64,000 bases of DNA from Cordylochernes scorpioides (lineage: Eukaryota; Arthropoda; Arachnida; Pseudoscorpiones; Chernetidae): contig CP092865.1 in assembly GCA_030710605.1 (NCBI GenBank), positions 141,505,282 through 141,569,281 of the forward strand, in the 5' to 3' direction. The position numbers and the translations under genes were made by a program. This document shows, in pieces, positions 1 through 64,000 of the stretch. Under the pieces are notes generated by a model. It did not search any database, was not told where the DNA came from, and saw only the letters and a list, made by a program, of their open reading frames with translations. Every line of letters begins with the position of its first letter. Position 1 is the stretch's first letter.

Positions 1-1183
1 CAAAATTTCCTCAATGATAATTTCCACAGGCATATGTTTTACCGCGAAACAGCCCAATTTCAATCTATTTATCCATTCTCTTCCCATCAAAGCCCTCTTT
101 TCTCCTTTCACCACCAACGCTCTAAGTTTGTAAGTAATATCTTGACACTCCACTTTGACATTGATTTTACCCAGAATGGGTACCACGGTACCATCATAAG
201 TTCTTACAATAATACTCGCTTTTTTCCAATTTCAAGTGTTGAAGACTATTTTTACAATCCTTTTCTGATATCAGTGTTAGACCACTACCCGTATCCATTT
301 CAAATTTAATAAAGTTTCCTTCTACTTTTAACTCCATCAGATAGGGAGGGTCACTTGAGGCAAAATTAATTTTATACTCAGGTATCGTCACGCTTATAAT
401 TTTCTGGACATACTCTTCCTCCTCTTCTTGGTCTCCTATCTGATGTATATTTCCCGGCTGATTCTGATGTTGCCTTAGATTTCTTCTACTGCTCCAACAT
501 ATTGAGGCAATGTGTCCTTTTTTATTACACTTAAAGCATATCGCCTCCTTAAATCTACATAGTTCTTTATGCTGTTTACCACAATGTTTACATTTGCCAT
601 TCTGGAAATTTGATTCAACCTTGCGTTCCATCCTCAACTTATCTACACAATCTTCACCCTGCTCCAAGTGAAATAATTTTGTATTTTTCTCGGCCGCTTC
701 CAAAGATAATGCTATCTCAATTACTTTAGCTAAAGAAATGTCGCCCTCCGACAAAATTCTATTTTGTATTTTGGCATTATATAATCCACAAACCATTTTA
801 TCACGTAAAGAATCCTCCAGAAAATTTCCAAAGTTGCATGAGGAAGCCAAACGCTTAATTTCCACCAAGTAATCCGAGATGCTTTCTTCCTTTAATTGCA
901 TTCTTTTAAAAAAAATGAACCTCTCTACTACAATTGAGCGCTTTGGAGAGAAGTGCCTTTTCAAGATATCTATTAGGTTATCCAAAGTTTTATCTTTAGG
1001 TAGAATAGGACTGCACAAATTCTTCAAAACACCATATGTTTTACTTCCCATGAGGGTTAGGAGATAAGCCTTTTTCTTCTCATCCCCTGCCTCCTCCAAT
1101 ATGAGAAACTGTTCCAATCGTTCATAAAACGTTTCAAAAGTTTCAGTTTCCTCATTATATTCCTTAAATTGGTAACTAGCCAT
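1..1183 (-). pseudogene. Ty3/gypsy-type gag plus start of protease, truncated at window edge
   Basis: The reading frame starts at the ATG at 1183 and runs about 329 residues before a frame break near 194; the next frame continues in protease-like sequence to base 1, so the element goes on outside the window. Visible order: an all-helical gag region (residues about 1-180, with the FYERLEQF and LASSCNFGN stretches typical of arthropod gypsy gag), a CxxC-type knuckle followed by CFKCNKKGHIASIC (a CCHC knuckle, about residue 215-230), then the aspartic protease active site FEMDTGSGLTLI near residue 300. Gag packages element RNA and protease matures it. A frameshift within the protease marks it as decayed. 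Upstream at 1418-1427 (minus) TGGCGTTCCG resembles a tRNA primer-binding site, so the 5' LTR probably lies near 1430-1600, but I could not define its ends. Similar in layout to the gypsy gag at 33974. Confidence 0.8.
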
Positions 1184-2440
1184 TTTTTTTCACTCTTTCT
1201 TAAATTTGCATCCTAAAACTTTGCAATTTGTGTCTTTTAAAATTTACTTTCAATTATATGCAAAATCAAAGATATTTTCTAAAAATATTTACTTCAAAAT
1301 TCGAGGGTACTTACTCTTATATCCTCGTCGCCAAATGCAACATCTTCGTACACATTTATTTTTAGCAAATCTTTATTGTCTTAGTAAAGTCTGATACATC
1401 CTTTTATTGTTTATTTTCGGAACGCCAAAAAGTGACAAAAACAAATCAAAAAGGGATGATGATAACCTGCGTCTTGCAGATTAACATTTTCATAGAAACA
1501 TATATATATACATATTTATTGCTAGCTATATATCACATATATATATACATATTTATTGCTAGCTATATATCAATCATCATCACAAGTTAATGTTTTGGTT
1601 CATGTAGGATATGTAAAATAACATATCTCAACAAAGCTACTAAATAAAGTTACGTCTCCATGATAAGTTAGTGATTCGTTGTTTTGTACAAGACACTAAC
1701 AAATCAAACAAAGACCATGATCAAAAGAGGAGCCTCCCTTCAACGCCAGTAGTGAGACAAGATATGGAAGGGTGGTCAAGAAACCTCAAAGATTCTTGTA
1801 AAAGTAAGAGAGGAGATGTGCAGAGTATTAGGCTCAAAGATTGTAGAGCTCTGATAAGAAAAGTAATGATACTCTGCTGATGTATATATCTTTTGACTTG
1901 TAGAGATGCAAAGATATATTTTGATAGTTATTAAAATAATTTGTTTAGCCAAGCTGGTATTTTGTCCTGAATGACAACACAAGGGATAGGGCAAATCATT
2001 CCTTTCTTAAGTTTTTTTACAAGTTCTTTTGTTTTTGTTTTCCTCATTCCAGCAGCTGCATCCCATTGGCGGCCTCTAACTCTTTCTTTTCCAACACAAT
2101 ATAGTCTTGAATGGCAGAAAATAAATATATTTTTTATCTAGAAAAATTAGAGAAGAGAGGTGTGAGGATCATAAGAGGCAATTGTTTTTGATCAAAACAA
2201 ATGCAAACTTATTTATAAGAAATTACCGAAAGGCATTAAAAGAAATATGATTAGTAAAAAATATAAAATTAAATGTATTGATTATAAAAATAAATATTTA
2301 ACTACAATTTAGTGGAATAAACAGTAAAATATTATTGTCTAAGTTATAGAATGGATAAATTTCTAACAAAAATTCCTTAAGGAGGGACTACCACCACCAT
2401 TTTTTTGGGCCAAGGTCAGGTCTAGATAAACCTTACATTT
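1184..2440. other. AT-rich stretch, no gene seen; short tandem duplication
   Basis: This stretch holds the probable untranslated leader and LTR side of the gypsy fragment to its left, including the primer-site-like TGGCGTTCCG (minus, 1418-1427). A unit of about 37 bp rich in TA steps and containing ATTTATTGCTAGC is duplicated in tandem at about 1498-1571. No open frame with recognisable content was found. Confidence 0.5.
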
Positions 2441-2647
2441 AGGCACCGCGAAACAAATCCAACCTGCCCTCACTATACAGAAGGATCACAGAGAGTTGAT
2501 CACCTTTTCTTCAGCTGTCCAACTTTTTTGAGACGTAGAACGCAAACAGCTTTACAACTTGGATTTATCCTCCTTAACCCTAAATCTATGTCTAGACCCT
2601 CATACTCACCCTCAGCATGGAATTTCTTGGTCAATTGGTTCAGCTAA
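2441..2647 (+). pseudogene. LINE ORF2 C-terminal relic
   Basis: An open frame of about 68 codons ends at TAA 2645-2647. It contains CPHYTEG followed by DHLFFSC, which matches the Cx2-3C...HxxxC knuckle at the extreme C-terminus of many non-LTR retrotransposon ORF2 proteins, and then a basic, aromatic tail with NPKS and WNFLVNWFS. No reverse transcriptase is seen upstream. This is the short 3'-end remnant typical of 5'-truncated LINE insertions. The family cannot be fixed from so little sequence. Confidence 0.5.
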
Positions 2648-3733
2648 GCCCTACACTCAGGACGCGATTAGAATTGCTTAGCACTAGTACATATTAGTGA
2701 GCTGGACAGTTGGGTAGTTGGCGTTCAGGGCACCAGGAACAAGGTTAAAAAATTCTCTCTTTTCAAGTTATATTTATTTCAAAGAATAGTTGAGGAACTT
2801 TGCAATCTATAAAAAGCACATTTGTGCATTATAAGTCATGCCCTCCAATATGAATATATATAGAGTACTGTATATATAATAAATAAAACAATAATTAATA
2901 AAATTTCATTTTTAAGTAATTGATAAAATTCAATTTTTCAAAACAGAGTAAAGCGATCGATATTTTCGTTTACAAAAAGTAAACATCTGTCCCTTTATAT
3001 ATATATATATCTCTTTTAGCGTTTTATTGTAAATTTATAAGTATAAAATATTAGGGCTTAAATATTTATATTTATTTTAAAATTAAAGCACATAAATACA
3101 AAGAATGGGCGTATTATTAAATTTATAATAATAATACTTTTCTTATGGACAAATTTATTGATAAAATAATAAACAAGAATTAGTGGAAATATATTGCAAA
3201 TCATTTTTAAATTGATAAAATCACAACATATATCTCTTGGTAAGATCTTTAGACTGCGTTTTTTTTGGCAAAATTAAACAATAGATAGTATGATATATGA
3301 ATTAATATTAAAAAATTTGATTAAATAGACTTAATGTTAAAATTTACCTGATTAAGAAATGTACTGGAACTAATATATGATATTTTTTTTCAGGTACACG
3401 GAATACTTCTTGTTCACATCACCCAGGGCAAAATTTAATGTAGCATCTACACTATGTAAATATTAAATTAATTAATCCAAAATATTGCTCCAAACAATAG
3501 TATACATAACTCTTTTCTACTAAAAATTTACTTCTCTTAAATACATTTTAAAAATATATTAACGTCATTGATACTCTAACATTTATTTCCTTCAACTATG
3601 ATTTCAACAAAACTGATGAAAATTCGAAATACTCATTTTTGTAAAACAAATAAGGGATTGATTGAATCTTGAGACAGAATTTTGTTAATATACAAATAAA
3701 TCAAACCATTTTAAAACAAAATAGACCCAAAAG
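2648..3733. other. AT-rich intergenic DNA, nothing recognised
   Basis: Very AT-rich sequence with short TA runs near 2860 and 2997. It is followed by the zinc-finger gene and probably contains its upstream exon boundary or promoter, but no convincing motif was found. Confidence 0.5.
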
Positions 3734-5008
3734 ATGGATAAAAAAATGTTTAAATGTGAATATTGTAACTATGAAACACCTGTAAAGAGCCATCTTAGAA
3801 GGCATATGTGCACACATACTGGTGAAAAACCTTTTAAATGTGAATATTGTGACTATGAAGCAGCACAGAAAAATAATCTTACTAACCATTTGTACACACA
3901 TACTGGTGAAAAGCCTTTTAAATGTGAATATTGTGACTATGAAGCAGCACGGAAACAGGATCTTACTAAACATTTGTACACACATACTGGTGGTAAACCT
4001 TTTAAATGTGAATATTGTGACTATGAAACAGCACGGAAAAATAATCTTACTAACCATTTGTACACACATACTGGTGAAAAACCTTTTAAATGTGAATATT
4101 GTGACTATGAAGCAGCACAGAAAGCGACTCTTACTAACCATTTGTACACACACACTGGTGGTAAACCTTTTAAATGTGAATATTGTGACTATGAAGCAGC
4201 ACAGAAAGCGACTCTTACTAACCATTTGTACACACACACTGGTGGTAAACCTTTTAAATGTAAATATTGTGACTATGAAGCAGCACAGAAAATTAGTCTT
4301 ACTAACCATTTGTACACACATACTGGTGAAAAACCTTTTAAATGTGAATATTGTGATTTCAGATCTTTACTCAAAATAGGTTTAAAAAGACATATTAATA
4401 CTCACACAGGTGAAAAACCTTTTAAATGTGAATATTGTGACTATGAAACAGTACAGAAAAGGAATCTTACTAACCATTTGTACAAACACACTGGTGAAAA
4501 ACCTTTTAAATGTAAATATTGTGACTTTGAAACAGTACAGAAAAAGACTCTTACTAACCATTTGTACACACACACTGGTGAAAAACCTTTTAAATGTGAA
4601 TATTGTGATTTTAGATCTTCACTCAGAGAGAATATAAAAATACATATTAATACTCACACAGGTGAAAAACCTTTTAAATGTGAATATTGTGACTATGAAA
4701 CGGTACAGAAAAAGAATCTTACTAGCCATTTGTACACACATACTGGGGAAAAACCTTTTAAATGTGAATATTGTGACTATAAAGCAGCAAGGAAACAGAC
4801 TCTTACTAACCATTTGTACACACACACTGGTGGTAAACCTTTTAAATGTGAATATTGTGACTATGAAACAGCACGGAAACAGGTTTTTACTCGCCATTTG
4901 TACACACATACTGGTGAAAAACCTTTCAAGTGTGAAAATTGTGATTTTAGAGCAAATAGAAAACAGTGTATTACTGAACACATTTGTAAGCAAATTGTAA
5001 TTGATTAA
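3734..5008 (+). CDS. C2H2 zinc-finger protein (14 canonical fingers plus one degenerate)
   Basis: A 424-codon frame consists almost wholly of 28-residue fingers of the form FKCxYCDYxxxxKxxLTNHLYTHTGEKP. I count 14 Cys2-His2 fingers and a fifteenth in which the second half is HICKQ, so it lacks a normal HxxxH pair. Linkers are TGEKP, or TGGKP between some central fingers. Fingers 5 and 6 are identical in protein, showing recent duplication. Fingers 8 and 11 carry a different class (CDFRSxL...HINTHTGEKP), spaced three apart. The array predicts a nuclear sequence-specific DNA-binding protein; no KRAB, ZAD or BTB domain is present. The start is the ATG of MDKKMFKCEYC. An AG lies directly upstream (CCAAAAG), so this could equally be the last exon of a longer gene. 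AATAAA-like signals lie at about 5250. Similar low-complexity arrays are often expanded in arthropod lineages. Confidence 0.8.
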   Translation: MDKKMFKCEYCNYETPVKSHLRRHMCTHTGEKPFKCEYCDYEAAQKNNLTNHLYTHTGEKPFKCEYCDYEAARKQDLTKHLYTHTGGKPFKCEYCDYETARKNNLTNHLYTHTGEKPFKCEYCDYEAAQKATLTNHLYTHTGGKPFKCEYCDYEAAQKATLTNHLYTHTGGKPFKCKYCDYEAAQKISLTNHLYTHTGEKPFKCEYCDFRSLLKIGLKRHINTHTGEKPFKCEYCDYETVQKRNLTNHLYKHTGEKPFKCKYCDFETVQKKTLTNHLYTHTGEKPFKCEYCDFRSSLRENIKIHINTHTGEKPFKCEYCDYETVQKKNLTSHLYTHTGEKPFKCEYCDYKAARKQTLTNHLYTHTGGKPFKCEYCDYETARKQVFTRHLYTHTGEKPFKCENCDFRANRKQCITEHICKQIVID

Positions 5009-5154
5009 GAAGTTTTAATGGAACATTCTTACTTTTCCAGAATTGCAAAAACATCAAATCTCTCTAAAACTTTTGCACTATTTTCATATTTCGTTTGGTT
5101 TTCGCACGCTGTTATGGCCTTAACACTCATTTTTTGTTTATCTAGAGAGCCTAA

Positions 5155-5195
5155 AAACCAGCTGACGAAGGCCATCAGCCTTGAAACATGTATTT
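5155..5195 (+). ncRNA. Hammerhead-ribozyme-like motif
   Basis: CTGACGA (5162-5168) is followed by a short helix AGGC/GCCT with loop CATCA, then GAAAC (5183-5187) and the self-complementary ACATGT. This fits the conserved core CUGANGA, stem II, GAAA and a dimer-type stem III, with one extra U between stem II and GAAAC. Stem I pairing is poor as far as I can see, so this may be a decayed copy. Such motifs occur in Penelope-like and other retroelements. Confidence 0.35.
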
Positions 5196-5958
5196 TGTTA
5201 GCCTTTCTTAAATATTCAACAAAATATATTCACCAGATTTTCTCTTTGAAATAAATAAAAATAAATGATTAATTGATATTTATTTCAACAGATCATCAGC
5301 AAGCCATCATCAACTTTTATTTAAGCAAAAAGGAGATGCCTTTCTCTTTATCCCAGTACAATATTATTTTTAAAATTATATATACATTTGAATAGCAATT
5401 TCTATACAAGGTTTCTATGACATTAATGTTATCATCGTCATTAAAAGCAAGCAAATATCGTAATAACACCCTGTTTTCCAAACATCACTTATCTATTATT
5501 TATTTTTGTTTCACTCTATCACTATTTTATTTCCATTTTACTCAATATTCTGAATTTTTCGAAAAATAATGTTGGCTAAATTTTTTAACAGACGGCTGGA
5601 GAGTCTTCTAAGTGTAAATATTTTGAACACACAACTAAAATTAAAGATAATCTTATAAACAACCTATATAAAATTACACTGGTAATAATTAAGAGCTTGT
5701 ATTGTAGTTCTAAATTTATATTGGTGCCATCAATTTTGGCCATTTATTTTTGTAAATATGAATGATTTTTTTTTCTTATATACCCCAAATAAACCCTTTG
5801 CATTCAAATATAAAACTATAAATATATTATTGTAATAAAAAAATAGTTTTCATAGTTTTTCTCCTAATTGATCATAGTCATTCTTAGCAGTGCCCTAAAA
5901 TTACAATTGAGATTTTTCTTAACTGCTTTTATTTTGATAACAAATGCTGCTGATGGGG
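5196..5958. other. 3' flank of the zinc-finger gene, no gene seen
   Basis: AT-rich sequence beginning with AATAAATAAA-type polyadenylation signals at about 5248-5262. Around 5615 there is a weak echo of zinc-finger coding sequence (codons for a CKYF-like stretch), possibly a decayed finger array fragment. No other feature is supported. Confidence 0.45.
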
Positions 5959-6165
5959 GGACCAATGTTGTAGTCTAGAAACAAAAGCAAATCTGGCCAG
6001 CAGGTGTAAAGTCTTCATCCCTGTTGTTGACGGTGACTGTTGGATGTTGTCCTTTGCATTTGATTTGCTTTGTTCTCTATGAATGCCTGAAAATAAAATA
6101 GAGCAGTCAAACAGATCCTTGCCAATTCTGCATGCTCTTTGGCCATCCCTGACATGGCGGCAATG
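5959..6165 (+). repeat. Dispersed repeat, copy A
   Basis: About 200 bp beginning GTCTAGAAACAAAAGC and containing TTTGCTTTGTTCTCTATGAATGC recurs, diverged, at about 22288-22470 (GTCTAGAAATAAAAGC ...). Both copies end in GATCCTTGCTGAT/CCAATTC then ATGCxxTTTGxCCATCC. The two are in the same orientation. The element class is unknown; no coding potential is shared. Confidence 0.6.
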
Positions 6166-7223
6166 TGTAATAAATGCTATCACGAGTGGGTATCTCTGTT
6201 CATGAAAACAATTCTGGATATCAGTAAAACCAGAAAATGTTGGTGGAGCAATAAGATCTCATTAAAAATCTACTCTTGACGAGAGAGAGATGAAAGGGTT
6301 CATCGAAATCTGTGGGAAGGGCAAACAGCGATATGCAGTGTTGAATGAGAAGGTCGAACGATGGCAGGATGCTCAAAAGGCTATGCTCGGCAAGATGGAG
6401 AACGACATGGAAGAAAGACATAGATGGCATGAAGGAAAGGAAATTTTGTGGAAAAAGAGAGCGAATTTTCCTACTTGACAATGGCTGTGGCACAAGTAGG
6501 TTGAAGCAAGTCAAGCAGATGGAAGGAGAATGTCCCATAAATGCCCCTAGCGGAAATTCTACCCTGGGACCTCTGAAAATATCCATTATAAAATCAGTGA
6601 TGATGGTGAGCTACAAAAAGAGGGCATTATAGACTGCTGTGACAAGCCTAGACTTTGGGATTATGGAGTAGATTAAACTGGGTGTGAAGGAGCTGGGTTG
6701 TTCAGGGAAATGTGACAAGAATGGATGCTCGCACATAAAGTTGAAGCCGCGACCCAATTTAAAAGGATGATGAATCTGACATGGATGTCTGACAACATAT
6801 GTCACCAAGACTTTCCATGTTATGTTTCAGTGCTGCTGTCTGTATTATAGGCCAAAGATATAAGCCACAGATTTTTGCCGGCCATCTATGCTTTTTTGTC
6901 CGACAAGGTGCAAGGCAAACAGCCCTCCCCTAGAATGAGACTACTACATAGGCTGATGCTCCCATAGTTCTGAAGAGCCCATAGTGCAGTATAAGGTTGC
7001 ATGAAAAGGGCAGTCTAGAGCACTTAGAAGGAGAAAACTTCTAGAGAAAGAAAGCAGGAGGCAGACAGACGACTTACTCCAGCAAAAAATCAGCCTTCTC
7101 AATCTCAGGGAGGCTGACATAGACAAATATGTACTGCACAGGCACGAGTAAAGAGCATGATTTGGAAAGATACTTCCTCAGTAAACAAAGATGATATACA
7201 ACCAGAAACACTGAGGGCACACT
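6166..7223. other. No supported gene; moderately GC-rich unique-looking sequence
   Basis: Less AT-rich than its surroundings. A 62-codon frame at 6290-6478 is rich in Lys/Glu/Arg and could form a coiled coil, but it has no recognisable family. The stretch may belong to the same unidentified repeat as copy A at 5959-6165. Ends at a run of T that is probably the poly(A) of the LINE on the minus strand. Confidence 0.35.
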
Positions 7224-7341
7224 ATTTTTTTTTTGCTTAACCTTTTAGTCTAAATTAGACAAGATCTTGGAGGTCACGCTCGTAAAGAAGCTCAAGAACT
7301 CTTCTTGGTTCTCTGTACAGGGATCTTTTGTCCTTTCCAAT

Positions 7342-8217
7342 TCAATTTAGTAAATGTTGGGGAGTGGCCTCTTCGGTTTTGCACCTACTGCACATGGGGA
7401 AGCTTTTGGCTCCCTCTTTATAGACTAGAGGGCGCAGGTGACCAGATTTCCATCTGGCCAACTGTGTCGATTCCCTTCTGTTTAGTTGGAGGGTCTGTTT
7501 TTTGGGGTTTTCTACCTGGTACCAAGAATGATGGAAACTATCTCTATGGTTTCTTATTAGTTGTAGTTTCAGTTTGTTAATATGGTCCCTTGCTGAAAGG
7601 TAGGCCTCGGAGTTCACCGCATCAGGATGTCCAGCTGCTCCTTCCTTTGCCAATCTATCGGCCTCCTCATTTCCAGGGACTCCCACATGTGATGGAATCC
7701 ATTGTAGACTTATTTTGGTATTTTTATTCAGTTTGTTGATTTCTGCAGCAATGTTTTTGAGGAGTCTCTCTTGTGAATAGTAGCAGTTTTTAATTGCAAA
7801 GATGGCGGCTTTTGAATCTGTATAAATTATTATGTTTTTATTGTCGTTTTTCTCTACAAGTTTTAGAGCTTGTAGTATGGCTGTTAGTTCAGATCTGAAA
7901 ACTGACAAGTTCTTTGGGTTTTTGATTCTTCTTTTTATTTCCATGCTATCTTTAAGGATGAGAACTCCACTTCCAGAGAAGCCATTCTCCACCAGTGAGC
8001 CATCGGTGTATATATGTATGGTCTCTTTGTCTGCTTTTTCAATCCTCTCCATAGCGAGGCTCCTGAGTAGTCCAGGGTGGTCGGCCCTTTTGGAGCATTC
8101 TTGCTCTAGATCCAGGTTGTAGGAGATTTCTGGTCTTTCTTTATATGGTGCATATTGGTTCTGGGCATTTCTATTTCTCGTGCTGTTTGGTAGTAGTTCC
8201 CGGTAGGCTAGATGCAT
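7342..8217 (-). pseudogene. LINE RNase H domain and C-terminal knuckle
   Basis: A 291-codon frame. IYTDGSLVENGFSGSGVLI holds the first catalytic Asp, SELTAILQAL the Glu, IYTDSKAAIFAI the second Asp, and WIPSHVGVPGNEEADRLAKEGA the C-terminal His/Asp region. It is followed by RWKSGHLRPL and MCSRCKTEEATPQHLLN, the CxxC...H knuckle that ends these proteins. All four acidic residues expected of RNase H are present. The frame is open but is separated from the RT by frame breaks. Confidence 0.85.
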
Positions 8218-8266
8218 TGGGCTAAGTCTTTTGAGTCTGGTTTTTGGCTTCCATTTTCGTATAAAT

Positions 8267-9424
8267 TCACAGGTTCTGTGTGATTTTGGTGCATTTACTC
8301 TTGTATATATAATCGGCTAAGCCGATTTTTCTCCTGTGTGTAAGAGGCAACAAGTAGGCCTCAATCTCTGCAATTTTGGTTGGACAGGTGTTTCTGAGTC
8401 CACATATGATTCTTGCAGCACTGCTCTGTACCTGATCGATTTTATTCAGGTTGGTCTTGCTCGCCATCTGCCACACTGGTTGGGCATATTCTAAGATTGG
8501 TCTGACAAGGGCCAGATATGTTTGGCGCAGAGTATCCCTATCTGCACCCCATTCATATTTAGATATTCTTTTCAGAATGTTAAGTCTCTTTTATGCTCTT
8601 AACACTGTCTGGTTGATATGAGGTCCATAGGTCAGTGAGGGGTCTAAAGTGACTCCAAGGTATTTGGGTGTCCGAGAAAATTTTATTTGATTGTTGTCAT
8701 ATTTGATATTTGGGGTCCATATTTTTAAGGTGGTTGTTTATTGTAAATAATCCTACTTCGGATTTATTAGGGTTTATAATTAATTTCATTTTTTCCGCAA
8801 AGTGTTGTAGTTCTTTCAGCGCCTTGTTTACATTTTTGTTTGCTTCCTTGAGATCTCTCTTTGAGGACCAGATGATTAAGTCATCGGCATAGAGAGCAAA
8901 ATCGCAGTATTTTGTGATTCTAGAGTCCATGTCATTCAGATAGATTGAGAATAGTAGGGGGCTTAGTATGGATCCCTGAGGGAGTCCCTGGAAGAGCCTG
9001 CCAGTTTTTGATAGTTGTTCTTTGAAGTTAACCTGGAAGGTCCTTCCGGTCAGAAAGGATCCAATCCAACCCATCATCTTCCCCCTTATACCTATAGTTT
9101 GTCCAGCTTCTTAATTAACCTTTCTTTCCACACTCTATCAAAAGCCTGGCTTAAGTCTATAAAAGCGGCTATGGTTGACTTTGTTGGTTTACTTTGGAAG
9201 TTGTCTTGAATTTTCTGTGTGAAGTAGAAAATCTGGTCTACTGTGTTATGATATTTTTTGAAAGCTGCCTGCTGTTTTGTAAGTAACTTGTTTTTGTTTA
9301 GGAAGTATTGCATTCTATTTAGTATCACACGCTCCATGAGTTTGCATGGTATGGAGGTTAGTGATATTGGTCTATAACTCTGTGGGTGGTTTTCTGTTTT
9401 TCCTCCTGGATTGCATGCTTCCAT
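8267..9424 (-). pseudogene. LINE reverse transcriptase domain
   Basis: From 9424: SYRPISLTSIPCKLMERVI (RT block 1-2), AAFKKYHNTVDQI, then AAFIDLSQAFDRVW (block with the first catalytic Asp). After a frame change at about 9077: GLPQGSILSPLLFSIYLND, then FALYADDLIIWS with the YADD catalytic pair, and the thumb QSSAARIICGLRNTCP in a third frame at 8267-8476. The polymerase copies element RNA at the nicked target. At least two frame breaks are visible, so this is a relic. Confidence 0.85.
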
Positions 9425-10339
9425 TCTTTAGGTAAGGTGCTGCTTGACCAGCTTAGATTAATTATGTGAAGAAGCTCTAAATAGGCGTTTGTTTCTAGGT
9501 GTTTTATCATTTTGGCTGATATGATGTCTGAACCTGGGGTTTTGATATCATCTAATCTATTTATAGCTTCTTTTAGTTCATGAGATAAAAATGGCTTGTG
9601 GAATAAGTCTTGGTGAGATGTTGTTTTGGCCTCGTTTCTTATCTTTTTTTGATATCTGAAGTATTTTCTTATCTTGCCTCGTAAAGTTTAGTTTGGAGAT
9701 TTGTGTATGGTAATCAGCAAAGAGGTTTGATATTTGGGTTCATTTTTTCTGTGAGTATATTACCATCTTTGTCAGTGAATGTATTTGAGGTTGTTGAGTA
9801 CGAAGTTTCTTGGTTTATAGATTTAATTAATTTCCAGAGTTTCTTATCTCTTGTATGTGGGCCTAGGTTGCTACAGATATCCCTCCACTTCCTCTGTTTT
9901 AGTTGGTTTGCTTTCTGTTGCACTTGGGCCGAAATTTTGCTGAGGTTTATTTTATTTTCAAGTTCATTGTTTTCCATGAGGTATTCTTGGGCCTGATTTC
10001 TTCGAGTTATTTCATTCTGTAGGCTGTTAATTGTTTCAATATATCCTGGGATGTATTGCTTTCTGTTTCCTCTGGGGATGGTTTTCTTGGCTGCTTTGAG
10101 TACTGTCGTTTTCCATTTTTTCCATTTACTATTTAATTGTTGTTTGTCATTCGTTATTTTTGGTGTGAGGTTGGATTCTTGTCTAAATTTGGTCCAATCT
10201 GCCTTTCTGTAATTCCAATAAAGTTTCTTGGGCAGTGCTTCCTCCTTTATTTCAGTCGTTGTTGCTGTAAGCAGGGGGGGATGGTCGCTTCCTACTCCCT
10301 CTAAGACTTGGGTGAGGGTCTGATGGGCTAGTTGTGGAG

Positions 10340-11042
10340 TAGTTATCACCAAGTCTAGGGTTTGGGGAGCACCATAGGAGTTATATACGCAGGTAGGTCC
10401 CTCAGATATGCAAAGGAGATCAATATTGTCCAGGTAGTTACTGAGTGCTTCTCCACAGTTGTTTGTCTCATTGCAACCCCAGGTTGGGTGTTTGGAGTTG
10501 AAGTCTCCTAAAAGGATTGTTTTGTCTGTTAGAAGGTGTGTAATTTGTTGAAGTTCTGGTCCTGGTTTATCTGGGGGGTGGTAGATATTGAAAAGTAGAA
10601 TTGGTTCTCCTGTTTCCTGCTATAATTTTATTTCCTGTATTTCTGTCTGGTTTGTTGGGGGGATGATTATTTCTTCGAAGTTTAGTTCCTTTACCAAGGT
10701 TAGGAGTCCTCCGCCTCCTCGACCCTGTGCCCTGTCCTTCCTGATAAGCTTATAGCCATTCACTTTGAATGCCTTTTCTGGTCTTAGTTTTGTCTCTTGG
10801 ATGCAAATCACATCCGCCTTCCTTTCCTCTGCTCTGTGTAACATCTCTTCAAGTTTGATTCTGCTTCCCCTTGTTCCAATTTCGTTGAGATTACATTGAA
10901 TTATTTTAAGACTGTGTGATTTGTGGTTGGGTGGAGACTGTAGTATATTTTTCGAGTTGGATCCTCTACCTAAATCCAAAACGCGGTTCAGATCCTGCGT
11001 GACAACCGATGCAGTATGAGATTCTGTTGTGCACGACTCCAT
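10340..11042 (-). pseudogene. LINE endonuclease/exonuclease-phosphatase domain
   Basis: Starts at ATG 11042. After a short leader, KIIQCNLNEIGTR opens the EEP fold (the family normally has QxNxxG/R here), and DVICIQETKL carries the catalytic Glu of the IQE motif, followed by GYKLIRKDR and a glycine-rich loop. The first frame ends at 10620; a different frame from about 10352 carries GSDHPPL, matching the C-terminal SDH catalytic motif. The enzyme would nick target DNA to prime reverse transcription. The domain is split by frameshifts, so it is not functional as written. Confidence 0.8.
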
Positions 11043-11274
11043 ATAGGTTATATGCCGGTTACGTTAGAGCGCTGGTTTTATCCAACATTTCCCCGAGGTC
11101 ACCTACAGAGAGGTGTAACTTGGACTTTGACCTGGTATTAAATGGCCGCCTCTAACATGAGGAACAGACGCCCTGTGCAGCCGCTCTTCTAACATGGAGA
11201 ACAGACGCTGCTGAATATCCTGTAACCCAAGAATAGGAGCCCTTACAGGGTGCTATCAGTCGGGCCAACTGAAA
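11043..11274. other. Flank between LINE and copia element
   Basis: About 230 bp, less AT-rich than the surroundings, containing a short near-duplicate (CTCTAACATGAGGAACAGACGC and TCTAACATGGAGAACAGACGC shortened here to their shared part AACAGACGC). It may be the 5' leader of the LINE. It ends with TGAAA (11270-11274), the target duplication of the copia element, and in the pre-insertion state continued directly into 21817. Confidence 0.5.
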
Positions 11275-11465
11275 TGTGTTAATTGGGTTGAATTAAAAAG
11301 ATAAACCCTTTTTATATCTTTATTTTATTTAAGATCCAATTTAGAAAACAGGAAAGAACAAAAAAATATTATAAACTTCTTGTTTACAATTTACGAGTTA
11401 GAAGAACAAAATAAAGTTTTCAAATCATTTTTGGTCATTTATATATATATATATATATATTCACA
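11275..11465 (-). repeat. Copia 1 3' LTR
   Basis: 191 bp, plus-strand ends TGTGTTAATTGGG and ATATTCACA. Matches the split LTR at 16678-16852/21795-21816 with small differences, notably the length of the (TA)n run near 11442-11460. Confidence 0.85.
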
Positions 11466-11477
11466 ATTGCCCCCAGT
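11466..11477 (-). promoter_or_regulatory. Copia 1 polypurine tract
   Basis: Minus-strand ACTGGGGGCAAT directly abuts the 3' LTR. This is where the RNase-H-resistant RNA primer for plus-strand synthesis would be made. Confidence 0.75.
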
Positions 11478-11870
11478 AAATGACACAAAAATGATGATCG
11501 ATTATCAAATTATATACATATTTCAAAACAGTTTCAATAGCCTCCGAGAGATGGCGGGACAAGTCCAGGGAATGTTACAGCTAATTAAATCAACGCCATT
11601 TTATTTGTTTACAAAATTAAATATATAATAAATATATATAACATTACATATTTATATTAGTCCCTTTGAATTATAAAAACAATATGGCAATATTATCAAC
11701 CAAATTGTACTGTTTAAATATATATCTGGACTTTAAACATTTCTAAGCTAAAAACATATTTCAAAGTCCAGTCAAAATCAAAATCCCAGACATTCTAGAG
11801 CATTAGACAACTTATTTTTAGTTAAAGCTTTAGTTAAAAAATCAGAAAGATTATTTTCAGATTGTATATA

Positions 11871-13161
11871 CAGTAAAACCCCTCTATAGTGAACCCCAAT
11901 GGGACAGAGCTTTTGGTTCACTATAGCCACGGTTCACTATAGCCACGGTTTGGCTATTTTTTTTTACTTTTCAAAAATTTTAGACCGTATAATTAAAAAA
12001 CAGCCATACACACAAGAAGAGGCTGCCTCTTAATAGTGGTCACTTTATTTTAATTCCCTTAATTGACTAATTTTCTTATATTAATACTGAATAATAATAG
12101 AAATCATTAGATAATAGGTTCTTCTTATGATTAACATACATGTACCTCTATGTCTAAGTTAAAAATCAAGACAAATCCTAGGCAAAGTTTTATTAAATAT
12201 ATATTCAAAGATATGAAATGATTTTAAAACATCATTATCACATTATATAATACAATTTTTACTTGAAAAAATGGCTCTAATACCTTGTTGTTTCAAAGCA
12301 TTCTTCCAAGCATTGCACCATTCAAATAAAGTTAGTGTTTTTCTTCCATTTCATGTTTCCCCATATTCTTCTAGGTCTAGATTTCGTTTTTTTTTAACCT
12401 GCCATGCAAAACATTGCTGACATTAAAATCACCATAGTTAATGGCATAAAAATAAGTTTTGTTTCATCACGGGACCGTTTATTTGGACTTTTTTTTTAGC
12501 CCAAAACGTACGATCGCGATCGCGGCAAAAGTTGAGGTTGATTCCTCTTTGTAACAATTTTTAATAACTTTATATTTTATCTTTTATAATAGAAAAGTTA
12601 TATTCTCTTATTTTAATATGTTGTTAACATTTTGCCTGTTTTGTTTCACATTGAAAAGTTCTGAAAATGGACTTTATTTTTTTAAAAGAAATAACGTTTT
12701 TGTTTTTAGAATGCCTTTGTTTTCTTTGTTTTGGAAGCCATTTGCATTTTTTATATTTCAAATTTAATGGATGCAAAGTTATTCTATTTAATAAAAAGTA
12801 TAATGTGTAAAAATTTATACAACATACAGCAAAAATAAAGTGCAAAATTCAAACAAACAATGCCGCTAAATTTATTGTTTTGAAATCGCGATCCGCGAGC
12901 TGAAACATGATAAAAATTTTGTTTTTTAATTTTTTTTTTTAAAATTACAATTCTAAGTTCGTTATAAGCATAGTATTTTTAATAGATTTTATCATTTTGG
13001 GACCCGAAATAGGTTCGTTATAGGGGTAGTTCGTTATTCTAAAAATCGCAAAGTTCGTTATAACGATGGTATTTTCAATGGAATGGAATTGGGAATCGGC
13101 GTGGGTTCGTTATAAGGGAAGGTTCGTTATATCCAGGGTTCGTATTAGCGGGGTTTTACTG
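11871..13161. mobile_element. Non-autonomous pogo/Tigger-like DNA element
   Basis: A 1291-bp insert with terminal inverted repeats CAGTAAAACCCC...GGGGTTTTACTG, flanked by TA on both sides (11869-11870, 13162-13163), as expected for Tc1/mariner-superfamily insertion. Internally GGTTCACTATAGCCACGG repeats near the left end and GTTCGTTATA-type motifs near the right end, typical subterminal repeats for pogo/Tigger. No transposase frame survives; the few frames are short and AT-rich. It interrupts the RNase H gene of copia 1. Confidence 0.85.
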
Positions 13162-13189
13162 TATTCCAAAATAAAATTATTTGAAATAA

Positions 13190-13735
13190 TTTGTTCATGT
13201 AAGTAAGAAATAGCTCTGATTATATGTGCTGAATTGGCAGATATATTAAAATTTGTACAAAGTTTTATAGCTGAAATATTGTCACAGTATATTTTAGTGG
13301 GTTGATTGTCATTTTCTAATTGAAATAGTTCCTCAATAATGTATTATAAATGGATTGACTTCTTATAGCAACTTAACAATGCTTGTAATTCACTATCACA
13401 AGTAGAAAGTGAAGGTTGTGCTTGAAATTTAGAGTTCCAAGATATCAAATTGTCTCCAACAGTAAACAAATATCCAGTAACTGATTTCTTTTTGTTCTTA
13501 CCATCTCTCCAACTTCCATCTAAGTAACCTGTAAATTGGGTATTACCTTTATTGTAACATAAGGCAAAGTTAATAGTTTTTTCAAGTATCCAAAAATTCC
13601 TTTTAATGCATTAAAATGAACTTCTCTAGGATCCTGTGAATATTTTGAAAGCCGTGTCAGAGGAAAAGATAGGTCAGGTCTTGTCTTTACACTTAAAAAC
13701 AGCAAATTTCCTAGGATTTCTTGGTATTTTTTGGA
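13190..13735 (-). pseudogene. Copia 1 RNase H remnant
   Basis: The frame at 13520-13705 gives SVKTRPDLSFPLTRLSKYSQDP, the connection segment after copia RT, and YLKK. The remaining RNase H sequence runs to 13190, is interrupted by the pogo-like element, and resumes below 11870, where the minus strand reads toward a C-terminus resembling LTKALTKNKLSNALECLGF before the stop near 11790. The domain is therefore physically split. Confidence 0.7.
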
Positions 13736-14298
13736 TCACATTTCTTGTTGTTTTCATATTGTGAAAAATCAATATTTACATCTAAAGGTGTTGATTTAGT
13801 TTTGCAGTTTTCCATTTCAAATTTTATTAAGATATTTTCAATATAAGCTTTCTGGTTAATTAATATTTTGCCATTTTCTTTGTATATTTCCATTCCTAGC
13901 AAATTGGTATTTTTAGTATTTTCCTTGAGTTTGAATTTATTTTCTATTTTTGATATGGCTTGATTTAGTATATTTGAATCTGAATATATGGCTAGAATAT
14001 CATCCACATATATTCCCAGAATTATCTTAGAATTGTTCTTCTCATATATAAATACACATTTATCTGAGGTTAGATTTTTAAAACCTTCATCTAAAAGATG
14101 ACTTTTGAGGGTGTCATAAAATACTTTGGCTGATTGATGAAGACCATATATTGCCTTTTTGAACTTGCAAACCATGTTTTTATCACCCATTTCAAAACCT
14201 TCAGGTTGTAACATATATTGTTTTTCTTGGAGGTCACCATACAAATATGCTGTTTCAATATCATAATTATTAAAATCATAAATTTTACATTGCAGCAT
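13711..14298 (-). pseudogene. Copia 1 reverse transcriptase (C-terminal part)
   Basis: 195 codons. YDIETAYLYGDLQEKQYM is the motif around the first catalytic Asp (normally DVxxAFLxG), AIYGLHQSAKVFYDTL is the copia GLKQS-type motif, and LGIYVDDILAIYSD contains the YVDD catalytic pair. Preceded in another frame by the N-terminal RT part at the end of the 14329-15636 frame (KSKWIFTIKNDPIIGKRYKARLVAAGY). A frameshift near 14310 separates them. Confidence 0.85.
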
Positions 14299-14328
14299 AA
14301 CAAAGTAATATTCTGAGTGTATCAGAAC

Positions 14329-15636
14329 TTATAACTGGTGAAAATGTTTGATAGTAATCAATTCCATATTTTTGAGAATATAACCAGCTGCAACCAATCT
14401 GGCTTTGTATCTTTTTCCTATTATGGGGTCATTTTTAATGGTAAAAATCCATTTGCTTTTGATTGGTTTTGTTCCTTTAGAAAGTGGTTCAATGTCCCAT
14501 ACATGGTGTTCTAATAAATAATTTATTTCTTTTTTCATGGCTTCTGTCCATTTACTTGCTTGTGGGCATTCAATTGCTTCTTTATAAGTTTTTGGTATAT
14601 GATTTTGATACTGAGTCATTAATAGAGTATCATTTGGGGCTTGAATAATTGAATTTTCTTCATATTCTTCTTCACTCAAACTTGGTTCATAATAGAAGCC
14701 TGGTCTATGTGTGTGTCTAAAGTTGTATCTTGTATTTGATGCTGGATTCTGAATTTCAACAGAGGATTCTTCATCTCCTGATGTTAAATTTGTTTCTTCT
14801 TCTGCAGGTCCATCTATCTTGATGATTGAGTAATCTGTGCTGTCTTGTTCATTAGAAGTTAATAGTTCTGCACATTTTTGATTTTCTAAAAAGGCAACAT
14901 CTCTTGTTTCTGTAATGGTAAAATTTTCTGGGTTGCAAATTCTATATGCTTTTCTGCATGAAGAATATCCCACAAAAATGCCTGTTTTAGTATTTTTTTC
15001 AAATTTAGATCTTTTATGTTTAGGTGTCCAGAATTCTACTTTGCAACCAAAAACCTTTAAGTGAGAGACTGTAGGTTTTTTTCCAGTGAACATTTCTTCT
15101 GGAGTCTTGTTAGTATTATGGTAAGAAGGAGTTCTGTTTTTAAGGTATGTATCGTTTAAGTCTTCTTTAGATATGCAATCAAATTTGTATACTAAGTTTT
15201 TGTTTTTCATTAGAGTCATGTAATTTTCATTAGGGTGGCCCAATCTTTTATGCCAAATATCCCAATTAACTTTGAAGACTTTATCTTCTTCATCCCTTGA
15301 ACCAGAGGAGTTTATTATATAAAAATCATCAATTTTTGGAGCTTCCAATATGACTTGATCCTTGAAATCTATTATAGTACATTTATCTTTGCTAAAAATT
15401 ATTCTTTGGTAGTCTTGTACTAATTTTCCTACAGACAACAAATTTCCTTTGATTTGTGGAACAAACAGTACATCTTTGAGGATAAGTAAATTTTCTTCTT
15501 TTATTTTGATTTTCACATTTCCTATAGCTTTGGATTCAATTTGAGTGTCATCAGCAAGGATTATTTTCCTTTCCTTATTTTCAGAAATTTTTAAAAGTTC
15601 AAAACAGGATGTCATGGCTTGTAGCACCACTATCAA
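14329..15636 (-). pseudogene. Copia 1 protease end, deleted integrase, RT start
   Basis: 435 codons. The N-terminal part continues the protease (KIILADDTQIESKAIGN...LKDVLFVPQIKGNLLSVGKL). WHKRLGHPNENY is the GAG-pre-integrase zinc-binding motif. It is then followed within about 20 residues by YLKNRTPSYHNTNKTPEEMFTGKKPTVSHLKVFGC, which in copia proteins lies after the DDE catalytic core, so the core (about 150 residues) is deleted. Later WTEAMKKEINYL and the RT start are normal. The protease DSGA motif lies upstream in another frame. Confidence 0.85.
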
Positions 15637-15650
15637 TTATCCATTCCTGT

Positions 15651-16492
15651 TCACTCTTGATTTTTGGCTATCAGACAATTTGCTGCCTTTTCATTATGTG
15701 AATTTCCAGTTTGTTTCTGCTGATTTCCAAATTTAGGTTTATAGCCACTTGTGCTGGGTTTGTTAAGATCTTCTCTTCTATTATTATTGCCTTTATTTTT
15801 TGGATTATGCCAGCAGTCATTAGCTTTGTGTCCTATTTTTTTACAGATATAACACCCAGGTTTATATTTAAATTTATTTTTTGGATAAAATTTCTTTGAT
15901 TCACTTTGTGATGCTTTATATGCAGATGAGGATGAAAAATCTTTCTCATGGTACCTTTCTTGATACAGGGAAAACTGTGATTTAATATCTGAAAGTGTAG
16001 GATTATTCATAGTATTTATTTGCATGGCAATAATATTGTATTTTTGTGGCAGGCCTTTAATTACCGAATAGATAAATTCTTCATCATCTATCGTGGCTCC
16101 CATAATTCTGGCATTTTCTAATAATTTTTCTGATCTATGAAGGTAGTCTTTCCAACTTTCTTCAGGATACATCCGAAGAAGAGAAACATTATTCCGTGCC
16201 TCAATGCTTTTCTTTTTAATGTCTCCTTCATACCTTTTGGTTAAGGATGCCCATATTTGTTTTGATGTTTTACATGTGAGAATTAATGAAACCTGAGAAT
16301 CTGTCATGACACAAGTTATAATACCTTTTGCTTGTGAGTCTTTTATTTTCCATTTTTGTCTTTCCGATTCTTCTCCTGGAGGATCTTCAATCAAAAAATT
16401 GATCAAATCTTTGCTTTCTAAAATCGATTCAACCCTATATTTCCAACTGGAAAATTATCATTATCAAATTTTGCAATTGGTATTTTGTTCAT
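15651..16492 (-). pseudogene. Copia 1 gag
   Basis: The ATG at about 16492 gives MNKIPIAKFDNDNFPV, then a one-base deletion shifts the frame; the rest runs in the frame 16406-15651. Features: SKQIWASLTKRYEG and SWKDYLHRSEKLL (UBN2-type gag), a FIYSVIKGLPQKYN motif, and one CCHC knuckle CYICKKIGHKANDCWH at about residue 195. Gag forms the particle. Otherwise of normal length. Confidence 0.85.
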
Positions 16493-16662
16493 TTTATTTT
16501 CCAACAATTTTTAGTTTATATTGAATATCAAAAAGGACAAAACAATATTTTGTTGAAGATTTTCTCTAGACAACAAAAATTATTTTGCTTTGGGAATAAA
16601 TACCGATTAGGCTTTAGTCGTCTGCTATTATTTCCTTTTATTACAATATTCAATAAACCACG

Positions 16663-16675
16663 GACTCTGCTGCCA
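16663..16675 (-). promoter_or_regulatory. Copia 1 primer-binding site
   Basis: Minus-strand TGGCAGCAGAGTC begins two bases inside the 5' LTR boundary at 16678. The TGG start matches a full-length tRNA 3' CCA end, unlike copia 2 in this window, which uses an internal tRNA fragment. Confidence 0.7.
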
Positions 16676-16677
16676 AT

Positions 16678-16852
16678 TGTGTTAATTTGGGTTGAATTAA
16701 AAAGATAAACCCTTTTTATATCATTATTTTATTTAAGATCCAATTTAAAAAACAGGAAAGAACAAAAAATATTATAAACTTCTTGTTTACAATTTACGAG
16801 TTAGAAGAACAAAATACAGAGTTGTCAAATCATTTTTGGTCATTTATATATA
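16678..16852 (-). repeat. Copia 1 5' LTR, major part
   Basis: Matches 11275-11465 up to the (TA)n run, where the gypsy-derived element entered; the rest of the LTR is at 21795-21816. Confidence 0.85.
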
Positions 16853-17418
16853 TGTAGTATATTTTGACATAGATAGATCACGGCCTTCTTCTAATATTTA
16901 TTATATCCCCATATCTGTATATAAAAACATGTATCGAACTTGTAACAAAGTGACAATAAATTAAAGATGTAGAGGTAGACGACGCGACAAAAGGCCAGAC
17001 GTGATAAACAACCCAGACTAACAGGTGTTTATGCTAATGAGTTCATTCCCCCGTCAGCAGGTGGCCGAACACGTGGCCAGACATAATTAATAACCCAGCG
17101 CTTGACAGGTGGCGTGATTACGGGAACCAATCAGAACTAGTCAACATCTGCCAGAGTCGAGTATATAAGGTCCCCCAAGATGGGACAAAGTTAGTTGATA
17201 GTTTCAGTTGTTTCAGAGCGACGCTGTTATACGGTCAGTCAGACTTCTCACCCCTATCCGCGATGTAGACTTAGGGCATCCGTGACGTCCGTGGTCTTCC
17301 TCTACTTCTTGGAGTTACCCTCTAGACCTGCCTCTGTCTCTTGCTGTCCCAGTGCGGGAATCCCATCACTCACCCACTACCACGACTGCCCAGCACATTC
17401 CACCTCGGGATTACTACA
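16853..17418 (+). repeat. TGTAGTA family 5' LTR, copy A
   Basis: 566 bp, TG...CA. A TATA box GTATATAAGG lies at about 17161-17170 within the LTR, followed by GGGACAAAGTTAGTTGATAG, consistent with plus-strand transcription. No clear TGG primer site follows the LTR; the next bases are GAACCCGTTAAAGTCGAC. Confidence 0.85.
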
Positions 17419-18324
17419 GAACCCGTTAAAGTCGACAGGATTACTGAGGACAGCAGCTGCAGAGGATGACGGAGGTCAGGGACGACTACTTCGCGGATGC
17501 CCTCACCAACATTTAACCCCACTGCGACGAACTAGTAGGCCGCCTGGCAGACGCCATGCGGGGACAAAACGTGCCTCGTGCGGACGAGGCCATTATCTCC
17601 TCTATCGACGGATCCCACGCAAAAAGCAGCCTTCTTCCAAACAGCCATCTCCAGAGATCAACTCCAGCCAGCATCAGCCATTTCAAGGTACTTTATACTT
17701 TGTTTCTGCCATTTTCCCCATAAATTTTATATTTTCACCTTAAGCATTTTAAAATCAATTATAACCTTTTTTATATCATTTTTATTCAATTTTTAAAACT
17801 TTCATACTCTCATTTATCATTTTTACTTTATTTTAATCAAATTATAAATTTTAATTAATCATTTTCAAGTTTATTATTAAAAATATTCAATCACGCATTT
17901 TTGCCAATTTACTAATCTTACATGCCTTTCTTAAATTCACCTAAAATGGCATTATCTAAATATGCAACTTTCAATTTTACATAAAAAATCATATTATATT
18001 TTAATTACTCGAATCATATTTTCTAAACTTATTTGTGTGATCTTTTTAATACCTTATTTATGGCTGTAGTATTAATAATTAAATTTATTACGCTCATTAT
18101 TTTACTTGACCTATTACTATTCAAATTTATATTTCTCAATATTTTAAAAGTTTTAAAAACTAGTCCTAGATTTGTATTTTTATAAATACCAATTTTAAAT
18201 TATCTCATCTCAAAATGTGCCTTCCATTTTTCCCACAATTACAAATACAACTATAAATGCAATATGCGAAAACTAAATAACATACCATAAAATTTCCATA
18301 TCCCATTGCATTTCATTCCTACCT

Positions 18325-18876
18325 GTGTTAAATTGGCATTTACGAAAAACTACCGAATTTTGTACCCATGCCATAACCTTTTCTCAGAAAAATTTCGTAA
18401 ATTCATTATTTTATCATTTTCTTAACCTAATCATCGCATATAATCTCCAATCTAACGATTTGTCTGAACATCTTGACGCAAAACTTACTGGGAAACTAAG
18501 GTTATTTCACCTAGAGAATCCCAGAACCTCCTGGACTAAGTTAATTAAGATAGTAACTAATAAATATAACGATACCCCCCATACGATAACTGGATTTCCC
18601 CCCGTATTTTTAATGTATAATATAATCCCCTCAGACTTAAATAATCACATAAACCCCTATCCCAATATAATAGAAAGTAGAAAACTAGCAATACAACGTA
18701 CAAATGACAGGCATGACAAAGAAGCAATTAAATCCCCAAAATGTCGTCCATCACCACGGCGGTATTCCAAGCTTCATCCCAATGACAAACAAACTCAAGG
18801 TCGCACTGATCTCCCCCCTAATTGTTTTTTTCTTCTACTTCGTCTTCCCTTACCTACATCTAAAGGGTTGGAATGA
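18325..18876 (+). pseudogene. Gypsy integrase fragment
   Basis: 183 codons, of which about residues 50-145 are recognisable: LDAKLTGKLRLFHLENPRTSWTKLI and VTNKYNDTPHTITGFPPVFLMYN match the segment after the catalytic Glu in Ty3/gypsy integrases (W...NxxxHxxTGxxPxxLxxG). The catalytic core itself is absent upstream. This links the non-autonomous family to a gypsy parent. The C-terminal part of the same region survives better in copy B at 40422-40826. Confidence 0.65.
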
Positions 18877-20194
18877 CCTTGTACTCACCATTAGCAGAGA
18901 TAGCCCTACTTCAACACTCTTGTCTGACAATCAATCAATTATAGAGCCACATTGCCTCCCCGTAGGCTAAATTAGAAGGACATCATTAATCTTGCATCTA
19001 CACTGTCTCATTCTTGTCTTCCTCCCCATGTTAACTCCACACGGAGAGCTTGGGTAAGCAACGAATTATTTTTTTTTCTCTAACGCTCGACTCAGGCCAC
19101 CACCAGCACGATGCGCCCACTCATTTTTCGTTTAATTTTATTTTTCATCTGATCGAGCTCAATCACCGACAGCAGTGCAACTCTTGAGACACCATCTCTT
19201 TTTAACCTCTCTTAGAAAAAATTTATTTCCCATATTCTCCCATTACCTACCTCTCCTTCGATCTTCACACCTTTTGCCTATCTGATCTAATGCTACTTAC
19301 AGAGCATCTTGAGATTGCTGACCCCTGAAAACAATACTTCGCTCCTAAGCTCGTATTGCAGGGCAGGACTCCTGAGATGTCCTTTGCAGAAACCAATTCA
19401 GACCTTCTTCCTTTATTCCTCACTGCGTCACTACCTATCGCGAACCTTTTGCTTAAGTCAATTTTCTTTTTTATTTTTATTTTACTTTTATTATCTCTAC
19501 TTCTCCTCCTTCCTGTATTACATCCCTGAAACTATGTTGTAAATATTCAAGGCACCTTAAGTAACAAAAAACTGTAACTAGTATACCAACTTTCCCAAAT
19601 ATTTACTTTCACTATTGTGTGTGTTTACTTTAAATTTATCCTTCCTATGTACTCCTCTTATATATTTTTTTGTAATTTTATAATATTATATCAATGTGTC
19701 ACCACTACTCCCCTTTATCTTTATTTTATTCTAGTAACTAATTTGTTCCCCAAATTATTTCCCATTTAATAGGTTTGCTAGCTTTTCTCTCATTTATTGT
19801 AATTAGATTTACAGTTTACCTAGTTTTGTGGTATTGGACTTTGTTTTTTAACTTACAGATGTAGATAAAATATTTCAATATTAATCGAAAATATCATTTT
19901 GTTTATTATACAACATTAATGCCTTAAACTACCAATCAACCCTTTATATATTAGCACCTTTAATATTTTTATTTTCTCTTTTTCTCATCATGTTTAGACT
20001 TAGCATTTTACAACTTCAACTATTTTAGGCACCATTTTAAAAAACCTACACCTAACAATATTTATAATATTTCTTTAACAGATAAAACATTTATCATCTT
20101 ATTTTTCTTAATAAATTTTCAAAATTTTATTTTTGACGCTTCCCTCACAACCTCTAACTCTATCCCATGAACCTTTCCTCCCAACTTTTTACAG

Positions 20195-20760
20195 CCATCA
20201 AGAGATTATTGTTCGTCAACCATTTTCTTTTTTTTTATTGATTAACCTAACTAGAAGACCCTTCCTCGCTGTACATCTCCCAACAGTGAGCTCAGGAGAC
20301 CCAGTTGGATATTTTATTTTTTTTCTCTCATCGTCCGGCTCATCATTTTTTCATTTTTCAACTTTTTCTTTTCAACCACACAAACCGGACACAATCAAAA
20401 TTGACAGCAATGATTCTCTTACACCCACCTCTCCTTTTCCGCATCCTTCAATCCTCCAACCTTCCAAGGGATTCCAGTTCGCCGAACATTTTTGTTTTTT
20501 TTTATTGATTAATCCGACTGGAACAATCCTTCCTCGTTATACCATTCCCGATAATGAGTTCAGGATATCCAGCGCGATATTTTTATTTTTTTTCTCATCG
20601 CCCGACGCATCATATCAATTCATCATTTTTTCAACTTTTCAGTTTTTTTTCACAACTCAACCGGGCACAATCATTATGGACAACAGGGATCCCTCTTACC
20701 TCTACCTCTCCCTTTTACCTCCAGCAATCTTCCCACCTCTTTTCAATGTCTGAACTAATG
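20195..20760 (+). repeat. Internal direct duplication in the TGTAGTA element
   Basis: Two diverged copies with a period of about 280 bp, each starting TTTTTTTTATTGATTAA and including TTCCTCG, a CTCAGGA/TTCAGGA motif and TTTTCTCTCATCG. The same pair is present in reverse in copy B (39100-39550). The long frames here are artefacts of T-rich low complexity. Confidence 0.6.
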
Positions 20761-21228
20761 ATGCAGACGGAATATCTTGGGCCTTCTGTTAATGAAAACA
20801 ATGCCTCACTTAAACAAGTTCGCATTGCATTGCAGGATGCTTGGGATACTACTTTTGCAGAAACATGCTCAGATACCCCTTTCCCTTTTTCAACCTTAGC
20901 GTCACATTATAAGTTCAGTCAATAAACTAACTTCATTTTTTTCTCTCATCTTTAATACAATAAGATATTATTTTCCTTGTACGATTCATTTTACCATAGT
21001 TACCATTTTGTATTATATACCTTCTCTTAATCTTTTATCATTCATTTTGTACGTTTTTATTGATACACCACCCTTACAACATCTTTCTCTTTTTAACTTA
21101 TAACTTCATAATAATTTTAACTAATTTGTATACAAATTATTTCTTTTATTTTTTATAATAGGTTTGTTAGGTTATCATTCATTACATGTCATTCCCCCAA
21201 CCAAACCTTCATCACCGGGGACACATTC

Positions 21229-21794
21229 TGTAGTATATTTTGACATAGATAGATCACGGCCTTCTTCTAATATTTATTATATCCCCATATCTGTATATAA
21301 AAACATGTATCGAACTTGTAACAAAGTGACAATAAATTAAAGATGTAGAGGTAGACGACGCGACAAAAGGCCAGACGTGATAAACAACCCAGACTAACAG
21401 GTGTTTATGCTAATGAGTTCATTCCCCCGTCAGCAGGTGGCCGAACACGTGGCCAGACATAATTAATAACCCAGCGCTTGACAGGTGGCGTGATTACGGG
21501 AACCAATCAGAACTAGTCAACATCTGCCAGAGTCGAGTATATAAGGTCCCCCAAGATGGGACAAAGTTAGTTGATAGTTTCAGTTGTTTCAGAGCGACGC
21601 TGTTATACGGTCAATCAGACTTCTCACCCCTATCCGCGATGTAGACTTAGGGCATCCGTGACATCCGTGGTCTTCCTCTACTTCTTGGAGTTACCCTCTA
21701 GACCTGCCTCTGTCTCTTGCTGTCCCAGTGCGGGAATCCCATCACTCACCCACTACCACGACTGCCCAGTACATTCCACCTCGGGATTACTACA
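21229..21794 (+). repeat. TGTAGTA family 3' LTR, copy A
   Basis: 566 bp, nearly identical to 16853-17418. Ends in the (TA)n run of the copia 1 LTR. Confidence 0.85.
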
Positions 21795-21816
21795 TATATA
21801 TATATATATATTCACA
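21795..21816 (-). repeat. Copia 1 5' LTR, displaced end
   Basis: (TA)n followed by TTCACA, which is the outer end of the copia LTR; it abuts the target duplication TGAAA at 21817-21821. Confidence 0.8.
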
Positions 21817-23251
21817 TGAAACCTGGTTTTTTAATGAGCTTGTTACTGCTCCCCTTCCTCCTTTTACATCCGGGATTGGGACCGGCAATGGCGGAGTTAG
21901 GGCACACTTTAAAAGTTACAAATGATGCAAAAAGGGGACTACAGTTCCAGGATCTGTGCAAGGAAGAAATCTTGACACAGATAAAATCTTCCAAAGGAGT
22001 TAACTATGGTCACCCTTATATGGAGAACTCTCATCCTGTGAGAGGCAGGTTACTTAATAACAAGAAGGGCCAATGTCCTTAGCGCTGACAGAGAGTGGAA
22101 ATAGCACCCGAGTTGGATCCATTTAGTAGTTTAAATGACCTCCTGTAGACTGGAGAGGAGGCTTAAAGAAAAGAGCAGTTTTGCAAAATGTATTGATAGA
22201 AAGCTTCGATACCACCATCATGGCAGGAAGGGTCAATTGGGCCAAATGAATATCTGTGGAGGGGGGGGGGGGAGGGGGACTGACAGAGCAGTCTAGAAAT
22301 AAAAGCCCATCTCACTGGCAGGGATGAAGGCTTCCTCCCAGTTGTTTATGGCGATTGTTGAACATTGTCCTTTGTATGTACTTGCTTTGTTCTCTATGAA
22401 TGCATGAAATTTAAATAAAGATCAGTCAAGCAGAGATCCTTGCTGATCCCACATGCCATTTGACCATCCTATTTTAAAAAACAATTAACAGCTTAATTTC
22501 TTTAATTCAACACCAAGTGGCCAGTGCTTTTGGCTTAAGTTGCTGTCATGATCAGTGAAGTTGATTATCAATTCATCACAGCATTCAATGTCAGTGTATA
22601 TTTTTCTAGAATATACAAACTTTAGAGAATTTATAAATTACTCTTTTATTTTTAGAAAATATAATTTTTATAAAATGTTTTTGGCAAATTTTGAATATTT
22701 TATTTGCAGTTTTTAATTTTCTCTATTTTTTAATACCATTGCTTTGGATCCTATTTTTCCCAATACAAACAAAATTAGTATATATATATATTATTTTTTT
22801 AATAAAGCTTTTTGACATTTCATATTACACAATCTTATTTAAATTGTAAATTTGAAAATTGAATAAAATATTTTATTTACTGAATTAGCCATCTTCTATT
22901 TAACAAATATGATCTTGATTTTTATTCCCTAAAAATACTTTTAAATAAATAAATTTTTCAGTTTCTAACACATTCATTTTTAGAAAATTTGAACTATCTC
23001 GATTAAATTTTAACATACTATAGAGGTGGGTGGGAAAGTAATCGATGCATAGTTTCAAATTTAAAATATGAAATCTTACATAATCATAGATTAATGTGCA
23101 TATTCAGAGAAATTTTGATATCAGATATGGCACATTTTGGCTTATATTGTTGTGTAACCATGGTGCGACCCTGAACGCCGGACACGTGGGCGCAACTAAC
23201 ACATGCCCACTATCTTAACTAGCAAGGCTCACGATTTAAATTTTTTTTTTT
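21817..23251. other. Flank between copia 1 and copia 2; dispersed repeat copy B
   Basis: The first 270 bases are less AT-rich and contain a frame with a hydrophobic leader-like start (MSLLLLPFLLLHPG, from 21837); it has no recognisable family and I do not call it a gene. A G-run of 13 lies at about 22260-22275. Copy B of the dispersed repeat is at about 22288-22470. From 22480 the sequence is AT-rich and featureless up to the T-run that holds the copia 2 target duplication. Confidence 0.5.
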
Positions 23252-23649
23252 TGTTGGGTGCAAGGAGGATAGAGCTGGTACCTTGTTTAATAATATTTTC
23301 TATTAATGCTTGAAGCCCTTAAAGAGGAAATGAAATTATGAAGAAATTATATTTATTTTAACAATAAAGTTAAAGTAGAGACTTTTAAGAAATTATATAA
23401 ACATATTTACAATAAGAGAAAAACTAACCTGAGAGCATCTAGCTTCTCTGCCCAAACAAAAGCTACACTTTTTTTTAACTAACTAGACATATGCAAATCC
23501 TCTATTATTGATTAATTTTGCACAAGAATTTACATATATAAATTTACAAATTTTTTATAATTAAATTTAAAAATACAAATTATTTAAACAATATAATTTA
23601 CAAATATTAAAGTTTCTTACATTTAATGAAAAGATGATCACCTCTAACA
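23252..23649 (-). repeat. Copia 2 3' LTR
   Basis: 398 bp, TG...CA. A minus-strand polypurine-like ATGGGGCCGAT abuts it at 23650-23660. Confidence 0.85.
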
Positions 23650-23929
23650 ATCGGCCCCATGATCATCATTTCTCATGATTTACAACATCATAGCTATATT
23701 TACACAAAAGTATAATGAGATAGAATGAGATAAACAGGACAACACAGTGAAGGAATTTACAGATGATGCAGAGTCCCTTGTTGACTTGTACAAGTAGTGG
23801 ACTTCACACTCCCTCCTGCTTCGGGTCCAGTCCTGTCTGAAGATGAGTCTTGAATTAATCTGTAGATAGTTCATCTCCAAAACAGTTTCTCTATGAAACG
23901 ACTTAGTTTCTCTTTAGATAAAGGTTTAG

Positions 23930-24658
23930 TTAGGAGAAGTCAGCTAAGTTTAAATTACTATTAATAAATTTTAAATTGAATTCTTCTTCTTCAACAAGTT
24001 TTCGAATGAATTGTAGTCTGATATCAATATGCTTGGTTTTTATATTTTCTACACTATTCTTACAGAAATATATAGCTGACTGATTGTCACAAAATTGAAT
24101 AGGTTTTCCCACATTAGGTAGTACGTCTATTTCTTTTAATATATTAAAATACCATATTGTTTCTTTTACACTTTCAGTTAAGGCTATAAATTCGGATTCC
24201 ATAGAACTTAATGCAATACACTTTTGTTTTCTCGATTTCCATGTAAATGGGGTATCATCTAGATATAGTATGTATCCACTTGTAGAGTGTCTATTTGTCA
24301 AATGACTTCCCTAGTTTGCATCAGAATATGCATTCAAGATGCCTCTATTAACATTTGATAGGTTTATTTTATAATGTTTTGTCCTAAAGACATAATTCAT
24401 TAGATCTACAACGATTTTCCAATGCTGATATGTGTATCCATTACAGAATTGAGCCATTGTGTTTACTGAAAAATAAATATCTGGTCGGCTTCTGTCTGCA
24501 AGGAAAGATAAACAACCTATTATTGATCTATATGGGTATTTTCTCATGAGTTCAGTCTCAATAATTTCATCTTCCTCAATTTTTGGTGGTATCCAGCACC
24601 CTGTCTTAAAAGGTAAATTTACCAATGTCTTAGGTAGATCTGTAAAACTAGTTATAAG
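23930..24658 (-). pseudogene. Copia 2 RT end and RNase H
   Basis: From the element insertion point toward 23930 the frame gives YRSIIGCLSFLADRSRPDIYFSVNTMAQF (the connection), then after a stop near 24310 HSTSGYILYLDDTPFTWKSRKQKCIALSSMESEFIALTE, where SSMESEF holds a catalytic Glu, and FCDNQSAIYFCKN with a catalytic Asp, and KTKHIDIRLQFIRKLV. This is the copia RNase H. A stop and frame break divides it. It removes template RNA during reverse transcription. Confidence 0.85.
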
Positions 24659-24710
24659 TCTGTTTATATATAAACACAAGGTAATAAGTCCAAATCCAAA
24701 TAAATAAATA

Positions 24711-24757
24711 GTGTGTGACGTTTCGGTAACAGCGTTGTTACCATCTTCAGACAAAAG
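24711..24757 (-). ncRNA. Hammerhead-like ribozyme, left arm
   Basis: Minus strand: TGT, CTGAAGA, T, GGTAACA, loop, TGTTACC, GAAAC, then ACGT C ACA. Stem II is seven base pairs, the core matches CUGANGA and GAAA, ACGT can pair with a second copy as stem III, and TGT/ACA gives stem I. One extra U lies between the core and stem II. Confidence 0.5.
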
Positions 24758-25031
24758 TACTGAATGAGAGAATTTTACCACAGCATGCTTTTAAATAGTT
24801 CCTGTTATCAAGTGTGTAAACAAGATAACAGATAAGAAGAAGATATTTATCTGATTTGAATTTGAATTATATTTGAAAAAACTTAATTCTAAGAATAATA
24901 ATCATCAGGTGTTTATCCCATCTGTCTATCAGATAAATATCTTCTTCTTATCTGTTATCTTGTTTACACACTTGAGATAACAGGAACTATTTAAAAGCAT
25001 GCTGTGGTAAAATTCTCTCATTCAGTACTTT

Positions 25032-25074
25032 TGTCTGAAGATGGTAACAACGCTGTTACCGAAACGTCACACAC
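25032..25074 (+). ncRNA. Hammerhead-like ribozyme, right arm
   Basis: Plus strand mirror of the left-arm motif: CTGAAGA at 25035-25041, stem II GGTAACA/TGTTACC, GAAAC at 25061-25065, predicted cleavage after the C of ACGTC. The extra U is present here too. Confidence 0.5.
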
Positions 25075-25144
25075 TAATTATTTATTTGGATTTGGTCTTA
25101 TTACCTTGTGTTTATAATCTACAATCCAAATTGTGCCTCATCAA

Positions 25145-26843
25145 TCTGTTTATATGTTTCTTGATGTAAGTATATGCCCTTGTCTGTAGTTTCAAAGTTA
25201 ACTCCTAACAGATATTTGACCTTTCCTAATTCCTCTATATCTAACTTTTCTTTAATAATTTGAATAGTTTTTCCAATTACAGATGTTTCTATTCCAAATG
25301 ACAAGATATCATCAACATATACTATCAGGATAACACTATTATTCATTTTGTATACACAGTTGCACCATTTAATGGTCTCAAATCCTATTGAATTCAAAAT
25401 TGAATCCAATTCTTTATTCCATTCTCTTCCACTCTGATGTAACCCATAAATAGTCTTTTCCAAAAGACAAAATTTATCTTCACTACCTTTTAGTTTGAAT
25501 CCATCAGGTTGTTGCATGTAAATTTTTTCCTTCAAATTTCCATAAAGATAGGCTGATTTAACATCTAACTGGACATGCTTCCATCTTAGCAAAGATACTA
25601 ATTTTATAAACAGGAATCTAATTATTGAAAAATTTACAACTGGTGAAAAAATGTCAGTGTAATCTATTCCATATTTCTGTCTATAACCTTGTGCCACAAG
25701 CCTAGCTTTATATCTTTTTATATTATTTTTATCATCCCTTTTTACGCTATATATCCATTTATTACTTAATATTTTCACACCTTGAGGTGGGGGATCTACT
25801 AATTTCCATATTTTCCTATCTTTCATCACCTTAAGTTCATCCTCCATTGCTTTAATCCAATTCCTTTTTTCCTGTGATTGTTGTACATCATTAAAGTTTT
25901 TAGGAAGTTCTACATTATAGATTTCCTCATGGAAAATACTTTCGTACAAATCATCTTCTAAACAGTTTGTTTCTATTTTAACTTCTTTTTCCTCGTTTAT
26001 ATCTGTTTTTTGTGGTCTAAATGAAAACATTTCAGAATTAAATTCAAGCTTTTGTGTTTCACAATATTTTTGTACATCATTAAATGATCTCAATTTTTGA
26101 TCACTAGAAGGGGGGTAATAGTATACATCTACTCTTGATCCTGTCTTTCTAGGTACTTCTAGTCTTTTCCATTTAGTTATGTCTATTGGGGTGAGTGTAT
26201 GTAAATTATGGTTATCACTATCATTATTTTCATAAGGGTAGTTATCATACTGTGGATAAAAAACATATTGTACTCTAGAAGCAGTACAAAATAAAGTATC
26301 TACACCTTTCTTAGCTTCATCAATATATACATGAATGGTTTCTATTACTTTTCTATCTGCTGGTAACCAGATTCTATAACCTTTTGTTTTGGTTGCATAA
26401 CCTACCATTATGCCTGAATTGGCCTTAGGTTGTAACTTATTTCTTTTTATTTTAGGGACATGTACATAAGCTAATGAGCCAAAATTTTTAAAATGTCTTA
26501 CAGATGGTTTATGTCCTAACCATAATTCCATTGGACTTACTCCTTTCGTTAGAGCATGTTCACATCTATTTTTAGTATATACAAAGGTATTTAGGGCTTC
26601 TGCCCAGAATCTGGGTTGTAACCCACTATCTAAAAGCATTGCTCGAACACCTTCAATAGCAGTTCGATTAAACCTTTCAGCAATTCCATTTTGTTCAGGA
26701 CTATAAGTTGATGTTCTTTCTATTTTAATACCCAAATTTACTAGAAAATTTTCAAATTCTTTGTAACAGAATTCTAATCCATTATATATATCTGTCCTAA
26801 TACATTTTAATTTGGCATTTAATGTTCTCTCAGACTCATGCAA
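25145..26843 (-). pseudogene. Copia 2 integrase (C-terminal half) and RT
   Basis: A long open frame. RTDIYNGLEF and YSPEQNGIAERFNR hold the second catalytic Asp and the Glu of integrase. WLGHKPSVRHFKNFGSLAYVH and GYATKTKGYRIW follow. RT begins with WIKAMEDELKVMKDRKIWKLVDPP; LDVKSAYLYGNLKEKIYMQQPDGF has the first Asp, GLHQSGREW the copia motif, and ILIVYVDDILSFG the YVDD pair. The frame stops at the inserted palindromic element. The region holding the first integrase Asp (normally VDDHSR-like) is missing between this frame and the one at 26882. Confidence 0.9.
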
Positions 26844-26881
26844 GTATTGCTTAAAATAGTTAAAACCTTCTGACTTTTCTT

Positions 26882-27550
26882 TTAAGAAATAAACATTAAC
26901 CTTTCTAGAGTAGGACCCCAGATATCCATAGGCACTTTTTCTAAAGGTTTTCTAGTCAGAATTTTATAGCTAAATTTAAATGATGATCCGGTGATCTTAG
27001 CTACTTTACATATATCACATGTGGTTGGATTACCCTGAACTCTTTCTAATCCTTTGACAGTATTCTTTTTACTCATAGAATTAAGTATTTCTGAGCTAAT
27101 ATGACAAAATCTCTTATGGAGAAAATTAAGATTTGAGTTATAAGAAACTGAATAATTTTGAGCTTTGGCTTTATTAGGGTATCCATTTACAATATATAAT
27201 TTATCTACTCGTCTTGCTGTAAATAAATATTCCCCATTATTTTTAAAGATTGTCATTTTACCATTTTTCCATATAATCTTATTTCCTGCTATGTCTATGC
27301 ATGATCCACTAATGAGATTCCTTCTCATGTTTGGTGCATATAAAACATTAAGTAGAGTTACCTCAACAAATGTTTTATTTATGTCTCTTAAAACAAAGTA
27401 GATATATCCCTTACCTAAGATTGTTGACTTGCAGTCGACATCTCCAATCAAAACGTCCATCGGGGGGATATCCTGGTAGTTCACAAACCAATCCTTTTCT
27501 TTGCAAAAATGAGATGTAGCTGCGCTGTCTATCAGCCATTCTCCCCATTC
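26882..27550 (-). pseudogene. Copia 2 protease and GAG-pre-integrase
   Basis: EWLIDSAATSHF is the protease active site, with Ala where copia proteases have Gly (DSGA). Then VLYAPNMRRNLISGSCID, the region before integrase, FLHKRFCHISSE with the zinc-binding histidines, CDICKVAK with its cysteines, and KPLEKVPMDIWGP, the start of the integrase core. The same frame as gag, separated from it by TAA at 27620-27622. It ends in a frame break after about six residues of core. Confidence 0.85.
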
Positions 27551-27619
27551 ACTAGTTGGATCACTTGCTCTTTCACAAATGTGGTGGAAGCTTAGAATTT
27601 CTGAATGAAATGCAGAAGA

Positions 27620-28480
27620 TTATCCCTTGTAGTTCTGATACTTTCTGTAGTGTTGCCATTGAGAGTTTTTGTTTCTAAGAAAACAGTCTTTCAAAAGATG
27701 GCCAGTTTTCCCACAGAAGGAGTAATTCCTTATATCATGGGTTCTTGCTGTTCTTGGATGCACTGTTGGCTCCAGCATTCTTCCACTGCTATACTGTGCT
27801 TTTGCAGAAAAATATTTTTTCTTTTTATTTCCTTGGTACATCCTGGGAGTTTTTGTTTGATAAGCGTTTGCCACAATATCAAGTCCATCATCTTTTTTCT
27901 TTTGTTGAACTCTTCCCGATTCAGTTATTAAGTGGGCTTCAATGTTTTCAACATTGAATTGTTTTTCTTCTAGTCTGTATAGAACTTGGACAACGCCATC
28001 ATGATCTTGAGGTAATTTCCTTATCAACTGAAAACACACAAGTACTTCAGGTAGATCAAATCCAGCTTCTTTAATCAATTGTTTTTTCTCTTGGACTCTT
28101 TTTATAAATATTCCAATAGTTTCTTCATCAGGAGTAAATATCAGTTCATAAAATTCGTCAATCAATCCAGCCAGTCTGGCCCTTGAATTTGGCTCAAAAT
28201 TCTGCTTTAATATATTCCAAGCTTCTTTTCCATCAGCAGCATTGGCAATCAAAGTTTGGTATCTTCTTTCCACTCCTTGGTAAATAGTAGTAAAATCCCT
28301 ATCTTTCCTCCACTTGGATTCTCTTATATCTTTGGCTGTTGCCTCAGCTGGAAGATCATGTTCATCTACTATGATAAAATCCCAGTTTCCTCTATCGATT
28401 AGAAGGACCTTCATATCCACTTTCCAGATATTATAGTTAAAAGCATTCAGCTTTGGGAAAGTGAAATTTGAATCATTCAT
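27620..28480 (-). pseudogene. Copia 2 gag
   Basis: 286 codons from ATG 28480. FPKLNAFNYNIWKVDMKVLLIDRGNWDFI is the copia gag N-terminus (DUF4219-like), ADGKEAWNILKQNF and FYELIFTPDEETIGIFIKRVQE are the UBN2 region, and YSFCGKTGHLLKDCF is a zinc knuckle whose first Cys has become Tyr. Length is normal. Confidence 0.85.
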
Positions 28481-28562
28481 TTCAAACCTTTAATACGGCC
28501 CCAAAAGCTTAGCCAATTCTTTTCTTAAATAACTATAGTATTCAGCTAAAAGCTTGCAAGTA

Positions 28563-28573
28563 GGCCCATAACC
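28563..28573 (-). promoter_or_regulatory. Copia 2 primer-binding site of half-tRNA type
   Basis: Minus-strand GGTTATGGGCC lies two bases after the 5' LTR. Drosophila copia uses the same core sequence, complementary to an internal part of initiator methionine tRNA; the lack of a TGG (CCA) start agrees. Confidence 0.75.
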
Positions 28574-28575
28574 TT

Positions 28576-28985
28576 TGTTGGGTGCAAGGAGGATAGAGCT
28601 GGTACCTTGTTTAATAATATTTTCTATTAATGCTTGAAGCCCTTAAAGAGGAAAAAACAAATATACCCCTATGAAGAAATTACGTATATTTATTTTAACA
28701 ATAAAGTTAAAGTAGAGACTTTTAAGAAATTATATAAACATATTTACAATTAGAGAAAAACTAACCTGAGAGCATCTAGCTTCTCTGCCCAAACAAAAGC
28801 TACACTTTTTTTCAACTAACTAGACATATGCAAATCCTCTATTATTGATTAATTTTGCACAAGAATTTACATATATAAATTTACAAATTTTTATAATTAA
28901 ATTTAAAAATACAAATTATTTAAACAATATAATTTACAAATATTAAAGTATCTTGCATTTAATGAAAAGATGATCACCTCTAACA
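28576..28985 (-). repeat. Copia 2 5' LTR
   Basis: 410 bp, matches 23252-23649 with a small insertion near 28652 and a few substitutions. Confidence 0.85.
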
Positions 28986-29162
28986 TTTTTTTCAATTCCA
29001 ATAAATTCTTTTAAAATTTTAATTAAATTTAAACTCTCTCCGTGAGTCATCGAACAACAGAGTTTGGCGAGAAATTGCACTTTGACCACGGACAAACTTT
29101 CTTGCTTGCTCTCTTTATTTATTTTGTAGAGTTTTTTTTTTTTGGACTTAAGTTCCATTTTT

Positions 29163-30310
29163 GGATCAACGAAAAATGAAGAGGGCCGCCCGCACTGACC
29201 GACCCTACAGAGGACCTACCCGAGTGCCAAGAAGCTACAGACAAGATGCATCCCCGGACCAGCCCCAACCCTGGCACCAATAAAAAGTTACATCCCTTCT
29301 TACGGCCCTGTGAATTCCAGGCTCCCACACAACAGGTGGTGGAGATGAGCGGCGACCCAACCTCTCCAAGCGAAAACATCTACAACCACATAATGGAGGT
29401 GCAGAAATTCAATCCCGAGGAGGGAGCCCTGGAAGATTTCGAAGAAGACATAAAAATATGGCTAAAGACATCGAACGTACCAAAAAAAGAATGGTCGAAG
29501 ACACTGATGAGATACCTACCACAACGAGTCAAGGAATTCATCAAGTGCCGCTTCGAACCTACCGAAAACTTGGAAGTGATAACGGAAGCTCAGGAGACCC
29601 TCTACTCAAAAAAGCGACAGCCAGGCGAGAAAAAGAGGCAAAGAACTAAGAAGAAAGAGAAGGCCTCTACTCACGAGAGGAATCTGGAGATACTTTACGG
29701 ACCTGGTTACAGCCCACGCAACAGCGGGTAGATTCTCTCCGTTCGCCTCCAAGACCGACCTTCTAATGGCACTAGCCCCACGAGACTGCCTTATACTAGC
29801 GGCGTCATTAGGCAAGAAAGAAGCGGAGGCGCTGGACCCGTGGGTGGACGACTACTTCAAGGCAGCAGCTTCCTCGACGCAGCTGCAGAGAAGGAACTAA
29901 ACGACGTTGAAGACAAGTGGGAAACCGTGGCGACACCGTGGCAGGACCTGAGGGAATACAGACCACGAGAGCAAGGATATGACTCCAGACCTCAACCACG
30001 GACGGAGACCCCGGCAGAGAAGGCTCGCCGATACACGACGCTCGACGGGACCCCAACATGTTTCATGTGCAACCAGCCCGGGCACATACATAACAACTGC
30101 CCCAGGACAAAATACGGTAAGAACAATTTTCGTATTGGCTCTGGGTACGATGACAACGCCTTCTACAACAACAAAAGTAATCCACGTATGGTTGAGGGGG
30201 TCGCGGACAGCGGAGACACTAACGAAATCAAATTTATAGTAAGAGGGGAATCGCAAAGCAAACAAAAGGCAAAACACAAAATATTAAAAAATATATATAA
30301 ATCAGTTTAA
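29163..30310 (+). pseudogene. GC-rich retroelement gag relic with zinc knuckle
   Basis: Starts in GC-rich sequence set in AT-rich surroundings. A frame from 29246 contains MSGDPTSPSENIYNHIMEV, FEEDIKIWLKTSNVPKKEWSKTLMRYLP and a Lys/Arg-rich stretch, then stops at 29731. Another frame continues FASKTDLLMALAPRDC and DPWVDDYFKAAA before ending at 29900. From 29960 TCFMCNQPGHIHNNCP is a CCHC knuckle (Cx2Cx4Hx4C). The order helical domain, basic region, knuckle is that of retrotransposon gag; the family is not clear. Two or more frame breaks show it is dead. No LTR or pol was found around it. Confidence 0.55.
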
Positions 30311-30615
30311 ATCATATAAAATGAAATTTAGGAAGAAAATTTCAATGAAGACCAATATGTTGCCATTTAATGTTTCCATCACATGTTTCCAACATACTGG
30401 AACATATAGGCAAGGATAATTCTACCTGGAAGTTGTCTCCCTCAAGACTCTGCATCAACACTCGGACTTCCTCGGAGAAACACTCGGAGTAGTTGGTCCA
30501 CCCAGACGGGGAGTTGTCGCGTGGGACCCAGGATCCTAGGCCGTCACATTGTCGACTGGCCCGTTCTGTCACACCCCGGGGGGTCAGCTGCTACCCTCAG
30601 GATCTTGATTATACT

Positions 30616-30905
30616 ATAATAGAAGACCTCAATAAAGAAGGCTACAGAGAAATGTGGGCTTCATTGGAACTATTATTTCATAATCATAATTTTGATCATC
30701 TAATATAATCATAATTTCATCATCATTTTACCAAATAAGGCCTAAAATCACCATATAGCTGAATTCACAATAGAAAACCTCAATAAAGAAGGCTACAGAA
30801 ACAGTACTAGTGGGCTTCGATTGGACTATTATTCCATTATATTTCATAATCATCATTTCGTCATCATAATTTAACCAAATAAGGCTTAAAATCACCACTT
30901 AATTG
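30616..30905 (+). repeat. Tandem direct duplication of about 155 bp
   Basis: AGAxACCTCAATAAAGAAGGCTACAG opens both copies (shared part CTCAATAAAGAAGGCTACAG), and AACCAAATAAGGCxTAAAATCACCA closes both (shared part TAAAATCACCA). The copies are about 85 percent alike by eye. Function unknown. Confidence 0.55.
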
Positions 30906-31406
30906 ACAAAATAATTGTTAAAACGATATAAATAGGTATATCATGACAGTGCACATGAGCTTTTTAGATGATAGAGAGCCATCTAGTTGAACGAAAATCA
31001 TCAAAATGTTGAATTAGGTCTTTTCCATCATATTTTTGGCCAACCCCATCTTGTTGATGAATAAAGAAAAGCCAACCGCGAAAGCGTTTCGGGCTGTTGG
31101 CCCTTGTCAACGTATACCAGCTATACCTCTACGATCAAAATTGTTGTCCAGGAGACTTCAATCAGGAAATTGGTATTTAAAGTTGATTTTGCCTAAATAC
31201 GCTGAACAAGTGTAAAAGTAAGAAAAAAAAAATTGTCAGGTGTTAATATTGGTACAGTGCCAACTGTGAATTTTTCCTCTACATTTTAAATAAAATAAGG
31301 ACAATTTAAGTTTAAAGGACAACCCTTGGAGACATTTTTATACACTAGAAACCTGGATTAACTAAATAAATAATATGATGTGTTGAAATCAATTCCAAGT
31401 GATACA
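30906..31406. other. No gene seen; short hairpin motif
   Basis: AT-rich sequence. At 31085-31112 (minus) TTGACAA, GGGC, CAACA, GCCC, GAAACGC looks like a decayed hammerhead-type core (two core bases changed). It ends with ATACA, the target duplication of the gypsy element that starts at 31407. Confidence 0.4.
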
Positions 31407-31477
31407 TGTTTGGAACTAAATATATATATATATATTCTACTAGCCGAATGACCCGGGCAACGCCCGTGTTTTACCCG

Positions 31478-31534
31478 ACTGTAGATGTTACAACGGTGAT
31501 ACTTAGGTCGCTGGTTCAAATCCGGCTCGAGGGA
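31478..31534 (+). pseudogene. tRNA-Tyr, 5'-truncated
   Basis: Begins in the anticodon loop (ACTGTAGATG) and contains intron, anticodon 3' stem, T arm GGTTCAAATCC and acceptor 3' strand. The 5' half, with A box, is missing; it is joined directly to the Helitron 3' terminus. Confidence 0.75.
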
Positions 31535-31695
31535 GCCGGCGAGCACGTGACCTCCCTGTGCGCGCGCATCCGTAACAGAGGCCGATGAGGAAAGACAGTC
31601 GTGACTATATATAGGGATAATATATTTTACATTTTGTGTGTGTAGAAATAGGATTAGTTGACTTTATAAGGTAAACTTATTCATACAGTTTGTAT

Positions 31696-31782
31696 CCCTC
31701 GATAGCTCATTTGGCAGAGCGGAGGACTGTAGATGTTACAATGGTGATCCTTAGGTCGCTGGTTCAAATCCGGCTCGAGAGA
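31696..31782 (+). tRNA. tRNA-Tyr (GTA) with intron
   Basis: Cloverleaf: acceptor CCCTCGA/TCGAGAG (one mismatch at pair 2-71), D arm GCTC...GAGC, anticodon stem GAGGA/TCCTT with loop CTGTAGA, anticodon GTA, and an intron of about 14 nt (ATGTTACAATGGTG) after the anticodon loop, where eukaryotic tRNA-Tyr introns lie. T arm GGTTCAAATCC is the B box. A T-run (31785-31793) follows, a possible Pol III terminator. Its location in a Helitron and the acceptor mismatch leave its activity uncertain. Confidence 0.75.
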
Positions 31783-31895
31783 GTTTTTTTTTTAATTTTT
31801 ATTGGCTGCCGGCGAGCACGTGACCTCCCTGTGCGCGCGCATCCGAGACAGAGGCCGATGAGGAAAGACGGTCTTGACTATATATAGGGATTATA

Positions 31896-32097
31896 TCAAC
31901 TATATTAATTAAATCAAATACCTAAACACTAATATAATACAATTTTTGCCATCACACACACTTTTTTTCCTGTAGTTTATGTGTTAATTCTGTATTGCTA
32001 TTCTATGGCACTTCTAATATTTATTATTGATATACTTTTAGTATGAAGGAAATTGCACCCAAGAGATTTCTCGGGCGAAGCCGGGTCATTCTCCTAG
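31896..32097 (+). mobile_element. Small plus-oriented Helitron-like insert
   Basis: A plus-strand 3' terminus CTCGGGCGAAGCCGGG then TCATTCTC and CTAG ends at 32097 and is followed by T. A start TCAACTATATTAATT preceded by A lies at 31896. If these are its ends it is 202 bp, nested in Helitron 1 in opposite orientation; the 3' end is firm, the 5' end is a guess. Confidence 0.45.
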
Positions 32098-32154
32098 TAA
32101 TATATATTTATATTATATAAAATATAAATGAGTTTTAAAAATTGTAAAAAAAAA

Positions 32155-32224
32155 TGCATCGGCCGGAATCGAACCCGGGCCGCCCGCGTGGCAGGCGAGC
32201 ATTCTACCACTGAACCACCGATGC
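32155..32224 (-). tRNA. tRNA-Gly (GCC), tandem copy 1
   Basis: Minus strand GCATCGGTGGTTCAGTGG..., anticodon GCC, acceptor GCATCGG/CCGATGC. One G is missing from the T stem (TTCCGGCC in place of TTCCCGGCC), so this copy is probably impaired. T-run at its 3' side on the minus strand. Confidence 0.8.
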
Positions 32225-32491
32225 TTAAAAAAAATGACCATATTTAGGTATTCATTCCATTCCGGATTAGTCCGCGTAAAAAAGTTCTTCAAATGAAAAA
32301 AAGAAATAGCCAAAAATACTAATCAAAATGCGGCCAAAAATTTTCCTCAGGTTTATAAAAAGCGACATGCAAAATTTGGTACCAATTGGTTCAGTAGTTT
32401 TTGAGTTTATCGCGAAACAGACAGAGAGAAATTGACTTTTATATATAGAGAGATATAATATAAATGAGTTTTAAAAATTGTAAAAAAAAAA

Positions 32492-32562
32492 TGCATCGGC
32501 CGGGAATCGAACCCGGGCCGCCCGCGTGGCAGGCGAGCATTCTACCACTAAACCACCGATGC
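32492..32562 (-). tRNA. tRNA-Gly (GCC), tandem copy 2
   Basis: 71 nt with the discriminator A. Full stems; a single change in the D loop (GTTTAGTGG for GTTCAGTGG). A run of eight T follows on the minus strand, a good Pol III terminator. Confidence 0.85.
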
Positions 32563-32836
32563 TTTAAAAAAATGACCATATTTAGGTATTCATTCCATTC
32601 CGGATTAGTCCGCGTAAAAAAAAGTTCTTCAAATTAAAAAAAGAAAGAAATAGCCAAAAATACTAATCAAAATGCAGTCGAAAATTTTCCTCAGGTTTAT
32701 AAAAAGCGACATGCAAAATTTGGTACCAATTGGTTCAGTAGTTTTTGAGTTTATCGCGAAACAGACAGAGAGAAATTGACTTTTATATATAGAGAGATAT
32801 AATATAAATGAGTTTTAAAAATTGTAAAAAAAAAAA

Positions 32837-32907
32837 TGCATCGGCCGGGAATCGAACCCGGGCCGCCCGCGTGGCAGGCGAGCATTCTACCACTAAACCA
32901 CCGATGC
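32837..32907 (-). tRNA. tRNA-Gly (GCC), tandem copy 3
   Basis: Same sequence as copy 2, with the GTTTAGTGG D loop, and followed by a T-run on the minus strand. Copies 2 and 3 sharing this change shows that the later amplification passed through one of them. Confidence 0.85.
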
Positions 32908-33182
32908 TTTAAAAAAATGACCATATTTAGGTATTCATTCCATTCCGGATTAGTCCGCGTAAAAAAAAGTTCTTCAAATTAAAAAAAGAAAGAAATAGCC
33001 AAAAATACTAATCAAAATGCAGTCGAAAATTTTCCTCAGGTTTATAAAAAGCGACATGCAAAATTTGGTACCAATTGGTTCAGTAGTTTTTGAGTTTATC
33101 GCGAAACAGACAGACAGAAATTGACTTATATATATATATAGAGATATAATATAAATGTTTTAAAAATTGTAAAAAAAAAAAA

Positions 33183-33253
33183 TGCATCGGCCGGGAATCG
33201 AACCCGGGCCGCCCGCGTGGCAGGCGAGCATTCTACCACTGAACCACCGATGC
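33183..33253 (-). tRNA. tRNA-Gly (GCC), tandem copy 4
   Basis: 71 nt. D loop GTTCAGTGG and T stem CCGGG/CCCGG are canonical; by eye it matches the conserved arthropod tRNA-Gly(GCC) throughout. It is followed by a T-run on the minus strand. The copy most likely to be functional. Confidence 0.88.
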
Positions 33254-33485
33254 TTTAAAAAAATGACCATATTTAGGTATTCATTCCATTCCGGATTAGT
33301 CCGCGTAAAAAAGAGTTCTTCAAATTAAAAAAAGAAATAGCCAAAAATACTAATCAAAATGCAGCCGAAAATTTTCCTCAGGTTTATAAAAAGTGACATG
33401 CAAAATTTGGTACCAATTGGTTCAGTAGTTTTTGAGTTTATCGCGAAACAGACAGACAGAAATTGACTTATATATATATAGAGAT

Positions 33486-33529
33486 ATGGAACGCTTCACG
33501 ATTTTGCGTGTCATCCTTGCGCAGGGGCC

Positions 33530-33569
<40 letters not shown>

Positions 33570-33588
33570 ACCGCCGAACAAGCGTGTT
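33486..33588 (-). ncRNA. U6 snRNA copy
   Basis: Minus strand contains the near-invariant U6 body: ATACTAAAATTGGAACGATACAG (shared core ACTAAAATTGGAACGATAC), AGATTAGCATGGCCCCTGCG with the ACAGAGA-like box, and GATGACACGCAAAATCGTGAAGCG. The 5' stem-loop differs from consensus (CGCTTGTTCGGCGGTAC). There is no T-run after the 3' end; it passes straight into the Helitron 5'-end repeat, and no TATA/PSE promoter is visible upstream. Probably a captured or chimeric copy rather than an expressed gene. Confidence 0.8.
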
Positions 33589-33753
33589 ATAGAGATAGAG
33601 ATTAATCTGTAAATAAATATTTATCATCATCATAAACAATACTAATAAGATGTATAATGTAAACAACGTTTTGATGTAAAAATATGAATATAAAGTGTAA
33701 TAAACAATTTGTACAAATCATATTCTTAATTATCAAAATATAAACACCAAACA

Positions 33754-33767
33754 TGGTGTCAGAAGTG
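33754..33767 (+). promoter_or_regulatory. Gypsy primer-binding site
   Basis: TGGTGTCAGAAGTG directly after the 5' LTR; the TGG matches a tRNA 3' CCA end. Confidence 0.8.
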
Positions 33768-33973
33768 TTTATTTTCAAATTATAAAATATTGGTGCGTAT
33801 TAGTTTGTCGAATGCGCGTGAGTACTAATATTCGAATTTGATTGTTTGAAAATTTTGATTTTGGAAATGTAGTCACATTTTTATATAATAATAATTTTCT
33901 AATCTTTTGAGTAACACTATATCTCGTAATATCTATATATTTTAATGTCTAATATAAAATAAAATATTTTAAG

Positions 33974-34826
33974 ATGTCAGATATTCCTGTACCAGCACCA
34001 ATATTAATAAATAGCCAGGCGGCAGAAAATAGGAGGTTTTTTAAAAGCCAATGGGACAATTATCAGGTGGCTACTGAATTAAATAAGAAAGATAATAATG
34101 TTATAAGAGCAACATTCCTATCACTCATTGGAAAAGATTGTTTCAACGTATTTTTGAATCTGGACTTGAAAGAAGATGAAAAGAATAGCCTACCTAAGAT
34201 TATTGAAGCATTGAATAACCATTTTACTCCACAAAAGAATGTCATATACGAACAGTATATTTTTAATACATCGAATCAAGAAGAAAACGAAGGTATTGAT
34301 AGCTACACAAATCGATTAAGACGACTAGCTAGCTCTTGTGAATATGATATACTATCAGAAGAACTAATCAGAGATAGAATAGTATTGGGAATCAAAGATA
34401 ATAGTCAGAAAAAAATTGCTAATGGAACCAAAACTAAACTTATCTTCGGCTATCGACATATGCAGGACAGCTGAGGTCATGGAACAACAGATAACCAAGT
34501 TGACTGGCCAAGAATCAGAAGACGTGAAGTGGAACAAAAAATATGAACGAAAAAAGGAAGAGACCAAAGCTACAAATGAAACATTTGAAGACATAATTAA
34601 TTGTCGTTACTGTGGGTCGAAACATAGGAAGGCTTCATGTCCTGCGTATGGTAAGATATGCACATGGTGCAACAGAAAAAATCATTTCTCAAAAGTGTGC
34701 AGATTGAGAATTCAAAAACCAAAACAGATGAACGTTAGAGCAATTCAAGAACAGGATGAATCATCAGATGAAGCTGTACTTCAACTAAGAAGACATTATG
34801 CAGCTGGAAATATCAAAAAAACATAA
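33974..34826 (+). pseudogene. Gypsy gag
   Basis: ATG at 33974. First frame (166 codons) has FFKSQWDNYQVATELNKKD and LSLIGKDCFNVFLNLDL, and RRLASSCEYDILSEELIRDRI, all like gag of K02A2.6-type gypsy elements. A frame break at about 34430 shifts into the second frame (34416-34826), with CRYCGSKHRKASCPAYGKIC and CTWCNRKNHFSKVC, two knuckles of which the second is CCHC. Similar to the gag at 1-1183. Confidence 0.85.
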
Positions 34827-35990
34827 ATGGATGGTAAAATTATTATTTGAAACAGCCAATCAAACTGTGCCACTGGAATGCCAATTAGACTCAGGATCCA
34901 CTTGTAACATCATGAGCCTAGACGATTACAGGTGGGTCATGCAAGAAAGAAGCAATAACTTGGACATATCCAATGCAAGGCTTGAAAATTTTGGTGGAGT
35001 CATCCTGAAGCCAGTAGGTCAAAAATATATCGATTGCTATTTTAAAGAAAATAAATATAATTTACTCTTTCAGATTGTGAACATTAATCTAAAACCTTTG
35101 TTATCAGCCAAAACAATAGAATACCTCAACCTTGTAACGAAGCATGATGCGGTTTACCACCTTGCAAATTCATCTTGCTCTCGAGCAGAATCAATTATCA
35201 ATAAATATGAGGATGTATTCAAAGGCCTAGGAATGTTACCAAAAGAATATCATATTGAAATTGAGAAAGAAGCTACACCAATGCAACAACATCCGAGAAT
35301 TCCAATTGGTTTGAAGGCAGAATTTAAAAGAAAGCTGGATGATCTTGAAGGAAGAGGCATTATTGAAAGAGTTCAGAAATTCTCTTCATGGATAAGCAAC
35401 TTGGTCCTTGTAAAGAAACAAAATAAACTTCGAGTATGCCTAGATCCAAGAGACCTAAACAAAGTGATTAAAAGACCTCATTTTCAAATTCCGACCATAG
35501 ACGAAATACTGCCAAGTTTAAATAATGCTAAGATATTCACTGTCGTTGATGCTAAAGGTGGTTTTTGGCAAGTAAAACTTGATAGCCAAAGTAGTGATTT
35601 GACTACATTTTCGACGCCGTTTGGCAGGTATAAATGGCTTCGAATGCCCTTTGGAATTTCAGCTGCCCCAGAAGAATTTCAGAGACGTCTACATGAAGTG
35701 ATTGAAGGCCTTGGAAGCGTAAAAGTAATAGCTGATGACATTTTGGTTTTTGGTAAGGGGAACACCACTGAAGACGCTATCAGAGATCATAACATCAAAT
35801 TAGAACAGTTATTGATGCGAGCATGAGAAAGAAATTTAAAATTTAACAAAGACAAAATTCGATTGTGTTCAAATCATGTCAATTACATGGGACACATTTT
35901 GTCTGATGAGGGTCTTAGACCTGATCCTGGAAAAGTGGAGGCGATAAAAGCTATGTCCAGACCCCAAAATGTAAGAGAAATACAATAATA
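34798..35990 (+). pseudogene. Gypsy protease and reverse transcriptase
   Basis: ECQLDSGSTCNIMS is the protease active site (residue about 30). RT: YHIEIEKEATPMQQHPRIP, SSWISNLVLVKKQNKLRVCLDPRDLNKVI, FTVVDAKGGFWQVKL (first catalytic Asp), TPFGRYKWLRMPFGIS, and KVIADDILVFG (catalytic DD). A stop at 35824 interrupts; the sequence beyond still reads the RT thumb (MGHILSDEGLRPDP) with a second stop near 35985. Confidence 0.88.
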
Positions 35991-35996
35991 CTTAGG

Positions 35997-36851
35997 TTGT
36001 ATCAATTCTTTAAAACGAAATTTCTGCCCAGACTTTCTGAGGTTGTACAACCACTGAGAGTTTTAACTCAAAAGTGCATGTCATGGAGTTGGAGTGAGCC
36101 TCAAGAACAGGCATTTATATTATCAAAAGAACTGGTTACTCAAGCTCCCGTGCTAAAATATTTCGATCCAAGTCTGCCTGTGACAATACAAAGTGATGCC
36201 AGTGACAAAGGTCTAGGAGCATTTCTCTTACAAGAAGAACAGCCTGTTGCATATGCATCGAAAGCATTAACAAGCACAGAAACTCGATACGCTCAAATTG
36301 AAAAAGAGTGTCTATCAATAGTATTTGCCTGCGAACATTTCTATCAATACATTGCAGGAGGCACCAAGGTTCATATAGAGACAGATCATAAACCTCTTGA
36401 GAAAATATTTAAAATGTATATTCACCAAGTTCCAAAAAGATTACAAAGAATGCTTCTAAGATTGCAGCGATATAATTTAGAGGTCAAGTATAAACCTGGA
36501 AAGCAAATGTATATATCAGATTGTCTGTCAAGGAAATATCTTATGAAGACAGGTGATAGAAATGAGCTTAATTTTGAAGTATATCTTGAAGTATATCTAA
36601 ATGATGACAAAAGCATTTATCAAGAAATTGAAAATATGAAATTGATTGAATTTGTTAATATCTCGACAGCAACGGCAGAACAAATAAGACAACAGAAGTG
36701 TAAAGATCAAACAATGCAAGTGCTTGTCAACCTAATCAGAAAAGGGTGGCCTAAAAGCAAATATAAAGTTCCTAGGGAGGCCATGGAATATTGGAAATTT
36801 AGAGATGAACTGACCGAACAAGATGGGATAATTTACAAAGGACAAAAGTAA
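35997..36851 (+). pseudogene. Gypsy RNase H
   Basis: FFKTKFLPRLSEVVQPLRVL is the connection. TIQSDASDKGLGAFLLQ holds the first Asp, TRYAQIEKECLSIVFACEHF the Glu, and VHIETDHKPLEKIF the second Asp; YKPGKQMYISDCLSRK the third. The remainder leads to integrase. Open over 284 codons and then broken before the integrase. Confidence 0.85.
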
Positions 36852-37987
36852 TAATACCAAAAACATTACGATCAGAGCTACTCAACCGAGTTCACGCCAG
36901 TCATCATGGAGTAGCAGCACCGCTGGCCAAAGCTCGACAAGCAATTTTTTGGCCCGGGATGAATCAATCTATAAAAGAAACAGTTGAGAAGTGCAAGGCC
37001 TGTCTAGCATATCAACCAAACCAAACAAAAGAAACCCTTATGTGCCATGAAACTCCCATTTTACCATGGAATAAAATCGGAATGGATATTTTCTCAGTAG
37101 AGACGACTCAATATCTTATCACTGTAGATTATTATTCCAGCTTCTGGGAACTAGATATACTAAAACATACTACTTCAGAATCCATAATCGAATGCTGTAA
37201 AAAGAATTTCAGCCGACATGGAACACCTGAAACACTAATAACAGATAACGGACCGCAATTCATTAGCCGTGAATTTCAAAAATTTCTAAAAACATGGAAA
37301 GTAGTGCAAATTACCAGCTCACCGTATCATAGTCAATCAAATGGCAAGGCGGAGTCAGCAGTCAAATCTGCAAAGATGCTTGTTAAAAAAGCTAAACATG
37401 AGCAAGAAGATTTGTGGCTTGCCATTCTAGAATGGCGGAACACCCCATTAAAAGATCTTGGATTCAGCCCAAACCAGGCTCTTATTTCCAGGAGAACACA
37501 AACCCTGATTCCTATTCATAAAACTTGTTAAAACCAGAAGTTCAACTTAATGTTTATGAAAAAATAGAAAAAAAGAAAAACAGAAATGAAAAATCTATAT
37601 GATAAACAGGCAAGGGACTTAACCAAATTGAACCCAGGACAAAGTATAAGTGTCAAATTGAAAGAAAAGGATAAGTGGAGAATGGGTAAATGCATCTCTG
37701 CCCAAGATCCTCGATCGTATATAGTTGAAGTTGAAGGTCATGAATACAGAAGAAATAGAAGAGACATTAGAACTTTACCATCAGGCTTAAACCTTAATGA
37801 AGAGTACACGGACCAAAACCCACAGAGTGAAGATTTTGAGCCAAATAAAAATAAAGTAGATCCGATCTGTGAATCCTCCACTTCAATGGAAACACCCCGT
37901 TCCACCGACTCAGGCCCACGGAGGACAAGATCTGGTCGACCAATCCGAACACCATCAAGATACAGCGACTATGTTCTGGACACTTAA
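36852..37987 (+). pseudogene. Gypsy integrase
   Basis: HHCC zinc domain at about 36890-37015 (HASHHGVAAPLAKARQAIFW type, then KCKACLAYQ with the Cys pair) overlaps a frame break. GMDIFSVETTQYLITVDYYS, TLITDNGPQF and YHSQSNGKAESAVKSAK carry the Asp-Asp-Glu triad. A break at 37531 precedes the C-terminal SH3-like region LNPGQSISVKLKEKDKWRMG. The triad is intact but the frame is not. Confidence 0.85.
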
Positions 37988-38069
37988 GTCATTATTTACT
38001 CTCTTATTTCTTTTATACACACATTAGTTATATAGCTATTATCTCATATACACTATATTTATGTTTTAA

Positions 38070-38081
38070 AAAATAGGGAGA
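38070..38081 (+). promoter_or_regulatory. Gypsy polypurine tract
   Basis: Purine-rich AAAATAGGGAGA abutting the 3' LTR start TGTTTGG at 38082; expected plus-strand primer site. Confidence 0.7.
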
Positions 38082-38107
38082 TGTTTGGAACTATATATAT
38101 ATATATA
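38082..38107 (+). repeat. Gypsy 3' LTR, first part
   Basis: TGTTTGGAACT then (TA)n, interrupted by the TGTAGTA-family element; the LTR resumes at 42649. Confidence 0.85.
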
Positions 38108-38580
38108 TGTAGTAATCCCGATGTGGAATGTGCTGGGCAGTCGTGGTAGTGGGTGCGTGATGGGATTCCCGCACGGGGACAGCAAGAGACAGAGGCAGGT
38201 CTAGATGGTAGCTCCAAGAAGTAGAGGTAGACCACGGACGAAAGGGGGGGTGAGAAGGGGGGGTGAGAGATCCGTCCGACCGTATAACGGCGTCGCTCTG
38301 AAAACAACTCCTTTGTCCCATTTCTGGGTGACTTTTATATTGGACGCCCGGATATGGTGGCGAGTTCTGATTGGCTCCCATAATCACGCCACCTGTCCGG
38401 CCACCTGTTGACGGGGTGATTGAACTCATTATCATAAACACCTGTTCGTCTGGTCTACCTTTACTCCTTTGTTTTATTTGTCACTTCCATTGTTACAAGT
38501 TCGATACATATTTTTATATAGATATGGGGTTATAATAAATATTAGAAGGCCGTGAACTATCCAACTCAAAATATACTACA
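38108..38580 (-). repeat. TGTAGTA family 3' LTR, copy B
   Basis: 473 bp. Lacks about 40 bp present in the other LTR between the CCACGGACGAA and GGGGGTGAGAGATCC motifs. Confidence 0.85.
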
Positions 38581-40421
38581 GAATGTGCCCCCGGTGATGA
38601 AGGTTTGGTTGGGGGAATGACATGTAATGAGTGATGACCTAACAAACCTATTATAAAAAAATAGAAGAAATAATTTGTATACAAATTAGTTAAAATTATT
38701 ATTAAGCTACAAGTTAAAAAGAGAAAGATGTTGTAATGGTGGTGTATCAATGAAATAAAAATCAAGGTTATAAAAATAAAAACGCACAAAATGAATGATA
38801 AAAGATTAAGAGAAAGTATATAATAAAAATGGTAAATATGGTAAAATGAATCTACTAGGAAAATAATATCTTATTGCATGAAAGATGAGAGGAAAAAAAA
38901 TGAAGTTAGTTTATTGACTGAACGTATAATGTGACGCTAAGGTTGAAAAGGGGAAAGGGGGTATCTGAGCATGTTTCTGCAAAGTAGTACCCCAAGCATT
39001 CTGCAATGCAATGTGAACTTGTTTAAGTGAGGCATTGTTTTCATTAACAGAAGGCCCAAGATATTCCGTCTGCATCATTAGTTCAGACAGTGAAAAGAGG
39101 TGGGAAGATTGATGGAGGTAAAAGGGAGAGGTAGAGGTAAGAGGGATCCCAGTTGTCCATAATGATTGTGCCCGGTTGAATTATGAGTCGGGCGATGAGA
39201 AAAAGAAAATAAAAAGATCGCGCTGGATATCCTGAACTCACCATTGGGAATGGGTATAGCGAGGAAGGATTGTTCCAGTCGGATTAATAAAAAAAAAATG
39301 TTCGGCGAACTGGAATCCCTTGGAAGGTTGGAGGTTTGAAGGATGCGGAAAAGGAGAGGTGGGTGTAAGAGATTTATTGCTGTCAATTTTGATTGTGTCC
39401 GACTTGTGTGGTGAAAAGAAAAAGTTGAAAAATGAAAAAATGATGAGCCGGACGATGAGAGAAAAAAAAATCTAACTGGGTCTCCTGAGCTCACTATTGG
39501 GAGTGATATAGCGAGGAAGGGTCTTCTAGTTAGTTCAATCAATTAAAATAAAAGAAAATGGCTGACGAACAATAATCTCTTGATGGATGTAAAAAGTTGG
39601 GAGGAAAAGTTCATGGGATAGAGTTAGAGGTTGTAAGGGAAGCGTCAAAAATAACATTTTGAAAATCTATTAAGAAAAATAAAATGATAAATGTTTTATC
39701 TGTTTAAGAAATATTATAAATATTGTTAGGTGTAGGTTTTTTAAAATGGTGCCTAAAATAGTTGAAGTTGTAAAATGCTAAGTCTAAACATGATGAGAAA
39801 AAAATAATTAAAATAAAATAAAAATATTAAAGGTAATAATATATAAAGGGTTGATTGGTAAAGTTGAAGGCATTAATGTTGATGATTAATAAACAAAGTG
39901 ATATTATCGATTAATAGTGAAATGCTTTATCTACATCTGTAAGTTAAAAAACAAAGTCCAACACCACAAAACTAGGTAAACTGTAAGTCTATTTACAATA
40001 AATGAGAGAAAAGTAAAAAAAAAAAAAAATCAAAAATATTCGTTCCTGAAAAAAGGGAACATATTTACACACAGTGTAGGTGCAAGATTATTGATGTCTT
40101 TCTAGTTTGGCCTACGGGGAGGTAATGTGGCCCTATAATTGAATGATTGATAGGCAAGAGTGTTGAAGTAGGAAGGAATATCTCTGCTAATGGTGGATGC
40201 AAAGGTCATTCCACCCCTTTAGAAGTAGGGAAGGAAAGACGAAGTAGAAAAAAAAAAACTAGGGGGGGAGTTCAGTGTGTCCTTGAGCTTTTGTCGTTGG
40301 GATGAAGACTGGAATTAATTGTCCTTTTAGGAGGCCAATATGGCGTCTCCTTTGGTCTCATGTATAGGATCGATAATATTATAAAAATAAGATTTGCTAT
40401 TTATGTAACATGGCTTGTTTG

Positions 40422-40826
40422 TCAGACTTTCAGGACCTGGATTTTCGCTAATTTTATGAGAATAGTTGGGGGGGACAAATGATTAAGTGGTTCGGAAAAT
40501 CGATGAGCTATACTTTTTTCTATTGGACTAAACAAGTTGGGATCTAAATGTCGGAAAGGATCTATTATTCTATTTATTTTTAGGGGTTCTATATATATAT
40601 ATAATTTGGGTGGTGTTATATAAAGGACCTCTTCATTATAATATTGTAATTTATTTACATGTACAATATCGCTATCATTATCTGTAATCCTATTGGGTCT
40701 ATTTATACGTACGACATTATCAGAAATAATTTCAGTAATTTTATATGGACCTGTAAAGTAGGGTACTAACTTTCCGCTATTTGGATGATGATACGCCTTG
40801 ATTAAAACTATATCGCCTACATCCAT
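40422..40826 (-). pseudogene. Gypsy integrase C-terminal (GPY/F) domain
   Basis: 134 codons. VGDIVLIKAYHHPNSGKLVPYFTGPYKITEI is the GPY/F module that ends Ty3/gypsy integrases, followed by VHVNKLQYYNEE (the HxxxLK-type motif). It reads as the continuation of the integrase piece seen in copy A. The remainder of pol is deleted in this family. Confidence 0.8.
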
Positions 40827-41818
40827 TGTGTGGTTTTGTGTTTATTATCATACCTAACTTTTACTTTGGCGTGCCTATCAGTTGTACGTCGTACTGATAT
40901 TTCTCTACTTTCTACTATACTGGGATTTATATCATCACATAACTCGGGGAATTTTCAATTTTGGGATGTTATAGTATGGGGCGTGTCTTTATATTTATTA
41001 GTAACTATCTTGATTAACTTCGTCCACGAGGTTCTGGGATTCTCTAGGTGAAATAACCTTAGTTTCCCGGTAGGTTTTGCGTTAAGATTTTCAGACAAAT
41101 CGTTAGATTGGAGATTATTAGCGGTGATTAGGTTTAGAAAAATTATAAAATAATGACTTTACGAAATTTTTCTAAGAGAAAAAGGTTATGGCATGGGTAC
41201 AAAATTCGGTAGAGTTTCGTAATTAACAATTTAACACGGGCAGGAATGAAATGCAATGGGGTATGGAAATTTTATGGTATGATATTTAGTTTTCGCATAT
41301 TACATTTATAGTTGTATTTGTAATTGTAGGAAAAATGGGAGGCACATTTTGAGATGAGATGATTTAAAATTGATATTTATAAAAATACAAATCTAGGGCT
41401 AGTTTTTAAAACTTTTAAATATTGAGAAATATCAATTTAAATAGTAATAGGTCAAGTAAAATAAAGAGCTTAATAAATTTAATTATTAATACTATGGCCA
41501 TAAATAAGGTATTAAAAAAACACACAAATAAGTTTAGAAAATGATTCTAATATGATTTTTTATGTAAAATTGAAATTAATGAATTAAAATTTAAAAGTTG
41601 CTTAAAATAAAGTAAAAATTGATAAATGAGGGTGTACAAGATTTAAAATTTGAATTGAAATGTTATAAAAATTGCAAAATTTGATTTAAAATGATTACAG
41701 TGAAAATAAACATTAAATTTATGGAGAATCAAGTTGTTTTTAAAAACTCACAGTTTTGAGGATTGTTCAGTCAGGAGACTTGGTCTTTAGTTGTTGTCCC
41801 GCTGATGGGGCCTGGTTG

Positions 41819-42214
41819 TCACCTTTTGCGATGGTTGCCATGGGACATCGTCGATGCTGGTTGGCGGGGCAATGCCAGGATTTCTCGATGAATCTTGTCT
41901 GCCTGTTCGAGCTGAGGGAGGAAGATGTTCGTGGCGCAGGAGATGTTGATGGGGGCGATGATGACCTTCTCGGTGCGAGGTACGGTTAGTCTCCGAATGG
42001 CGTCTGTTAGGTGGCTTACTCGGTCTTCGCAGTGGGGCTGCAAGTTGGTGAGGGCATCCGCGACGTATTCGTCTCCGACCTCCGTCATCCTCTGCATGCT
42101 GCTGTCCTCAGTTATCCTGTCGACTTTAACGGGTTCTGTAGTAATCCCGATGTGGAATGTGCTGGGCAGTCGTGGTAGTGGGTGCGTGATGGGATTCCCG
42201 CACGGGGACAGCAA
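41819..42214 (-). pseudogene. Gag-like N-terminal remnant
   Basis: After LTR sequence, the frame gives RMTEVGDEYVADALTNLQPHCEDRVSHLTDAIRRLTVP and FLPQLEQADKIHREILALP, an amphipathic helical pattern. Its position after the 5' LTR and conservation with copy A (17466 onward) suggest a gag start. Family not recognised in detail. Confidence 0.45.
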
Positions 42215-42648
42215 GAGACAGAGGCAGGTCTAGATGGTAGCTCCAAGAAGTAGAGGTAGACCACGGACGAAGGCAGTCGAACCACGGGCGTCACGGATGC
42301 CCTAGCCTACGCGGATAGAAGGGGGGGGTGAGAGATCCGTCCGACCGTATAACGGCGTCGCTCTGAAAACAACTCCTTTGTCCCATTTCTGGGTGACTTT
42401 TATATTGGACGCCCGCATATGGTGGCGAGTTCTGATTGGCTCCCATAATCACGCCACCTGTCCGGCCACCTGTTGACGGAGTGATTGAACTCATTATCAT
42501 AAACATCTGTTCGTCTGGTCTACTTTTACTCCTTTGTTTTATTTGTCACTTCCATTGTTACAAGTTCGATACATATTTTTATATAGATATGGGGTTATAA
42601 TAAATATTAGAAGAAGGCTGTGAACTATCCAACTCAAAATATACTACA
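42137..42648 (-). repeat. TGTAGTA family 5' LTR, copy B
   Basis: 512 bp, plus-strand ends TGTAGTAATCCC and AATATACTACA. Confidence 0.85.
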
Positions 42649-42813
42649 TATATATATTCTATTAATCTGTAAATAAATATATATCATCATCATAAATAAT
42701 AATAATAAGATGTATAATGTAAACAACGTGTTGATGTAAAAATATGAATATAAAGTGTAATAAACAATTTGTACAAATCATATTCTTAATTATCAAAATA
42801 TAAACACCAAACA
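42649..42813 (+). repeat. Gypsy 3' LTR, second part
   Basis: Begins in the (TA)n run, contains TTCTATTAATCTG (the uninterrupted Helitron target) and ends CACCAAACA next to the ATACA target duplication. Confidence 0.88.
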
Positions 42814-42818
42814 ATACA

Positions 42819-43250
42819 TTTTCACATATTTATTTTGCTTGTAGCGTTCTAGTACGTTAATATTCATTTTCGTAATAATTTTTGCAATCAAAAGAATATC
42901 GCGAAGCTAACCAACACAATATAATTGAGTTAAAAGAAGAAACAATTATCAAAAGTATTCGGAACAAAATTTGTTATTATAATGGGATAGGATTGTGTTG
43001 TGGAATATATAAAAATTTTAGATCATTGAATATCTTTAACCAAAATATCCTTTAGGAATTTGTATGTTCCATAACTTCAGTATGACAGAAAAATACAAAT
43101 TTATGATTTTTCGAAATCTTAGTTTTTTAATATATATAATTGAGATTAAAATTTTAATTAAAATTTCTGATATATGTAAATAACTAATATATGTATAACT
43201 TGTATGTGAAACATATATTAAACATGAAGCTTATGTGATGCACGGATCAG
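42819..43250. other. AT-rich, no feature seen
   Basis: Unique-looking AT-rich flank of the gypsy element with no supported gene or repeat. Confidence 0.5.
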
Positions 43251-43379
43251 CAGGAGAGAGACATTGCTGACAGTGTTGGAGGGAAAGCTCCGGGGGAAGT
43301 GATTGAGGGGAAGGAGAAGACAGGGATACACAGACGATCTAAAACAATGGATTGGACGACACACCTACGAGGAGATGAA

Positions 43380-43870
43380 GAGGATGGCGGAGGAAGTATG
43401 GAGAGACCACGTGGCCCACCCTCAGTAGAGGAAGGCATCGAAGGAGGGAGAGATGGAGAAACCATGTGGCCCACCTCAGTAGAGGAAGGCATCGAAGGAG
43501 GGAGATATGGAAAGACCATGTGACCCCCCTCAGTAGAGGAATACTCTGAAGGAGGGAAGCATGGAGAGACCATGTGGCCCACCCTCAGTAGAGGAAGACC
43601 TGAAGGAGGGAGAGACCATGTGGCCCACCCTTAGTAGAGGAAGGCGCTGAAGGAGGGAGATATGGAGAGATCATGTGGCCCACTCTCAGTAGAGGAAGGT
43701 ATTGAAGGAGGGAGATATGGAGAGACCATGTGGCCCACTCTCAGTAGAGGAAGGTATTGAAGGAGGGAGATATGGAGAGACCATTTGGCCCACTCTCAGT
43801 AGAGGAAGTAATTGAAGGAGGGAGATATGGAGAGACCATCACCCTCAGTAGAGGAAGAGATTGAAGGAGG
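43380..43870 (+). repeat. Minisatellite, 55-bp unit
   Basis: Repeated GAGACCATGTGGCCCA then CTCAGTAGAGGAAGG and GAAGGAGGGAGATATGGA. Two well-preserved units start at 43722 and 43777, 55 bp apart; other units vary by a few bases. Because 55 is not a multiple of three, the long frames across it are not conserved protein. Sequence left of it (43320-43400, AAACAATGGATTGGACGACAC) vaguely resembles a retroelement 3' coding tail, not enough to call. Confidence 0.85.
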
Positions 43871-44210
43871 AGGAAAACATATATAAAAACTAATCTATTA
43901 AACACTAGACGTGGGAGATTCAAAAGGTGAGACTCACACCCACACACAGTGGTGTTGAATAAACGTTTAAAGGACAGAAATAGGCAGACGACTGTAAGTT
44001 AGTTCAGTAATTATCGGTTCTTCTGAATATTCATATTCTAGTCACGTGATCGTTACCATAGCAACGGAGGTTTTTGTTGCTCTTCGAGCGTACACACTCG
44101 GCTCTAAGGAAGTTGACAATTTGCAATATCTTGTCAAGAGAGAGATTGAATATACTTTCATTAACCGTACATATAAGATTATATAGGGATAATAGGAGAG
44201 AAAATTGAAA
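43871..44210. other. No gene seen
   Basis: Flank between the minisatellite and the exon candidate. If the exon candidate is terminal, the 3' UTR would lie here. Confidence 0.4.
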
Positions 44211-44394
44211 TTAAATATTACTTTCATCAGAGGAATCCCACTGAGGGTCGTCTGGTATGATATCACATTCCGCCCTGAAGTCAGACAACGTTCCGCGTAG
44301 ATCGGACTTCTCCCCGACATGTGCTATTGCCATGACGAGGAATAGCTTTAGAGAAGACCTCTGCTCAGGCGACAGGCACTCGAGGATGTCCCCC
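44211..44394 (-). CDS. Candidate host-gene exon of unknown function
   Basis: Minus strand. A strong 3' splice site (TTTTCTCCCCTTCTAACAG) ends at 44395-44396 and opens an exon in which one base completes a preceding codon, then GDILECLSPEQRSSLKLFL, VMAIAHVGEKSDLRGTL, SDFRAECDIIPDDPQWD and SSDESNI before TAA at 44211-44213. Composition is non-repetitive and unlike transposon proteins. A GT inside GAAAGTAATA offers an alternative donor, so it might not be terminal. I do not recognise the protein. The acidic D/S-rich end and helical start are all that can be said. Upstream exons would lie above 44400 or beyond the retroelement at 45.7-51.1 kb. Confidence 0.5.
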
Positions 44395-44564
44395 CTGTTA
44401 GAAGGGGAGAAAACAGAGACATAGGTAAGAAAGCAATGAGCTGGCTGGAATAGGTCGAGAAAGCTACTGGAAAGTCATTGGATGAGGTGAGAGTGATAGT
44501 CACTAACAGATCAAATTGAAGAATATTTGTCAATATAGTTACAAAAAGTCTTACTCAACTTAAT

Positions 44565-44833
44565 AAAAGAAAATAAGACCTAATCCAAATAATTTATTAG
44601 TGTGTGACGTTTCGGCAACAACATTGTCACCATCATCACACAAATATCACAGCAAGTTCTTAAATAGTAATGTTACATGTTTAAGAACTTGCTGTAATAT
44701 TTTTTCTCATTCATTCTTTTGTCTGATGATGGTGACAATGTTGTTGCCGAAACGTCACACACTAATAAATATTTGGATTAGGCCTTATTTTCCTTTATTA
44801 TAATATATAATCCAAATTGTTCTTTATCATAAA
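44565..44833. mobile_element. Palindromic element with hammerhead-like arms, copy 2
   Basis: About 270 bp, flanked by a direct repeat ACTCAACTTAAT at 44553-44564 and 44834-44845. Arms are inverted (AAAATAAGACCTAATCCAAAT and ATTTGGATTAGGCCTTATTTT, shared core CCTAATCCAAAT). The unpaired tail on the right (TAATATATAATCCAAATTGTTC, shared part AATCCAAATTGT) matches the tail of copy 1 at 25125. Same family as 24669-25144, shorter and diverged. Confidence 0.8.
44719..44763 (+). ncRNA. Hammerhead-like ribozyme in palindromic element 2
   Basis: TGT, CTGATGA (44723-44729), T, GGTGACA, loop ATGT, TGTTGCC, GAAAC (44749-44753), GTC, ACA. Compared with the motif at 25032, stem II has changed on both strands (A-U to G-U pairs) while pairing is kept. 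The opposite arm (44600-44648, minus) has lost the first core C. Confidence 0.5.
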
Positions 44834-44845
44834 ACTCAACTTAAT

Positions 44846-45682
44846 GAACACTAACAACAACAAAAATATAAAAGTAGTGAGAATGAATTAATCAATTTTA
44901 TTATAGTTTATTTATTTCGTTAACTCTTTCTCAGGTCGTCTCACCTGTCATTCTTCCAAAATCTGCCTCTCCTTACGCCAGCCTTCTTAAAGAGGTGGGT
45001 AGTAAGAGAATATTGTCAGGGGGACAGAGTACTCCCTCTTATCTGGACTGGACGGACAGGTCGGGGAAAACAGTGGCGCCACATGGAAGGTAGAAAAACT
45101 CAGTTCTCCCCTCTTTTTCTAACTGCTGGGTCGATTTGGCTCATGTACATAGTAACTTTTATTTTATATTTAAAATCTCTCATATAACTAATTAAATAAA
45201 TATTTAAAGTAATTCGGAAGCCTATTTGATTATAATTATTTTTCATCGCGGCTAAGCTGCCTTCCATAGAAAATACAAGGTACTAGTATATCCCAAACCA
45301 ATCCAATACAATATTAGAACGGTCTAGAGATTAATTTGGCGAAACCGCTGAGAGGGTTCACTACTGATGAGCCAATTCCTCTCATTCATTCAATAATCAT
45401 TACATTAAGGTCTGTAGAGATAATATTTGATGATATTATTTAAAAGAAACACATTGACAGTAAATTTATAAGTAACAATATCAACGATAGATGGCAGTTA
45501 AATTTATAAATATTAAATATATTTATATAGAATAATCACAACAATGTAATACATACTTTTTTTTGTCTAGAATATCACATAGTCAACGAAATGCCAAAAT
45601 TTATATTATTAATATTATCATATAGAATAAATTGAAGACATGTTATAAGGAATTTATGTTAAAATATATTTTCATATTATAT
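44846..45682. other. No gene seen; dispersed repeat around 45250-45420
   Basis: Unique AT-rich sequence with one dispersed element: ATTTGGCGAAACCGCTGAGAGGGTTCACTACTGATGAG (shared part GGCGAAACCGCT) at about 45338-45378 reappears inverted at about 62568-62612. Ends with ATAT, the target duplication of the gypsy element starting at 45683. Confidence 0.5.
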
Positions 45683-45941
45683 TGTAGCGTAGAAATCAAG
45701 TCTTGAAATATCCTAAGATGTAAAAGTATTTATTGATGACGTCACAGCGACGAGTCGACAATTATTAACAAGTCAGCCCCCAAAAACTATTTACAGCTAG
45801 AGAATCTTAAGTAAGTAAGCAAAGAAATATTTTAAGATGATTTCACAAAAACAGATTAATATATATTTTTATAATCTGTTGAATATATTTTCATTGAATA
45901 ATATTAAATTAAATTAAATAATAAAATATTTCTTCGCCACA
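45683..45941 (-). repeat. Gypsy 3' LTR
   Basis: 259 bp, identical by eye to the 5' copy at 50851-51109. Carries a GATGACGTCACAG motif (a CRE-like palindrome TGACGTCA) that may act in its promoter. Confidence 0.93.
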
Positions 45942-45957
45942 TAGCCTCCCCCTATAA
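45942..45957 (-). promoter_or_regulatory. Gypsy polypurine tract
   Basis: Minus-strand ATAGGGGGAGGCTAT immediately before the 3' LTR; expected primer site for plus-strand DNA. Confidence 0.75.
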
Positions 45958-45987
45958 AGAGCATCGACCCGATGCTCAGAAGGAGAC

Positions 45988-48900
45988 TTACATCCTCAGT
46001 CTCAAGGCTCGAGAACGGGTGATAGGGCCTGAGATCTCTTCGCGGGTCTGTGGTTGTTGTGTTCGTTCAGTGGGGATGTCTTCTTTTTGGAAGTTTGTCG
46101 AGTCATCTTCTGGGTCCTCTTCTAGCTGGTCCTCCTGGTCCTCTGGGTTTAAATAAGGTTTCATCCTACCAATGTGAACTAAATCTTTTGTTTTACGACG
46201 ACCTTGTTGGTTTCCGAATGTTTCAACTTCATAGGTCACATCAGATATTTTTCGGGTTACTTTGTATGGGCCGAAGTAACGTCTCATTAGTTTTTCCGAA
46301 TATCCCACTTTACGCACAGGAATAAAGATCCATACAAGATCTCCAGGCTGATAAATTATATTTCTGTGATGGGCGTCATAGCGATGTTTATTGCTACCTT
46401 GAGATCTCATGGAGTGGATACGTGCCAGTTTTCGTGCTTCTTCGGCTCTTGCCCCTAGAGTTTGGATGAAATCGTCGTCTTCTGGCAATAACTTGGGGAA
46501 TAACACGTCAAGTGGAGTCTCGGCTTCACGCCCGTGTACAAGGAAAAATGGGGTGAACCCAGTAGACTCTTGTTTTGCTGTGTTGTATGCAAATGTAACG
46601 AATGGAAGAATCCTGTCCCAATCTTTCTGGTTGACCTCTACATACATGGACAGCATGTCTGCTATGGTCTTATTCAACCTCTCCGTAAGGCCGTTTGTCT
46701 GGGGGTAATAGGCGGTCGTCTTCCGATGGGTTATTCTGCACTGGTTGTTCAGATCACTTATCATTGAAGATGTGAAGTTCCTTCCTCTATCCGTGATTAA
46801 TTCCCTCGGCGCGCCGTGCTTTAAGATGACATCTTCAATGAAGAATTTGGCAACTTCCATGGATTCACTTGTGGGTAGGGCTTTAGTTATCGCATATTTC
46901 GTTAGGTAGTCCGTACATACAATAATCCAACGGTTGCCACCTTCTGATGTTGGAAATCTCCCCAGGAGATCCATTCCTACCTTTTCAAAAGCAACTTCAG
47001 GAACAGGTATTGGCTGTAAGTGCCCTGAGGGGAGTTGGGGCTGATGTTTACGCCTCTGACAATCTGAACAGTGTGCCACATACTTTCTAACCGTTCTATA
47101 CATTCCGGGCCAGTAATACTTTTTTCTTATTCGGTCATAGGTTTTAGTAAATCCGAGGTGACCAGCAGTGGGTGAATCATGGAAATCTTTCAGTAATTCC
47201 TGCCTTAAATGGCGTGGAACCACCAAAAGCCATGGTTTCCCCATTGGATGATAATTTTTTCTGTAGAGCGTGTTATCGATTTTTACAAAGGTATTATTAG
47301 GAGTACTTTGTAATTGGTCAGCAATTTTTCTGAGAGCTTGATCATTCATCTGCTCTTCGCTAAAGTTCTGCAAAGTCACTATGCTTGGAATATCTTCCTC
47401 CATATCTTCACTGTATTCTAATGGACTTCTTGATAAGCAGTCTGCGTCCTGATGTTTCCTTCCGCTCTTATACACGACAGTGACGTCAAACTCTTGCAGC
47501 CGAAGTGCCCATCTTGCTAACCTCCCACATGGGTCTTTGAGGTTGGTCAGCCAGCACAAAGAGTGGTGGTCTGTAACAATAGTGAACGGCTGTCCAAAGA
47601 CATATGGTCGGAATTTATTGATAGCCCAAATGATGGCAAGGCATTCCCTTTCTGTGGTTGAATAATTTTTTTCTGCCTTATTTAAGGTTCTGGATGCATA
47701 AGCAATGGCTCTTTCCTTTCCCTTTTGTATCTGCACTAATACTGCTCCTATTCCGTAGTTGCTTGAGTCAGTGTGTATTTCGGTTGGGGATGAGTAATCA
47801 AAATGTCCAAGAGCGGGTTCGGAAATTAACGCTGACTTGAGAGCTTCAAATGCATTTTGCTCTTCCTGGTTCCAATTAAATTCTGAGTCTTTCTTCAAAA
47901 GGTCATTCAAGGGTTGGGCTACGTGGGCATAATTGGGTATGAAGCGGCGGTAGTAGGATGAAAGGCCAAGAAAACTTCTAACTTCCTTCAATGACCTTGG
48001 CGTAGCGAAGTCGCGGACTGCTCGAATCTTTTCTTGGTCGGGACGAATTCCATTTTCACTCACCTCATGTCCAAGTACCGTGATAGTTTTTGCACCAAAC
48101 TTGCATTTCTTGGAATTGAGACATAATCCGGCTTTCTTAAGGCAATTTAATACAAGTTGAAGGCGTCTTAGATGTTCTTCAAAGCCATCTGAAAAAACGA
48201 TGATGTCGTCGAGGTAACACAAGCAAATGGTCCACTTAAGACCCTTCAGAAGATTATCTATCATTCGTTCAAAGGTAGCTGGAGCATTACATAACCCAAA
48301 TGGCATTACTTTGAACTCGTACAGTCCATCTGGAGTTATGAATGCTGTCTTCTCACGGTCCGATTCTTCTACGTCGATTTGCCAGTACCCTGATTGGAGG
48401 TCCATGGAAGAATAAAATCTAGCTCCCCGTAAGCAGTCTAAAGTGTCGTCGATCCTTGGGAGAGGGTAGACATCCTTTTTTGTTATTTTGTTAAGGCGGC
48501 GGTAATCGACGCAGAATCTCCAGCTTCCATCCTTTTTTCTTATCAATACTACAGGCGAGGCCCACGGACTTTCAGAGGGCTGAATGATGTCAAGTTTTTC
48601 CATCTTGTTTACCTCATCCTGAATAATTTGGCGTTCTCTTGGTGCAACTCGGTAAGGTCTTTGTTTGGTCGGTAGGTGGTCTCCAGTGTTAATTCGGTGT
48701 TTAACATTGACGTCCTTGAATTGTTTTCTTTTACTAAATTCGAAAATATCCGTATAGTTTTTTAACAAATTTCTTAATTTTTCTTTTTGAGATTCATCAA
48801 GTGAATCATCTATAAAAAATTCCGAGATTTTTGGGTCTTCAGAATGTTCCGCCTCTGTTTCAACTTGGTTACAATCAGCTAGAGTACATAATTGACTATC

Positions 48901-49600
48901 TTCGATGACAGCACTATCGGCTACATGCATCCCCTGTGGGATTAGTTTAGGATATGGACTCCAATTCACCACCCAAAGTTTACCTCGGTTATTGGTAAGT
49001 GAAATGACAGAGGAGGGAGCCATTAGTTCTCTTTCCAGCAATAGCTCTTTTCGACATTCTGCCACCACAATTGCGTCATTAGGAATGTCACGACTTGCTA
49101 CTTCTATTAACTGAATAGAGGCGGGTTCGATTCTATATTCCAATTCCGAGTAGAGAGGTGAGCTGTTCTTAGGGGTATCCTCAAAAAGACATTTTTCTAA
49201 GAAGAGTGTGTCGTCAGCTGAATCAATTATCGCCCTAGATAACTTCAAAAAGTCCCAACCAAGAATAACTTCGTGACTACAGTCTTCCATAACGACAAAT
49301 TCAAAGCTTTCCTGTAGTCCATTCAAGTCCAGTTTCAGTGTACAGCGTCCTTTTGGTCTTACAATTTTACCGTTGGCTACTCGTAATGTGACGTCAGTTT
49401 CGGCAAACATTATTTTTTTTAGTTTGAGTCTGAACCTCTCAGAAATGACAGAATATGAGGCTCCTGAGTCGACGAGGGCACGCGCCATTTTTCCTTCTAT
49501 TTTAATGTCTATGTAATTTTCTTTTAATTCTAATGTAGTCGATAAGGGAGGATTTATAAATTTTGCGGCCTTACCTCCAAAATAGGACGCATCTTCTAGT
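45988..49600 (-). CDS. Gypsy pol: protease, RT, RNase H, integrase
   Basis: Open from the gag overlap (about 49600) through 1166 codons after the first ATG at 49488. Upstream of that ATG the frame already reads DASYFGGKAAKFINPP, so translation probably enters by frameshift, not at the ATG. Protease ALVDSGASYSVIS (about residue 7 from the ATG). RT: WASPVVLIRKKDGSWRFCVD, FYSSMDLQSGYWQI, LCYLDDIIVFS (about 424-434). RNase H: IHTDSSNYGIGAVLV, STTERECLAIIWAI, TIVTDHHSLCW. Integrase: HHCC zinc domain (HLGFTKTYDRIRKKYYWPGM...CSDCQRRK), then MDLLGRF (about 838), ITDRGRNF (about 898) and YPQTNGLTERLNK (about 936) with Asp, Asp, Glu, and a C-terminal GPYKVT module. All catalytic residues are present. 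It makes and integrates element DNA. Confidence 0.93.
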
Positions 49601-50774
49601 TTTCCTGACGGGAACGGCGAGGCGACTGGCTGGCTCTTCTATCAGGAGACGAATATTGTCCTTTTCGGCCAGTGTGAGGAGAGGGGCTTCGGTAGCGGCG
49701 TCTATTTTCTCTTGGCAGGTCGTCGTTGGGCTCTTGGCTGCTCCGAGAATTATAGAATGTTCTAGGCTCTAGCCTATCTCTCTGTTTGTAATTCCAAGTT
49801 TGTTCTCCTTCATATTCTCTCCTCCTGTCACGGCAGTAGCGCACGACGTGGCCAGGGCGTCCGCAGTGGAAACAGATTGGCTTACCTTCCGTGGTTCGCC
49901 ATTCGTTGGTATCGCGTCTTCCGTTTAATTGTTTTGGCTGCTGCGGTCTAGGTTGGAAATTTCTGGGTTGGAACTCGTACCTAGGGCTTGGTAATGGCCT
50001 TGGCGCTCTATTTTGAGGGACACTTCTAGAAATTGGCGCAATTGTTTTTTCCATTTCTTGCTGCACCATATGTTCAATTGCAGAAATTTCTGGTTCTTCT
50101 CTAGGAGAGGCTAATGCTCGCTGTACCTCCTCGCGAACTATTTGCCTAATCATAGATGACAGATCTGCCCTGTCATCATGATCACTGAGAGACGCCACAT
50201 TTGGTAGTCGCTCGTACCTGGTTGGGGTCACTCGCTTACAATGTAGCGCTTCAATGCGGCGACACTCGGTGACGAATTGTTGAGTGGTATGTGCATCTCT
50301 TGGGAGAAGTGCCTGGTAGAGCTCCTCTGCTATCCCTTTCATCAAATGGGATATTTTATCTTGCTCATTCATATGAGGGTCTACCTCTTTGCAGAGGCGC
50401 AGGACGTCTTGAATATAAAATTCGGGGCTTTCAACTTTTAATTGTGCGCGAGTTTTTAAGGTTTTCTCTGCTCGTAACCTCAAGTTTTCGTTTTTTCCGA
50501 AAACTGATTTTAACTGGGACATGAACTCCGTCCATGTCAGGATGCTCTCCTCATTGTTCTCAAACCATTTGAGAGCAGTGCCGGTCAAATAAAAGTAAAC
50601 GTTGGCGAGACAAAGTGTTTCATCCCATTGGTTATGCTTCGCCACACGTTCATACTTTTTCAACCAGCTACGGGGATCTTCAACACCCTCACCAGAGAAC
50701 ATTGAGGGGTTTCTAGGTAGATGTTGGACAAAAAATGAACCTACCTGAGTAGTTGCTTCTTTCTTGATGTTCAT
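49596..50774 (-). CDS. Gypsy gag
   Basis: I start at the ATG at 50774 (MNIKKEATTQVGSFF); the frame is open further up through the primer site into the LTR, but without an earlier ATG. Features: FSGEGVEDPRSWLKKYERVAKHNQWDE, then CLANVYFYLTGTALKWFEN and LKTRAQL, the retrotransposon gag helical domain; KISHLMKGIAEELYQALL; RYERLPNVASLSDHDD; and CFHCGRPGHVVRYCRD, one CCHC knuckle (about residue 310), followed by an Arg/Ser/Pro-rich tail. It forms the particle and binds RNA. TAG at 49596-49598 ends it, immediately after GGAAAAC (49599-49605). Confidence 0.92.
   Translation of the reverse strand: MNIKKEATTQVGSFFVQHLPRNPSMFSGEGVEDPRSWLKKYERVAKHNQWDETLCLANVYFYLTGTALKWFENNEESILTWTEFMSQLKSVFGKNENLRLRAEKTLKTRAQLKVESPEFYIQDVLRLCKEVDPHMNEQDKISHLMKGIAEELYQALLPRDAHTTQQFVTECRRIEALHCKRVTPTRYERLPNVASLSDHDDRADLSSMIRQIVREEVQRALASPREEPEISAIEHMVQQEMEKTIAPISRSVPQNRAPRPLPSPRYEFQPRNFQPRPQQPKQLNGRRDTNEWRTTEGKPICFHCGRPGHVVRYCRDRRREYEGEQTWNYKQRDRLEPRTFYNSRSSQEPNDDLPRENRRRYRSPSPHTGRKGQYSSPDRRASQSPRRSRQEN
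49599..49605 (-). promoter_or_regulatory. Candidate -1 frameshift site between gag and pol
   Basis: Minus-strand GGAAAAC lies immediately before the gag TAG. In the gag frame it reads G GAA AAC; slipping back one base gives GGA AAA and joins the pol frame, which is open across the site. It is close to, but not identical with, an X XXY YYZ heptamer. Confidence 0.55.
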
Positions 50775-50834
50775 GGTTTTTTCTTCTTGCTCAACCGAGT
50801 CAATTTTCCGTTTTTTTCTGAATGGGTATCGATC

Positions 50835-50849
50835 CAGCTTCTTCACCAG
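50835..50849 (-). promoter_or_regulatory. Gypsy primer-binding site
   Basis: Minus-strand TGGTGAAGAAGCTGG starting two bases after the 5' LTR; TGG fits a tRNA CCA end. It is inside the frame that runs upstream of gag. Confidence 0.65.
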
Positions 50850-50850
50850 T

Positions 50851-51109
50851 TGTAGCGTAGAAATCAAGTCTTGAAATATCCTAAGATGTAAAAGTATTTA
50901 TTGATGACGTCACAGCGACGAGTCGACAATTATTAACAAGTCAGCCCCCAAAAACTATTTACAGCTAGAGAATCTTAAGTAAGTAAGCAAAGAAATATTT
51001 TAAGATGATTTCACAAAAACAGATTAATATATATTTTTATAATCTGTTGAATATATTTTCATTGAATAATATTAAATTAAATTAAATAATAAAATATTTC
51101 TTCGCCACA
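50851..51109 (-). repeat. Gypsy 5' LTR
   Basis: 259 bp, identical by eye to 45683-45941. Confidence 0.93.
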
Positions 51110-51332
51110 ATATTATTCAGGTTTTTGAATTTTTTCATATAAATGCAATAAATATCAGTAAAAATAGTATGTATATCCATTTTAAAAGCTGGAATTAGAA
51201 GAAAACGTTCAAATAAATGGAAAGTTAGTATACAAGAGCAAAATATTTTTAAAATATTTATTAAATTAAAAAAAATACATTAAAAAAATCTTCTATTGTT
51301 GTTGTTGTTGTTGTCGTGTCCAATGAAGAGAC

Positions 51333-51536
51333 TCAGATGTCTCCATGCATCTCTATCACAGCAGTCGCAATGTCCTCTATCTTGGGTGTGTAAAGCTGCT
51401 GCTCTGGGTCTATGTCAATTTTCTGCAAGGTTGCGGCCATTGCTGGACATGAGAATATGTGAGTAGGTGTTAGTTCCACACCAAGACAGTTGTTATATGT
51501 CCTATAGGTTCTTGTGCCATCTGGATGTATTGTCAT
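51333..51536 (-). pseudogene. LINE ORF2 C-terminal relic
   Basis: 67 codons. RTYNNCLGVELTPTHIFSCPAMAATL is a C...HxxxC knuckle of the kind that ends arthropod RNase H-type LINE proteins (LTPxHIFxCP). Followed by a short tail and stop. A (GTT)n stretch lies at 51297-51311. No RT or RNase H upstream, so this is a truncated copy. Confidence 0.55.
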
Positions 51537-51616
51537 TCCTTTATGGTGTTTTGTTCTAAGTCTTGTTATAGTTTTTTTGTCAGTTTTCTCTCGGAGTTTA
51601 TTTCACATATTTGATC

Positions 51617-51936
51617 AAAGCTTTTATTCAAATGCACTAAAAAGGAAAAAATAAAATATTTTAACTTCTGTCATTGAGAGAGAGAGAGCAATTAGATGTA
51701 TCTAAGTGAAAATAAAAGCGGCGGGGGACGATCATCATGAATTTCGAACCTAATGTGATTTAATATGAAACAACTGATTAGGAATTTTTTTTAAGTGTTT
51801 GCTATTTTTTTACCTCTTCTCTAAATATGATGGTCCCACGCTGCTTTTATTTTCACTCAGATATATCTAATTGCTCAATGACAGAAGATACAATATTTTA
51901 TTTTTTCCTTTATAGTGCATTTGAATAAAAGCTTTT
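51617..51936. mobile_element. Palindromic MITE-like element
   Basis: About 115-bp imperfect inverted arms: AAGCTTTTATTCAAATGCACTA... and ...TAGTGCATTTGAATAAAAGC (shared core TTTATTCAAATGCACTA), including TCTGTCATTGAG/CTCAATGACAGA. The centre (about 51735-51820) is unpaired. No frame and no clear target duplication. Confidence 0.65.
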
Positions 51937-52483
51937 TTAAAATGTATTTTTATTTATTAATTATATTTAGTTAGTTTATATATATGAATTTACAAAACTT
52001 AGAATAAAAAATTCCCTCGGGATTAGGCCTTAAATAGAAGGGAGGTCTGCTCGCGGCGGATTGGTCAATGTAAGGGGCGTAACACAAGACTTAAAAAGAA
52101 ATATAGAAATGTGTTCATTCCTGGCCACTCCGACCACCCAGAAGTCTGAAAATTTGTACACTTGCATTGTTGATTGGACTGAATGAGTTGAAAGTTTCAT
52201 ACTTCTATGTGATCTGGAAGTATATTAAAATTAATTTACGAAATTTGAAAGGCAATTTGGAAATTTGTCAATTTCCGTTCACCCTGGCAACCCAGAAGTC
52301 TAGAAATTTGTCAACATGCAATGTCATCGGGGTCTGATAAGTGTATCAAATTTCAGATTCCTACGTGCTCTAAAGGTATATTAAAAATCGATTACAAGAT
52401 TTGTGGACAGATAGAAAAGCAAATTAAACTGGTGTCAAACCTAAGACAGCAGAGCAAGATGGAAATAACCTACCTGGGTCAAA
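51937..52483. other. No gene seen
   Basis: AT-rich. Two loosely similar blocks begin TCCGACCACCCAGAAGTCTGAAAATTTG (52126) and ACCCTGGCAACCCAGAAGTCTAGAAATTTG (52280), shared part CCCAGAAGTCT, about 150 bp apart; probably the body of a decayed repeat that ends in the Helitron to the right. Confidence 0.4.
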
Positions 52484-52962
52484 TCTATATTAATAAAATG
52501 GAAATTTCATAAGTGTTGTTCACTAAAAACTTTCGTTACAATGCATCAATTTCGACCAAATTTTCAACATTTATGTAAAACGAGATGGAGCAGGTTTTGC
52601 TTAACATCAAAATATTTTTCCTAACTTTAACATGCGTAACTTCGCTGTTATCGATTAAATACAAAAAAAATCAACAGAGTTAATTTTATTTATATATAAA
52701 TACAAAAAAATTCAGCAATTCATTCAACTCAATCTAAAAAAATATTCAAAACAAGCAATTTTAAGATAACACCATATGTAAAACAGTCGGCCAAGAAAAC
52801 AACAACGATATTACATCTTTCTCACACATTCACACACAATCTTGATTAATAATTAAAACTAATCTTTAACATTGTTTTTATTATACTTCATAATATATAA
52901 TATTCGTTAGGCAAACTTTCACTCGGATAACACCCGGGCGAAGCCGGGTACACATCCGCTAG
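52484..52962 (+). mobile_element. Non-autonomous Helitron
   Basis: Starts TCTATATTAATAAAATGG after an A and ends with hairpin CACCCGGGCGAAGCCGGGT, a spacer ACACATCCG and CTAG, before T. Hairpin plus CTAG and A^T flanks are Helitron features. 479 bp, no coding frame or tRNA seen. The 5' end is less certain than the 3' end. Confidence 0.65.
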
Positions 52963-53169
52963 TAGTTTATATTAGGGAAAGATATACGAAATTTAATAGG
53001 TTCTGCAGACTTTTTATTATAAACTAGCCGAATGACCCGGGCAACGCCCGGGTTTTACCCGATTAAATGCTTTTTTTCATATAATATTCGTTACAATTAT
53101 AAATTGGCGCCGTGGATGTCATTCTTGTATAATATATAAATGAGTTTTAAAAATTGTAAAAAAAAAAAA

Positions 53170-53240
53170 TGCATCGGCCGGGAATCGAAACCGGGCCGCC
53201 CGCGTGGCAGGCGAGTATTTTACCACTGAACTACCGATGG
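53170..53240 (-). pseudogene. tRNA-Gly (GCC) pseudogene
   Basis: Same tRNA as the array at 32 kb but with changes in the first acceptor base, D stem (GGTAGTTCAG), anticodon-arm flank and T stem (CCCGGTTTCG). The anticodon GCC remains. Confidence 0.8.
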
Positions 53241-53595
53241 TTATACGAAATGGTCATATTTGGGTATTTATTCCATTCACAAAAGCAAACGGTGACAGAA
53301 TTGATTATAATTATTATAATAATTATAATAAATATAAATAATTATTAAGAATTTTATTCTTATAAAGATTATCGATTAAAGGTACTTATATATATTTAAA
53401 GGTTCTCATAAAGGCTACCGATTTAAAAGTTTATTTTATTTTATTTAAAGAAACATATTTTCATTTAAGTATTGTTATTTATTTTAAAAGATTAAGTAAT
53501 TGTGCAAAACGATAATTGCCTTAAAAAGAAATTGCCTTAAAAAAAAGAAACATTCGCGGTGATTTTGTCTTGCATTCGTTTATACAATTATTATA

Positions 53596-55082
53596 CACTG
53601 GTGTCCAAAAAATAAGAAACTTTTGTTTTTTAATGATATGTTTTAAAATATACAACGCTAAAAGCTAAAAAGTAATTTAATTAGGTATTTTAAGTCGTAG
53701 AATTTATTTATCGCAACCATTCGATTCGGTTAAATTGAAAATATGCAAATTTTTGCTTGTCTTTATAAGTGTGCTATTTGGCGTGTCGTTTACCCCATCT
53801 AAGAATTGTCCAATTATAATTTTTTTAATCCTTAGTTAATTATGAGTTTACGAAAAATTTTAGCAGATGATTTAAAATGGAGAGCTGTTGGAAGAATGGA
53901 GGCAGGGAAATCACAAGTTGAAGTAGCAAAATGGTTAAATGTGAATATATCTGTGGCCAGCAAAATAAGAAACAGTTCATTGGGACAGGAACCATCAAAA
54001 GAAGGTTCTGGTAGAAAAAGAAAAACAGCTACCTCTGAAGACCGTTATCTGGTCGTAACTGCCAAGCGCCATAGGGAGATGACAGCTTTTCAACTCTCTA
54101 ATGAACTCTCAAGTGCTACTGGAACGAGAATTTCAAGACATACTGTTTACCGAAGGCTTCACGAAGGTGCTCTTCATGCAAGACGACCAATGGTCTGTAT
54201 CCCTTTAACCTCTGCTCACAGGAGAGCCCGTTTGAATTGGTGCTTGGAACATCACGCCTGGACTCATGATCAGTGGGCCAATGTTCTCTTCAGTAACGAG
54301 TCAAGATTTAGTTTAAACACAGATTCTCGACCAGTTTTCATCTGGAGGGAGCCTGTAACCCGCTATCATCCCAGTAACATCAGGGAAATAGACAGTTTTA
54401 AAGAGGGCAATCTCTTAGTCTGGGCTGGCATCAGTTCTAGCAGACGCACGCCCCTCCACATTTTTTTCTGGGGGCACTTTAACTGCCCAAAGGTACAGGG
54501 ACGAGATCCTTGAGCCCTATCTAAGACCTTATAGAGATCAAATTGGTCACAATTTAATATTTATGGACGATAATGCTCGTCCGCATAGGGCTAGGCTAGT
54601 CAATGAATATCTCCAGAGTGAGAATATTCGAAGGATGGATTGGCCAGCCAGATCTCCGGACCTGAATCCAATAGAGCATGTGTGGGATGCTCTAGGGAGG
54701 CGTATTGGAGCTCGTCACCCCTCTCCCAGAACCCTCGTTGAGCTAAGAACTGCTCTATTGGAGGAGTAGGGTTTACTACCCCTGGACCTCCTCCAAAGCC
54801 TGGTAAACAGTATGGGGGCTCGCTGTGAGACCTTGATAGCTGTTAGAGGTGATCATACTCCCTATTGATATCTTATTTCTTTAAGATCTGGAACCTTAGC
54901 TTTGGGTATGTTGGTAATAATTTGCATATTTCATAATTTCAAATATTTTTTTATATTTTCATATAGCTAGTCAAATTCTCCATAGTTTAAACTATTTGTA
55001 TACTAAATTTTATATTTGTTAATAAATTAGCTTTTGAGAAATTTCAATATTGGTTAAGTTTCTTATTTTTTGGACACCAGTG
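53596..55082 (+). mobile_element. Tc1/mariner-family DNA transposon
   Basis: 27-bp terminal inverted repeats starting CACTGGTGTCCAAAAAATA, perfect by eye, flanked by TA on both sides (53594-53595 and 55083-55084). It encodes a Tc1-type transposase (53842-54769) with one frameshift and a changed catalytic residue. Ends are intact, so it could be moved in trans. It entered Helitron 2. Confidence 0.92.
53842..54769 (+). pseudogene. Tc1-like transposase, frameshifted, first catalytic Asp changed
   Basis: ATG at 53842. Residues about 10-60 form a helix-turn-helix (RWRAVGRMEAGKSQVEVAKWL-like), then a second one with GTRISRHTVYRRLHEGAL (about 115). The catalytic region reads VLFSNESRFSL where the family has FSDESRF, so the first Asp is Asn. 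The frame ends at 54513 after a one-base shift near 54490; the next frame gives IFMDDNARPHRA (second Asp) and WPARSPDLNPIEHVWD (Glu), stop at about 54768. Residues for DNA binding look intact. Not functional without repair of at least two lesions. Confidence 0.9.
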
Positions 55083-55126
55083 TATATATTGGCATCATAT
55101 ATTAACTTTATGAACGGAAAAATATG

Positions 55127-55199
55127 TCCAGGGTAGCCTAGTGGTCATGGCATCTGCCCGGTAAGCGGAAGGTCGTGGGTTCGATTCCCATCCCTTGAC
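55127..55199 (+). tRNA. tRNA-like gene, anticodon GGT (Thr by code), position 33 is C
   Basis: Acceptor TCCAGGG/CCCTTGA (one mismatch), D arm GCCT...TGGC, anticodon stem TCTGC/GCGGA, loop CCGGTAA, T arm GTGGG/CCCAT with loop TTCGATT, then a T-run (55201-55207). The loop has C at the normally invariant U33, and GGT is unusual for eukaryotic Thr. It may be a tRNA-derived SINE head rather than a translating tRNA. It lies in Helitron 2. Confidence 0.55.
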
Positions 55200-55293
55200 A
55201 CTTTTTTTATTTTATCCATTCTGACCAAAATCTATCCGTGAACTTCACACAGTGAACTTCAAACAGACAGAATAAGGCAATTATATAAGTAGA

Positions 55294-56189
55294 TAGACAG
55301 CTTCATGCAGCTTGAGGAACTATACTACTATGTGACTTGATTTACATCAATGTAAATATTTAAAAAGTTACTTTAGAATATAACTCATTGTAAATAGCTC
55401 AACTTGATCAACTTTCTCTTTCCACGATACTAATTATCACAGATAACTTCATTAAATCAACTTCCATCATTGCTTAACATACTGTAAATAACTACCTTGC
55501 GATTTCTTCTATCTGCTTATGTGTATGCTTATTTGTTTAATGTATATGTTTATTCAATGCTCTTTTTCTTAATTGTTTGTTTTCTTTTTGACAATTCTGT
55601 TACCTACTCTACTACAATATGAATTATTGTAAATAGTTTCACGCGCAATTATCCAGATTGGATATAGCGTGTCTTATTTGCAACTGGTAAATAAATAAAG
55701 TTAAATAAAAGTTTTAAAAAAAAAGTCTAATAGGGAATATTATATTCCCTAACTAATATTATATTCCGTCTAACTTACCGAGTGTTCGTTTTTATGAATT
55801 ATATAGAATTACAGTAAGTCTACCCTAAGAGCCTTACCAAAGTTTTAACATGAATTATAAATGAGAGAAATATCTAACCCTTTTTAATATTTTTCATTTC
55901 CAACATCTCAGAGACCCGCTGTTGCCATTTTCAAGGAAAACACTATTTTCTATTGTTTACTCTTTATATTTAAATTCTGAATGAACTGTTATATTTAAAA
56001 GTGTGCAGCGCGCGTCAAAACCCTTCAAATCCAACGAAATATAAAAAAAGAATTCAAATTTAATTTTCTTGGATTTATGTTATAAACACGCTTCCCTCTC
56101 CACGCTTTTAAACAGTTCATCCAGAATATTAATAGAAAGTAAACAATAGTAGATATATGTGAACAATATTTACCCGGAAATTATTTAAA
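55294..56189. other. AT-rich, no gene seen
   Basis: Unique-looking sequence. A short inverted pair TCTAATAGGGAATATTA / TAATATTATATTCC lies near 55720-55760. Nothing else supported. Confidence 0.45.
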
Positions 56190-56400
56190 AGAGAAAAAAT
56201 AAAAATCAGGTAAAAAGTTTCTTTTAATTTGAATTTGCAAGCTTTCGAGCAAATATACTGCTCTTCAACGGCCTAATTAAGATTATTTAGAGTTTGCACT
56301 ATGAAGCATTAGCCCGTTGAAGAACAGTATATTTGCTCAAAAGCTTTAAAATTCAAATTAAAAGAAACTTTTTGCCTGATTTTTATTTTTCCTATTTCAA
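56190..56400. mobile_element. Palindromic element with GAAAG/ hairpin motif
   Basis: Arms AAATAAAAATCAGGTAAAAAG... and ...CTTTTTGCCTGATTTTTATTT are inverted copies of about 75 bp, separated by about 45 bp. Inner arm ends read (minus) GTTGAAGAGCAG, loop, TTTGCTC, GAAAGCTT. That resembles a hammerhead core only partly (TTGAAGA in place of CTGANGA). Confidence 0.6.
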
Positions 56401-56458
56401 ATAATAGATATATGAAAGTTAAAAAAATTCTCTGAAATATAACTAATAATAATAGTAA

Positions 56459-56746
56459 TGTGGCGACCACACTTTGCTTCAGCGAGCGCGAACTGGGACA
56501 AAGCTTCACTACACATACGGGCAGTAGTGTGACGGCCTCACTACGCATGCGCGCGGGACGTCATCTGAGGCTTCTGCTGGCCACTTGCGTGATAACAACA
56601 AGGCCTGCTCCCAACGGCCGTTACTTCAACCGTTACTTCTTTTCTCTTTATATATTTATGACTTTAAATAAATTTATTTTAATTTTAATTTTATCAGAGC
56701 GGCCTTTCCACAAGCCACACCAATACATCACGCAATCACCACCACA
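56459..56746 (+). repeat. Solo LTR candidate
   Basis: 288 bp beginning TGTGGCGACCACAC and ending CACCACCACA, flanked by GTAA on both sides (56455-56458, 56747-56750). GC-rich centre, then TTTATATATTTATGAC and AATAAATTTA, which may be TATA and poly(A) signals. Solo LTRs arise by recombination between LTRs; the partner family was not found here. Confidence 0.6.
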
Positions 56747-56976
56747 GTAATAATAAACGGCTTTTCCGAGAATAAGTTTCTTGCTTTATCTTATATTCTT
56801 TCAAGCTTTCGGGTTTTATAAATTCTTCTACAGGAGTATATGACATATTCTTGTAGAGGGTTTTTTCTGGTTCGGTTCCAAAATCACTTTATTAGGTAGC
56901 GCTCAACAAGAGCAATCTAGTTTATGATAATTGAAACAATGAATAATATGTGAAGGTTATTCGCATATTAAACAAA

Positions 56977-57050
56977 ATGTTAACGCGGGATTCAATCCCG
57001 GTTCATGGCTGTGAGGAATCGAGGGTGTTAACCACTCGTCCACCGACTTA
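56977..57050 (-). repeat. tRNA-like sequence, probable SINE head
   Basis: Minus-strand GTCGGTGGACGAGTGGTTAA (A-box-like) and GGGATTGAATCCC (B-box-like) at tRNA spacing. The anticodon arm does not fold properly, and acceptor pairing is absent. Best read as a tRNA-derived relic. Confidence 0.45.
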
Positions 57051-57129
57051 TAGAAGGATTTACAATACCCGAAAGAATGATAGAATATATGAATAAATCA
57101 AGAAAATTGAAATTTATAATACAATATAA

Positions 57130-57335
57130 TATAATGCGGCATGTGATTGTAATCCCTGGACACTTTTATCTTTCCGTTTATCATTACTCTTTACAATTCA
57201 TCCTTCCATACTTCATCCGTAAGGTTAGAAATAATCGTTATTTCTCCCTAAAATAAAATTTGATTTTTCGTTCAAAAGAAACACATGCGGGATAATTTTC
57301 AAATGTCGTTTTACAAGAAAATTGTCCTTGGAAGC
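57130..57335. repeat. Dispersed repeat related to the palindrome at 60714
   Basis: TTTATCTTTCCGTTTATCATTACTC, the ATCATTACTCTTTACAATTCATCC core, CGTTATTTCTCCCT and CGTTTTACAAG are all found, in reverse, in 60714-60975. One arm only is clear here. Confidence 0.55.
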
Positions 57336-57513
57336 CGTTTTTTAATAGCAGATATAGTTCCTTGAAAAGGGCGACAGCGGGTTTCCCGAAGCGTTTGAAA
57401 TAAAATATATAAAGGTTAAAGATTTATCATTTATAATTCAATTATATAACCAAGTGGTACTTCCAGGTCTTTAGACCAACAGCAGGTGCATCCTTCTTTC
57501 CTTCTTTATCCCG

Positions 57514-57654
57514 AAATGCCCCAAATGCGATTCCCAACCAGCCAGTTTTGAACATCTATTGAATTGTATCAAATCCTTCAAAAAAGACCTCTGGGAAAAC
57601 TCCAGGACTATAATAGAAAAGCTGAGACAATGGAACCTAATGGAGATCGTTTAA
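57514..57654 (+). pseudogene. LINE ORF2 C-terminal relic
   Basis: KCPKCDSQPASFEHLLNC is a CxxC...HxxxC knuckle, followed by FKKDLWENSRTIIEKLRQW, NLMEIV and stop. Typical last ~45 residues of an arthropod non-LTR element. No RT upstream. Confidence 0.6.
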
Positions 57655-58365
57655 ACGATTTGAGGAATAAACAACAACATATAACCAATCTCTTCTACTC
57701 AAAATTTGAATTTTCTATGATAATAATTTAGATAAATAGCTAATCATTATTATTATTATTATTGCTATATCTTGTTGGTTTGGATAGATTCAAACATAGT
57801 TAAAACTTTCCTCTAAATATTTGCTACGATAGAGTCTGTGGGGAACAAGAGATTTCCTTCCAGTCTGCTGGGATGACAGACCACGGCAAACATACAGCGG
57901 GGCCTGGAAATAGTACGGATGGCCACCGCTGTGTGGCAGATCGGCGGAAGTCAATGAGAACCCAATAGACATTCTAGGGTGTTGTCCTTTTGTCTTCCTC
58001 TAAAAATATAGCTAATAATTAATACCAATAAACACTAACTTTGAAATACTTTCTGGGCCATCGCTGGACTAATAAATCGACACACCACAATTCCATCTTA
58101 ATAGGCTTAAGTTATCTTGAAATATTACTTATCATTATTATTTGCGTTAGAATGAGGGGAAATTTGGTCATAGATCGCTACGTATAGTTTAGAATTACAA
58201 TAGGACGAATCTCGGGAGTTTTTTTCAAAAAATAAATAAAAGCTAACGGTGACAATAACCTTTATTGAAGTGTGCGCGCGAAATTCGTGAATAAATATTT
58301 TAGAATATTTCCACTTATGTAAACTACTCAATGTATATATATGTCATATTTTATATTTTGTATAT
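57655..58365. other. No gene seen
   Basis: AT-rich flank. A stretch of more balanced composition at 57840-57960 (GAACAAGAGATTTCC ... GCAGATCGGCGG) has no recognisable content. Confidence 0.45.
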
Positions 58366-59093
58366 TGTTGCACCATCCTGGGGTGATGGCTTCATGTAAA
58401 TATTCTATGGTTCCATATCAAGATTATAAGTGAGACCAGAACATAGAGTAATCATAAAACAAATTTATTTTAACACACAAGGAAAGTATTTATAATTATT
58501 TTCTATCTTAAACTGAGAGATATCTAAACAAAATATTTACAAATGAAATGCTGACGTCACGTGACTCATGAAGATAAACCGAGTAGGACGTCACAGATTA
58601 TTCTGTGACAATATATTGAAACAGAAAACCCATGTATAACTACAAAATGGCGTCAATAAAATAGATACCCGGGACAGAAAGGGTCGATGAGCCGGGAAGG
58701 ATAGTATAACAGGTCGTAACTCTTGCTCGAGTAAACAAGAGAGATTTATAAACATATTGGTCGTGGCAGTCCCTGATTGGACGTCCTCTCTCTCTCTCTC
58801 TCTCTGACGTCACCAGTATGATATAAGCTGGTAGCTCGGAGCCCAAAAAAAGACAGGCACCAGCAGGGAAGAAGTCTATTTAGATCGCCATGCTTCCTGA
58901 TTGACCAGATCGGTCTCAGTACTCCCCCCTATAGTCTCACCCTTCCCGGGAACCATCCCTAAACAGAGGTAACCATGTTCCTATACGTGTGGTCTTCAAT
59001 TGTCTTCAGGCTAGTGCGCCTCCACTTCCGGCCCATGACTGCATGTTGGATGAGGAGCCCACTGTGATGTTGTCGGCTCCACTCATTTTTACA
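58366..59093 (+). repeat. Solo LTR candidate
   Basis: 728 bp beginning TGTTGCACCATCC and ending ATTTTTACA, with ATAT on both sides (58362-58365, 59094-59097). It contains CGTCACGTGACTC, a (CT)n run at 58784-58804 and CAATAAAATAG. Because the flanks are simple AT sequence the duplication is weak evidence. Confidence 0.45.
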
Positions 59094-59100
59094 ATATATA

Positions 59101-59192
59101 TAAAGTAGAATTAAATATAATTTATATGAAAGATAGTTGTAAGATAATTTTTACAACTATCTTTCATATAAATTATATTTAATTCTACTTTA
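59101..59192. repeat. 92-bp perfect hairpin
   Basis: Two 42-bp arms (TAAAGTAGAATTAAATATAA... and its exact complement) with an 8-bp loop GATAATTT. I see no mismatch. It could be a minimal MITE or a hairpin precursor. Confidence 0.85.
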
Positions 59193-59295
59193 TCGTTTTC
59201 AATAATAGCTTGCTATACTGAAATTATACTCTCAATTCGACATATAAATTTTCTATAACTTTTCTTAAATATTATAAAACCTTTATATATATATA

Positions 59296-59758
59296 CTAGA
59301 GACGAATGACCCGGGCAACGCCCGGGTTTTACCCGATTAAATGTTTTTATTCAAATACTATTTGTTACAATTATAGCACGGCGGCGGTGGGGCCCGTTGG
59401 CTCCCGGCGTTCACGCGACTTCCCTGTGCGCGCATGGCTGTCCCGAGGGCCCACGTGACCGCCCGCCATTTCCGCCGCACAGGGAGGTAACGTGCACGCC
59501 CGCAGCCAATCGTCGCGCGCCGCCGTCGACGCCTGAGTGTTCTAGAGGGCGCTGCTCGTGACTTAAGTTGAATAATTTGAATATATAGTTTAAATAAATG
59601 ATTTATATATTTTTTAAAATAGCCTATCGTCATCCCCGTTATTTTTTACCTATGTATGGAAATTTTGGTTTGAATTAGTGAACTACTGCGAATTTGTATA
59701 CCGGACATACAGACCAACAAACAAACATACAAACATTCATTTTTATATATATAGAAGA
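59296..59758 (-). mobile_element. Non-autonomous Helitron with GC-rich cargo (Helitron 3)
   Basis: Minus strand 5' end TCTTCTATATATATAAAAATG at 59758 next to T; 3' hairpin CCCGGGCGTTGCCCGGG, TCATTCGTCT and CTAG at 59296 next to A. 463 bp. Interior 59380-59560 is strongly GC-rich and CpG-rich, with CCCTGTGCGCGCAT also seen in Helitron 1 (31556 and 31828). No tRNA found in it. Confidence 0.75.
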
Positions 59759-60119
59759 TATATAGATGGAAATTTCATATATATATATATGGAAAAACAA
59801 TAGAAAAAAATATCTCGGAGCAAGTTAAATAAACGTTTAGTTTATTTTTGCTCCACTAGAAGGCGCTCTGCCATCTAAAAAGCACATGTGCTCGTGGTCA
59901 GGAGATGCCTTCTTTATTTTTCATATATATATTTATATATCATTTCTCCTTTAGTTTCTTGTATTCGTATTACAACCTGTTGAATGACGTTATTGCCTGA
60001 AAGCTTATTTCGCTTTAATAAAGATTCTCGTCGCCGTTAGCGTTTACTCCTTCTTGGATAGTTTAGAATCTTCGAAGGAGATATAGGTGAAAACTTTGTG
60101 TATATACATATGTCATAAT

Positions 60120-60660
60120 ATATAATCTTCCAGGAATAATAAAGCCAACCTACAGACAACCCAGAGAGAGAGACGGGAGGGTAAAGTCCGGTCACTTTAG
60201 ACACCAGCGACATTCCAAGGGGCGACTACTGGGGTCCGTTACTTAACACCTTGCGACTTTGAAGACAGTTGGGGATTGTGTGCGACACGAACGGACGCCC
60301 GGCTCTCTCCCTATCTCTTGAGTTGGGTAATGCCAGCCATCACCTCGACCTGCCCACTCTGTGGGAAAGAACTCTCGCAGTCCATCGGTGGCGGAGTCTT
60401 TCTCGCGGTGGGCGCCACCAATGAAGACCTTGTATATATATATTTATATATATATGTATATTTATCTATTTATTCATATATCTATCATTATTAATACTTT
60501 TTATTCATTTTATGTATTTAACCTTATATAATCTTATATGGACGTTATAATAAATCAGTTTCAATCTCAATCTCCCTCTCTCTCTGGTTGCCTGGGTTCC
60601 TCTTCCAACTTGTGATGTGAATATTTCTCTTTCCCCACCTTATTATATTGCCACATATAT
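60120..60660 (+). other. Possible LTR-like or retroelement leader sequence
   Basis: Starts GAATAATAAAGCCAACC; contains a short frame MPAITSTCPLCGKELSQ (60330) with a CxxC pair, long TA runs at 60430-60480, AATAAATCAG and a CT-rich end before CCACA. Mixed composition suggests a repeat, maybe a solo LTR from about 60112 to 60655, but no target duplication was found. Confidence 0.3.
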
Positions 60661-60713
60661 GTTGAAATATATTTCAATATATACTTATATCCCCATATGT
60701 AAAATAGCTATAG

Positions 60714-60975
60714 TGTAAAACGACGTTCGACAAGTTTTACCGCAAATGTTTCTTTTGTGAACGAAAAATCGTAATTTATTTTAAGGAGAAATAACGACTA
60801 TTTCTATCCTTAGGGATCAAGTATGAAAGGATGAATTGTGAAGAGTAATGATAAACGGAAAAATAAAAGTGTCCAGGGTGGGAAATAGTCGTTATTTCTA
60901 CTTAAAACAAATTACGATTTTTCGTTAAAAAAAAAAAAACATTTGCGGTAAAACTTGTCAAACGTCGTTTTACAA
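60714..60975. mobile_element. Palindromic element, third family
   Basis: About 90-bp inverted arms (GTAAAACGACGTTCGACAAG... and ...CTTGTCAAACGTCGTTTTAC) and a tail ATCATAATCCACATTATATT. A repeat TAGCTATAGTGTAA flanks it at about 60704-60718 and 61001-61015. Layout (palindrome, unpaired tail, 10-14 bp duplication) is as in 24669 and 44565, although no CUGANGA core was seen. Confidence 0.65.
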
Positions 60976-61015
60976 TCATAATCCACATTATATTGTATTA
61001 TAGCTATAGTGTAAT

Positions 61016-62540
61016 ACCAAAACGAAATAATAAAGTTAGATTGAGTGACAGCCGACGCAGGACAGGAAAAAAGTCCGAAAAACATGTCGAGGTACCAGGT
61101 GTGGCCCCTTCTTCCTCAAATATGGGGCAGTCCGCTTTGAGACACGATGATTGACAGAACCTCCTGGACAGATCTCCCCTGACCGGTGTCGGCTTCACTT
61201 GCTCTCTCGCCATCTCTATGGTGACATCCAACATGTCTCGTCCTTTTGTGTAATCCCAATTCCACGCCTGAACCCACTCTGAACATTGTGGCCACCACGA
61301 CTGAATCTAACCACCAAACCACAATACAGTTATCCAACAGAATCAACTACATCACAACATTGATCCCACCTCGTATTATATAATCTAAAATTCTAATATT
61401 TAATTTTTTAAAAAACATATATTTTATTTCTATTCATTGACTGTTCTACATTTTTGACCATAGTTTTAGAATATACAACTTTGAATATTGTTGTAAATAT
61501 ATGTATAGTTAACCTACCTTTTTTTTAAATTCACTAATATAGGATTTATTTTATAAATTCTATATAATTGTGATGAATATTATGATGAATATTATAATGT
61601 ATAATTTGCTTCAAGTAATTGGAAAAAACTACTTGATAAGTAAATAACTATCTTTCCTATTTTCACGACTGCACCTTCAATTCTCTATCTTTTCAACAAA
61701 ACATTTTATTCATAACATATACCATGGTATATGGTATATATATAATGATTATCTATATAATCAAGACACTTAGAGTTAGAATCCCAATTGTCAATTGATG
61801 TGTTAATAGCGGGGACAATATAGTCCTAATTATAAAATTCTATGTACGACACCTTTGTGTGCTATCATTCAATCAGTCAATTAAGTTTCTAACAACGGAC
61901 ATCATTAATTTAAACCCCAACGTTTTCTAATGCTATTCCGCAATGAATGACATTTTAATGTGAGAAAGGCCATTATCAGTTCAAATCAGTTATAATATAT
62001 GTATGTTGTAATTACTTCAAATATTTAATGTAATCATTGAAATATGGACTTGGGACAAATATGTTGATATGCAAATATTAAAGTGATGCACAAATCTTAC
62101 AAAACTTCCAATTTCCTCTCTTCAAGCCATAGTTTCAGGATACACACACATACGACCTATACAGGATTGTGTTGGGTAAAACAAAGTTGAAAAAAGGTTT
62201 TAAAAAATAGCTAAAAATAAAAGAGAATAGGGAACACCCCCTTTTCATGAAGAATAGATGACAATAGAGAACTTGATCTCATAGAAGTCAATCTACTTCA
62301 ATCTGGATGTATTCTTTATTTCATTAAAATAAATAGATATAAACAAGGAATACTTGGTAATAATTGCAATTAGTCATCTCCACCTGCTACACCTAACATA
62401 TACTGATTTCACTCTTAAATTTTTTCAATTAAGCAGTTTTATCAAAATTATTTACACTCTTAAAATATAAAAGGAAAGGATTTAAAAGCACGAATGTTTC
62501 TTTTATACATAATACAAACTTCTACTGGCCTTACTGCGAT
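61016..62540. other. No supported gene
   Basis: 61016-61370 is less AT-rich with two short minus frames of no known family. 61371-62540 is AT-rich, intron-like. No repeats recognised. Confidence 0.4.
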
Positions 62541-62544
62541 GAAA

Positions 62545-62695
62545 AAATATATTGGGAGGGCTTGACTCATCAGTGGTGAACCTTTCCAGCGGTTTCGCCA
62601 ATTTAATCCACCAGATCGCTTCTCAGAACTCTAATACTGTATTGGACGATTCTGCTTATATACGCAGCAATGAAAGTGGAATCTCAGAAATGGTT
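62545..62695 (-). repeat. Dispersed repeat, inverted partner of 45250-45420
   Basis: GACTCATCAGTGGTGAACCTT and AGCGGTTTCGCCAATTTAATC match the reverse complement of the stretch at 45335-45385 with several differences (shared AGCGGTTTCGCCAA). Confidence 0.6.
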
Positions 62696-62797
62696 TTCAA
62701 GAAAACTATGGACATAAGCTTATAGAACAGTAGAATTACATTCAAATACTTTTAAAATAGCTGTAGAAATAATGTAGAAAGAAATGGCTATACATAC

Positions 62798-62933
62798 TGG
62801 AGGGATAGAGTCCCTTGACCGGCGGGCAGTTGAGGTAGGCCGTGGTGTTGACTGGGGTGGGGGGCCAGCACAGGAAGCCGTCCCACGTGGCGTTGCAGAC
62901 TATCTCTGAGTAGCTTGCTGCACACACCGCCAT
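62798..62933 (-). CDS. Class B (secretin-family) GPCR, hormone-receptor-domain exon
   Basis: Minus strand, 136 nt. A CTAAC branch-like site and AATTCCAAG acceptor precede ATGGCGG at 62933; the donor is A|GTATGT at 62797-62792. Protein: MAVCAASYSEIVCNATWDGF, LCWPPTPVNTTAYLNCPPVKGL. The spacing C...CNATWDxxxCWPxTPxxTxxxxxCP is the extracellular HRM domain, with conserved Asp and Trp and an N-glycosylation site (NAT, NTT). Class B receptors bind peptide hormones (in arthropods PDF, DH31, DH44-type) and signal through G proteins. CWPPTP and CPPxKG look more like a PDF- or calcitonin-type receptor, but I cannot assign it. Other exons must lie outside this stretch; minus strand implies transmembrane exons at lower coordinates, none of which I found. 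Confidence 0.75.
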
Positions 62934-62944
62934 CTTGGAATTAA

Positions 62945-63207
62945 CAGCAGTTAGATAAATCCCCCTTCTCTCTATTAAAATAAGAGAATATTAGAAATAC
63001 GGTTACCCAGACATCCTAAAACTGACAAAAATTTGCCTAAAATGTATAATCGCCCAGGTTAAATCCGTATAACTACAGTTAGATAACTTCTTCCTTCTCT
63101 CTCTCTTCAAATAGAAGACATATTAGCAAATACGGATCACCCAGCCATAATAAAACTGACAAAAATCTGTCTAAAAGGTACAACCGTTCAAGTTAAATCC
63201 GAATAAT
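62945..63207. repeat. Imperfect tandem duplication of about 125 bp
   Basis: AGTTAGATAA...CCTTCTCTCT..., ATACGG, ACCCAG, AAACTGACAAAAAT and AGTTAAATCCG recur in order at 62950-63065 and 63077-63205. It lies in the intron upstream of the GPCR exon. Confidence 0.6.
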
Positions 63208-64000
63208 GCAGACAAACGGTTCGCCAACAGAAAGCCGACTCTCCACAGTTCTAACAGAATTCGCACTCTCAACATTCGATTCAAAGATTATCCTAATGAA
63301 CCCTGATGAAACTTTGCTCTAGCTGAGGTATTTAAACAAAATATGTTGAGTTATTACCGAAATCATTGACAATTTTACCTTACACCTACTAAATAGCTTT
63401 AATCCATATATCCAAATCTCACTAGAGGAGAAAAAGAAAACTTAGAAACTTGTCATTCCTCGAATTCCAGCTCACCAAAGAAATAATACCAGCTAAAGAC
63501 ATTACTTACCAATTTCCTGATGAACTCACCGCTGATTGGCTGCTTAATATCACGTGGTAGTAGAGATCCAATCAGGGAGTGAATAAAGTATACACCGACC
63601 ACTATTCAAAATCACACATAACCCAATTAAGGTGACGTATACTAACGTAGATATTTGAAATCCAATAAACATGCATTTTTGTAACCAAGTTTGCCGAATC
63701 ACCAGTTTAGATCATCATATACCATTATAATTTACTATATTCAAAGGATAACCCTTCTTACCACTTTCTCATTTATTAACAAATAATTGTCAAAATTTCA
63801 GTGTCATCCATCACTACTAAATCGTAAGTTTTGATCATTTTATATATGTATACATCATCCATAAATTATATATTTTATTTTGTTCTGAATACAGAGCAAT
63901 CCATATTTCAATCTTTAGATAATAAAAAGGCATATATTGGATTGAATACTGGTAAAAGGTTTATTTGACAATATTTCGGTTTGCCGAACGCCAACCTTTG
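63208..64000. other. Probable intron or upstream region, no feature seen
   Basis: AT-rich; the last 40 bases contain TTTCGGTTTGCCGAA, a short hairpin possibly opening another palindromic element that continues past the window. Confidence 0.4.

Follow-up and report, generated by a model that had tools for sequence, protein, structure and literature searches.

Near-intact tRNA genes as predicted cargo of stacked, non-autonomous Helitrons in the pseudoscorpion Cordylochernes scorpioides

Anatomy of the block at 31440-33601

The window, the whole stretch of 64,000 nucleotides analysed here, belongs to contig CP092865.1 of Cordylochernes scorpioides; a protein encoded in it has matches among the annotated proteins of this species, the best with 95% identity over 99%. 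On its minus strand the block 31440-33601 is predicted to be a composite Helitron. The Pol III genes named in the initial annotation, i.e. four tRNA-Gly units, two tRNA-Tyr and a U6, are all present in it, and the TC/A and CTAG/T ends given there are located as well. The TC occupies 33600-33601 on the minus strand, starting at 33601, with an A at 33602 on its minus-strand 5' side; CTAG lies at 31440-31443 and is followed by a T. Read along the minus strand, the order is A/TC, U6, four units of F1 and tRNA-Gly, an oppositely oriented 3' part of another Helitron, two Tyr modules and hairpin-CTAG/T. Modules of two or more mini-Helitron families are stacked in the block, which contains no open frame of 150 aa or more.

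Each of the four units consists of an F1 5'-end module of about 230 bp, a tRNA-Gly, and a T-run with a 3' flank. TRF describes the array as a 345-bp unit repeated 4.0 times with 96% matches, 32117-33487. The F1 modules, all on the minus strand, are found at 33256-33484 (unit 1, adjoining the U6), 32910-33142 (unit 2), 32565-32797 (unit 3) and 32228-32453 (unit 4). They are followed on the same strand by tRNA-Gly(GCC) genes at 33183-33253, 32837-32907, 32492-32562 and 32155-32224, the last being 70 nt long and thus one base shorter; all four are called by both ARAGORN and Rfam.

Beyond the fourth unit, the 3' part of another Helitron runs on the plus strand, 31900-32097, with its terminal stretch at 32072-32097 and a CTAG followed by T at its end. 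A piece matching it is also present in six other loci (L004, L007, L008, L014, L029, L030). The remaining part of the block is made of the two Tyr modules, both on the minus strand and both starting with the Helitron-like 5' end TCCCTATATATAG, at 31890 and 31617. Tyr module 2 (31618-31890) contains a full intron-bearing tRNA-Tyr at 31695-31783, on the plus strand and hence antisense to the module, called by ARAGORN and Rfam. Tyr module 1 (31440-31617) is a 178-bp mini-Helitron with a 5' TCCC at 31617 and a hairpin and CTAG at 31440; inside it lies a 5'-truncated, antisense tRNA-Tyr, 31477-31535, a 59-nt stretch with 95% identity. The hairpin at the 31440 end is weak (-7 kcal/mol, z -1.5). For two other 3' ends in the window it reaches -10.1 kcal/mol, and z ranges from -1.5 to -3.6 across the three ends.

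In addition to the five tRNAs also found by ARAGORN, Rfam reports a U6 at 33480-33585 on the minus strand (102.9 bits, E 1.2e-25). The U6-derived insertion, 33487-33587 on the minus strand, lies within the Helitron 5' end, 14 bp from the terminus, and is bordered on both sides by a 10-bp repeat, TATCTCTATA, at 33588-33597 and 33477-33486. The initial annotation had counted it as cargo, and this we reject. The junction between U6 and Helitron occurs at one place in the genome, the window's own, compared with 2,640 U6-like places, the 10-bp repeat has the form of a target duplication, and an identical 5' start, TCTCTATCTCTATATATA, is present without U6 in L034. The repeat has a simple sequence and could partly be due to chance; more weight rests on the junction being unique. 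In five further stretches (L051-L055), whose U6 copies form tandem arrays or lie in CT/AG repeats or at AT-rich sites, no Helitron end could be recognised. The U6 is independent of the Helitron, and in this copy it is a separate, later and unrelated insertion inside the 5' end.

Three other Helitron pieces lie in the window, all on the minus strand. The first, 53024-53240, is a second piece with a tRNA-Gly and has an F3-type 5' flank, a hairpin and CTAG at 53024. The second is an F2b-type 5' end, 55126-55293, with TC at 55293 after an A and an antisense tRNA-Thr(GGT) at 55126-55201; no 3' end was recognised close to it. The third, 59296-59758, is a 463-bp Helitron with a hairpin, read directly, in which neither ARAGORN nor Rfam reports a tRNA.

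Copies, termini and cargoes across the genome

We searched the genome of C. scorpioides (2.62 Gb, 24 contigs). A 57-nt tRNA-Gly pattern with up to three mismatches matches 23,177 places, its reversed control none; a tRNA-Lys control, which serves as a rough baseline, matches 31 places, none of them exact. The F1 5'-end pattern is found at 9,384 places, the F2 junction at 5,247, the 34-nt half of tRNA-Tyr at 3,662 and the junction between tRNA-Tyr and the Helitron 3' end at 1,980. As the reversed control patterns give 0 against thousands for the real ones, the observed anatomy is not due to chance. The description of tRNA genes as Helitron cargo, in units formed by a 5' end and a tRNA, holds far beyond this block. 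Whether other copies also bear tRNAs, which the initial annotation had left to a genome search, has a divided answer. Many do, but the element at 59296-59758 and those in L003 (838-1359) and L031 (3315-4025) are free of tRNA, and the 37-nt Helitron 3'-end pattern matches 70,232 places, about three times the count of tRNA-Gly.

Among 51 automatically delimited elements (L001 and L002 were left out as overlaps), 42 contain tRNA-Gly, a share of the loci and not of the genome, as these were picked for tRNA-Gly or for sequence similarity. A T follows in 51 out of 51. A strictly placed A precedes 37 of the 51; the other 14 are blurred by fuzzy matching, misdelimited (at least L046) or without a clear start. 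Of the nine scored as lacking tRNA-Gly, one (L046) is misdelimited and does have it, four carry an antisense tRNA-Thr, one a partial tRNA-Tyr, and L029 has tRNA-Gly on the opposite strand only, leaving L003 and L031 without any tRNA. T follows CTAG in 62 out of 62 ends (61 distinct), the CTAG itself being demanded by the script. In one clear case, the element at 5214-6177 of L036, which carries both tRNA-Gly and an antisense tRNA-Thr, splits a tandem satellite between A and T with neither duplication nor loss.

The stacks recur at separate sites. Composites of the form F1-F1-Body with a CTAG end are found in L034, L037 and L039, where the flanks differ, three F1 units are present in L005, and the tRNA arrays reach eight units in L008. 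The genome is also predicted to contain Rep-bearing Helitrons. All 150 scored places, out of 1,987 candidates for the Rep domain PF14214, are over the cut-off, and for 31 of the 150 the surrounding open frame has a length of 1,384 or 1,386 aa, while PF14214 was found in 0 of 14 control genomes. We assume that these Helitrons are linked to the termini described here.

The same tRNA-Gly is found behind several 5' ends. At least 71 of the 100 exact F1 5' ends among the matches listed are followed by tRNA-Gly (in 70 the 13-nt tRNA word matches exactly at the expected spacing, and in one more an exact tRNA lies slightly outside that spacing), and no call is made for the other 29. Starting instead from exact tRNA-Gly copies, 100 among the matches listed, 30 follow an exact F2 junction, 16 an exact F1 and 54 neither in exact form. 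Each of the 20 loci that were retrieved around an exact copy (L031-L050) has a Helitron-like 5' module upstream of tRNA-Gly, namely F1 in seven (by BLAST), F2 in eleven and F3 in two (by eye). Locally, 111 F1-type 5' ends divide into 78 with tRNA-Gly in sense, one with it in reverse, one with tRNA-Thr and 31 with none, many of this last class being Body ends caught by the fuzzy pattern. Seven F3-type ends give five with tRNA-Gly and two with none, and ten Body ends give nine with none and one with tRNA-Thr, after setting aside 14 that are identical to places already counted and five that are cut off.

The outer 5' ends of these copies differ, while the T-run and a ACAATTTTTAAAACTCATTTATA-type flank behind the tRNA are common to F1, F2 and three F3 copies (at 53 kb in the window, in L033 and in L045); this flank is absent in L032. 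F1 and F3 also have about 27 bp before the tRNA in common, with two differences, and a fourth upstream context is found in L020, L021 and L038. With one 3' flank behind different 5' ends, the simplest reading is a single capture of tRNA-Gly, followed by exchange of 5' ends and stacking, and the tRNA-Gly copies would descend most simply from one such event. Judged from the sequences, rolling-circle transposons appear to transport tRNA genes that are near-intact and lie immediately inside one of their ends.

Two other tRNAs appear to be a second and a third cargo, tRNA-Tyr and tRNA-Thr, both antisense, tRNA-Gly being in sense. An exact 3'-end junction accompanies 32 of 100 exact tRNA-Tyr halves among the matches listed, and L050 contains a 178-bp copy of Tyr module 1 at 3298-3475. 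For tRNA-Thr there are 13 calls (12 GGT, one AGT) across window and loci, which amount to 362,012 bases. Seven of these are antisense and follow an F2-type 5' end at a distance of about 90 bp (L020 and L021, which are near-copies of each other, L024, L036, twice in L050, and the window's 55126-55201). The other six belong to another repeat with inverted ACGGAAAAAT-type flanks (L015, twice in L037, three times in L039). Among 28 classified local F2-type ends, 18 have tRNA-Gly and six tRNA-Thr, and in four no tRNA of the three kinds tested occurs within 330 bp; three further ends, cut off or identical, were left out.

Origin of the tRNA modules

The explanation that we consider probable is that the block is a composite, non-autonomous Helitron from a large and young set of families, in which tRNA-Gly was captured once, the modules were stacked and amplified, the U6 arrived later and the tRNAs are passengers. 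A fragment comprising tRNA-Gly(GCC) together with the T-run that terminates it and some 35 bp of the 3' flank would have been captured beside a Helitron 5' end, most simply once, as the shared flanks suggest. The module of 5' end and tRNA would then have come to lie behind different 5' ends, i.e. F1, F2, F3 and the fourth context. It would also have been stacked head to tail. Most units start at a 5' TC and stop one base short of the following one, a pattern that might be expected if the rolling-circle nuclease uses an internal 5' end or overruns its stop. The modules would have been mobilised, presumably by Rep-bearing Helitrons, to more than 23,000 tRNA places; related families have an antisense tRNA-Thr or tRNA-Tyr, likewise near the 5' end, and in this copy the U6-derived sequence would have been inserted later, 14 bp inside the 5' terminus.

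It is less likely, by a wide distance, that Helitrons preferentially join Pol III genes beside their 5' ends, for example at transcription bubbles or R-loops, as the initial annotation had proposed. The odds of such a bias are raised by tRNA-Thr as a third cargo. Three kinds of tRNA are found close behind Helitron 5' ends, one F2-type end is joined to either tRNA-Gly or tRNA-Thr (18 and six of the 28 local copies, with four having none), the L036 element has both, and the block has no frame of 150 aa or more. However, the U6 is unrelated, the tRNA-Gly copies with their one common 3' flank amount to one event, and elements free of tRNA exist. Six of the 13 tRNA-Thr sit in another repeat (L015, L037, L039), so that tRNA-Thr may already have been abundant when it was captured. 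Three events are suggestive and prove no bias. Of the Pol III cargo named in the initial annotation, tRNA-Gly and tRNA-Tyr stand and the U6 does not, and the tRNA-Thr found inside other Helitrons favours its idea of a bias.

A wider form of this idea, to which we give a similarly low probability, is that Helitron 5' ends favour tRNA genes as partners, either by biased capture or because they are helpful. Pol III machinery on a tRNA immediately inside the 5' terminus would open the DNA at that point, as a bubble or R-loop, and so promote capture, stacking and the initiation of rolling-circle replication. A preference for tRNAs could be read from the several 5' ends that lie beside one tRNA and from the three kinds of tRNA close to 5' ends. 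If true, this would account for F2 being joined to tRNA-Gly or tRNA-Thr, for the presence of one tRNA-Gly behind several 5' ends and for the transposition of stacks as units.

The integrity of the tRNAs bears on whether they are kept by selection or are, as in the passenger explanation, simply young. Among 116 non-redundant full units from the loci and the window, 110 are called as tRNA-Gly(GCC), and all 116 have a T-run of at least four T just downstream of the tRNA; the choice of loci by tRNA-Gly or by similarity skews both integrity and divergence towards young copies. With homopolymers and subfamily sites left out, the tRNA diverges by 1.39% and the 5' flank by 1.48%, a ratio of 0.94 (95% interval 0.66-1.47) in a small and biased sample of 56 units from 27 loci. 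Without this filtering the values are 2.7% for the tRNA and 4.1% for the 5' flank. The short 3' flank diverges by 6.4%, more than the tRNA, on 14 sites. The lower raw divergence of the tRNA and the higher divergence of the 3' flank could be read as constraint. For F2 the divergence is uninformative, as most F2 copies were picked by an exact tRNA match. A C11 variant, which we take from the standard cloverleaf to break a pair of the D-stem, is present in 34 of the 116 units, and 31 of these 34 continue to be called as Gly(GCC).

The similar divergence of tRNA and 5' flank suggests that the tRNAs are passengers, and they are most likely young ones, intact owing to recent amplification. We regard it as improbable, more so than a capture bias, that the tRNA helps the Helitron, in that a gene occupied by Pol III near the 5' end opens the chromatin or blocks silencing and thereby raises transposition. 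The presence of one tRNA behind different 5' ends, the stacking of as many as eight tRNAs in L008, the retention of the tRNA by at least 71 of the 100 exact F1 5' ends among the matches listed, and the 110 of 116 units called as tRNA-Gly(GCC) would all fit such an effect. It is opposed by the tRNA and 5' flank diverging alike, by the C11 variant having been amplified as well, by the existence of tRNA-free elements, and by the antisense tRNA-Thr and tRNA-Tyr beside the sense tRNA-Gly, which leave no common direction of transcription. The benefit from Pol III promoters that the initial annotation had considered left no sign in the filtered divergence or in the amplified variants.

Arrays of tRNA-derived SINEs into which Helitron ends were inserted are rejected as very improbable, although high-copy repeats headed by a tRNA are usually SINEs, because here the tRNA forms a complete gene that has a T-run of its own, the copies read by eye have Helitron ends and no retroposon tail, the units start at a Helitron TC and the composites end in hairpin-CTAG followed by T.

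Relation to known systems and significance

SINEs derived from tRNAs are high-copy, retrotransposed and tailed; the high copy number of a tRNA is shared with the present case, but the copies read here have Helitron ends where SINEs have a tail. Helitrons that capture gene fragments have TC...hairpin-CTRR ends, insert between A and T with no target duplication, and contain captured host DNA. The ends, the A-T insertion and the host cargo are alike in the elements described here, but their cargo is a whole tRNA gene in a stackable 5' module and not pieces of protein genes.

Dada transposons target small RNA genes, according to the parts of the papers available (PMC3706591, PMC8869645). They are likewise mobile DNA tied to tRNA and snRNA genes, but in the same portions of these papers Dada inserts into the genes, whereas here the tRNA moves inside the element (PMC3706591, PMC8869645).

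The closest case is a tRNA-Cys cluster on chromosome 5 of Arabidopsis thaliana, which, in the accessible part of the paper, overlaps annotated Helitrons (PMC10701932). According to the same excerpt, four tRNA genes are contained in 0.4-kb repeat units, the authors discuss tandem arrays as well as one-ended transposition, and none of three Helitron finders placed a reliable Helitron over the tRNA genes (PMC10701932). The likeness, as far as the available text goes, lies in tRNA repeat units linked to Helitron annotations; the Arabidopsis case is one cluster, but the pseudoscorpion has visible termini, a duplication-free insertion and tens of thousands of copies (PMC10701932). Judged by that part of the paper, the nearest precedent is small and uncertain (PMC10701932). 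Apart from it, we found no other family of tRNA-carrying Helitrons among the matches listed in our literature search, in which subscription journals are thinly covered; the search for pseudoscorpion Helitrons found no paper on them, and instead a match on filarial nematodes.

The closest paper, in its accessible part, could raise the multiplication of tRNAs by Helitrons as a possibility only (PMC10701932). The elements described here point to rolling-circle transposons as vehicles that may multiply whole tRNA genes, a single one of which has reached tens of thousands of copies. In such genomes, the counts of tRNA genes may be counts of transposons. The pseudoscorpion would offer a natural system for studying how 5' ends are acquired and stacked, whether tRNAs are preferred partners, and whether the thousands of additional tRNA-Gly genes undergo transcription or silencing.

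Tyr/3'-end junctions on contig C2

The junction joining tRNA-Tyr to the Helitron 3' end is repeated about 10 kb apart on a single strand of contig C2 of the C. scorpioides genome (positions 320151-410409, nine places among the matches listed, with one gap of about 18 kb). This one-strand arrangement and period suggest a segmental tandem array.

U6-like sequences and tRNA-Thr(GGT)

A pattern count over the C. scorpioides genome gives 2,640 U6-like places, i.e. this sequence class is itself amplified; one copy lies at window positions 33480-33585. In the fetched stretches L051-L055 the copies are in some cases in tandem, with a spacing of 99 to 191 bases, and some are enclosed by CT/AG or AT-rich repeats.

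Separate from the F2-type Helitron copies, tRNA-Thr(GGT) also occurs in a different repeat, one that is palindromic in part and whose flanks, of the ACGGAAAAAT type, are inverted; this is the case at the fetched loci L015 (548-623), L037 (501-981) and L039 (4664-5390).

Other elements in the window and at the fetched loci

The second tRNA-Gly Helitron piece in the window, of F3 type, is found at 53024-53240. A Helitron without tRNA at 59296-59758 contains a GC-rich insert similar to part of the Tyr module. At loci L036, L049 and L018, Helitrons adjoin or interrupt satellite DNA whose unit measures about 32 bp (GAATGTAAGATAAAAAGCCAACAATGAAGAGT). Window 3725-5008 holds a 427-aa frame that contains about 14 tandem zinc-finger repeats of 84 bp each.
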